From contig SVIM01000016.1 of assembly GCA_015069485.1 (NCBI GenBank), forward strand, positions 1 to 40,197: DNA of 40,197 bases. Direction: 5' to 3'. The DNA is from Clostridiales bacterium (GTDB lineage Bacteria; Bacillota; Clostridia; Christensenellales; Borkfalkiaceae). The position numbers were made by a program, and so were the translations under genes. The notes beneath the pieces were generated by a model. That model saw only the letters and a program-made list of their open reading frames with translations. It was not told the DNA's origin and searched no databases. Positions 1-40,197 of this stretch are shown here, one piece after another (the first letter of the stretch is position 1; every line of letters begins with the position of its first letter).

Positions 1-3000
1 TTGTTGATGCTGTTGTATGAGCCTAAGCCGTCAGCTCTAATAGTTACGGTGTATCTACCAACTGCGCTGTCGCTACCGATGGAGATACCAGGGATACCGG
101 AAAGGGTACCATCTGCGGCAACCTTTACGCCGGTGGGAAGACCGCTAGCAGAAATTACGTAGCCTTCGGGAAGACAAGCTTCGATTTCTTCACGGGTTTC
201 TTCGGTTAAGATGTTAAGACCAGCTTCAACTTCTTCATATGCTACTAATTCAGTAACGTCTGATTTAGCAGTAATGTCAACTAAGCCGTTCATCATTGCG
301 TTGGTGTTAACAACGGTGTAGAAGCATCTTTGAGCGAAGGTACGGATCCAGTACCACTGTCCGGGAGATGCTAAGGTTGCTTGGTTTGCATTTGCTTCTG
401 CTTGGGTAGCTGCAACGTAAACCATATTTTCTTCTGCGTTCCAAACGCCTTCAAGCTTAATACCAGCGGTTCTGTTGTTGTTGGTGTTAAGAGGGATGGA
501 GTTACCACGAACCATTGCCCAACCGGTGTAACCGGAGTCGTTCGCGTAAGATTCTGCCCAGTAGTCGGTAACGCTCATGCCGTCGAAGCCCCATTCGTTT
601 TCATAGAGCTGTCTGGTAGTAGCATAGCCTAAGGAGGTAGCTAAACCGATACGTGAGAAAGCGTTCATGTAACCGTTACATCCGCCTTCGGTTACGCAAA
701 GCTCGAAGGACTTAGCGTAAATTTCACGGAGAGCCTGTTCGGTTGCGAAGGTTGCAAGACCGCAACGTGCGGTTTCTTGGTCGTTCATAAATGCGTGTTT
801 AGCGTAAACGTGGCAGCCCTTTTCAACAGCGCCCTTAATTACTTGGGCAACCATCTTACCAGCGTGAACGCCGTCTTGTGAATAGTATTCGAAGTTACGT
901 CCGCCGAAAGGTGAACGGTGGAAGTTTAAGGAAGGTCCGTACCAGCCGCTGGAACCTACGTACATAGATTCAAGACCAACAGCGATACCGTGTTCGTATG
1001 CGAGTTCTTTGTTCCAGGTGGAAGAAATAACTACTGCAACGGGCCATGCCATACCTTCGAAGTCGCAGCCGAGCTGTGCAGGGCCGTCGTTATCGTCGAT
1101 CCAAGGCTTGTTTACGGAATCAACTGCGCCGTTACCATAGCCTGCGGTAGAAACGAAGGTGATGAGTTCTTGTAAGGTTAACTGGTTCATGAAGTCAACC
1201 CACTTTTCATCGTCAAGAGAAAGTCCTCTCATTTCCCAAAGAGTGATTTCATAGTTGCCGTCTGCGTCAAGAGTACCTGCGCCTTGAGTCCAATCTTCAG
1301 GGATGTCAGCTTCGGTTTTGGTCCAAAGGTTAACGTAATCGGTTTCTACTTCAGCGGTTAACGCGTTGTCGTGGTCTTCGTAAGCGTAGCCACGGCGGTA
1401 GCCTTCACCAAAGGTAAACGCTGCGTCAGTGAAGTCGTTATCGTCGGTAGCAAGCCAAGCGAGGGAAAGCACGTCAATAACGTCGCCATCTTCGTCAACT
1501 AATGCTTCACGGGTGAGGTAGTGGTCTTCGCCACTTACGGTCCAAGCGTGTGCGTGGGTGTTGAATTCTGCCCAAGCGCCTTCAGTTTGAGAGTAGATGT
1601 TGTTGGGGGTATCTTCGTCGTCGTCACCGTCGATTTGAGAAGCTTCGCTGCAGGTTAAAGTTTCTTCGTCGAGAACGTTGTGAGAGTCAGATCTGATAGA
1701 GAAGATGTAGTCGCCTTCTTCGAATTCCCAACCGCAGAAGTCGTTGTTATTTCTATCGTCATAGTCGAAGGAAGATAAATCGTAAACGGATGCGGTTAAG
1801 GTGATGGTTTCGGATTCGCCGGGTTCAAGGATATCGGTTTTGCCGAATTCAACGAGGTCAACTGCGGATTTTTCAATTTCGCCAGCGGTGTAGGGCTTGG
1901 TTACGTAAAGTTCAACTACGTCCTTACCTGCAACGTCGCCGGTATTGGTTACTTCAACGGTAACGGTTACGGAACCGTCTGCGCTGTTAAGATCGCCTTC
2001 AATTTCGGTGATTTCCTGAGAGAAAGTGGTGTAGGAAAGGCCGTAACCGAAAGGATATACAACGTTTTGTTGATACCAAGCTTCGCCAGCTGCGCCTAAT
2101 TCAGCAGCAACGGTTTCGTAGTATCTGTAACCAACGTAAATGCCTTCAGCGTAGTCAACTGCGGTGATAGCGCCGGTAGCAGAAGCACCCTGTAAAGGAT
2201 AAGCTACGCTTCTTCCTGAGGATTCTTCGCCAAGTGCTATATCGGTTTGAGTATAAGTACCGAAGTTGTAGAAGGTGGGATCTTGAGTGAAGTCTGCCAT
2301 ATAGAAGTCGGTAGTTTTACCGGAGGGGTTAACTTCACCGTTTAAGATCTTGCCAAGAGCGAAGGTACCGTTAAAGCCGGGCTGGCCAAACCATACCATA
2401 CCGCCGATAGCGTCGTCGTTTTCAATAACGCCTAATTCCATAGCGGAGGGGCTGTTGATAACAACAACGATTTTATCGAAGTGTGCTTTTGCGTATGCCA
2501 ACATTTCTTTTTCGGCATCGTCAAGTTCAAAATAGTGTTCGTTAGGATCGGTGTGACCAGCAACGTTGTTGGTGGGGTTATCTGCGCCTTCTGAACCGGA
2601 ACGGCCAATAACTACAACTGCTGCGTCGCCGTATTCTGCGAAGCTGTCTTCAACAGATGCAAGAGAGCTATCTTCTTTAGCAACGTAGTAGTTTCCTGCA
2701 AATTCTACTGCGCCTGCTGCAGAAGCGTCTTCAGTTAAGGTCATGTAGGTGCCGCCTTCACGATTGTTCGCGCCGAAGGAACCGGGAAGTGAGGGCATTT
2801 GGATGCTGTTTACGGTTCTGTAAACGTTCATAACGTCGGGGTTAACGTTAAAGCCAGCTGCGGTTAAAGCGTCGGTTACCTGAACGGTAGATGCGGGGAT
2901 AAGGTCGTTAGCTTCGGATTCGGGTCTGGACTGTGCACCGGAACCACCACCACCAGCAACGATAGAGTCCGCTGCAGTACCTAATACGGTAATGTTTTCA

Positions 3001-3248
3001 ACGTCTTCGAGGGGAAGAGTATCGTTTTCGTTCTTTAACATAACGAAGCCTTCACCTGCGATTTCAACTGCTAATTCTGCCGCATAGTTGATATAGTCTT
3101 GCCAGCTATCGTATTCGGTAGAATAGAGTTTGTTGGGATCAAGATTGTCTGCAATGTTTGCAAATGCAGGGGTAGCGCCAACGATAGAAGCACTCATAGC
3201 AAGTGCAACGAAAGCGGAAACGCCACGTTTGATCATTTTTCTTTTCAT
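1..3248 (-). CDS. Secreted glycoside hydrolase family 3 enzyme (beta-glucosidase-like), domain-permuted, 3' end cut by window edge
   Basis: Probably an exo-acting glycosidase that releases sugars from plant or host glycans outside the cell. About 1,082 residues are visible and no stop is reached at the left edge. The ATG at 3248 follows TAAGGAGTAT, a strong ribosome site, and a signal peptide ends near ATPAFA (residues 25-30). Domain order is permuted: the GH3 C-terminal sandwich (VMLKNENDTLPL, about residue 70) comes first, then a fibronectin-III-like part, then the TIM barrel (NDGPAQL, CHVYAKHAFMNDQE, FDGMSVTDYW). Asp895 in VTDYW is the expected nucleophile. After the barrel, near the edge, an Ig-like putative domain (ISASGLPTGVKVAADGTLSG) begins. 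Permuted GH3 enzymes are known in gut Clostridia. Family is certain; substrate is not. Confidence 0.93.
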   Translation of the reverse strand, partial: MKRKMIKRGVSAFVALAMSASIVGATPAFANIADNLDPNKLYSTEYDSWQDYINYAAELAVEIAGEGFVMLKNENDTLPLEDVENITVLGTAADSIVAGGGGSGAQSRPESEANDLIPASTVQVTDALTAAGFNVNPDVMNVYRTVNSIQMPSLPGSFGANNREGGTYMTLTEDASAAGAVEFAGNYYVAKEDSSLASVEDSFAEYGDAAVVVIGRSGSEGADNPTNNVAGHTDPNEHYFELDDAEKEMLAYAKAHFDKIVVVINSPSAMELGVIENDDAIGGMVWFGQPGFNGTFALGKILNGEVNPSGKTTDFYMADFTQDPTFYNFGTYTQTDIALGEESSGRSVAYPLQGASATGAITAVDYAEGIYVGYRYYETVAAELGAAGEAWYQQNVVYPFGYGLSYTTFSQEITEIEGDLNSADGSVTVTVEVTNTGDVAGKDVVELYVTKPYTAGEIEKSAVDLVEFGKTDILEPGESETITLTASVYDLSSFDYDDRNNNDFCGWEFEEGDYIFSIRSDSHNVLDEETLTCSEASQIDGDDDEDTPNNIYSQTEGAWAEFNTHAHAWTVSGEDHYLTREALVDEDGDVIDVLSLAWLATDDNDFTDAAFTFGEGYRRGYAYEDHDNALTAEVETDYVNLWTKTEADIPEDWTQGAGTLDADGNYEITLWEMRGLSLDDEKWVDFMNQLTLQELITFVSTAGYGNGAVDSVNKPWIDDNDGPAQLGCDFEGMAWPVAVVISSTWNKELAYEHGIAVGLESMYVGSSGWYGPSLNFHRSPFGGRNFEYYSQDGVHAGKMVAQVIKGAVEKGCHVYAKHAFMNDQETARCGLATFATEQALREIYAKSFELCVTEGGCNGYMNAFSRIGLATSLGYATTRQLYENEWGFDGMSVTDYWAESYANDSGYTGWAMVRGNSIPLNTNNNRTAGIKLEGVWNAEENMVYVAATQAEANANQATLASPGQWYWIRTFAQRCFYTVVNTNAMMNGLVDITAKSDVTELVAYEEVEAGLNILTEETREEIEACLPEGYVISASGLPTGVKVAADGTLSGIPGISIGSDSAVGRYTVTIRADGLGSYNSIN

Positions 3249-3423
3249 AAATACTCCTTAATAAAATTTGTTTTAGAGCTTTTACGCCCATCATAATTGC
3301 CGAAAATTTCGGCTTCCCTTAAAATATGCCGTCACCTTTACGGAGACGGTGGACGCAATATACGCGCACGCGGTGCGAAATACCCCTATTTCAGCCTTAC
3401 GCGAGAGCATAGACTACGAGCCT

Positions 3424-3452
3424 ATTTTAAATGCTGCCATATACTATCACAA
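3424..3452 (-). promoter_or_regulatory. Candidate sigma-A promoter for the GH3 gene
   Basis: On the minus strand, TTGTGA (3452-3447), a 17-bp spacer and TAAAAT (3429-3424). This would leave a leader of about 170 bases containing a near-palindrome GCCGAAAATTTCGGC (3300-3314) and a second short stem (CCGTC...GACGG, about 3330-3350), which could influence expression. Based on matches to consensus only. Confidence 0.35.
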
Positions 3453-3629
3453 AATGATAACAACGATACGTTTTTGTCCTGAATTGACAAAAATTTATCG
3501 TGAATTGCAAGCAAGTTGCTATTTGGGGCAATTTTTCGCTATTTTTTTAAAATTTTTCCCTTCCCTCGCGCCAAACATATTATATATATTTATAAAATAT
3601 AAGGCGCAAAAATTATAGCTTAAACGACG

Positions 3630-3668
3630 GGCGGCGGCGAAGATTCTTTCGAACGCTTCGCCGCCGCC
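3630..3668 (-). terminator. GC-rich stem-loop downstream of the LytTR gene
   Basis: Perfect 13-bp arms (GGCGGCGGCGAAG at 3630-3642 and its complement at 3656-3668) with a 13-base loop. It lies about 80 bases past the end of the leftward regulator gene and before the GH3 promoter, so it probably ends that transcript, although no clean T-tract follows. The rest of 3453-3745 shows no gene. Confidence 0.45.
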
Positions 3669-3745
3669 ACTATTGCTTTTATAGGCTTTTTACCGTTATT
3701 TATAACGTTAATTTTATGTTATTTTATATGGACTGCATGCCGTAT

Positions 3746-4465
3746 TTACACCGTTTGCAAGCCACATTTTAAAATAAATTCGTTAAATTCTTGCAAAAAT
3801 TCCTTGCGCTTACTTCTTGAAAGCAACAATTCGTCGCCGTTAACGACAACCGTTTTTGCCGAAATTTTTTCTACGTAAGCAAGATTTATTAAAAAGGATT
3901 TATATATTCGGGTAAAATTTTCGTCTAACAGCAATTTTTCTATTTCGCCTAAATTTCCCCTGCAAACCACGTCCTCTCCCCTTAAATGATAAACGAGATG
4001 GTGGCCCGTTACCTCGACGTAGCAAACGTCCTTTACCAAAAAGCAACGTAAATCGCCGTTTACGGTTACGCTTATTTTTTTTGATTGCGCTTGCTTTATT
4101 CGCTTTATTACGGCGTTAAATTTTTTAAAGAACTGGTTTTTTTCTATCGGCTTTAAAATATATTCAAGGGCGTTTATCTCGTAGCCGTGAACTGCGCCCC
4201 TTTCGTTGCGAGTTATAAACGCTATTGCCACGCCACTATCTATTTTGCGAAGCTTTTTTGCAAGACTTATTCCGTCCACGTGGGGCAAATCCACCTCGAA
4301 TAAAACAAGGTCGAATTTAGGCACGTAATCGCTTACAAAATCTAAGCTTTCGCTAAAAATTTTTACGTTTACCCCTTCGTTGCGCTCTTCAAAAATTTGC
4401 TCTATTGCATTTTTAGTTAAAAGCGCTTCTTCAGTAAAGCAATCTACTATTGCAATATTTAACAA
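3746..4465 (-). CDS. LytTR-family response regulator with Glu at the phosphoacceptor site
   Basis: DNA-binding transcription regulator: receiver domain (about residues 1-115) followed by a LytTR domain (about 125-235; VCYVEVTGHHLVYH, FTRIYKSFLINLAYV). TTG at 4465 is preferred as start because GGGGG lies 5 bases upstream and translation then begins LNIAIVD, as receivers usually do; a TTG four codons upstream (4477) is the alternative. In receivers the phosphoacceptor is the Asp of LLDI.MP; here the matching motif is LFEVDLPHVDG, so Glu57 (Glu61 from the longer start) replaces it, and the usual acidic pair is reduced (VDCF). The conserved Thr (FITRN) and Lys (LKPI) remain. No histidine kinase is adjacent. 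It may be constitutively active or phosphorylation-independent. Confidence 0.88.
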   Translation of the reverse strand: MLNIAIVDCFTEEALLTKNAIEQIFEERNEGVNVKIFSESLDFVSDYVPKFDLVLFEVDLPHVDGISLAKKLRKIDSGVAIAFITRNERGAVHGYEINALEYILKPIEKNQFFKKFNAVIKRIKQAQSKKISVTVNGDLRCFLVKDVCYVEVTGHHLVYHLRGEDVVCRGNLGEIEKLLLDENFTRIYKSFLINLAYVEKISAKTVVVNGDELLLSRSKRKEFLQEFNEFILKCGLQTV

Positions 4466-4597
4466 ATTAACCCCCAAAAAACCTTTTTTGTTATGTTATT
4501 TTACGCTACCAACTTTTTACCGTTTACGTCAAAAAAACTACCTTTTACGAAAAACGTTTCAGTTTGCGCTAAAATTTTGCTGTTTCACGACACGTTT

Positions 4598-4626
4598 ATT
4601 CTATCAAAGTATACTTTTGTTGTCAA
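4598..4626 (-). promoter_or_regulatory. Sigma-A promoter of the LytTR gene
   Basis: Minus strand TTGACA (4626-4621), 17-bp spacer, TAGAAT (4603-4598). Near-consensus. It leaves a leader of roughly 120 bases before the TTG start. Confidence 0.7.
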
Positions 4627-4745
4627 ACGTTTAAGGTTAAATTTTGTTGTTTTTTATAATTTGTGTTAAAAAGGCAAAATAATTTAAACTTTATTGTATT
4701 TTGCACTTTTTTGCTACACGGCTTCGGCGCTGTAAAAATAAAATT

Positions 4746-4777
4746 TAAGTGGCGCACAAAGCCCTTTGCGCCACTTA
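4746..4777 (-). terminator. Intrinsic terminator of the galactose operon
   Basis: Stem TAAGTGGCGCA...TGCGCCACTTA with a 2-base bulge, followed on the minus strand by AAATTTTATTTTTAC. It sits about 75 bases after galM. The sequence GCCACTTAAAAAAT is repeated just to the right (about 4771 and 4805), a short direct repeat in the same gap. Nothing else is seen in 4627-4853. Confidence 0.75.
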
Positions 4778-4853
4778 AAAAATATAATAGCTTTAATGTA
4801 TTGCCACTTAAAAAATGCAATAGTTGGGGTATATTACCGCGTCAATTTGATTT

Positions 4854-5882
4854 TTAGGGGTTAAAGGTTCTAAATTCGTAGCGAATAAACAGTTTTTTAT
4901 TTTCGCCCCCTTTAATTATGGGAGAGAGGAAATTTTCGCAGTTTATTGCGTTGGGGAAGTACTGTGGCTCTAAACAAAAGCCGTGCCTTGCGCTATATTC
5001 GCCCGATTTGCCTTTGCCCTTTAAATAGTTGCCTGAATAAAACTGAAGCCCGGGCAAATTTGAATATACTAAAAGGCTTATGCCCGACACTTCGCCGATA
5101 GCCGTTGCGACGTGGCGAGCCTGCCCGTTATAACCGCTTATTACATAGTTGCAGTCGTAGCCCGAAGAGTAGCTTAATTGCTCGTCGTTAGCGCATATAT
5201 CCGCGCCAATTTTTTTAAAATTGCTAAAATCAAAGGGCGTGCCCTTCGTGCAAGCGACCTCGCCCGTGCATATGTGTTGGGCGTTGGTGGGGGTATAGCT
5301 TTGCGCCTTAATTTGCAAAAGAGTACCTAATATATCGCCACAGCCTTCGCCGTTTAGGTTAAAATAGGCGTGGTTTGTGGGCGCCCACAAAGTATCGCCG
5401 TCGGCGGTGGCGGAATATCTGATATCCAAAGCGTTGCCCACGATTTCGTACTCTACCATCATAAGTAAATTTGCAGGGAAGCCTTGCTCGTTTGCAGGGC
5501 TTAAAAGGCTTAGCTTTAAAACCTCGCCACAAATTTCCGCTTGCCATAAGCGGTGGGAAAAGCCGATATATCCGCCGTGATGCGTATTGCATTTTTCGTT
5601 TGCGGGCAGGCAATATTTTTTACCGTTTAAGATAAAGCTTGCTCCGCCGATTCTGTTGGCAACCCTGCCTACGGTAGCGCCGCAATAAGCACCGCTTTTA
5701 GCGTAATCGCAAAGCCTGGGATAGCCCAAGCACACATCTACCTCACCCTTCGGCGTTTTTACGAGAATTGAGTAAACGGTTGCGCCAAAGTCGCAAATTT
5801 GCACGGTAAGCCCGTTTTTCGTTAAGGTGTAAAGATGGGCGCGCACGCCGTTATAATCGTCGAAAAAGCTTTTAGTAATCAT
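4854..5882 (-). CDS. galM: Aldose 1-epimerase (mutarotase)
   Basis: Interconverts the alpha and beta anomers of galactose and glucose in the cytoplasm, feeding galactokinase after lactose hydrolysis. At 342 residues it is normal length. Family motifs are all present: GRVANRI (72-78), NTHHGG (99-104), TNHAYFNL with catalytic His171, YDCNYVI, LPGLQFYSGNYL, and FCLEPQYFPNA with catalytic base Glu305. It is the last gene of the leftward operon beta-galactosidase, galK, galM and is followed by an intrinsic terminator. Together with galK it marks the operon as one for lactose or galactosides. Confidence 0.96.
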   Translation of the reverse strand: MITKSFFDDYNGVRAHLYTLTKNGLTVQICDFGATVYSILVKTPKGEVDVCLGYPRLCDYAKSGAYCGATVGRVANRIGGASFILNGKKYCLPANEKCNTHHGGYIGFSHRLWQAEICGEVLKLSLLSPANEQGFPANLLMMVEYEIVGNALDIRYSATADGDTLWAPTNHAYFNLNGEGCGDILGTLLQIKAQSYTPTNAQHICTGEVACTKGTPFDFSNFKKIGADICANDEQLSYSSGYDCNYVISGYNGQARHVATAIGEVSGISLLVYSNLPGLQFYSGNYLKGKGKSGEYSARHGFCLEPQYFPNAINCENFLSPIIKGGENKKLFIRYEFRTFNP

Positions 5883-5984
5883 AAATTTTTGCCTTTCTCC
5901 CCTTTTATTTTTTATTGTTAAAGGGCTATTGCCCCCTATATATGCTTTAAGTATTGCCTTTGCGCCTTATTTGCAGGCGCTTTG

Positions 5985-7112
5985 CTATGCCAGATTGCTT
6001 ACCGTAAGCCCGTCGGCAATTTCCGTTAAATAGCACTTTGCTTCGTAGCCGATTTTTTTATTATATTGCTTTAACACGAAGTCGGTAAAATCGCTAACCG
6101 CCTCCGTTTTTACTATCGAGACGGTACATCCGCCAAAGCCACCGCCAGTCAACCTCGAGCCCAAGCACGCAGGGTGACCTTGCGCCGTGTAGGCAAGAGC
6201 GTCGGGCTCGCGCCCCGTAACCTCGTAAAGCCTTGAAAGGGATGCGTGCGATTGATTTAAAAGCTCGCCGAGCGTTGCCATATCCCCAGCCTTCATTGCC
6301 GTTTGAGCAAGGTTAACCCTTTTGCACTCTTCAACGACGTGCAAAACGCGGTTTTGTACCTTGGGCGATAAAAGGTGGCTGTATTTATTAAAATCGCTAC
6401 TGCTTAATTCTGCAAGGCAACTGATTTTGGCTTTATCCTTTAACACGGAAAGGGCGTAATCCGTTTCTGCCCTACGCTCGTTATATTTGCTTTGAATAAG
6501 GCTGTGCGGTTTGTTGCAATCGATAATAACTAGGGAATATTCGCCGGTGTTTAAGGGTACGAACTCGCAGTTAAGCGTTTTGCAATCGAGTAGCATTGCG
6601 TTATTTTTTTTACCGCAGGCGGAAGCAAATTGGTCCATAATGCCACAGTTTACGCCGGCGTATTCGCGCTCTGCTCTCTGCGCTAAAAGGGCAATTTCCA
6701 CCTTGTCTATCTCTTCCCCGGCAATTTTTGCAAGGGCGGCTATGGTAGATACCTCGATTGCGGCAGAGGAGGAAAGTCCGCTACCAAAGGGTACGGTACA
6801 ATTTTGCACCATATCGCACCCCAAAATTTTTTTGCCCGCCCTTTTGGCAATTAGGACGCACCCTGCAATATAGTTTGCGTACGGTTCGTTTTTATACTTT
6901 TCTAAATTTTCGATATCGATGGAAATTTTATGGGGAAGCGTAGTCCAGCTAATATTAATTTTGTCCGTGCCGTTTGGACGAACGAAAACCTCGTTGCGCA
7001 ACGAAAGCGCAGCGGGAAAAACCTTTCCGCCACAGTAGTCGATATGCTCGCCTATAATATTCACTCTGCCCGCCGCAGATATTTTGTATAAGTAGTCCTT
7101 TTCGTTTATCAT
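5985..7112 (-). CDS. galK: Galactokinase
   Basis: Phosphorylates alpha-D-galactose with ATP to galactose 1-phosphate, first committed step of the Leloir pathway. At 375 residues it is typical of GHMP kinases. Visible motifs: galactokinase signature GRVNIIGEHIDYCGG (15-29), ATP-binding loop PFGSGLSSSAA (108-118), catalytic base region CGIMDQFAS with Asp160, and the C-terminal GHMP motif LTGGGFGGC. The signature has Ile where Thr is commoner (EHxDY) and Cys for Asn. The ATG at 7112 has a weak AAGG site. It lies between the GH2 gene and galM. The uridylyltransferase and epimerase genes galT and galE are not in this window. Confidence 0.97.
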   Translation of the reverse strand: MINEKDYLYKISAAGRVNIIGEHIDYCGGKVFPAALSLRNEVFVRPNGTDKINISWTTLPHKISIDIENLEKYKNEPYANYIAGCVLIAKRAGKKILGCDMVQNCTVPFGSGLSSSAAIEVSTIAALAKIAGEEIDKVEIALLAQRAEREYAGVNCGIMDQFASACGKKNNAMLLDCKTLNCEFVPLNTGEYSLVIIDCNKPHSLIQSKYNERRAETDYALSVLKDKAKISCLAELSSSDFNKYSHLLSPKVQNRVLHVVEECKRVNLAQTAMKAGDMATLGELLNQSHASLSRLYEVTGREPDALAYTAQGHPACLGSRLTGGGFGGCTVSIVKTEAVSDFTDFVLKQYNKKIGYEAKCYLTEIADGLTVSNLA

Positions 7113-7265
7113 AAAAGCCTTAAAAATTTTTTGCTCAATTTTACTTGAAATGTGAATTGATACGGCAATATGCCCTAACTAACCCACTTTTTAAGCGTTT
7201 TTTGCGCCTTTTTTAAAAAAATTCGTAAAAATGCAAATTGACGGCACAGTATGGCGCGTTTACCG

Positions 7266-9620
7266 CTACTCTACCCCTATTTCGCACTCGCCGTGCAAAT
7301 TTTTAGCCGTTGCAATAATTTTAACGGTTTTGCCCGTCGCCTTAACTACTGCAAGCGCCCTGCCGTAGTAGGTATTAGTGTAATCGTTTATAAAGCCTTC
7401 GGCGTTATAAGGGCAAGCGTGCCCCAAGCCTAAAAGCGTTCCGCCCTCTACCTTTATATTTATTTTTCCCTTTTCCAAGGGCTTAACTACGCCGTCGGTA
7501 TCGGTAAAGGCAAGGTTTATAAAGCACGCTTCGCCTTGCTTAACCTTTAATTTTTCGGGAAGAACGGATAAAACCGTTTGCTCCCCTGCGGTTTTAAGCG
7601 TCGTTTTGCAAAGCTCGTTTCCCCCTTCGTCCAAGCTTACGGCGCAAATTTCCCCGTCGTAATATTTGGTTTTAAAGGTAAAACGGCAATTATTTTTAGC
7701 GCGCTTTTTTCTGCCCACGCTTTTGCCGTTTATAAAAAGCTCGACGAAGGGCGAGCGAGCGTAAACCTCTACCCTTGCAGGGCTTCCGTTAAGTCCGTTC
7801 CACGACCAAGAGGGAATTGCGTTAGAAAATTTCCAGGCGGAAGGCGAGTGACGCTCGTTGGTGTGCGATACGGGCACTACTGCAATTTGCGGTGCTTTTT
7901 CAAGCTCGAACGCAACCTTGGTGTAAAGCGCTTCTCCCAAGGGAGTGCCGATTAAGTCCACCCTTCCGCTTCCTGCCGAAAGCCAGCCTACCCCTTTATT
8001 AAAATCGGGCGCGTACTCCCTATATTCCCAGCTACCTATTCCAACCTCGCCCAGATAATCCATACCCGACCAAACGAAATCGCCTATAAGCGCAGGGTGC
8101 GATTTTGCAAGCTCCCAAAACCTGTACGCGTCCGAGCAAAAGGTTTCGCTGCCTAATATTATGCGGTCTTTATATTTTTTTAAGTCTTTTTTATAGCGGA
8201 GTATGCCGTAATTATAGCCCGCCGCGTCCATTTCTGCAAAGCATTTATAGGTTAACGCGTCGCAGGGGTAAAGCGTTGCCATACGCTTCATAAAGCCTGC
8301 GCCGGTTAAGCCTGCAAGCTCGTTAAAAAATTCGCTACCCACCTTTGCGTTGGGATTTTTATTTGCCTTGTTATCACTATAAACGCCAAAGCCCATAGCG
8401 TACAGCCAGTTAAAAAATAGGTTTACGCCTGCGGTTATCGGGCGCTCTGCATCAATTTCACGGCAAACGGCCTTCATATCCTTAAAAAGCTCTACGCCCT
8501 TTTTTTGTCCCGTTTCGGCAACCTCGTTGCCAAGCGAATACATTACGACGCAAGGGTGATTAAAATCCTTTTCCACCATATCGCGCAAATCCTGCTTATA
8601 CCAGTCCGTAACGCACTCGGCGTAGTCGTGCTTGGTTTTATGCACGAACCAAGCGTCGGCGTATTCGTCCACCACCATAACGCCCAGCTCGTCGCACGCG
8701 TCAAGCAGCGCCTTCGAGCAAGGATTATGCGCAGAGCGAATAGCGTTATAGCCGTTTTCCTTTAAAATTTTAATTTTTCTTTTTTCCGCTTCAGCAAGGC
8801 AACGCGCGCCTAAAACGCCGTTGTCGTGGTGAATACAAGCGCCCCTTAAAATTACCCTTTCGCCGTTAAGTAAAAAGCCGTTTTGGGGGGATAAGGATAT
8901 CGTTCTTATTCCAAACGAATTTTGACTTACATCATCAAAAAAAGTAGTAGTTAAGGCATATATGGCGGGGTTTTGGGGCGACCAAAGCTTTGCGTCGCTA
9001 ATTTCTACGGTAAATTTAGCCCTACCGTTTTGCGTTTGCGCCCTTTTAATTACGTTGGTATTTTGGTCGTTAATTTCAATTTTAACCTCGCCGTCTTGGC
9101 TTGCTTCCACGCTTATTTCCACGACGGCAGGGTGAATTTTTAGCGTTCTTACTTTAACGCCGTTCATTTTTATATGAGCCTTTTCGGCAACCCACAAATA
9201 TACGGGGCGGTATATGCCTGCGCCGGAATACCATCTGCTATTCGGCTGGTCGGCGTTTTTTGCAAAAACGGTAATTTCGTTTTCTTCCCCAAAGCGCAAA
9301 AAGGCGTTGGCTTCAACGAAAAAATTAGTGTAGCCGTAGGGGCGATAATGCGCTTTGACGCCGTTAATATATATTTCGGCGTTGCGATAAACGCCTTCAA
9401 ATTCAAAGGTTAAAACCTTGTTTTTATATTCTTCGGGGATGAAAAAGGTTTTTGCGTACTCGTAATCAAAGCACTCGTACCAGCCTAAATTTACGCCGCT
9501 TTGCGCCCCTGCCACCCTGCCTTCGTAAATTTGCGCGTCGTGTGGCAAAAAGCAATTTTTATATTCCTTTTCCCCTACCCTTTTATATTTCCAGTTTTCG
9601 TTAAAATCGATTTTTTGCAT
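7266..9620 (-). CDS. Glycoside hydrolase family 2 beta-galactosidase
   Basis: Hydrolyses terminal beta-galactosides such as lactose. 784 residues, no signal peptide, so cytoplasmic; a lactose importer must be encoded elsewhere. Order: jelly-roll sugar-binding domain (about 1-145), Ig-like domain (about 150-240), TIM barrel (about 245-560), then C-terminal beta domains like those of short GH2 galactosidases. Key features: RGACIHHDNG, YNAIRSAHNP, acid/base Glu366 in YSLGNEV and nucleophile Glu492 in LGSETF. It is the first gene of the operon with galK and galM. The context favours galactosidase over glucuronidase, but GH2 substrate cannot be proven by sequence alone. Confidence 0.92.
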   Translation of the reverse strand: MQKIDFNENWKYKRVGEKEYKNCFLPHDAQIYEGRVAGAQSGVNLGWYECFDYEYAKTFFIPEEYKNKVLTFEFEGVYRNAEIYINGVKAHYRPYGYTNFFVEANAFLRFGEENEITVFAKNADQPNSRWYSGAGIYRPVYLWVAEKAHIKMNGVKVRTLKIHPAVVEISVEASQDGEVKIEINDQNTNVIKRAQTQNGRAKFTVEISDAKLWSPQNPAIYALTTTFFDDVSQNSFGIRTISLSPQNGFLLNGERVILRGACIHHDNGVLGARCLAEAEKRKIKILKENGYNAIRSAHNPCSKALLDACDELGVMVVDEYADAWFVHKTKHDYAECVTDWYKQDLRDMVEKDFNHPCVVMYSLGNEVAETGQKKGVELFKDMKAVCREIDAERPITAGVNLFFNWLYAMGFGVYSDNKANKNPNAKVGSEFFNELAGLTGAGFMKRMATLYPCDALTYKCFAEMDAAGYNYGILRYKKDLKKYKDRIILGSETFCSDAYRFWELAKSHPALIGDFVWSGMDYLGEVGIGSWEYREYAPDFNKGVGWLSAGSGRVDLIGTPLGEALYTKVAFELEKAPQIAVVPVSHTNERHSPSAWKFSNAIPSWSWNGLNGSPARVEVYARSPFVELFINGKSVGRKKRAKNNCRFTFKTKYYDGEICAVSLDEGGNELCKTTLKTAGEQTVLSVLPEKLKVKQGEACFINLAFTDTDGVVKPLEKGKINIKVEGGTLLGLGHACPYNAEGFINDYTNTYYGRALAVVKATGKTVKIIATAKNLHGECEIGVE

Positions 9621-9748
9621 AAGCCGTTAAGTAGGCAACCAAATGCCCGAATTTTTGCGCGCGCGGACGCTTGTTTAATTGCAAATTTAGTTTAAAATTA
9701 AGCCTAAAAATTTAATTGCACCCCTAATATGCCCCGAATAACAGGGGT

Positions 9749-10156
9749 TTAGGGCTTAAGTAGCTTTAATTTTATTGCCAACTCTTCTAAAACCTTGGCG
9801 GTTTCAAAGTCGAATATATGCCTGCTGATTTTGCTTTTTAAGCTTTTGTATTCTTCATTTGAAAGGTCGCCGTTATCGTATTTAGCAAGCAAAATTTCAA
9901 GCTTTTCTTGGTAGGTGAACTTTGAATCTAATATTTCCTCGTTTTCAGAGGTAAATAAAATAAATTCGTCTACCTCCTTTTTAACGATTTTATCCTTTAA
10001 TATTTTAATTTGCTCTTCGGTTAAATTTGAAGTATCGTACTTTGCTAAAATTCTTTCCGCCTGCACTTGCGAATTTACCGTGTTGTCATCCAAAATTTTT
10101 TTGTGCTTTTGATAATAATTTTCAAAAATTTCCGCCGTTAATTGCTCAAAGTTCAT
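9749..10156 (-). CDS. Hypothetical protein with two SHOCT-like helical repeats
   Basis: Not recognised as a named family. 135 highly charged residues with no membrane segment. Two internal copies of a helical motif are visible: ILAKYDTSNLTEEQIKILKD and LLAKYDNGDLSNEEYKSLKS, each followed by KI. They resemble short oligomerisation motifs of the L..L...G.ITeeEf..K type. ATG at 10156 is chosen over an in-frame TTG at 10168 because GGGGA lies 5 bases upstream of the ATG. It has its own promoter and stands alone. Confidence 0.75.
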   Translation of the reverse strand: MNFEQLTAEIFENYYQKHKKILDDNTVNSQVQAERILAKYDTSNLTEEQIKILKDKIVKKEVDEFILFTSENEEILDSKFTYQEKLEILLAKYDNGDLSNEEYKSLKSKISRHIFDFETAKVLEELAIKLKLLKP

Positions 10157-10210
10157 TTCTGTCCCCAAATTTTAAAAGTCGCTTTGCAAAAAGCTTAATT
10201 GCTTTTTTAT

Positions 10211-10239
10211 ATTATAATACAAATTTTGCCGATTGTAAA
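10211..10239 (-). promoter_or_regulatory. Sigma-A promoter of the 9749-10156 gene
   Basis: Minus strand TTTACA (10239-10234), 17-bp spacer, TATAAT (10216-10211), ending about 55 bases before the ATG. Confidence 0.7.
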
Positions 10240-10328
10240 TACCCTATACGATTTTTATTTTTTTAACCCCCTTTTGCCTATTGCCTATTGAAAGGGTTGA
10301 TTTACTGTGTTTTGTTTGCAAAAAATTA

Positions 10329-10352
10329 AGGGTAGGAATTAAATCCTACCCT
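10329..10352 (-). terminator. Intrinsic terminator of the HNH gene
   Basis: Arms AGGGTAGGA and TCCTACCCT with loop ATTTAA, followed on the minus strand by TAATTTTTTGC. The stop codon of the full-length HNH frame (10346-10348) lies inside the stem. Confidence 0.8.
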
Positions 10353-11170
10353 ATAAGTTTATCTCCTTTTTCCACATTGCATCTATGACAAAGCGTTTGC
10401 AAATTTTTATAAGTAGTTTTTCCACCTTTTGCTATCGGTATAATGTGGTCTACTTCTAACTGCGCAAATCTTTGCGAAACACCACATTTACGACACCTAT
10501 ATCTATCTCTTTAATATATGGAAAATCTCATTTTATTTGAAACCTTACCCCTTTCAACACGACATATTGAATTCCAAATTTCACGGTCATTATAAAAAGT
10601 TCCGTTACGGTTTCGTAGTCGTTTAATTAAAGCAAGTATTTCGTCTGCATAAAATATTTTATTTTTCTTGGCATATATTCGCCCGTTAATTTTTGAACAA
10701 TATAAAGAAATTTCTATGTAGAAATTCGTATGTGGCTTCACGAGCATAGTTTGGCTTATTAATTGCTTTTCAATTGCAACTAATTTGTCATACTTCAATT
10801 TTCCTATATCAACTAAAAATTTGCCTGCTTCCGCCAACCCTACTACTTCTTTTTGATACTCTGTATATAATATACCGTTTTGCTTTTCCTTGTTAATTTG
10901 GTCAATAACTTTAGTGCTTATAAATTGAAGCTGATAAGTTAAACAATCTAAACAACTGATATCACCATAAAAGTTTTCATTATCGTAAGTATGGGACTGA
11001 TTGAAATTGATGTGGTTGAAAAATGTATACTTGCAATTTATTTCTTGTAATTTTTTTAGATAAATACTATTTTGCAAAATAAAATCATTATACTTTTTTT
11101 GAATTACCTTGCGAACAATAAAAAATATTGCTACAATCAAAGCCAAAAATAAACATATAAGAAACGGCAT
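10346..11170 (-). pseudogene. Membrane-anchored HNH endonuclease gene interrupted by an in-frame TAA
   Basis: From the ATG at 11170 (TTTGGAG site, own promoter) 219 codons run to a TAA at 10511-10513. The same frame continues without a break for 54 codons to TAG at 10346. The continuation is a complete HNH module: YRCRKCG, LEVDHIIPIAKGGK, NLQTLCHRCNVEKGD, with paired CxxC motifs and the catalytic His. The first 20 residues are a membrane helix. In this family the region reads MRFSIY-(Lys/Gln)-RD.YRC, so one base change (CAA or AAA to TAA) explains the stop. As it stands the protein lacks its catalytic domain. Everything else, including the terminator, is intact, so the lesion is recent, a read error or read through. 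Confidence 0.8.
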
Positions 11171-11199
11171 AAAATTACTCCAAATTGTTATTTTTTATT

Positions 11200-11228
11200 A
11201 TTATACAATACTTCTATAAAAATTTCAA
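11200..11228 (-). promoter_or_regulatory. Sigma-A promoter of the HNH gene
   Basis: Minus strand TTGAAA (11228-11223), 17-bp spacer, TATAAT (11205-11200), about 30 bases before the ATG. Confidence 0.75.
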
Positions 11229-11287
11229 GTAGGTTAAATAAATTGGGGCAATAAAAAATTGCCCTGCCACTATGCCTTGTTTATTAC

Positions 11288-11385
11288 AAACTGCAAGCAG
11301 TTTGGCTGGTGATCTCGACATATAGTCGAGAGTTTCGCGTTGCTACGGCAACGCTCACGCGGACTGTCAAGCCGAGTGGTAAACA
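11288..11385. other. Cluster of three perfect stem-loops beside the tRNA operon
   Basis: Three short perfect inverted repeats lie in a row just past the tRNA terminator: AAACTGC/GCAGTTT (11288-11303), TCTCGAC/GTCGAGA (11313-11331) and GCGTTGC/GCAACGC (11337-11354), followed by ACGCGGACTGTCAAGCCG. Base composition is GC-richer than the flanks. It could be a structured RNA, a small palindromic mobile repeat, or leader-like DNA. No convincing protein is encoded. Confidence 0.45.
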
Positions 11386-11427
11386 ACCAAAAAGAGCAGG
11401 AACAATGTTGTTCCTGCTCTTTTTGGT
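11386..11427 (-). terminator. Intrinsic terminator of the tRNA operon
   Basis: A 20-bp near-perfect stem (arm ACCAAAAAGAGCAGGAACAA) whose distal arm ends in TTTTTGGT. It starts at the CCA end of tRNA-Leu, so the mature 3' end and the terminator stem overlap by four bases. Confidence 0.9.
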
Positions 11428-11510
11428 GCTGGTGATCGGACTTGAACCGATACGGCTGTTACACCGAGGGATTTTAAGTCCCTTGCGTCTGCCTATTCCG
11501 CCACACCAGC
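11424..11510 (-). tRNA. tRNA-Leu (anticodon TAA)
   Basis: Reads leucine UUA/UUG codons. Acceptor arms GCTGGTG/CACCAGC, long variable arm typical of tRNA-Leu, anticodon loop CTTAAAA, TTCAAGTCC T-loop region, discriminator A and encoded CCA. Last gene of the four-tRNA operon. Confidence 0.95.
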
Positions 11511-11544
11511 GGATAAACCTTACGCTAAATTGCAAGGTTTAGAT

Positions 11545-11619
11545 TGGAGGCGCCACCCGGATTTGAACCGGGGGATAAAGGTTTTGCAGACCTTGGCCTT
11601 ACCTCTTGGCTATAGCGCC
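11545..11619 (-). tRNA. tRNA-Cys (anticodon GCA)
   Basis: Acceptor arms GGCGCTA/TGGCGCC, anticodon loop CTGCAAA, TTCAAAT T-loop, encoded CCA. 75 bases with CCA. Third gene of the operon. Confidence 0.95.
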
Positions 11620-11648
11620 ATAAAGAAAATAGTGCGGTTGAATTTTTA

Positions 11649-11723
11649 TGGAGCGGGAAACGAGATTCGAACCCGCGACATTCACCTTGGCAAGGTGACG
11701 CTCTACCACTGAGCCATTCCCGC
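11649..11723 (-). tRNA. tRNA-Gly (anticodon GCC)
   Basis: Acceptor arms GCGGGAA/TTCCCGC, anticodon loop TTGCCAA, TTCGAAT T-loop, encoded CCA. Second gene of the operon. Confidence 0.95.
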
Positions 11724-11748
11724 ATAACATTCATCCGCACTATTTATT

Positions 11749-11824
11749 TGGTGGGAGCTACAGGGCTCGAACCTGTGACCCTCTGCTTGTAAGGCAGATG
11801 CTCTCCCAACTGAGCTAAGCTCCC
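11749..11824 (-). tRNA. tRNA-Val (anticodon TAC)
   Basis: Acceptor arms GGGAGCT/AGCTCCC, anticodon loop CTTACAA, TTCGAGC T-loop, discriminator A, encoded CCA. First gene of the operon, starting about 20 bases after the -10 box. Confidence 0.95.
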
Positions 11825-11843
11825 TTGCGTTTAACGCTTAAAT

Positions 11844-11872
11844 AATATACCAAATAAAAAATTAAAATGCAA
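11844..11872 (-). promoter_or_regulatory. Sigma-A promoter of the tRNA operon
   Basis: Minus strand TTGCAT (11872-11867), 17-bp spacer, TATATT (11849-11844). Serves Val-Gly-Cys-Leu. The remaining gap to 12064 is AT-rich with nothing else evident. Confidence 0.75.
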
Positions 11873-12064
11873 GCGTTTTTAGCTACTTTTTTTAATTTTT
11901 TTATAAATTTTTTTGGCTTGTGGCTAAAGATTTTTTGTTGCACAATATGTTGTGTTATTTTTATTTTATAACGGCATATTACACCGCTATTTACAATTAT
12001 TATATTAAACCTTGCTTAAAAAATTTATTACTTTTGCTTATTTTTTGTGCTTTTTAAGTTTTGG

Positions 12065-12094
12065 TGCGCCCGCAAAACGCGTTTTGCGGGCGCA
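12065..12094 (-). terminator. Perfect 30-bp palindrome, likely terminator
   Basis: Arms TGCGCCCGCAAAACG and its exact complement with almost no loop. Eleven bases past the stop of the leftward 183-residue gene. The T-run after it is weak (ACCAAAACTT), but position and stability favour termination. Confidence 0.6.
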
Positions 12095-12104
12095 TAGAAA
12101 TTAT

Positions 12105-12656
12105 TTACCACTCTCTTTTAAACTGTTCCCAGGTTTTAGGAGCATAATCGTAACCGTCTTCAAAGAAGCATCTTAAAATGTAATATTCGTTTTCGTCCAT
12201 TTCTTTGTCACCGGCTAAGGCAAGGTAGCAAAAGCCCTTAACCATAGCTTCGTAATTTTCAGGGTCGATAGAGCCGCGCAAATTAGTTAAAAGCGCAATG
12301 TCGTTAGCAACCTCGTCGTTGTTTAAACGGTTATATAACGCCCTTGCGTCCTCCACGCTTAAAGCGTCGATACCCGCCCACTTGCAGTATCTGCAATAAG
12401 CGTCGTACTCCCCTTGCAAAAAGTCGCCGTCAGAAAGCATTATATAAACGAAAATGTGCTGATAGATATAAAAAATTTCATCCTCGTATTCCGTTCCCTT
12501 TTCGTCGCAATACGCCTTAAACAACCTTTCGTACTCCACGAAGGAGTGGGAAAGTAGGTTTTTAATTTTTTCTTCGTATTCGTCGTGTGAAAGGTTACAT
12601 CTTCTGTCCCACGCGATATTCATAAGCGCAACCATATCAATTCTTTGCTTTGCCAT
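12105..12656 (-). CDS. Hypothetical acidic helical protein, possibly TerB-like
   Basis: 183 residues, strongly acidic, rich in Tyr, Asp and Glu, no signal or membrane segment. Two helical halves repeat a similar pattern: YIMLSDGDFLQGEYDAYCRY (about 71-90) and YLALAGDKEMDENEYYILRC (about 144-163). This duplicated D-G-x-x-x-x-x-E-Y arrangement resembles TerB-fold proteins that bind metal at acidic helices, but it is a resemblance only. The start is supported by AAGGGGGC seven bases upstream, with a consensus promoter ahead of it and a palindromic terminator behind. Single-gene unit of unknown function. Confidence 0.85.
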   Translation of the reverse strand: MAKQRIDMVALMNIAWDRRCNLSHDEYEEKIKNLLSHSFVEYERLFKAYCDEKGTEYEDEIFYIYQHIFVYIMLSDGDFLQGEYDAYCRYCKWAGIDALSVEDARALYNRLNNDEVANDIALLTNLRGSIDPENYEAMVKGFCYLALAGDKEMDENEYYILRCFFEDGYDYAPKTWEQFKREW

Positions 12657-12702
12657 AAAAGCCCCCTTAAAATCCTATTGCACACGGAGTATGCTTGAAT
12701 TA

Positions 12703-12731
12703 ATTGTATCACAGCAAAAGTTTTTTGTCAA
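12703..12731 (-). promoter_or_regulatory. Sigma-A promoter of the 183-residue gene
   Basis: Minus strand TTGACA (12731-12726), 17-bp spacer, TACAAT (12708-12703), about 50 bases before the ATG. Confidence 0.8.
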
Positions 12732-12828
12732 TAGCCAGGTTAAAAATATACCTTACGATTTTTTATTTTTTACCATCCGCTTATAGCCTTTAATTTAATT
12801 TTATCTTTTGTAATAGCAAAAAATTAAA

Positions 12829-12875
12829 CAACTCTCCCCGTAGTAAAATTATTTTTACAGGCTAAATTAGAGTTG
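12829..12875. other. Inverted repeat between two leftward genes
   Basis: CAACTCT (12829-12835) pairs with AGAGTTG (12869-12875); inside is a nested GTAAAA/TTTTAC pair. Could be an RNA structure or protein site. No gene is seen in 12732-12920. Confidence 0.3.
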
Positions 12876-12920
12876 CGGAAAATAGAGTGAGAATTTTTTA
12901 TTCGCTATACTGAAAATGGA

Positions 12921-12953
12921 AAAGCCCGAGGGTTTAAAACTACCTCGGGCTTT
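12921..12953 (-). terminator. Intrinsic terminator of the 20-codon gene
   Basis: Arms AAAGCCCGAGG and CCTCGGGCTTT, 11-base loop, followed by TTCC on the minus strand and by a longer T-rich run on the plus strand, so it may work in both directions. It begins three bases after the small gene's stop. Confidence 0.8.
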
Positions 12954-12955
12954 AT

Positions 12956-13018
12956 TTATAATAGTACTAAAAACCTAATTAGTATGGCTTTATAACTAAT
13001 TAAAATTTCCTCGTTCAT
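12956..13018 (-). CDS. Predicted 20-residue hydrophobic peptide with its own promoter and terminator
   Basis: Encodes MNEEILISYKAILIRFLVLL and stops with TAA. AAAGGA lies five bases upstream of the ATG. Ahead is an exact consensus promoter (TTGACA, 17 bp, extended TGATATAAT) and behind is an intrinsic terminator, so the transcript should be about 165 bases and independent of its neighbours. After a short acidic start the peptide is hydrophobic or amphipathic, as expected for a membrane-associated microprotein or a type I toxin-like peptide; no antisense RNA promoter was found opposite it. It could also be an abundant small RNA in which the frame is incidental. I do not recognise the sequence. 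Transcription unit likely; translation plausible. Confidence 0.5.
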   Translation of the reverse strand: MNEEILISYKAILIRFLVLL

Positions 13019-13093
13019 ACTTTTCCTTTGCTATAAAGTTTATTTTATTAAATCATAAAAAATTTAATAAAATTATCCAACCCTTGTAGTCTT

Positions 13094-13122
13094 ATTATAT
13101 CATGTTTGTTAAAATTTGTCAA
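13094..13122 (-). promoter_or_regulatory. Exact consensus sigma-A promoter of the 20-codon gene
   Basis: Minus strand TTGACA (13122-13117), 17-bp spacer ending TGA, TATAAT (13099-13094). Both hexamers are perfect and an extended -10 TG is present, making it the strongest-looking promoter in the window. Confidence 0.85.
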
Positions 13123-13166
13123 TAGTTAAATTAAAAATATTGTTAATAAAAGACTATTATTACACC

Positions 13167-13196
13167 TTGCAAAAACTTTTAAAATTACGGTATAAA
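13167..13196 (+). promoter_or_regulatory. Candidate promoter of spoIIR
   Basis: TTGCAA (13167-13172), 18-bp spacer, TATAAA (13191-13196), about 29 bases before the ATG. In Bacillus spoIIR is read by forespore sigma-F; this hexamer pair may instead be incidental. Confidence 0.4.
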
Positions 13197-13224
13197 TTTT
13201 ATCATTGGCGTCAATAAGTAAATT

Positions 13225-13758
13225 ATGAAAAATTTTTGCATAACTTTTTTTGTTTTATTCATACTTATTTTAACGGTTGTATTTGGCGTAAATTTACAAT
13301 TGGATAGGGAATATGGCGCAACTAACGACTATTTACGCATACATGTAAGGGCAAATTCTAATAGCGAAGCCGACCAAAGCATTAAATATATTGTTAAGGA
13401 CGAGGTCGTTAAATTTATTACCCCTTACGCGGCAAAATGCGTTGATAAGGCTACGGCAATGCAAGTTATAGGCTCGATTTTAGAGCAGATTGAAGACGCT
13501 TGCGATAACGTTTTGCAAAGGCACGGATTTTTTTATAAAACCCGCGCAAAGCTATGCCAAGAAAAATTCCCCACGAGAGTTTACGGTGATTTAACGCTTG
13601 CCGAGGGCGTTTACGACGCCTTAATTTTGGAGCTTGGCGAAGGTGTTGGCGACAACTGGTGGTGTGTGATTTACCCCCCACTATGCTTTACTTACGCCGA
13701 TTCAAGCGTTGAATACCAAAGCTTAATTTACGAAATTATACAAAATTTTTATAAGTGA
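13225..13758 (+). CDS. spoIIR: Stage II sporulation protein R
   Basis: Secreted forespore signal that triggers processing of pro-sigma-E by SpoIIGA in the mother cell. 177 residues with an N-terminal membrane or signal segment (about 4-22). Conserved features: LRIHVRANSNSEADQSIKY (37-55), PTRVYGDLTLAEGVYDAL, and WWCVIYPPLCF near the end. The length is slightly short for the family. The ribosome site is weak. It precedes sleB and ypeB with a 35-base gap, grouping sporulation and germination genes on the plus strand, opposite to most genes left of the origin. Confidence 0.95.
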   Translation: MKNFCITFFVLFILILTVVFGVNLQLDREYGATNDYLRIHVRANSNSEADQSIKYIVKDEVVKFITPYAAKCVDKATAMQVIGSILEQIEDACDNVLQRHGFFYKTRAKLCQEKFPTRVYGDLTLAEGVYDALILELGEGVGDNWWCVIYPPLCFTYADSSVEYQSLIYEIIQNFYK

Positions 13759-13793
13759 CACAGCTCCGCCAAAAGCAGAGCTAAGGAGGAAAA

Positions 13794-14579
13794 ATGAAAA
13801 AAGTAACCAAAATAGGAACGCTTGCGCTTGCAACCTTATTGGCGTGCACGGCAGGCGGACTGTTTGCGATGGAACAAAACGACGACGATTATGCCTCTCA
13901 GCCCGTAGCTTATACGGCAGTTTTGCAAAAGGGCGCGAGCGGTGGAGAGGTTAAAGAGGTGCAAAGACGGCTTAAAAGCTGGGGGTATTACAAAGGCGAA
14001 ATCGACGGGATTTACGGAAGCAAAACGGTAGAAGCCGTTAAAAATTTTCAGCGCAAAAACGGACTTAAAGCGGACGGCGTTGCCGGAAGAGCAACCTTCG
14101 CCGCGTTAGGAATGAACGATTCCGTTAAGGCGTTAGATAATCAAAAGGGCAACGGTCAGGGCGGAAGCGCTGGCGGTAACGGTGGACAGGCAAACGCAAA
14201 TTCAGGCTCAAGCGGTTCTAATTACACCAGCTCGGATTTATATTTACTTGCAAAGTGCATCCACGCCGAAGCGAGAGGGGAAAGCTATACGGGGCAGGTT
14301 GCCGTAGGCGCAGTAATTTTAAACAGAGTGGACTCCCCTTCCTTCCCCAACACGATTGCAGGCGTAATTTACCAAAACGGAGCGTTTACGGCCGTTAGCG
14401 ACGGGCAAATTAATTTAGAGCCTAATCAACAGGCAATGAACGCCGCGCAAGACGCGCTTAACGGCTGGGACCCCACCTACGGGTGCATATATTATTACAA
14501 CCCCGCCGTCGCGACGAGCTCGTGGATATTTTCAAGACAAACGGTTACCACCATCGGTAAACATGTTTTTGCAATTTAA
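13794..14579 (+). CDS. sleB: Spore cortex-lytic enzyme SleB
   Basis: Lytic transglycosylase that cleaves cortex peptidoglycan (muramic-lactam containing) during germination. 261 residues: signal peptide (1-25), peptidoglycan-binding domain PGB1 (about 44-106, with GEVKEVQRRLKSWGYYKGEI), a Gly/Asn/Ser-rich linker (115-143), then a hydrolase_2 catalytic domain (148-261). Glu159 in HAEARGE is the catalytic acid. AAGGAGG seven bases before the ATG is one of the best ribosome sites here. ypeB follows 11 bases on, the usual partner arrangement. Confidence 0.95.
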   Translation: MKKVTKIGTLALATLLACTAGGLFAMEQNDDDYASQPVAYTAVLQKGASGGEVKEVQRRLKSWGYYKGEIDGIYGSKTVEAVKNFQRKNGLKADGVAGRATFAALGMNDSVKALDNQKGNGQGGSAGGNGGQANANSGSSGSNYTSSDLYLLAKCIHAEARGESYTGQVAVGAVILNRVDSPSFPNTIAGVIYQNGAFTAVSDGQINLEPNQQAMNAAQDALNGWDPTYGCIYYYNPAVATSSWIFSRQTVTTIGKHVFAI

Positions 14580-14590
14580 GGGGGAATTAA

Positions 14591-16588
14591 ATGAGTAGTA
14601 AAAAAGAAATTTCTAGCGGGGCGGAAAAGGCCGAAAATTTGTCTTCCGCCACTAAAAAAAATGATAATAGTGATAGTAGTGCAAAAAGTAAAAATAACGG
14701 TGGCGCAAGCAATTTGAAGGCGAGCGATACTATCAACGCTAACGAAAAAGCTGTAGGCGCAAGAAATATTAATAAAAATAAGCAAACGGCTGGCGCACAA
14801 AAAAGCGGTAGCGCTAAAGCAAAGATTAGCGCAGAGAATAACGGTAAAAAAGTAGAAAAGTCTGCTATTAATAAGCCGACCAAAAAGGCAACTATTAAGG
14901 CAAACGGAGCAAAGCTTTCTGCACAGGACGAAAAGAAGCTAAAGCTTGCGCAAATTAAAGAAGAACGCAAGCAAAAAAGGTTGGCAAAAAGGCTTGCCTA
15001 TAAAGAAAAGTTAAAGGCTGAAGACGCTAAAATTAAAGAAATGCGCGCGGAAAGAAAGGCTAGGGCGCAGGAAAAAAAGGCAAAGAATAAAAAGATGAGC
15101 GTAGCAGAGCGCATAAATGCTTTAAAGCAAGAGCGCGCGGCAAAAATCGAAGCGCGTAACGCTAAAAGACAAGAAAAGCTTGCAAATATGCGCGCCGCCC
15201 GTGAGCATAAATTAAAAGCGCAAGCGGAAAAGAGAGCAGAAAAAAGAGAACAGCGCCGTGCGCCCGGATTTGGAGGATGGCTTGCAGCGGTAATATCGCT
15301 AGGTGCAGCTACCCTTGCGCTTGGCACTATTTTAACCTTTGGTTGGATTAACGCTAGCGGTATGCGAGCAAATATGGCAGGCGCGCAAACACAATCTATT
15401 TACGAATTAAACTCTATCGTAGATAATTTAGACAGAAACTTGTCTAAAGCAAGGGTTGCAACTTCTACTTCCGATAGAACTAAACTACTTTCTGATATCG
15501 CCATAGAAAGCGAAATGGCAGAGGTTATTTTAGAAAGAATGTGTTTGGATTGCACCGTGACCGATAAGGCAACGGCTTTCATAAACAATATGGGCGAAAA
15601 TGCAAAGCAAATGCTTTATAAAATCGCTCGTGGCGAAAAATTAAGCGAAAGCGATATAAACAGCATTGAGTATATGTATAAGACGAATTTGCAGTTTAAA
15701 AACGCCTTAAACGAGATGACTTCTAAAATGACGAAAAAGGACGTCTTATCAATGCTTGACGGCAAAAAGGATTGCTTAATGCTTAAAACCTTTAGCGATT
15801 TACAAAATAAGGCGTTTGATGAGCCCAAGGATATTGCCGACGGTCCTTTCTCTAAATCAAATAAAGAGTTAAGCGCAAAATATTTGCAGGGATTAGAAAG
15901 CATAACCGCGCCCGATGCAGAAAATAAGTGCAAAAAATATTTTAGCGATTATAAAATTAAGGACGCTAAATGCACGGGCGAAGCGACCACCAAAGGCTTA
16001 GAGCTTTACAACGTAACGCTAACTTTAGAAGACGATAGCGAAATGCTTGCGCAGGTTTCTAAAAAGGGCGGTTTAGTTATTCTTTTTGATAGCTATAAAG
16101 AGTGCGCAGATAAAAAATTCTCAATCGACCGTTGCAAGAATATTGCTGAAGACTTTTTAAAAACGCTTGGATATAGCGAAGTTAAAGCCGTTTGGTCAAG
16201 CGAAAACGGAACGACCTGTAATCTAACCTTTGCATACGAAAAGAACGGCGTTGTTTTTTACACAGATATGATAAAGGTTAAGGTTTGTGAAGAAAGGGGT
16301 ATCGTTACTGGTCTTGAAGCACTCCCCTTCGTTTTAAACCATACTGAAAGAAATGCAGATAAACCCACCGTAAATATAGCTGACGCCAAAAAGGCATTAT
16401 CTGCGAACTTTAATATTGAAAGCGAACGCTTGGCTGTTATTAAACACAATAACAACGAACGCTTAACGTGGGAATTTGCCGGCAACGCAGGTGAAAGAGA
16501 ATATTACGTTTACGTTGACGCAAATACAGGAGAAGAGCTTGAAATATTAACCGTAACGGACACCAAACAGGGCAAGATTTTAAAATAA
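14591..16588 (+). CDS. ypeB: YpeB-like germination protein with a long Lys/Ala-rich N-terminal extension
   Basis: Partner needed for SleB stability and localisation in the spore. 665 residues against about 450 in Bacillus. Residues 1-225 are a charged Lys/Ala/Glu/Arg-rich region: Ser/Asn/Lys-rich at first, then a long helical or coiled-coil part (about 110-222). A single membrane helix follows (about 229-253), then the YpeB domain (NSIVDNLDRNLSKA, about 270 onward) and PepSY-type repeats at the end (REYYVYVDANTGEELEIL). The extension faces the side before the membrane helix. It resembles no catalytic domain. Coupled to sleB by an 11-base gap. Confidence 0.9.
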   Translation: MSSKKEISSGAEKAENLSSATKKNDNSDSSAKSKNNGGASNLKASDTINANEKAVGARNINKNKQTAGAQKSGSAKAKISAENNGKKVEKSAINKPTKKATIKANGAKLSAQDEKKLKLAQIKEERKQKRLAKRLAYKEKLKAEDAKIKEMRAERKARAQEKKAKNKKMSVAERINALKQERAAKIEARNAKRQEKLANMRAAREHKLKAQAEKRAEKREQRRAPGFGGWLAAVISLGAATLALGTILTFGWINASGMRANMAGAQTQSIYELNSIVDNLDRNLSKARVATSTSDRTKLLSDIAIESEMAEVILERMCLDCTVTDKATAFINNMGENAKQMLYKIARGEKLSESDINSIEYMYKTNLQFKNALNEMTSKMTKKDVLSMLDGKKDCLMLKTFSDLQNKAFDEPKDIADGPFSKSNKELSAKYLQGLESITAPDAENKCKKYFSDYKIKDAKCTGEATTKGLELYNVTLTLEDDSEMLAQVSKKGGLVILFDSYKECADKKFSIDRCKNIAEDFLKTLGYSEVKAVWSSENGTTCNLTFAYEKNGVVFYTDMIKVKVCEERGIVTGLEALPFVLNHTERNADKPTVNIADAKKALSANFNIESERLAVIKHNNNERLTWEFAGNAGEREYYVYVDANTGEELEILTVTDTKQGKILK

Positions 16589-16612
16589 TTAATATACGCT
16601 ATGTGTTTTATT

Positions 16613-16639
16613 TATACCGCCACCTTTTGTGGCGGTATA
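16613..16639 (+). terminator. Terminator-like hairpin after ypeB
   Basis: Perfect 11-bp stem TATACCGCCAC/GTGGCGGTATA with loop CTTTT, 25 bases past the stop codon; a weak A/T run follows. A second short hairpin (AACGCCAT/ATGGCGTT, 16663-16686) lies just downstream. Confidence 0.6.
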
Positions 16640-16703
16640 ATTATGTAAGATGCAAACAATTTAACGCCATGCTAAAAAATGGCGTTTATTGTCGTAATAT
16701 CAA

Positions 16704-16719
16704 TGTTTCACGGGAAACA
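16704..16719. promoter_or_regulatory. parS-like site (one mismatch)
   Basis: TGTTTCACGGGAAACA differs at one base from the ParB site TGTTTCACGTGAAACA. It lies 3.2 kb from parB on the ftsH-parAB arm, in a gap without intact genes. Confidence 0.75.
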
Positions 16720-16789
16720 ATTTAAATTTTTTATATAATAACCCCTACATACACACCTTTAAACACCTTAAAACCTTAAACTATATTTG

Positions 16790-17032
16790 TCAATATTTTA
16801 ACAAACTATCGTATATTATTAAGTCCTTGTCCCACTTCCCGAGCTTAAAAACGAAGTTGTAGTAAACGGCTTTTATTATATTTCACGAAGATACGGTTGA
16901 GCAGCTACCGAATCGGTTTGGCTTGATAATAATTATACCTGCCAAAGCTAATATAATTAAAAAGTATTTGTAAATAATAAAGAAATTATTTTTAATTGTT
17001 ATGAACGGTAAACCTTTAAACTTTGCTAAATA
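16790..17032 (-). pseudogene. Decayed small membrane protein gene
   Basis: One minus-strand frame is protein-like on both sides of a TGA: a hydrophobic stretch FFIIYKYFLIILALAGIIII followed by KPNRFGSC, then TGA, then NIIKAVYYNFVFKLGKWDKD and a stop at 16790. The stretch lacks a start codon and ribosome site in frame. Family unknown. Called a remnant because the frame is long and has protein-like composition yet is interrupted. Confidence 0.35.
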
Positions 17033-17164
17033 TTAAGAATAAGAATCGTCTTTTGCTAGCGAAACGATATATTCGCTTATATTCGCACCTTAAATTTATT
17101 TAGCAGTTAACCTATTAAAACCGCTTTGCGTGCGTTTATATTGCGCTCGATTTAATAATAAAAA

Positions 17165-17192
17165 AGTACGCTAGCAATTTTGCTTGCGTACT
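17165..17192 (-). terminator. Leftward intrinsic terminator
   Basis: Arms AGTACGC.AGCA / TGCT.GCGTACT with one mismatch, followed on the minus strand by TTTTTTATTATT. It would end the transcript of the GNAT gene and the remnant after it. Confidence 0.7.
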
Positions 17193-17223
17193 ATGTGTTT
17201 ATATAATTTAAAGTTGTTTGCGC

Positions 17224-17484
17224 TTATTGTTTGTTGCAATTTTTTGTAGAAGCATCATATGCCAACTCGGTTTTGCCGTTAGACCAAGCAGAACGCTAGA
17301 CACCTGTTTCAATTTGTCCTAAAAACGCGTTTCTTGCAGCTAAGTATTCATTTTAGAATATTTGTTACGCTTATACTCTTTATCTTAATACGGTTGTTGT
17401 ATCGTATAAAAGCTTTGCTTATATAGTAGTTTGCTTATAAGCCTTTTGCTTTACAGCCTAAACTAAACCCGTAGATTGTTACGA
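17224..17484 (-). pseudogene. Heavily decayed gene remnant (frame with many TAA/TAG codons)
   Basis: One frame gives protein-like pieces separated by stops: AVKQKAYKQTTI, AKLLYDTTTVLR, then NEYLAARNAFLGQIETGV, then RSAWSNGKTELAYDASTKN. Every internal stop is TAA or TAG, where Lys, Gln or Glu would suit the surrounding charged sequence, which fits accumulated point mutations in a dead gene. It lies just downstream of the DUF2156-GNAT gene on the same strand, about 30 bases after its stop. Family unknown. Confidence 0.35.
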
Positions 17485-17511
17485 TTTGGCGTTAATGATG
17501 CAAAGAGTAAG

Positions 17512-19746
17512 CTATTTAGCGGTTACGGAAAAATAGAAATAGATTTCGTCTTCGCCTACGTAACGCATACCTGCGCCTTCTAATGATTTTTTAGAGCGCA
17601 GATTTTGCTTGAAGCATTTAGCGTACACCTTTTCGATATTTAACTCGATAAGCGCATAATTAATTAAATATTTAAGCGCTTCGTTTGCATATCCCGCGCC
17701 CTCGTATTCAGGCAACAGTCTAACACCTATTTCACACTCCGCCTTATAATTAAAGTTATGCAAAACAACTTCCCCTATTAGTTTGTTAGGTTTAACGATA
17801 TTATTCTGCTTTTTCCCGTTTAATGCGGGGCTTACTGACCGTAGTTCCGCATTTAAGGTGGTTGAAGATAAGTCGGGTGAAGCGGAAGAGCCTAGAGTGG
17901 AAGCTAATGGGCTTGAAGAAGGCGCTGACTGGGTTGAAGTTAATGAGCCTGGATCGGAAGCCTCTGGGGTTGAAGAAGGCGCTGACTGGGTTGAGGAGTC
18001 CGTAAAAGAGCTAGAAACTAAAGGGTTTGAAGCAGACTCTAATTGAATTGATGTTAACGAGCCTAAAGTGGAAGCTAATGGGCTTGTAGGGTTCTCTTGA
18101 GAGTCTAAATAGGATGCTATAGGACTTGATGTGCCCACCAAAGAGTTTGAGGAAGGCGAGCCCAAAGCGGAAGATAATGGGGTTGAAGAGTCCGCAGAAG
18201 AGCCCATATTAGAAGATAAGGCTGGTGAAGCGGAAGAAACTAAATCGGAAGATAAAGAACTTGAAGATAACAAGGTTGAAGGGTTCGCTAAACCATTTGT
18301 AGAGTCCGTAAGTGAGCCTAAAGCGGAGGCTGACGGGGTTGATTGTTCGTAGCCGTAAGGGCTTGTAGAGTTTGCTAACGGACTTGATAAGGAAGAGCCT
18401 GAAGCGGTAGATCCAGCATCAAAAGAAAATGCGGGTGAGATTGCTGAAGCATTATTTTTTAAAACATTATTGCTTAAAGCATTACTACTTGCAACATTAC
18501 TAATCGCATCAATACTTCTTGAATTATTATTACTTAATTCATTATTAATCAAGTCCTTATTAATCAAGCCATTACTTCTTGAAGTGTTATTGATTAAGTA
18601 GATGCCGAGGGGCATTTCCCACTTGTTTGCAAAATCTTGGCGAATACCGTTTATAAAATACTGACAAGAAACCTCTCCCTTTGCGTGCTCGCGCCAGTTA
18701 TAGCCCCAGTATTTATTGCGCTCCTCGTCGTATTCAAGGCGGTAAAAATCTTCGGCAGAGTCGTCGTCGATTTTTTTAAGCACCGTTCTTTCGCACAAAA
18801 TTTCGGGCAATTCCTCCATAGCGTCAAGCGCGGTAAAGGGGTGAATATCGAATTTATCGACCAAGCAAACGGGGTTGTAATTTAGCTTGCTTTTTCTAAG
18901 CCCCCTATCGCCCGAATCGTCTTCACGGTTGATATATAAAACTCCGTCAATCGCGTTGCGCTTGGCAAATTCCTGCGCCATTAAAGGGTAAATTCCTTCG
19001 TACTCGGTAAGCGCCTTTTCGACGTGAATAATAAGCTGGTCACCGCATTTTTCGCCGATAGAAAGGGCGCAAATTTTTCCGTCTATTTTAATTGCCCCTG
19101 CCTTTAACCCAAGCATATCTATATACGGCAACACCTGATAAACGCCCAAAAGCTCTTCTTCCGCCATCTCGCTATCCTTGGCAAGCTGACGGCCCTCGAA
19201 CCGTTTTAAAAAGGCAAAAATTTCTTTTTCGTCGGCGGCGGTAAGCACGCAATATTCGTAGCCGTAAAGCCGTTTAAACTTGTTTACATGGTTGCGTTGC
19301 CCTGCAAATTTTTTGCCGGAATAGGTTATAAAATCGGTGGCGTTATATAAATAATCGCGCCACTTTCTGCTATTAAAAACCTGCATATTTGCGCCATATC
19401 TGGCCACCATTTTTGGCATTTTGTGGCTTGGTATTGCCGAAAAGCGCAGTTTGATGAAGTTGGAAAGGCAATAACCTTCGATTAAATCTAACGCGATATC
19501 CTCGTCCTTTTCACATAGGGACATAGGGTAGTTAAAGTAAGTTCTGTTGCCGAAGGTGCACTTAAAAACGAGGCAATTATTAACGGTAGCAAATTGCATA
19601 CCGAGAGGCCTACACCACATAAAGCGGAAGGCTGCGGAATAATTGCTCATTGCAAGAGTGCTGGTTTTAAAGTAGTTAAGGTTTTGCACCACGGCGTTAA
19701 GCGTTAAGTTTTTAAAGGTGATGTCGTTTGAATTAGTTGTATTCAT
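17512..19746 (-). CDS. DUF2156 (PG-lysyltransferase-like) and GNAT acetyltransferase fusion with a low-complexity insertion
   Basis: 744 residues. Residues 1-310 match the DUF2156 fold of phosphatidylglycerol lysyltransferase C-terminal domains (RNHVNKFKRLYGYEY, EGIYPLMAQEFAKR, INREDDSGDRGLRKSKLNY). Residues 318-385 are the first half of a GNAT acetyltransferase_3 domain (ERTVLKKIDDDSAEDFYRLE). Residues 655-744 are its second half (KLIGEVVLHNFN, EIGVRLLPEYEGAGYANEAL). Between them are about 269 residues rich in Ser, Asn, Leu and Ala, placed where GNAT folds have a strand-to-strand turn. The reading frame is intact across the repeats, so the protein may be made with a long disordered loop. Acyl acceptor unknown. 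Leftward, alone, downstream of parB. Confidence 0.85.
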   Translation of the reverse strand: MNTTNSNDITFKNLTLNAVVQNLNYFKTSTLAMSNYSAAFRFMWCRPLGMQFATVNNCLVFKCTFGNRTYFNYPMSLCEKDEDIALDLIEGYCLSNFIKLRFSAIPSHKMPKMVARYGANMQVFNSRKWRDYLYNATDFITYSGKKFAGQRNHVNKFKRLYGYEYCVLTAADEKEIFAFLKRFEGRQLAKDSEMAEEELLGVYQVLPYIDMLGLKAGAIKIDGKICALSIGEKCGDQLIIHVEKALTEYEGIYPLMAQEFAKRNAIDGVLYINREDDSGDRGLRKSKLNYNPVCLVDKFDIHPFTALDAMEELPEILCERTVLKKIDDDSAEDFYRLEYDEERNKYWGYNWREHAKGEVSCQYFINGIRQDFANKWEMPLGIYLINNTSRSNGLINKDLINNELSNNNSRSIDAISNVASSNALSNNVLKNNASAISPAFSFDAGSTASGSSLSSPLANSTSPYGYEQSTPSASALGSLTDSTNGLANPSTLLSSSSLSSDLVSSASPALSSNMGSSADSSTPLSSALGSPSSNSLVGTSSPIASYLDSQENPTSPLASTLGSLTSIQLESASNPLVSSSFTDSSTQSAPSSTPEASDPGSLTSTQSAPSSSPLASTLGSSASPDLSSTTLNAELRSVSPALNGKKQNNIVKPNKLIGEVVLHNFNYKAECEIGVRLLPEYEGAGYANEALKYLINYALIELNIEKVYAKCFKQNLRSKKSLEGAGMRYVGEDEIYFYFSVTAK
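17785..18591 (-). repeat. Imperfect repeat tract encoding a Ser/Asn-rich insertion
   Basis: Degenerate short repeats inside the preceding gene. The first part is Asn-rich (LINKDLINNELSNNNSRS), the rest repeats Ser-Pro-Leu-Ala-Ser-x-Leu-Gly-Ser. At DNA level the plus-strand string GAAGAAGGCGCTGACTGGGT occurs twice (about 17915 and 17972), and GTGGAAGCTAATGGGCTTG also twice (about 17897 and 18068). Length is a multiple of three. Confidence 0.75.
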
Positions 19747-19792
19747 AAGCCCTTTACCCCTTAAATTTTGCCCGATATATGCACGAAATATA

Positions 19793-19819
19793 GCGGTAAA
19801 AACAAGCTGTTTTTACCGC
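19793..19819 (-). terminator. Hairpin after parB
   Basis: Perfect 12-bp stem GCGGTAAAAACA/TGTTTTTACCGC with a 3-base loop, 136 bases past the parB stop. The T5 run is within the stem. Likely ends the parAB transcript. Confidence 0.55.
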
Positions 19820-19954
19820 CGTAAAACAAAATTGGCATAGTAATATGCCCGATTAACGCATTTTTAAATCAAGCATATACTTTAGGGTTTTTGCCCTTTT
19901 ATAAATTTTTATACGATAGTAGATATAAAACGATACGGATATTTAAATCTACCT

Positions 19955-20866
19955 TTATTGCTTATCGATAATATCCAAAATTTCGGATATTCTTTCTAAA
20001 TCCTCGCGGGAATAGTAGTCTATGTAAATTCTTCCCTTTTTGTCGCCGCCTATAAGCGAAACCTTCGTTCTAAAGGTAAAGCGCATTCTTTCTATCAAAT
20101 TTTTAAGCTCGATAGAAGCAAGGGCACGCTTTTTGTTCTTTCTTTCCTCTAAAATTTCGGGGGGAACGTTGTGCGCGCGCACCTTTTTTTCAAGCTCGCG
20201 AACGGAAGAACCGCTTTTAACCGCATCCTTTGCAAAGGTTAACTGATCTTCGGGCGTTAAGGTAACGAGCGTCCTTGCGTGGCCTGCTGAAAGCTTACCC
20301 TCGGAAACGAGCTCCATAACGTCGGGAGTAAGATTTAAAAGGCGCAAGGTGTTTGCTATTGCGGGGCGGGATTTGCCTATTCTTTCGGCAAGCTCGTCCT
20401 GCGTGAGCTTATAGTCAACCATAAGCTGCTTCATTGCCGTAGCCGCTTCTATGGGGTTTAAGTCCTCGCGCTGTAAGTTTTCGATAAGGGAAATTTCTTT
20501 AATTTCTCTTTCGGAATAATCCCTTATAACTACGGGAATAGAGGTTTTGCCCGCAAGCTTACTTGCCCTAAAACGGCGCTCGCCGGCGATAATCATATAA
20601 GTGCCGTCGTGGTTATCGTTTACCACGATAGGCATAATTACGCCGTGCTTTTTAATTGAATCAGAAAGCTCTTTTAAAGCCTGCTGATCAAAGTTTTTAC
20701 GGGGCTGATTGGGGTTTGCTACGATTTTATGCAAGGGCATATCTTCGGCGTTTTTGCGTTCTTCTTCCGTATAAGTGAACGCTGATTTGTGCTCGTAAAC
20801 GTGTTCGTACGCTTCGCCCATTTCTTCAAATAACGCGTCTAATCCCTTTCCTAAACCTTTTGCCAT
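19955..20866 (-). CDS. parB: Chromosome-partitioning protein ParB (Spo0J)
   Basis: CTP-dependent DNA clamp that loads at parS and organises the origin for segregation. 303 residues. N-terminal ParB/Srx domain with CTP-binding motifs GERRFR (95-100) and ENLQRED (129-135), helix-turn-helix region (about 154-178: LTQDELAERIGKSRPAIANT), and C-terminal dimerisation helices. Begins MAKGLGKGLDALF, as usual, the segment that stimulates the ParA ATPase. It lies 12 bases downstream of parA in one operon. Matching parS sites are present at 16.7, 25.3, 25.4 and 26.6 kb. In a spore former it also affects entry to sporulation through Soj. Confidence 0.97.
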   Translation of the reverse strand: MAKGLGKGLDALFEEMGEAYEHVYEHKSAFTYTEEERKNAEDMPLHKIVANPNQPRKNFDQQALKELSDSIKKHGVIMPIVVNDNHDGTYMIIAGERRFRASKLAGKTSIPVVIRDYSEREIKEISLIENLQREDLNPIEAATAMKQLMVDYKLTQDELAERIGKSRPAIANTLRLLNLTPDVMELVSEGKLSAGHARTLVTLTPEDQLTFAKDAVKSGSSVRELEKKVRAHNVPPEILEERKNKKRALASIELKNLIERMRFTFRTKVSLIGGDKKGRIYIDYYSREDLERISEILDIIDKQ

Positions 20867-20878
20867 ATTCTTTCTCCT

Positions 20879-21640
20879 TTATTGTTTGGATAAAAATTCT
20901 TCTGTGAGTGCCTTATACGCCCTAGCGCCCACGCACTTAGGGTCGTGCAACATAATGGGAACGCCGTGGCTGGGGGCTTCGGCTAGCCTTACGTTGCGTG
21001 GAATAATTATTTCGTACAGTTTGCTTTTAAAAAATCTTTTAATTTCTGCCGCAATCTGTTTTGAAACGAGAGCCCTGCCGTCGTACATAGTTATTACTAC
21101 GCCTTCTATTTGCAGCTGAGGGTTTAAATGTTGCTTTACCATAGAAATGGTATTCATAAGCTGACTTACGCCTTCTAGGGCGTAATATTCGCTTTGCATA
21201 GGGATTATTACGGAGTTAGAAGCCACCCATGCGTTTATGGTTAAAAGCCCTAACGAAGGAGGACAGTCGATAAAAATATAATCGTACTTATCCTTAACCT
21301 CTAAAAGAGCCGTTTTTAAAAGGCGTTCCCTACCACGCTTATAAACGATTTCCACTTCCGCCCCCGTCAAATCGACGTTGGCAGGCAAAATATCTAAAAG
21401 CGGAATTTGCGTAGGAAGGGTGTTTGCCGAAATTTTTTCGTCTTCGATTAACACGCTGTAAACGGACTTTTTAAGCGCGCTTTTTGAAAAGCCCAAGCCC
21501 GTGGTTGCGTTGCCTTGCGCGTCTAAATCGATTAAAAGAACTCGCTTGCCGAGCGTAGCGCAATACGCCGCCATATTAACGACGGTAGTAGTTTTACCTA
21601 CGCCACCCTTTTTATTCGTAAAAGAAATAATCTTTCCCAT
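20879..21640 (-). CDS. parA: Chromosome-partitioning ATPase ParA (Soj)
   Basis: Deviant Walker-type ATPase that forms DNA-bound dimers, positions the origin with ParB and, in Bacillus, tunes DnaA. 253 residues. Deviant Walker A KGGVGKTT (11-18), Walker B region YIFIDCPPSLGLLT, and SKQIAAEIKRFF with IPRNVRLAEAPSHG further on. AAAGGG lies eight bases ahead of the ATG. First gene of parA-parB; the gap to ftsH (21641-21784) contains a small GC-rich hairpin (CGCAGG/CCTGCG, 21742-21761) that may be the ftsH terminator. Confidence 0.97.
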   Translation of the reverse strand: MGKIISFTNKKGGVGKTTTVVNMAAYCATLGKRVLLIDLDAQGNATTGLGFSKSALKKSVYSVLIEDEKISANTLPTQIPLLDILPANVDLTGAEVEIVYKRGRERLLKTALLEVKDKYDYIFIDCPPSLGLLTINAWVASNSVIIPMQSEYYALEGVSQLMNTISMVKQHLNPQLQIEGVVITMYDGRALVSKQIAAEIKRFFKSKLYEIIIPRNVRLAEAPSHGVPIMLHDPKCVGARAYKALTEEFLSKQ

Positions 21641-21784
21641 AATTTTCCCTTTGGTATAAGTTTATTGCAAAGCCACCAAGCCTTAAATAACGGCTTGTTA
21701 CGGTTTGTTTAACGGCTTAAATTACAATATATTCCCGACGCCGCAGGCGTTATATCCTGCGTGCGCCGCGGTTTTTTGGCTTAA

Positions 21785-23971
21785 TTAATTAAACTTTTTA
21801 AAGGTATTGCTTTGCTCTTCCTTTTTGTCCATATATTCCATAACTTCAGCGTAGGTTTTGCCCTCTAAAAGCATCTCTACCTCTTCGTTATATATGGTTT
21901 CACGCTCCACTAATACCCTTGCCATATTGTCTAACACGCTGCGGTGCTCGGTCAATAAGGATATTGCCCTTTTATACGCTCCGTCAACGATAGCGCGCAT
22001 TTCCTCGTCTATCGCCTTTGCGGTTTCTTCGCTATACTTGTTGTGCGTTTCCATATCCTTGCCAAGGAAAACGGTTTGCGAGCTAGAGCCGTAGCAAAGC
22101 GCGCCTAATTTTTCCGACATACCCCACTCGGTAACCATCCTTCTCGCCGTTTCGGTTGCGCTGTTAATGTCAGCAGAAGCACCCGTGGTTATATCGTGAA
22201 TAACGATTTCTTCAGCAGCCCTTCCACCTAAGCTCATACAAATTTCGTCTAAAAGGAAGTTTTTAGAAAGGTATGCGTCGTCCTTTTCGGGAATCATTAA
22301 GGTATATCCGCCCGCTCTGCCACGGGGAATAATGGTAACCTCCTGTACGGGGTGACACTTGGGGCAAAGCCTTGCTAAAATTGCGTGGCCGGATTCGTGA
22401 TAAGCAGTTATTCTCTTTTCGCTTTCCGTTACTACCTTGCTCTTCTTTTTAGGTCCCATTGCAACCTTGGTAAAGGCTTCGTATAGGTCGGTATTATCGA
22501 TAAGCTCCTTGTTTTCCCTTGCCGCGAGAATTGCCGCCTCGTTTAAAAGGTTTGCAAGGTCTGCACCCGAAAAACCGCTCGTAAGCTTTGCTATGGTTTT
22601 AAAGTTTACGTCCGCCGCCAAGGGCTTATTTCTTGCGTGTACCTTTAAAATTTGCTCTCTGCCCTTAACGTCAAGGAGATTTACGAATACCTGTCTGTCA
22701 AATCTTCCGGGACGGGTTAGAGCAGGGTCTAATATGTCTGCGCGGTTGGTTGCCGCTATTACTATTACGCCTTCGTTATTTTCAAAGCCGTCCATCTGAA
22801 CGAGAATTTGGTTTAAGGTTTGCTCTCTTTCGTCGTTACCGCCACCAAGACCTGCGCCTCTGTGCCTACCTACGGCGTCGATTTCGTCGATAAAGATTAT
22901 GCAGGGCTGATTCTTTTTAGCCATTTCGAATAAATCGCGTACACGGGACGCACCCACGCCCACGTACATTTCTACGAAGTCTGAACCGGATACCGAGAAG
23001 AAAGGCACGCTTGCTTCGCCTGCAACGGCTTTTGCGAAAAGCGTTTTACCCGTTCCGGGAGGACCTACTAACAATACGCCCTTGGGTATTCTCGCGCCAA
23101 GGCTAGAAAACTTTTGGGGATGCTTTAAAAATTCTACCACTTCTGCAAGCTCTACCTTTTCTTCTTCCGCACCGGCAACGTCGTTAAAGCGAACCTTAAT
23201 GTTGGTGGAAACCCTTGCCTTGGTTTTAGCAAAGCTCATTGCTCCCCTACCACCGCCCGTTGCAGAACGGAACATTACTATAACTACTACGACTAAAAGC
23301 ACCATGCTTCCTATTGAAAGGATGGACGACCAGTAGTTGCCGGAGTTGGGATCTTCAAAGGTGATTTCAAGCCCAAGCTCTCTCCACGATTCGATTACGC
23401 TGTTGCTTGCGGGGGATGAGAAGAAGGAAGGTCCTACCGTTACGTACGCTCTCGTAAGCTCTTCGGGGTTTCTCGAGCTTTGCACAAAGCCCGCAAGGTT
23501 GTAGCCTACGATGGAAATTTTCTTTATTACGATTAACTGCTCTTCGCCTAAATAAATTTTTCCGTCCTTTACGGTGTAGCCGAATTCAGTCATATCGTTG
23601 CCGTTTGCGTCGATTACGTAATATTCCGAATCCCTTTCTGCTACTTTAATAGCTTCCGTGGCTTCGATTACGGATTCCGTAGCCACGATTACAACCTTTG
23701 CTTCGCTTTCGACTGAAAGGTTATTCGTCGCGTTTATTCCCGTTTCCGCCACTACGGCGTTGCCACCGCCTACACTCGTGTTGGAATCGGGGTTGGACTC
23801 CGTTCCTCTTACTGCAATTTTGTATTGCAGATTTTCTACGTACTGGGCGAATTTATCGTAGCTAATTTTGCTTGCGCCACCGTTAAGCATGGTGGTAAAA
23901 ATCACCGCAAAAACGGCAATCGCCAGCAAAGCTACCACCACCCAAGTGATTATTTTGCTTTTTTTATTCAT
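21785..23971 (-). CDS. ftsH: ATP-dependent zinc metalloprotease FtsH, enlarged extracytoplasmic domain
   Basis: Membrane AAA+ protease for quality control of membrane and regulatory proteins. 728 residues. Membrane helices at about 9-29 and 215-234; AAA module with Walker A GPPGTGKT (303-310), Walker [10 protein letters not shown] (358-366) and the second region of homology [18 protein letters not shown]; zinc site HESGH (525-529) with third ligand Asp601. The part between the two helices is about 185 residues, roughly twice the usual, with a Val/Ala/Glu/Ser/Asn-rich stretch (about 55-112) that looks inserted. GAAGGAG precedes the ATG. The start at 23971 has a promoter about 95 bases upstream. 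Confidence 0.96.
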
Positions 23972-24065
23972 AAAACTCCTTCAAGTCCTACCTTGACTTT
24001 GATTTTGTTTGATTAATATTTTCTTTAAATTCGTATTGTTTAGCCTTATATCTTATTCCGCTCGT

Positions 24066-24093
24066 ATTATATAAAATTTGCAATATTTTGCAA
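24066..24093 (-). promoter_or_regulatory. Sigma-A promoter of ftsH
   Basis: Minus strand TTGCAA (24093-24088), 16-bp spacer, TATAAT (24071-24066). Confidence 0.6.
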
Positions 24094-24104
24094 TTACTTG
24101 CCGA

Positions 24105-24960
24105 TTATAAGAATATTCCTTCGCTAGATGACTGCGTGTATTTTCGTCTTTACTTTACGCCGGCTCGTACCTGTCAGCCGTGTATTTGCCAGCCATGTGC
24201 TTGCGACGGCTTATAAGGCTATTCCTTCGCCTACACATGCCTACCGTGTGCTTGACAACGGCTGGGCTTGTCTGCCGTTTGTTTATGCCTGCGTGCTCAC
24301 CTTTACTTTACGCCGGCTCGTACCTGTCAGCCGTGGACTTTACACCCGTGTGCCTGTCTACCGTGTGTTTATGTCTGTGTTCCTTACACCTTTGGGCTTA
24401 CGATTGCATGTTGACGGTGGGTGCTTAATGCCGGTGGCGTGCATATTAGCCGTGTGTTTACCCTGCTTACGATTGTCTATAAGGTTATCCCTTCGCCAAA
24501 CGCCTGCATTTGCTTAATGACGGCTGGGCTTGTCTGCCGTTTGTTTACGCCTGCGTGCTCACCTTTGCTTACGCCGGCTCGTACCTGTCAGCCGTGGGCT
24601 TTACACCCGTGTGCCTGCCTACCGTGTGTTTATGTCTGTGTTCCTTACACCTTTGGGCTTACGATTGCATGTTGACGGCGGATGCTTAATGACGGCAGCG
24701 TGCATATTAGCCGTGTGTTTACGCCTTTGCTTTACACCTGCGTGTTTGTCACCCGTATTTATTCCCGCTTGCTTGTCTATGCTTACCGACGGCGTATGCT
24801 TGTCACCCATGTGCTTAACACCTAATTCTGGCGACCGCTTACAAGAATATTTCTTCACCGAACACCTTCGTAAACTTGACAACCGTGTGCTTTACACCTG
24901 TGGGCTTGAGATTGCGCACTTGTCAGCCGTGTGTTTGATACCTTCTTGCTCGTCTTAGCT
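24105..24960 (+). repeat. GC-richer degenerate repeat array left of the origin
   Basis: An 850-bp block clearly richer in GC than its AT-rich surroundings. Two long copies, 24260-24460 and 24521-24720, are about 95% identical. A marker TTATAAGAATATTCCTTCGC or a variant occurs at 24105, 24211, 24476 and 24839, and GCCGGCTCGTACCTGTCAGC occurs three times (24159, 24307, 24567). Underneath is a 13-16 bp rhythm of the form CCGTGTGCTTGAC. The same family occurs in inverted orientation at 28.7 kb. Frames are open in places on both strands, but none starts well or looks like a protein; the minus strand gives a rough five-residue rhythm (GVKHM, GDKHT, DKHAG). I treat it as non-coding repeat DNA. Confidence 0.8.
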
Positions 24961-25321
24961 TACCGACGGCGGATGCGCTGAAATTTTTTCGCTTAATTTA
25001 CTCGTAATTTAGTCGAGATTTATATAAACATTTTACGACGGACAACTTTGTTTAAAATTTTTATACAAAGTAAATAAAGTAAAAACAACAATTAGGCGCA
25101 AAATTTAATGTGAAGCGTTTTTTAATATTAAATATTAAAAGTTCAACTTTGCATTCATTTTAGCACATATATATTTTATTATCAAGCATTTTGCGCAAAA
25201 AAAAATGTATATCACGCATTTTTTAACGGTTTTTCACAAAACTTTTTATTTATAAAAGTGCCACAATAAACTATTATTTGTTAAAAAATAAGGTGGCGCA
25301 TATGCGCGAACAGGGATTTAA

Positions 25322-25337
25322 TGTTTCCCGTGAAACC
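25322..25337. promoter_or_regulatory. parS-like site (two mismatches)
   Basis: TGTTTCCCGTGAAACC against TGTTTCACGTGAAACA. It is 44 bp from a perfect parS. Confidence 0.7.
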
Positions 25338-25365
25338 AACCAAATTTTAAAAATTGATTTTTTAA

Positions 25366-25381
25366 TGTTTCACGTGAAACA
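25366..25381. promoter_or_regulatory. parS: Perfect parS site
   Basis: TGTTTCACGTGAAACA, the exact 16-bp ParB palindrome of Bacillus-type systems. It lies 22 bp before the first DnaA box of the cluster at 25.4 kb. A half site GCCCGTGAAACA follows at 25670-25681. Confidence 0.92.
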
Positions 25382-25403
25382 GAGTGTGCTTATTTCTTAG
25401 TAT

Positions 25404-25824
25404 TGTGGATAAAACTCTTTAAAATTAGTTTTTATATATGTGGATAACTTTTTAAAACAATACACAAATGTGGATAAATTAGCGTAGAATTACCAAAAAT
25501 TTAGCCATTTTGTCCACTTTTTATAGTATTTTGAGCAAATTTGTTAATATTTTTGCTTAAAATTAAAATTACACAAAAAATTTATATGTTGATATGTTGA
25601 TTAAATGTTAAACAAATGTGGATAAAATTCTAAAATTGAGGGTTATTTACTGCTTTTTAAGCTCGAAAAGCCCGTGAAACAGACTGGTTTTAAGTTTTCA
25701 CGACAATATTTATGTATAGAGTTAGGTTCTTTACCTAAGTATAAAACCCCTTCTGTAAATTTAAAGTACTTAAATTTACAAAAAATTGATACAAATATAA
25801 CCCAAGATAATGATTTGTGGATAA
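25404..25824 (-). other. oriC: Cluster of five perfect DnaA boxes, candidate oriC part
   Basis: TGTGGATAA (TTATCCACA on the other strand) occurs at 25404-25412, 25439-25447, 25469-25477, 25617-25625 and 25816-25824, all in one direction, in very AT-rich DNA next to parS. This is a typical bacterial origin layout. A weak open frame (25674-25910) overlaps the last box and is not believed to be a gene. A melting region could lie in the AT-rich DNA at 25480-25615. Confidence 0.75.
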
Positions 25825-25910
25825 ATTTTTTAAAGATTATTAAAAAATTATATATAGCGCACCGCAAAAGCAATACAAAAAAGCAAAATATAATTTTATG
25901 TATTAATTGA

Positions 25911-26386
25911 TAGAATACTTAACCAACGCCTAAACTTAACGATTTATCGGCAGGAAATCATAGAATACATAAGCCATATTCTTTAAACTGCAGGCAATTT
26001 ACCGTAAATATATCAAATTTCAAGTATTTTAGTCAAAGCCGGGCAGATAAAGCAATAGTTAAATGATATCAGCTCGCAAATATCACCCGTACAGCTTGGC
26101 ATCAAGGGTAAAACACTCTTTTATATTCATTATATTAGCAAAACGAGAATGAAGAATAGCATAAATAACGAGGCATAACCGTAGATAACAGTATAAATTA
26201 CTAATTATTATAAGCGCAAAAGCTTAAAAATAGTTATTAAAAACATAAATGTATTGCGCTATATGCATTATTAATTTCAAGTAGGGTGTAAGCGGTTATA
26301 TTCTTAATTTTATGTTTGAGCGCAGTATTGTTTAAAGGCGCATAGGTATTTAAGCGCTTATATAATTTGTTATGCGCTTAATAAAC
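25911..26386. other. AT-rich gap without recognisable gene
   Basis: Both strands are densely stopped. A minus-strand stretch (about 26080-26220) has short protein-like pieces such as MNIKECFTLDAKLYG, but no start or ribosome site; possibly very old decay. Nothing else supported. Confidence 0.4.
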
Positions 26387-26437
26387 ATTAAATACACAAG
26401 GCGCTTAAATAATAATACTGCGCCTTGTGTATTTAAT
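26387..26437. other. Perfect 18-bp inverted repeat in the origin gap
   Basis: Arms ATTAAATACACAAGGCGC (26387-26404) and its exact complement (26420-26437) with a 15-base loop. It has neither a gene directly before it nor a clear T-tract. AAGCGC/GCGCTT pieces recur nearby (about 26352 and 26375). Could be a terminator of an unseen RNA or an origin structure. Confidence 0.5.
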
Positions 26438-26601
26438 AATAATATTTTAATTTAATAAAAGTTAGTCGAATTTAAAGATAAGGCGAGCTTATGAAATCTG
26501 CTATGCAAAAACCTAAACTTGTTAATTATGTTATAGCGCATAGCAAAAATTAAATAATAGCGCTTCAAATAAGCAATAAGCGCAAATTGCAAAATTTGTA
26601 A

Positions 26602-26617
26602 TGTTTCCCGTGAAACA
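26602..26617. promoter_or_regulatory. parS-like site (one mismatch)
   Basis: TGTTTCCCGTGAAACA, one base from the exact site. 400 bp upstream of yyaC. The flanks 26438-27008 contain no other recognisable feature. Confidence 0.82.
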
Positions 26618-27008
26618 TAGGATTTTTTGTCGCAAATTTATCGTTCTAATTAAGGGGTTTCAGTAAAATAACCTTGTGAGATTACGACAAAACCCATGTT
26701 ATATAGGATGTGCTGTGCGATATTTTCAATATTTGCTTTCCGAAGGCGTTATTGTTTAATACTTTAATTATTATGGTAGGTAAATTAATACGCTTAACAT
26801 TATAAATATTAATATTTATTAACGCATGGTATTTACACGCTAATATAAATTTGGCGTTAAATATGTGTTTTGTGGTTAGGTTTTGATGTGGTATATAAAA
26901 AATTATGTGCGCATAGATGATATAATTAATAATTTTAAGTTAAATTCCTTTATGGCTTGCAGGTTTAATTTTAATATAAATTGGCAATAAGTTATACAGG
27001 AAGTAAAT

Positions 27009-27557
27009 ATGGAATTTTCGTTTAACGTATATAATTCGCTTGCAATAAGTGGCGAAACCTTAGCTTTAAAAAAAATATTACCTTACACCAACGATTTACC
27101 TATAATAATTTGCATTGGTAGCGATTTATCTATAGGCGACAGTTTAGGTCCAATTATTGGAACGACGCTTCAAGGCAAGCTTCAGGGCTTAAACTGTTTT
27201 ATTTACGGAACGCTTTCTAAACCTATTACCGCGCACGAGGTTAAATATTTAAATGACTTTATACGCAAAACTCACCCAAACTGCCCTATAATCGCCATTG
27301 ACGCTGCGGTAGGGGATTCGGGTGATATTGGTTTAATAAAAATTGCCAAGCGCGGAATATGCCCCGGTAGTGGCGCGAATAAAAAGCTTGGAAGAGTGGG
27401 CGACGTTTCTATTATGGGTATTATTGCAGAAAAATCCGCGTTTAATTTTTCCATGCTTTCATCTACGCGCCTTAACGTAATTTATAAAATGGCGCAAATA
27501 ATTTCAGAGGGCGTCTCGAATTTTATTATCGATTATATTAAATGCGCCACAAATTAA
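27009..27557 (+). CDS. yyaC: YyaC-family spore protease-like protein (DUF1256)
   Basis: 182 residues of the YyaC/DUF1256 family, distant relatives of the germination protease GPR, widespread in spore formers; exact role unsettled. Motifs: IICIGSDLSIGDSLGP (34-49), YGTLSKPITAHEV, IIAIDAAVGDSGDIGLIKIA, GICPGSGANKKLGRVGDVSI, and STRLNVIYKMAQIISEGV at the end. GGAAGT lies shortly before the ATG. In Bacillus yyaC sits beside soj-spo0J near the origin; here it is on the far side of the parS/DnaA-box cluster, first gene of the rightward arm. Confidence 0.93.
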   Translation: MEFSFNVYNSLAISGETLALKKILPYTNDLPIIICIGSDLSIGDSLGPIIGTTLQGKLQGLNCFIYGTLSKPITAHEVKYLNDFIRKTHPNCPIIAIDAAVGDSGDIGLIKIAKRGICPGSGANKKLGRVGDVSIMGIIAEKSAFNFSMLSSTRLNVIYKMAQIISEGVSNFIIDYIKCATN

Positions 27558-27663
27558 TTTGTTTACATTAGGTGGGTTTTTTACGCTTTAACATACAAAA
27601 ATACTTTACCTAAATTTATAAAGCAATGTTTTTATATTAATGTTTTTTTTAGTTTTTAGTTGC

Positions 27664-27692
27664 CGAGCGGAGTTTATTCAATACTCCGCTCG
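27664..27692 (+). terminator. Intrinsic terminator after yyaC
   Basis: Arms CGAGCGGAGT/ACTCCGCTCG with a 9-base loop, followed by CTTTAATTTT, about 105 bases past the stop. The gap 27693-28077 shows no gene. Confidence 0.75.
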
Positions 27693-28077
27693 CTTTAATT
27701 TTGCAAATTACTTCTGCGCAAGCCACAAAAATTACGGCACAAGGGTAATTTAAAGTAGCGGCGAAAAAATTTAATTTTTTTACCTTTTGTAATTTAATTA
27801 AGCGTGTGTATATTTAATTTAACTAGTTTTACCCTTGCGTTACCAAATCATTTTTACATTTTTTATATCAGGCGCAGGTGCATTAATTTTTATCACATTA
27901 TTATGCTCTGCTTTATGCTAACAATATAAGGTGATTAGTGCCGTAAAATATAGTTTTGTGTTTTTAATGAACTATCAAAACGGGCAGGGTACGATTGTTT
28001 GGTTTTATCACGAACGGTGGAGAAACTATTAATACGAACGGTGGTGGTGGGTTTTAAAAGGTAAATAATTTACGAAT

Positions 28078-28651
28078 ATGAAAAGAAAAATAGAAAGATA
28101 TTTAAACTCCAAAAACAAAAGTGAATATAGCAATTTAGACAAAATTTTTACCTTTTTTTGCATGGCGAAATTAAAAAAGCGTTATCTGAATACAAGGGCG
28201 ACGGCGTTTACCCCACGTTTAATAAGTCAGAAAAAAATATTTAGTTGAATTATAGCTTTAACAACATTTTCGTCATTATAGATTTTTTGATGATAAGTAT
28301 AGCCTTGCGGTATATCCTGCCGGCATAAGCGTTGACGAGTTAGAAAGGCATAGCAAAGAATATGATTACCAAAACTATTTTTCTTTTTCGGCGCTTATTA
28401 AGGAAATTGACGCAACGATTAAAAAGCATCCAAGCTTAAAGGACACGGCACATTTACAAAAAAAGAAGGCAATATATGCCTTAATTAAATGGATTTGCTG
28501 GTGCATACCGATTGTAATTTGCGCAAGCGTGGCACTATGCGTGCTTATAAAGGAAACGGCTATAATGGTAGAGCCTATTTGGGCAGTTTTATTTTTAGCG
28601 TTGCCTATAATAATCGGTATTATATTTGATATAAAATCGAAAAGGTTATAA
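28078..28651 (+). pseudogene. Frameshifted gene for a small membrane protein
   Basis: Starts ATG AAA AGA AAA with MKRKIERYLNSKNKSEYSNL and ITF-like sequence, then needs a frameshift at a T7 run (about 28150) to continue as HGEIKKALSEYKGDGVYPTF. It hits TAG (about 28243), continues LNYSFNNIF, and needs a second shift at a T6 run (about 28288) to read DDKYSLAVYPAGISVDELER, QNYFSFSALIKEIDATIKKH and two membrane helices (WICWCIPIVICASVALCVLI; PIWAVLFLALPIIIGIIF), ending at 28651. Three lesions in about 190 codons argue for a dead gene, though both frameshifts are at homopolymers and could be sequencing errors. Family not recognised. Confidence 0.65.
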
Positions 28652-28699
28652 ATTTTTTCGCAAGGAGGGGCTTAAAAGCACTAATTGATTTTAAGAAAA

Positions 28700-28830
28700 G
28701 CGGTCACTAAACCAGGTGTAAAGCAAAGGCGAAAACATACGCGGGTGTAGGCGAAGGAATATCTTTATAAGCAGGTTACAAACATACGGCAGTCAAGCAC
28801 GCGCAGGCATAAGCAGGCGTCAAGCACACT
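28700..28830 (-). repeat. Inverted member of the origin-flanking repeat family
   Basis: Read on the minus strand this matches pieces of the 24.1-24.96 kb array: GTGTGCTTGACGCCTGC and GCGTGCTTGACTGCC units, the marker TTATAAAGATATTCCTTCGC (28770-28751), then CGCCTTTGCTTTACACCTG (matching about 24722-24740). GC content is again above the flanks. Its orientation is opposite to the left array, so both copies have the same polarity relative to the origin between them. Confidence 0.7.
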
Positions 28831-29052
28831 TCTATATGGCGAGAATTTAAAAGACGGCGAAATAGATTATTACAAAAAATCAGTTTTTATTTTCGCCTTT
28901 TTTATTTTTTAAATTATATAAAATTTATGCCTTTTAAAAAATTTAATTTAAAAAGATATAAAGGGTTTTATTAAAAATTTATTTGCCGTCATTTTTTATT
29001 GTTTTGTGCAAATTTTTATTAAGTGCGGTATAGTACGGGTGTAATTAAAATT

Positions 29053-29172
29053 TTATCCACTTTTATTTAATTAAGCCATATTTGGGGGGTAATTTTTTTA
29101 ATTTAGGCATAGTTGGGGGGTAATTTTTTTAATTTAGGCATAGTTGGGGGGTAAAATAAAAAGTTATCCATA
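29053..29172 (+). repeat. 31-bp tandem repeat with G6 and T7 runs, flanked by imperfect DnaA boxes
   Basis: About 2.7 copies of a 31-bp unit (29071-29101, 29102-29132, 29133 to about 29156). Each has the core TTGGGGGGTAATTTTTTTAA, except that the last one loses its T-run. Just outside are TTATCCACT (29053-29061) and TTATCCATA (29164-29172), each one base from a DnaA box. Phased G and T runs next to such boxes suggest an origin element, melting region or protein array. Confidence 0.7.
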
Positions 29173-29279
29173 TTTTCACGGTATATTTGTTGATAAAACT
29201 TAATAAAATATAAAACCGCTTTTTGTGTTTTGTTAAAGAATTAAAGCGTTAAATTTTTATATAAATTTTTTAAATTGCG

Positions 29280-29308
29280 TTGCGATACGGTTAAAAAAAT
29301 GTTATAAT
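29280..29308 (+). promoter_or_regulatory. Promoter of the YpsA-like gene
   Basis: TTGCGA (29280-29285), 17-bp spacer, TATAAT (29303-29308). Only 16 bases separate the -10 from the ATG, so the leader is about ten bases and nearly leaderless. Confidence 0.65.
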
Positions 29309-29324
29309 AATTACGGATAAAATT

Positions 29325-29780
29325 ATGGATTACGGTTGTTCTTTTAGCGGGCATAGGTTGGTTGGTACGGATTTAGACTTAAACCTTTTATGCCGAGTTA
29401 TCGAAAACTTAATAAATTTCCGTGGCGTAACTAATTTTTTTTGCGGTATGGCAAAGGGGTTTGATTTAATCGCCGGCGAGTGCGTTATTAAATTAAAAGA
29501 AAAATACCCTAATATTAAGCTTTTTGCTTGCGTTCCCCATCAAGGTCAGGCAGATTATTACTGCGCCGAGGATAAGCGTAGGTACGCCGAAATTTTGCAT
29601 AGTTGCAACGAAATTTTTACTCTTTCCACGCATTATTACAACGGCTGTATGCTTTATAGGGATAGGTATATGGTGGAACGAACGCAGTTTTTAGTATGCT
29701 TTTTGCGCGAAAAAAAGGGCGGTACTTTTTATACCTATAACTACGCCAAAAAGAAGGGCTTGCAAATTATTGAGGTTTAG
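29325..29780 (+). CDS. YpsA/DUF1273-like SLOG-superfamily protein
   Basis: 151 residues with SLOG (LOG/DprA-like) Rossmann features: SFSGHRLVG near the start, FFCGMAKGFDLIAGE (42-56), FACVPHQGQADYYCAEDKRRYAEILHSCNEI, YYNGCMLYRDRYMVERTQFLVCF and GGTFYTYNYAKKKGLQIIEV. SLOG proteins bind nucleotides or derivatives; YpsA affects division and stress in Bacillus, but the ligand is not settled. It stands alone in the origin zone on the plus strand, with a very short leader. Confidence 0.88.
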   Translation: MDYGCSFSGHRLVGTDLDLNLLCRVIENLINFRGVTNFFCGMAKGFDLIAGECVIKLKEKYPNIKLFACVPHQGQADYYCAEDKRRYAEILHSCNEIFTLSTHYYNGCMLYRDRYMVERTQFLVCFLREKKGGTFYTYNYAKKKGLQIIEV

Positions 29781-29917
29781 CCTTGCCCTATTTTATTGTA
29801 AAAGCTTAATGCCCGAACGCTTGTGTTTAAAAAGTTTTAAAAGCAGGGTAGGCTTATTAAATTTATACCGATTTTACCCTACTTTATAAATTTTATTAAT
29901 TATTAAAATAAAATAAG

Positions 29918-29953
29918 AGCCCGCTATTTTTCAAGCGCGAAAAATAGCGGGCT
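29918..29953 (+). terminator. Intrinsic terminator, possibly bidirectional
   Basis: 15-bp perfect stem AGCCCGCTATTTTTC/GAAAAATAGCGGGCT with a 6-base loop, then ACGCTTTTG on the plus strand. It lies between the convergent YpsA-like gene and the rsmG side and could serve both. Confidence 0.8.
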
Positions 29954-29969
29954 ACGCTTTTGTTAAGCT

Positions 29970-30188
29970 TTATTTATTTTCCGTGTCGGTTAAAGCTTTT
30001 TCTTCTATCTTTTTAGGGGCTATAATTTCGGGCATTTTAAGGCCTTCCATCGCATATTAGTCGTCAAGGGGAGGGAGGAACTTCATCATCCCGGAAACAA
30101 AATTTACAGTTGCCGTTTTGCGGTTACTTTTTTTTGCCGTTGCAATCTTAATGTTGCTTTTTTTCTTTTTACAGTTATATTTTTGCTC
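29970..30188 (-). pseudogene. Remnant of the 3' end of an unidentified gene
   Basis: A minus-strand frame downstream of rsmG is open from 30188 to 29970 apart from one TAA (30057-30059): EQKYNCKKKKSNIKIATAKK, then TATVNFVSGMMKFLPPLDD, stop, YAMEGLKMPEIIAPKKIEEK, ALTDTENK, stop. There is no start codon upstream in frame and no good ribosome site. It looks like the C-terminal end of a lost gene, or a gene with one recent stop. Family unknown. Confidence 0.35.
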
Positions 30189-30254
30189 TTAAAATTTTAC
30201 GGTTTTCGTTTTTACTACTTAATTTATTAAAACGGTAATTTTTATAGGCTTACT

Positions 30255-30941
30255 TTATTTAATGGGGCTTTTTCTTTCTTTGCCGTTACCGCGCGGATAC
30301 TGAATAGGGGTGGGCGCAATTTTTTTAATTGCTATAATATTTCTTACCCCTGCTTCGTCAGGAAGCTCTACCCTTTCAACCTTTTCTATTTTACCGCCCA
30401 AAATTTTTACGGCGTTTTGCGCTTCTATAATTTCTTCTTCAGCGTCGCCCTTATAAGCTATAAAATAACCTCCCACCTTTACGAAGGGCAAGCAATATTC
30501 GCATAAAACGTTAAGCCTTGCAACTGCCCTTGCGGTGCAAGCGTCGAACTTTTCACGCAAGCTTTTATCCTTTCCGCCGTCCTCTGCGCGAATATTCAAT
30601 ATATTCACGTCTTTATGCACTAATTTATCCACAACCACCTGCAAAAATTCACATTTTTTGCCGGTAGATTCCACTAAAGTAAAGCGCAAATCGGGGCGAA
30701 TTATTTTAAGGGGAGTGGAGGGGAAGCCCCCGCCCGAGCCTATTTCAATAACGCTTGCGCCCTTTTTAAAAAACTTTTCGCCCAAAACGCTATCTAAAAA
30801 ATGCTTAATTTTAACGCCTTTATCGTCTAAAATCGCCGTTAAATTATATTTTTTGTTGTACTCGACGAGTAAATTTTTGTATTCTTCAAATTTTTCCTTA
30901 TACTCGCCTTCAATTAATTGCAAATAATAATTAATATCCAT
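30255..30941 (-). CDS. rsmG: 16S rRNA (guanine-N7) methyltransferase RsmG
   Basis: Uses S-adenosylmethionine to methylate G527 of 16S rRNA. 228 residues. SAM-binding motif VIEIGSGGGFPSTPLKI (about 64-80), VESTGKKCEFL, NILNIRAED, ARAVARLNVLCEYCLP and GYFIAYKGD are family-typical. It is normally grouped with mnmE/mnmG or parA near the origin; here it stands alone, leftward, 530 bases from dnaN. A DnaA box (30625-30633) lies inside the coding sequence. Confidence 0.96.
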   Translation of the reverse strand: MDINYYLQLIEGEYKEKFEEYKNLLVEYNKKYNLTAILDDKGVKIKHFLDSVLGEKFFKKGASVIEIGSGGGFPSTPLKIIRPDLRFTLVESTGKKCEFLQVVVDKLVHKDVNILNIRAEDGGKDKSLREKFDACTARAVARLNVLCEYCLPFVKVGGYFIAYKGDAEEEIIEAQNAVKILGGKIEKVERVELPDEAGVRNIIAIKKIAPTPIQYPRGNGKERKSPIK

Positions 30942-31041
30942 AAAAAAATTATATCACAGCGGTATAAAAAAAACAAGAATATAAAAAGTTATTTTTATTA
31001 AAAAAAGCGCTTAAAAATTTATTAACCTATACACTTTTATC

Positions 31042-31300
31042 TTATCCACAATCCACATTTTTTTGTGCATATCTTATCTTTATTACAAAATTATACATAT
31101 TTATACAATTTATTTTTTTCATCTTTTAAAAAATATAAAATCTTAAAAAAACTTTATCCCCTTTTCCACAAATAATCAACATTTCTATCCACTAAAAAAC
31201 ACCATTTTTCCACACTTAAAATACCCTTATTTTGTTGCTTTTTTTTATGTTTTTTGTTATTATAATAAGGAATTAGCTTATATTTTACTTTTTATCCACA
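31042..31300 (+). other. DnaA boxes and AT-rich DNA upstream of dnaN
   Basis: Perfect TTATCCACA at 31042-31050 and 31292-31300, plus degenerate versions between them (TTATCCCCT near 31154, CTATCCACT near 31184). The whole stretch 30942-31471 is very AT-rich and holds no gene. It could be part of a split origin or an autoregulatory dnaN promoter region; TATAAT at 31261-31266 is a possible -10 without a clear -35. Confidence 0.65.
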
Positions 31301-31471
31301 TTTCAACCGAGCCTACTATTATTATTAATATAAATAAATATAAAAATAATAAGAAAAGTATAAGATTTAGGTTGGCGAAATTTTATAAAAGGTAAGGTTG
31401 CCGTTTTAACGGTTATATTTTTTATTTATTAAAAATTTACTTTAAAAAATTATTTTACGATAGGAGTTTAT

Positions 31472-32578
31472 ATGAAAGCCGTTTGTCAGGGTATAGATTT
31501 ATCGGATGCTGTATTAAAGGTAGTTAAAGCTTGCGCTACGAGAACTACCGTTCCCGTAATGGAATGTATTAAGATTTCTGCAAAAAACGACGGAATAACT
31601 CTCACCGCAACCGACGGTGAAATTGCAATACAAAAAAAGATTTCGGCAGAAATTTTAGAAGAAGGGGAGGTTTGCGTTCCCGGTAAATATTTTGCCGACT
31701 TTATTAAAAAATTAGAGGGCGTGGAAATAGTTCTTTCTGCAACCAACAAAAAAATGGAAATTAAGTACGCCGACAGCCAAACCTCTATGCAAATTTTATC
31801 GGCTGACGATTTCCCCAAGGTTGATACCGATATTAAGGATAACAGCTTTAAAATTAAAACGGAGGATTTGAAAAATATTATTTCCGCAACCTCCTTCTGT
31901 TGCGCAAGCGACGATTCCAGACCTATTTTAAAGGGCTGTCAGTTCGTAATTTCCGGTAGCGCGCTTTGCGTTACGGCGTTGGACGGCTTCCGCCTTGCAA
32001 CGGCAAATACCGCCGTTTTAGAGGCTACTGCAGATATGGAATTCGTTTGCCCTGCAAGAACCTTAAACGAAATTGAAAAAATGCTCCCCGACGCAGAAGA
32101 GGTTACCGAGGTATTTATTCAAAAGGGTATGATTTTGGTTGCGGTAGAAAGCACCGTTTTAACCTCTCGCTTATTCGGCGGTGATTTTATTAAAAAGGAA
32201 AACATTATTCCTAAAAGCTTTACCACCTGCGTTACGGTAGATAAGGCGCTTTTAAAAAGCAGTATCGAAAGAGCGGCTATTTTAGTTAGAAACGATAGAA
32301 ACAGCCTTATTATTATGGATATATCGCAGGGTAAGGTGGAAATTTCTTCTAATTCAGATATAGGCAACGTAAACGAGCCCGTAAAAGCAGAGGTAGAAGG
32401 CAAGGATATTAAAATTGCAATGAATTCCAAATTTATATCCGAAGCAATCAACGCGCTCGACGACGAAATTGCAGAACTTTCGTTTAACAGCAACGTTCAG
32501 CCCTTTATTTGCCAAAATAAAGACAAAAAGCAAGTATTATATTTAATTTTACCCGTAAGAACGGCAAATAACGCTTGA
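31472..32578 (+). CDS. dnaN: DNA polymerase III beta subunit (sliding clamp)
   Basis: Ring-shaped processivity clamp that tethers polymerase III to DNA. 368 residues in three similar domains; markers are SRPILKGCQF (148-157), CVTALDGFRLA, SRLFGGDF, and the C-terminal VLYLILPVRT that forms part of the partner-binding pocket. TAGGAG precedes the ATG. dnaA, its usual upstream neighbour, is absent; instead dnaN is followed by rpmH 119 bases on, in the same direction. Codon use and strand fit the rightward replichore. Confidence 0.97.
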   Translation: MKAVCQGIDLSDAVLKVVKACATRTTVPVMECIKISAKNDGITLTATDGEIAIQKKISAEILEEGEVCVPGKYFADFIKKLEGVEIVLSATNKKMEIKYADSQTSMQILSADDFPKVDTDIKDNSFKIKTEDLKNIISATSFCCASDDSRPILKGCQFVISGSALCVTALDGFRLATANTAVLEATADMEFVCPARTLNEIEKMLPDAEEVTEVFIQKGMILVAVESTVLTSRLFGGDFIKKENIIPKSFTTCVTVDKALLKSSIERAAILVRNDRNSLIIMDISQGKVEISSNSDIGNVNEPVKAEVEGKDIKIAMNSKFISEAINALDDEIAELSFNSNVQPFICQNKDKKQVLYLILPVRTANNA

Positions 32579-32697
32579 CTTTAATTTTTTTAAAAACTAT
32601 AATTATAAAGCAAAAATAGCGGACTATGCCCGCAAATGGAAATATTTTATAAAAAATAATAAAAAAAGCAGAAAAATTCTGCAAAGAGGAGAACAAA

Positions 32698-32832
32698 ATG
32701 AAAAGAACTTATCAGCCTAAAAAAAGACAGAGAAGCAAGGTTCACGGATTTAGAAAAAGAATGGCTTCTAAACAGGGAAGAAACGTATTAAAGAGAAGAA
32801 GAAATAAGGGCCGCAAAAAGCTTTCTGCATAA
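32698..32832 (+). CDS. rpmH: 50S ribosomal protein L34
   Basis: 44 residues starting [20 protein letters not shown] and ending in a basic [13 protein letters not shown]. Matches L34 along its whole length. AGAGGAG lies eight bases before the ATG; a small hairpin (GCAGAAAAATTCTGC) lies just ahead. First gene of the rpmH-rnpA-yidD-yidC-jag series found near most bacterial origins. Confidence 0.97.
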
Positions 32833-32883
32833 ATAAGGCTTTTTAGCAAAAATTGCAATAAGGCAAAAAAAGAGTTAATTTAA

Positions 32884-33207
32884 GTGCGTTATTTAAGAAT
32901 AAAAAAGAATACTGACTTTCAAAGGTTATTTAAAGGGGGAAAAAGAGTATTTTCCCCTTGTATTACTTTACTTTATATTCCGTCAAATAACCTTAAAATG
33001 GGTATAGCAATATCTAAAAAACACGGAAAGGCAGTTACGAGAAACAGAATAAAAAGGCTTATTAGGGAAAGTTTTGCAAAAACTTCCCCCCTTTTAAGTA
33101 AAAGCTATTCCATAATAGTTTTGCCAAGAATTTTAGAAGAATATTCTTTTAAAAACTTTGAAAAAAGCTTTTTAATATGTTTTAAAAAAATAAACGCATC
33201 TTCTTAA
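32884..33207 (+). CDS. rnpA: Ribonuclease P protein component
   Basis: Protein subunit that helps the RNase P RNA remove tRNA 5' leaders. 107 basic residues with the signature KAVTRNRIKRLIRESF (about 49-64) and the N-terminal FQRLFKGGKR. It starts with GTG at 32884; no upstream ATG fits. It follows rpmH by 51 bases. Confidence 0.95.
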   Translation: MRYLRIKKNTDFQRLFKGGKRVFSPCITLLYIPSNNLKMGIAISKKHGKAVTRNRIKRLIRESFAKTSPLLSKSYSIIVLPRILEEYSFKNFEKSFLICFKKINASS

Positions 33208-33220
33208 GAAGCTATACGCT

Positions 33221-33511
33221 ATGCTAAAAAAAATTAAAAAGGCAATAAAATATTTGCGCAAAAGGGTTTTTAAGCCCTATTTAAAAATGCTTTGTATGCG
33301 CCTTATAATATTTTATCAAAAGCATATTTCTAAAAAAACCTGCCTATATAAGCCCACCTGTTCCGAATACACCCTGCGTGCAATAAACAACAACGGCGTT
33401 ATAATAGGTATAATTTTAGGCGCGTATAGAATACTTCGCTGTAATCCCTTATCAAAGGGAGGGTACGACCCCGCACCCGAAAATTTTTTAAAGGTTAAAT
33501 GGGTTTTATAA
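33221..33511 (+). CDS. yidD: Membrane protein insertion efficiency factor YidD
   Basis: Small amphipathic membrane-associated protein that assists YidC. 96 residues with CLYKPTCSEYT, AYRILRCNPLSKGGYDP and a basic N-terminus of about 25 residues. Thirteen bases after rnpA and 21 before yidC, in the standard order. Confidence 0.95.
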   Translation: MLKKIKKAIKYLRKRVFKPYLKMLCMRLIIFYQKHISKKTCLYKPTCSEYTLRAINNNGVIIGIILGAYRILRCNPLSKGGYDPAPENFLKVKWVL

Positions 33512-33532
33512 AAAAACCCTAAAATTTTATTT

Positions 33533-34837
33533 ATGGATTTTAATATTCTTGCAAGCGTGTCGCAAAATTTTATCGACTACGTTGTAAAAAACGTTCCGGC
33601 AATAGAGCTTAACTGGATAGGCAATATTATAAGCTGGATTATAGGTATTGGCGGAATAACCGGCGTCGGTATTATTCTTTTTACTTTAATACTTAAAACT
33701 ATAATGCTTCCGCTCGATATTTTCTCGCGCGTGTCAACCAAAAAGCAAAGCTTGGTTATGAAAAAGATGCGCCCTAAAATGGAAAAATTGCAAAAGCAAT
33801 ACGCAAACGATAAAGAAATGTATAACAGCAAGGTAATGGAGCTTTATAAGGAAAGCGGTTATTCTATGTTCGGTGCTTGCCTTCCTATGATAGTTTCCCT
33901 CGTTATATTCATTTTCGTTATCAACGCGTTTTCAACCTATTCCCAGTATGCGAATTTAGAGCTTTACAGAGGTATGGTAAACGCTTATAACCAAAGCACC
34001 TTAACCTTCGTTTACGACGAAGAAGAAAACCCCGAAGGCTTTTTAATCGTTTACGAAAACGAAGAAGAAGTAAACTATTTAGTTGATTTTTCTGCCTTCT
34101 GTAATTATTACGACGCAAACGAATATAAAATTAAAAATAGCGAAGGCGCAGAAATTGCAACCGCGCAACAGCTTTTTGACGGAATTTTTGCAGTAGAAGA
34201 TTTACAAAATCAAGATTTCAGCCTTACTCAAACGGCGGAAAACAGCGCATTAAATATCGTTAAAGAATATATAAGAGAGCCTGCGCGCGAAGCGGCTGCT
34301 CAAAAATACAGGGACGATCACGAAGGCTTTTTATGGGTTAAAAACATTTGGTATTCCGACAGTATGTTTACCCGTGAGCTCCCTGCGTTTAACGATTTTA
34401 AAAATTCTGTAAGCACGGCGCAATTCGGCGAGGATTACGAAAAATCGTATAACGAGGTTACTGCAAACTTAACGGAAGAAAAGCAAAACTTTAACGGCTT
34501 TTTCGTTTTAATCGTGTTGGCTATCGGCGTAATGCTATTACAGCAATGGATAACTATGCGCGCGCAAAAGGACGCAAACGAACTGAGCTCCGTTGACGGA
34601 AGCGCTGCGCAAACCAACAAGATGATGATGGTTATGATGCCTATTATGTACGGTATATTCTCGTTTATGTACTCGGCATCCTTCTCTATTTATATGATAA
34701 CCAGCAGTATTTACGGGCTTGTAACTATGCTTATTATAAATAAGATTATGGACGCAAGATTTGCGAAAAAGGAAGCGGAAGAAGAGCTTGCTAAATACAC
34801 CAAAAGGTCGGCAAACAAAAAAGTAAACAAAAAATAA
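33533..34837 (+). CDS. yidC: YidC/Oxa1 membrane insertase with a large extracytoplasmic insertion
   Basis: Inserts membrane proteins with or without Sec. 434 residues, against about 260-290 in typical Gram-positive members. Membrane segments at about 31-60 (GVGIILFTLILKTIMLPL), 112-133 (MFGACLPMIVSLVIFIFVIN), 322-340 and 368-402. Between the second and third lie about 180 residues, acidic and rich in Glu, Asn and Tyr, with the conserved FLWVKNIWYSDS loop displaced to 266-277; roughly 125 residues (141-265) appear inserted. The usual Arg of the first transmembrane groove (LIRLILLP) is Lys55 here. C-terminal tail is basic. No N-terminal lipobox is obvious. Confidence 0.93.
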   Translation: MDFNILASVSQNFIDYVVKNVPAIELNWIGNIISWIIGIGGITGVGIILFTLILKTIMLPLDIFSRVSTKKQSLVMKKMRPKMEKLQKQYANDKEMYNSKVMELYKESGYSMFGACLPMIVSLVIFIFVINAFSTYSQYANLELYRGMVNAYNQSTLTFVYDEEENPEGFLIVYENEEEVNYLVDFSAFCNYYDANEYKIKNSEGAEIATAQQLFDGIFAVEDLQNQDFSLTQTAENSALNIVKEYIREPAREAAAQKYRDDHEGFLWVKNIWYSDSMFTRELPAFNDFKNSVSTAQFGEDYEKSYNEVTANLTEEKQNFNGFFVLIVLAIGVMLLQQWITMRAQKDANELSSVDGSAAQTNKMMMVMMPIMYGIFSFMYSASFSIYMITSSIYGLVTMLIINKIMDARFAKKEAEEELAKYTKRSANKKVNKK

Positions 34838-34852
34838 TAAGGAAATTAAATA

Positions 34853-35683
34853 ATGGAAAAGGTAAAAGAAGGCGTTTACACCGCAAAGACGGTGGAAGAA
34901 GCAATAAACACAGGCTTGTTAGCGTTAGAGCTTACGCGTGAACAAGCGGAAATTGAAGTTTTAGAAGAAGGAAAAAAGGGCTTTTTTATCTTTGGCGGAA
35001 CGCCTGCAAGGGTAAAAATTTCGCAAAAGCTTTCTGACGGTGAAAGAGCAGTTAAGTTTTTAGACGGTTTATTAGAAATTTTAAATAAGCCCGCCGTATG
35101 CGAGCTTGTAAACGACGGCGAAAAGATTGAAATTGAAATTAAAACTACTAATTCCCACGCAATTATCGGTCGCCGTGGCGAAGTGTTAGACGCTATGCAA
35201 TGTATAGCAGGCGCCGTTGCAAACATTGGCAACGAGGATTATAAAAGAGTTGTGGTAGATTGCGAAAACTACCGTGAACAACGCGAAGAAACGCTTAAAA
35301 AGCTTGCTAACAACCTTGCTAAAAAGGCAGTTGAAAAGGGCAAAAAGGTTACTTTAGAGCCTATGAACCCTTACGAAAGAAGAATTATTCACTCTGCGCT
35401 TGCCGAAAATACTGAAGTTAAAACTATTTCCGACGGTAAAGAACCTAACAGATTTATCGTTATTATCCCCAACAATCTTAAGCACTACGACAAAAGGGAT
35501 AAAAACGGAAAGCGCCCCTTCGACAAAAGGGATAAATTTGAAAAGCACGGCGATAAAAAGGAAAGGGGAGAAAGAAAGGGTAACCGCCCTTCCGCGCCCC
35601 GTAGCTCTGCGCCCAAGCGTGGCAAAAAGCAAATCACCTTCGGCACTTTTTTAGGCAATAGCGGAAACAAGGCTGAAGAATAA
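34853..35683 (+). CDS. jag: Jag / KhpB RNA-binding protein
   Basis: RNA-binding regulator, usual partner of yidC. 276 residues: Jag_N domain (about 1-52, GKKGFFIFGGTPARVKI), KH domain (about 75-145, IIGRRGE at 104-110), R3H domain (about 147-210, NPYERRIIHSAL at 172-183), then a 60-residue Lys/Arg/Asp-rich tail with repeated DKRDK pieces ending GTFLGNSGNKAEE. Fifteen bases after yidC. Confidence 0.94.
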   Translation: MEKVKEGVYTAKTVEEAINTGLLALELTREQAEIEVLEEGKKGFFIFGGTPARVKISQKLSDGERAVKFLDGLLEILNKPAVCELVNDGEKIEIEIKTTNSHAIIGRRGEVLDAMQCIAGAVANIGNEDYKRVVVDCENYREQREETLKKLANNLAKKAVEKGKKVTLEPMNPYERRIIHSALAENTEVKTISDGKEPNRFIVIIPNNLKHYDKRDKNGKRPFDKRDKFEKHGDKKERGERKGNRPSAPRSSAPKRGKKQITFGTFLGNSGNKAEE

Positions 35684-35912
35684 GCTTGCGCAATTTATAA
35701 AAAGGTAAAAAATAAAAGCAGGTTATATAGCGTTTAAGGCTAATAAAAATAAACGCGCTTTTAAGGTTAAGCCTTTTATATATGCAAACGGCAAAAAACA
35801 AAAAAATTTTAATTGATACGGCAGTATATTGCAATTAACGCTATTTTAGCGCAAAAAAAATACAGGGTATTAATTAAAAAAACAATAAAATTAAGGCAAT
35901 TTTAATTGCTTA

Positions 35913-35955
35913 AGGAAGGTTTTCGGCTCAACACTTCCGTATAAAAAAACCGAGG
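35913..35955 (+). promoter_or_regulatory. preQ1 class I riboswitch
   Basis: Stem P1 GGAAG (35914-35918) with CTTCC (35934-35938), intervening loop GTTTTCGGCTCAACA, A-rich tail GTATAAAAAAACC and GAGGA, the typical aptamer plan for preQ1-I. TCGG in the loop can pair with CCGA in the tail as the pseudoknot. It precedes an intrinsic terminator and queT, so preQ1 binding should end transcription. Nothing else is seen in 35684-35912. Confidence 0.85.
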
Positions 35956-35975
35956 ATATGCAAATTATAAAAATT

Positions 35976-36008
35976 GCGGAACGGTTTAAAACGCCGTTCC
36001 GTTTTTTT
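35976..36008 (+). terminator. Riboswitch-controlled terminator
   Basis: Perfect stem CGGAACGG/CCGTTCCG followed by seven T, 25 bases before the queT ATG. It forms the expression platform of the preQ1 riboswitch. Confidence 0.9.
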
Positions 36009-36032
36009 AAGCCGATAATTTGCAAAAAAGAA

Positions 36033-36563
36033 ATGAAAAAATTATTTACCACTAAATCCTTATGTAAAACGGGCATAATGGCAGCCCTTTACGCAGTTTT
36101 AACCTGGGCGTTCGGTTCGCTTGCGTTTGGCCCCGTGCAAATTCGCCCGGCAGAAGCGTTAACGGTGTTGCCCCTGTTTTTCGCAGAAGCAGTACCTGCA
36201 CTATATATCGGGTGCATGCTTGCAAACCTGCTTTCCGGCTTTGGGCTTTACGATATATTTTTAGGCTCTCTCGCCACGCTTTTAGCCGCGCTTGCAACCT
36301 ACTTTTTTGGCAAAATAATAAAAAACCATTATTTAAAAGTAGCCGTTGGGGGAATTTTCCCCGTGCTGTTTAACGCCTTTTTAATACCTTTGGTAATTTG
36401 GCTTGCAAGTGGCGAGGCGGCGTATTGGGTAAACTTTGTATCGCTGTTAATTACGCAAAGCCTTTGGGTTTATGCGCTTGGCATACCCTTTTATTTTGCT
36501 CTTTTAGGGCTTAAAAACAGCAACAAAGTGCCGTTTTTGTTCGAAATTGGCTCAAATCAGTAA
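36033..36563 (+). CDS. queT: QueT-family preQ1/queuosine-precursor transporter
   Basis: Substrate-binding membrane component for uptake of a queuosine precursor, probably working with shared ECF energy-coupling proteins. 176 residues, about five to six membrane helices. Typical pieces: AALYAVLTWAFGSLAFGPVQIRPAEALTVLP in the first part, GCMLANLLSGFGLYDIFLGSLATLLAA, and LITQSLWVYALGIP. An in-frame ATG at 35958 is inside the riboswitch and upstream of the terminator, so the start at 36033 is used despite a weak ribosome site. Control by the preQ1 riboswitch supports the substrate. Confidence 0.93.
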   Translation: MKKLFTTKSLCKTGIMAALYAVLTWAFGSLAFGPVQIRPAEALTVLPLFFAEAVPALYIGCMLANLLSGFGLYDIFLGSLATLLAALATYFFGKIIKNHYLKVAVGGIFPVLFNAFLIPLVIWLASGEAAYWVNFVSLLITQSLWVYALGIPFYFALLGLKNSNKVPFLFEIGSNQ

Positions 36564-36599
36564 AATTATAACTATTTTTAAATATTTTTTAAAAAACAC

Positions 36600-36628
36600 T
36601 TGCATATTGGTTTTTTTTAATGTATAAT
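36600..36628 (+). promoter_or_regulatory. Sigma-A promoter of the Xre-type gene
   Basis: TTGCAT (36600-36605), 17-bp spacer, TATAAT (36623-36628), about 60 bases before the ATG. Confidence 0.75.
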
Positions 36629-36689
36629 GATTATAACCTAAAGAAATTTAGGTAATAAGGGAAAATATTTTAATTTTTATGGAGTGGTT

Positions 36690-36932
36690 ATGACTATTAC
36701 AGAAGCAGTAGCAGCAAGACTTAACGGTATTTTAAAGGAACGCGGACTTCTTAAAAAGGATTTTAAGGAATTACCCGGCGTTAAAGGACAAAGCATTTGC
36801 AATATCTTCAGAACGAAAGGTACGCCTTCCATCAGCATGACGACGCTTTATCGCGTATGCCGTGCTCTTGGCATGACTATGTCTGAATTCTTGGCAGACC
36901 CCGTATTTGATGATTGCACCATTAAAGAATAA
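36690..36932 (+). CDS. Small Xre-family helix-turn-helix protein
   Basis: 80 residues, almost all one helix-turn-helix domain: AVAARLNGILKERGLLKKDF, then GVKGQSICNIFRTKGTPSIS as turn and recognition helix, then TTLYRVCRALGMTMSEFL. Likely a DNA-binding regulator with no effector domain. ATG at 36690 follows GGAG by five bases and is preferred over the GTG two codons upstream, which overlaps that site. Has its own promoter and terminator. Target unknown. Confidence 0.85.
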   Translation: MTITEAVAARLNGILKERGLLKKDFKELPGVKGQSICNIFRTKGTPSISMTTLYRVCRALGMTMSEFLADPVFDDCTIKE

Positions 36933-36960
36933 TTTAATTATTTTTTTAAAATCGTAATTA

Positions 36961-36998
36961 AGGGAGTGTGGCTTTTTGGCTACGCTCTCTTTTTTTTG
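36961..36998 (+). terminator. Intrinsic terminator of the Xre-type gene
   Basis: 12-bp stem with G-U pairs (AGGGAGTGTGGC/GCTACGCTCTCT), six-base loop and a T8 run. Confidence 0.85.
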
Positions 36999-37209
36999 CT
37001 TAATTTTTTCGCGCAAGGGAAGTAAGCGCAATAATGCGCGCCACGAATAAAAAACAAAATATTATTAAACAAAATAAAATTCGCCCCGTATATTCGCCCC
37101 GTAAAAAAAGCGCCACAAAAAATAAAGCGCAACGGCAAAAAAACAGGGCGCGCAAAAAAGCATATTAATTTACAAAAAACCGCAAAAATTGCAGTAAAAA
37201 ACTACTCGC

Positions 37210-37231
37210 TATACGCGCGCTATCGCGTATA
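37210..37231. promoter_or_regulatory. Perfect inverted repeat, possible operator upstream of the lipoprotein gene
   Basis: TATACGCG (37210-37217) and CGCGTATA (37224-37231) separated by six bases. It lies about 175 bases before the start of the secreted protein gene. Otherwise 36999-37404 is AT-rich with no recognisable gene. Confidence 0.4.
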
Positions 37232-37407
37232 CATTATTATAGAATATATACGAAAAAATAAAAAAGTACACTTTTTACGCTAAGGGCAAAACAGTCTAAA
37301 TTATTACATATTTTTTTGCATAAAACGATTTACTTTTTTTTAAATTTGAATTAAAATTTATACAATAGCGGTTTCCCCGCAAAAAAAATTTTTTAAGGAG
37401 TTTTATG

Positions 37408-40197
37408 ATGAACAACAAGAAGTCTTTGCTAGTATCCGTGATATTAGCGTTAGTTATGGCTATGTGCTTATTCTTGTTACCCGCATGCGGCGGCACTAAG
37501 TACGCAGTTACTTGGAATATCGTTGACCAAAGCGGCGCAGCAAGCACCAACGCAACCATAACCGTAGAAGGCTACGACGCACTTCCTTCCGAAGTAGAAG
37601 AAGGAACCAAGCTTTCTTTCACCGTTGAAGGAACTAACGGTTGGGAAGTTTCTAAAGTAGAAGGAGCTCGTCTCTCCGGCGGCAAATACAACGTTACCGT
37701 TAACGAAGCAGTAACCGTTAAGGTTATTCTTAAAGAAGCAGTTTCTAGCGTTAACGTAACCACTAACCCTACCGATTTATCCTACGTTGCAGGTGAATCT
37801 TTAAATAAAGACGGTATGGTAGTAGAAGTTGCATACGCAACCGGCAGAACGGAAACCGTTACCGATTACACCATTGGCTATCAGGATGCAGAAAAATCCG
37901 CATTCAGCCTTGGCGATACTTCCTTCGTAGTAAAGGTAGGTAACAAAGAATCCGCTCCCGTAAGCTTAGCAGCAGCTGTAGAAGCTCAAATCACCCTCGA
38001 CACCGAAGGTCGCGGCACCATTAACGAATCTTGGTTAAACGCTTTAGAAGCACGTGAAGATATCAACAACTTCGCAGTTAGCGAAGACGGTATCGTAAGC
38101 TTCACTTACTTAGAATTAACCGAAGCAATCGCTCTTCCCGGCGACGACGACATTACCTTCGTAGAAGAAGGCGACTTCCACTTAAGAGCTTGGTCTGCAA
38201 ACGAAGTTGCATACTCTGCAATTACCGCAGAAAACAAAGACAGCTTAAACTTAGTTGCTTCTTGGACCGCAGTATTAATGACCCTCAACGATATGTATCT
38301 TTCCTACGAAACCGTTGACGGCGTAACCGGCCCCTACTTAGTTCTCGACGTAACTTTCGAAGCAGTAGAAAGCGCTTATATTTACCTCTATGAAGGTAAC
38401 GATAAGGTTGAATTAGAAGGCGACAGCTACTCCGCAACCGGCGCAGCAAACGAAAAGATTTTATTCGACTTAACCAAACTTGGTAACCACGAAAACGGCG
38501 CATACAACGGCAAATGGATGGACATTAAGTTCCGTGCAGACGTTGGTGGCTACATCTTCGAACAAGAATTCATTCTTGATCACGACGCACCTCTTGCAGA
38601 AGTTGGCGGTGCTGTAACCGACGGTGTAAACGCATACACCTTATTAACCTACAGAAGCGGCAATAGAGATTCTCTTAAAATCGCTTTCAAACCCTACAAC
38701 ACCACTTACGGCTTTGACGTTGAAGGAAACGAACTCGTTGTTTCCGGTCAGCTCAACCCCGCTAACACCGCAACCCACGCAGGCGCAACCGCAACCTTAA
38801 CTATGGGCGGCGCAACTGCTACCGGCACCGTTGCAGCAGACGGTTCTTGGGCTCTTAACTTCAACATTTCTGAAATCGGCGCATGTGGCGCAACTAACTT
38901 CAGCGCAATCACCTTCAGCAAGGACGGCGTTGCAGACGTTACCGGCGATTTCAACTACACCGCAGGTACTTCCGTTTACGATTACTCCGGCGGTATGTTC
39001 AGCTCTCCTAGCTACTACGCAACCGAATACGTTACCGAAGACGGCAACTGGGCTATCTACCTTGGTAACATGGGTAGCGACTGGCAAACCGCATTCTTCT
39101 CCGTAGTAGATATCGCTCACGAAATCGCTTATGAAAACGTATCCTTAGCAGTAAGTGACGCAGGCGCTCTTAACTTAGTATTCACCGGCGCTTACGGCTT
39201 CGGTTATACCGCAGATGAAGTTATCGCATCCGTTACCGAATCCTTCTACTGCGACTTACAGATGTATCCTTCTTGGCCTTACAGATGGTACAGCAACGCT
39301 GGTACTGCAGACGTTGCAGGCAACTTCGTTGTAACTGCAGCTGACGGCGTATTCACCGTAGTTTGCGACCTTTCTGTAAACAACGACGGTACTCCCACCG
39401 CATTTGAAATTGGCGACATTATTTACGGCCACTTCGGCAACTCCAGCGCTAACTTATCCGTTCCTTTCACCGCTGGTAAAGTAACCGTTGACGGCGTTGA
39501 CTACACCTTAGGTGGCGCTAACTCTAGCTGTGCTGACTGGATGAACGGCTTATCCATCATCTACGTAACTGAAGCTAGCGGCGACGAAACCCCTGGTACT
39601 GACAATCCCGGAACCGATACCCCTGGTACCGATGACCCCACTAATGAACCCGCATTTGCTTTAACCGGCGCAACTCTTGAAGTAAGAGAAGGCGTAGCTT
39701 ACTACGTTCTTACCGGTACTTATGCAGTTTACACCGCAGACCAAATCACCTTCGATTTCCAAAGAATGAACGGCTGGTCTTACATCAACGATTTACCCAC
39801 CGAAATTAACTTAAACGACGGCGAATTTGAAATCGTAGTTAACCTTTCTTCCGTAGGCGTTGAAGGCAACATGCTTGCTCACATCAACTTAAACGGTACC
39901 GTTAAGGACGTAGAATTCTCTTCCGGTGAAGAAGGCACTATCGCTGAAGTAACCGCAGGTGGCAAGGTTTATACCCTTAAGTATGAATACGCTACTACTT
40001 GGAGCCGTTGGATGCCCCTCGTAACCGTAGCAGAAGCTGAAGAAGGCGGCAACGAATTTACCGGTGATCCCGTTCGTTTTGAAGCTGAAGAAGCTGAATT
40101 AGTTTCCGCAGAAGGCGGTTCTAACCCCATCCAAATCGAAAGCAACGCAGCTTGCTCTAACGGCCAAGGCGTAGGCTATATGCAGGATGCAGGCAAC
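37408..40197 (+). CDS. Large extracellular lipoprotein with Ig-like repeats and a CBM6-like domain, cut by right edge
   Basis: At least 930 residues, still open at the window end. The N-terminus has a lipoprotein signal (MAMCLFLLPACGG; lipobox LPAC, Cys about 27), so it is anchored outside the cell. AAGGAG is seven bases before ATG 37408; another ATG three bases earlier is possible. Then come bacterial Ig-like beta-rich parts (for example DLSYVAGESLNKDGM), a Gly/Thr/Pro linker (ETPGTDNPGTDTPGTDDP) and, at the edge, FEAEEAELVSAEGGSNP, the start of a CBM6-like carbohydrate-binding module. No catalytic motif is visible in the part present. Likely a glycan-binding or degrading surface protein. 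Confidence 0.85.
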   Translation, partial: MNNKKSLLVSVILALVMAMCLFLLPACGGTKYAVTWNIVDQSGAASTNATITVEGYDALPSEVEEGTKLSFTVEGTNGWEVSKVEGARLSGGKYNVTVNEAVTVKVILKEAVSSVNVTTNPTDLSYVAGESLNKDGMVVEVAYATGRTETVTDYTIGYQDAEKSAFSLGDTSFVVKVGNKESAPVSLAAAVEAQITLDTEGRGTINESWLNALEAREDINNFAVSEDGIVSFTYLELTEAIALPGDDDITFVEEGDFHLRAWSANEVAYSAITAENKDSLNLVASWTAVLMTLNDMYLSYETVDGVTGPYLVLDVTFEAVESAYIYLYEGNDKVELEGDSYSATGAANEKILFDLTKLGNHENGAYNGKWMDIKFRADVGGYIFEQEFILDHDAPLAEVGGAVTDGVNAYTLLTYRSGNRDSLKIAFKPYNTTYGFDVEGNELVVSGQLNPANTATHAGATATLTMGGATATGTVAADGSWALNFNISEIGACGATNFSAITFSKDGVADVTGDFNYTAGTSVYDYSGGMFSSPSYYATEYVTEDGNWAIYLGNMGSDWQTAFFSVVDIAHEIAYENVSLAVSDAGALNLVFTGAYGFGYTADEVIASVTESFYCDLQMYPSWPYRWYSNAGTADVAGNFVVTAADGVFTVVCDLSVNNDGTPTAFEIGDIIYGHFGNSSANLSVPFTAGKVTVDGVDYTLGGANSSCADWMNGLSIIYVTEASGDETPGTDNPGTDTPGTDDPTNEPAFALTGATLEVREGVAYYVLTGTYAVYTADQITFDFQRMNGWSYINDLPTEINLNDGEFEIVVNLSSVGVEGNMLAHINLNGTVKDVEFSSGEEGTIAEVTAGGKVYTLKYEYATTWSRWMPLVTVAEAEEGGNEFTGDPVRFEAEEAELVSAEGGSNPIQIESNAACSNGQGVGYMQDAGN

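Follow-up and report, generated by a model that had tools for sequence, protein, structure and literature searches.

KOPS are short motifs distributed over the chromosome, and origin iterons and DnaA-box clusters are repeated short sites located at the origin. Bacterial minisatellites (VNTRs) are described as short direct repeats employed in strain typing and explained by slippage or short-homology recombination (PMC2884548), and a report on Borg tandem repeats presents these as fast-evolving repeats that formed recently and arose independently (PMC9879509). The locus described here is located in the window, that is, the whole stretch of 40,197 nucleotides that was analysed, and includes a GC-richer array and a smaller relative on the two sides of the presumed replication origin. 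Compared with bacterial minisatellites and Borg repeats, the units of this array are far more degenerate and are irregularly spaced. One orientation per replichore, as in KOPS, was the analogy drawn in the preliminary description, but the array family was found at two loci no more than 5 kb apart. Unlike iterons and DnaA-box clusters, the array was not found in the relatives searched, is degenerate and lies outside the conserved core formed by the parS sites and DnaA boxes. Among the titles retrieved from the literature, none names such an array at an origin. The array is probably a lineage-specific, noncoding, degenerate minisatellite occupying the stretch that separates the ftsH promoter region from the origin's parS pair.

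The main array (24105..24985, minus strand; GC content of 0.504 for 24105-24990) was resolved by a unit model into about 34 degenerate units with a consensus near GTGTNAAGCACACGG read on the minus strand, a copy number known from one genome of the species. All 34 units of the model are on the minus strand, arranged head to tail on this single strand as in a minisatellite, and their spacing is irregular. The commonest spacing was 15 bp, found exactly in 13 of the 33 spacings; of the 13-16 bp rhythm initially proposed, the repeat rhythm itself was present and the period was corrected to 15 bp with irregular spacers. The unit-model score was 147 for a 430-bp half of the array without the second duplicate and at most 93 for 40 shuffled halves, a comparison that somewhat favours the real half because it was seeded with the consensus and each shuffled half with four random words. 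TRF reported just 38 bp of the main array, with a score of 41. Repeats D1-D7 were detected within it, and an internal duplication with a spacing of 261 bp comprises copy 1 at 24249..24465 (minus) and copy 2 at 24510..24726 (minus; repeats D2 and D7), which align with 17 differences including two 1-bp gaps. Differences between these duplicates affect all codon positions, and the internal copies of the array diverge by 5-40%. The minus strand of the main array is the purine-richer one and likely the leading strand, the small array being similar by eye.

The small relative (28713..28831, plus strand, 119 bp) lies in the opposite orientation to the main array and carries units on the plus strand at 28716, 28790 and 28817 (score above 8). 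Inverted matches were found between 28713-28741 and 24712-24740 (29 bp, 93% identity, E 4e-9) and between 28745-28772 and 24209-24236 (28 bp, 93%, E 2e-8), and 28715-28770 matched 24105-24161, at the ftsH-proximal end of the main array (58 aligned columns, 78%, E 5e-8). The top local score between the small and main arrays was 51 in inverted orientation and 14 in direct orientation, the best among 500 order-2 Markov shuffles being 38. Both arrays are thus located, homologous and oppositely oriented as reported in the preliminary description, with inverted matches up to E 4e-9. A 22-bp marker, GCGAAGGAATATTCTTATAAGC, occurs five times in the window at up to 5 mismatches and nowhere else in it. 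Four copies are on the minus strand of the main array, at 24103..24124 (1 mismatch, at the ftsH-proximal array end), 24209..24230 (2 mismatches), 24475..24496 (5 mismatches) and 24837..24858 (3 mismatches), and one is on the plus strand of the small array at 28751..28772 (2 mismatches). Of the 93 genus genomes, two carried the marker with 2 mismatches, namely the source genome and G017; the G017 match was discarded as a relative of the repeat, resembling by eye a terminator stem behind a gene.

The parS sites and DnaA boxes previously noted between the arrays were found as three parS-like sites and five exact DnaA boxes. An exact parS site, TGTTTCACGTGAAACA, at 25366..25381 is paired with a parS-like site at 25322..25337 (2 mismatches), a third site is located at 26602..26617 (1 mismatch), and the DnaA boxes TGTGGATAA are on the minus strand within 25404..25824 (at 25404, 25439, 25469, 25617 and 25816). 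A further parS-like site at 16704 (1 mismatch) is outside the interval between the arrays. The left neighbour is ftsH (21785..23971, minus; Pfam AAA and Peptidase_M41), and between this gene and the main array there is a promoter-like TTGCAA-16-TATAAT (24093-24066, minus), a consensus match only, from a scan whose total was near the shuffle mean (30 vs 24.7). The right side of the origin includes a yyaC-like gene with a Pfam DUF1256 domain (27009..27557, plus). This ftsH - parS - yyaC layout is retained in 38 measurable congener loci and the close parS pair in 33 of them, two of the 40 loci (L047 and L060) having been dropped from the layout and array-density counts with ftsH or yyaC unmatched. 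The first parS-like site is 1350 bp away from the ftsH start in this genome; in G061, the congener with the most similar FtsH, the distance is 323 bp, and therefore about 1 kb is extra on the ftsH side of this origin. The flanking gene order is the same as in congeners apart from ypsA, a neighbouring gene that is inverted relative to them.

A similarity search of the 46-contig source genome at E<=0.001 had as its only hits the main array and two segments of its small relative, and the genome-wide scatter that had been named beforehand as contrary evidence was not found by this search. At up to one mismatch, the 1.52-Mb genome contains three copies of the unit, all of them within the main array, and therefore the unit is not a chromosome-wide polar motif, the test for polar bias being limited to strong bias with unordered contigs. 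At 3 mismatches a single unit gave 103 genome matches, compared with 54 for the reversed control, a number that exceeds the arrays' share; positions in this unit search were listed up to a fixed maximum. When the main array was compared with 92 congeners (60 plus 32 further), no match was obtained at E<=0.001, which defines it as restricted to its lineage. At E<=0.1, a 27-33 bp match was present in 2 of the 32 further congeners, G083 (33 bp, E 0.004) and G061 (27 bp, E 0.012); both were rejected as relatives, no surrounding repetition being seen by eye. A blastn-short search of both arrays against the 40 congener loci yielded just two 13-bp matches (E 0.75), and no conserved unit was found in these related origins. 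A two-unit pattern with 2 mismatches was found twice in the source genome and once in each of 17 genomes among the 300 others of the family, its reversed control having hits in 11 of 301 family genomes. The idea of a wider family was also discarded: in a contig collection of 84,980 species, which may omit the source species, the single exact two-unit match was a lone copy in a contig from Chloroflexi and was interpreted as a chance occurrence.

The preliminary description had offered, as one possibility, that an origin-organising protein binds the array, which would then be read in one direction per replichore. The two loci bracket the parS sites and DnaA boxes in opposite orientations, the units lie on a single strand, and a weak candidate GTGT...ACAC dyad was read off the unit matrix by eye, all of which is consistent with this function. 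It is nevertheless very unlikely considering that none of the 92 congeners matches at E<=0.001 though all 38 measured loci retain the origin layout, and that congener origins show no excess of tandem arrays. The units are, moreover, degenerate and irregularly spaced. A chromosome-polar motif flipping at the origin did not hold either: the KOPS-like pattern of many strand-biased copies over both replichores is replaced here by three copies, all in the array, and the flip rests on two loci, which provide no orientation statistics and would be opposite by chance in one half of cases. It is extremely doubtful that the inverted arrays constitute a fast-evolving, species-specific satellite pair marking the origin sides, with a bound protein that would read position and direction. 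Such a pair, its sequence turning over between species, would be comparable in its logic to centromere satellites and, if true, would provide a bacterial counterpart of rapidly changing centromere DNA.

A decayed protein-coding gene or a low-complexity coding repeat might account for two plus-strand open stretches (129 and 142 codons), which share one frame, and for a minus-strand frame of 87 codons that has KHT-like motifs. This is highly improbable, since the longest open stretch (145 codons) was matched by 18% of order-1 and 27% of order-2 shuffles, the Pfam analysis of three frames gave two without match and one at E 0.2 (none at E<=0.1), two frames lacked a homologue across 100 other family genomes, and gaps separate the duplicate copies. 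The array was classed as noncoding on the shuffle range, Pfam and homologue results, a coding relic was rejected, and the protein homologues that had been cited in advance as contrary evidence did not appear for the two frames searched. A structured RNA was rejected as well: Rfam matches in the window were four tRNAs, with nothing in the array, whose fold z-scores were 0.16 (minus) and 1.29 (plus), 13 and 16 of 20 shuffles, respectively, folding at least as well. Insertion of a mobile element or its satellite on both sides of the origin is very unlikely; the inverted copy pair with a common marker and the lack of a match in relatives would fit it, but DNA similarity reveals no additional genome copies beyond the two loci, phage and plasmid searches gave no match, viral contigs contained no exact match to two patterns and a Pfam scan of 20 window ORFs revealed no transposase. 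From the mobile or satellite repeat offered as an alternative at the outset, the satellite half is supported. The window is an entire contig of a 46-contig genome and misassembly is common at repeats; an assembly artefact is extremely improbable all the same, as gene order on both sides matches that of congeners, ypsA excepted, and internal copies differ by 5-40% and are therefore not duplicated reads.

The probable lineage-specific minisatellite combines degenerate units of uniform strand with a duplication spaced by 261 bp, and has no match in the relatives searched. It may have grown by slippage or unequal recombination, with 15-bp units multiplied at the beginning and larger blocks later, and point mutation would then have decayed it. 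The piece beyond yyaC is probably a fragment of the family that has since diverged; it would have been copied or moved there with its orientation inverted, perhaps as part of a local rearrangement that also inverted ypsA. A sequence-specific function is unnecessary to explain the array. The case shows that a repeat pair whose orientation flips around an origin can be just an isolated minisatellite specific to one lineage, so that any claim of polar function should be preceded by a comparison with relatives and by a genome-wide control.

Some observations can be set against a neutral minisatellite. By DNA similarity the family is confined to both origin sides, which is not required of a neutral repeat, the unit strand is uniform with the purine-richer strand likely leading, and the rest of the source contig is not rich in arrays.

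The tandem-repeat background was analysed with TRF and with a k-mer test (N treated as A; listed windows limited to GC above 0.4). Noncoding was defined as outside ORFs of 150 codons, so that some counted arrays may fall in shorter genes. The TRF density counts capture the better-preserved arrays because TRF scores just 38 bp of the main array, and arrays as worn as this one are visible to the k-mer test alone. Genus origins as a hotspot for lineage-specific minisatellites were rejected, no excess over control stretches being found: origin segments (38 of 40 loci; bordered, where gidB was lacking in the locus, by the locus end or 2 kb past yyaC) contained 11 arrays in 72.4 kb of noncoding DNA and the control 21 in 111.2 kb (binomial p 0.78; p 0.44 to 0.73 with alternative cut-offs). 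The k-mer test (repeat z >8) agreed, with 12 positives among 1205 windows from the origin loci, taken as whole loci extending beyond dnaN, and 12 among 717 control windows. Unrelated arrays occur close to yyaC or in the ftsH-yyaC interval in several congeners (G028, G047, G087, G006 and G068), among the TRF arrays listed (periods of at least 6 and, outside the window, scores of at least 60).

In favour of a minisatellite, the sampled own genome is richer in such repeats than the congeners. The own-genome sample, 386,024 bases chosen non-randomly (contig starts, plus C11 for a repeat already seen there), contained 27 tandem arrays in 64.1 kb outside long ORFs, compared with 21 in 135.9 kb of 40 congener stretches. 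Overlapping 400-bp noncoding windows with repeat z >8 were 32 of 446 in the own genome (6 of them in the main array) and 12 of 717 in the congener control. The rest of the source contig is not rich in tandem arrays, with one in 16.0 kb of noncoding DNA. Another GC-rich degenerate array was found at L148:17584-17701.

On the minus strand, positions 24105-24985 consist of a run of units near GTGTNAAGCACACGG, which is best read as a lineage-specific noncoding minisatellite in the spacer between ftsH and oriC. The unit model placed 34 units in this large array, with a spacing of 15 bp in 13 of the 33 intervals and a variable one in the remainder. The half without the second duplicate scored 147, whereas none of 40 shuffled halves, seeded less favourably than the real half, exceeded 93. 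The strongest repeat within the array is a duplication spaced by 261 bp, and its GC content is 0.50 versus 0.40 in the window. A 22-bp marker was found, at up to 5 mismatches, in four copies in the large array, one in its small relative (28713-28831, plus strand) and none in the remainder of the window. Comparison of both arrays gave an inverted match score of 51, a direct score of 14 and a maximum of 38 in 500 shuffles, so that they are homologous and run in opposite directions, as the preliminary description had stated. The two strongest blocks of the small relative adjoin, with their best partners about 500 bp apart in the large array. Another alignment (58 columns, 78%) pairs the small relative with 24105-24161, the end of the large array nearest ftsH, so it may descend from an inverted copy of this end that has since diverged. 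Directly before it, an apparent broken gene for a small membrane protein was recognized by eye as open-frame pieces (28029-28651), and a distinct tandem repeat of three 31-bp copies with a GGGGGG run is located at 29062-29154.

The window is one complete contig of a 1.52-Mb genome in 46 contigs. To the left of the large array lie parB, parA and ftsH, all on the minus strand, and to the right, after the DnaA boxes and parS sites, DUF1256 (yyaC-like), ypsA, gidB (minus), dnaN, rnpA, yidD, yidC and jag. The nearest genes, ftsH and yyaC, are both directed away from the intervening stretch, which contains five DnaA boxes without mismatch (25404-25824) together with three parS-like sites (25322, 25366, 26602); the claim that such sites lie between both arrays was thus confirmed. 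Another parS-like site, with 1 mismatch, is found left of parB, beyond the origin spacer (16704-16719). The cumulative GC skew curve dips locally at 24-25 kb and reaches a deeper minimum at 12-13 kb, so the origin is not fixed by skew alone; the DnaA boxes, the parS pair and the conserved layout place it well enough. The dnaN gene (31472-32578) is not preceded by dnaA; the sole dnaA match (PF08299) lies elsewhere, around 69.4 kb of contig C39 (L161).

In congeners, with one genome per species, 40 loci were fetched and 38 were measurable. The ftsH-parS-yyaC layout was retained in these 38, of which 33 carry two parS sites at a distance of 42-48 bp and 5 a lone site. Relatives of the arrays were absent from the congener loci, save two 13-bp matches at E 0.75. 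The large array had no match at E<=0.001 in 60 congeners nor in 32 further ones, where a threshold of E<=0.1 admitted two short matches (33 and 27 bp). From ftsH to the first parS site there are 323 bp in the congener with the most similar FtsH (G061) versus 1350 bp in the window.

A chromosome-polar motif, as previously proposed, was not borne out, since the unit at up to 1 mismatch occurs three times in the genome, always inside the large array. At 3 mismatches there were 103 matches versus 54 for the reversed control; among the matches listed, the large array accounts for at least 11 and the small array for at least 2, and others map to unrelated repeats (C11:2142-2224, 34-bp period; C16:16800-16952, 138-bp period). 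The letters of the unit are therefore somewhat common in this genome, with no chromosome-wide motif at high identity. Opposite orientation of just two loci has a chance of one half, and replichore orientation was judged within the window, the contigs being unordered. The origin as a repeat hotspot was also rejected, because congener origin segments as a group did not differ from 40 control stretches in tandem arrays per noncoding kb. The k-mer test, with overlapping and hence non-independent windows, agreed that congener origin regions are no richer than controls, and it carries the comparison of worn arrays since these almost entirely escape the tandem-repeat finder (38 bp of the large array, score 41). 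A decayed coding gene with protein homologues was not supported either: the longest open stretch of the large array was matched or exceeded in 18-27% of shuffles, and two of its reading frames had no homologues in 100 other family genomes. No RNA family was detected over the large array, neither strand folded better than shuffles, and searches against phages, plasmids and viral contigs gave no match.

The minisatellite would most likely have arisen by slippage and unequal recombination among 15-bp units, followed by block duplication and decay, and the small inverted piece would have arrived through local rearrangement. Nearby, the inversion of ypsA (29325-29780) points to such an event: this gene is on the plus strand in the window and on the strand of gidB in all congener loci with a match (32 of 40) and in G061. 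Since matches to G061 place the borders of this inversion within 27541-29341 and 29755-30269, the small array could have been either inside or outside it; if inside, its former orientation would be that of the large array.

Tandem arrays per noncoding kb reached 0.42 in the own-genome sample (386,024 bases, from contig starts and one small contig picked for a repeat already seen in it), 0.15 in congener controls and 0.06 in the window contig. Among the arrays of the sample are families of 31-36 bp and one array, degenerate and GC-rich, at L148:17584-17701; because the sample is so repeat-rich, an additional spacer array is unremarkable for this genome. The 31-36-bp families (TGTCATCCTTGAGCGGAGCCGTAGG..., AGATTCTTCGTTGCACTCAGAATGACAG...) are intergenic and occur repeatedly in the genome (L139:8422-11225, L151:1616-2359, L151:10406-10469), and a literature search with three related strings retrieved no bacterial paper by title. 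In four congeners, unrelated tandem arrays adjoin yyaC or lie between ftsH and yyaC (L072:11187-11645, L067:2091-2457, L052:11523-11697, L054:11701-11898). Repeats of 138 bp (L147:16674-17041) and 123 bp (L156:9202-9445) in the own genome share, by eye, AAACTCCGCTTTTGCTTCGGTCATTTACGC and its complement on opposite strands.
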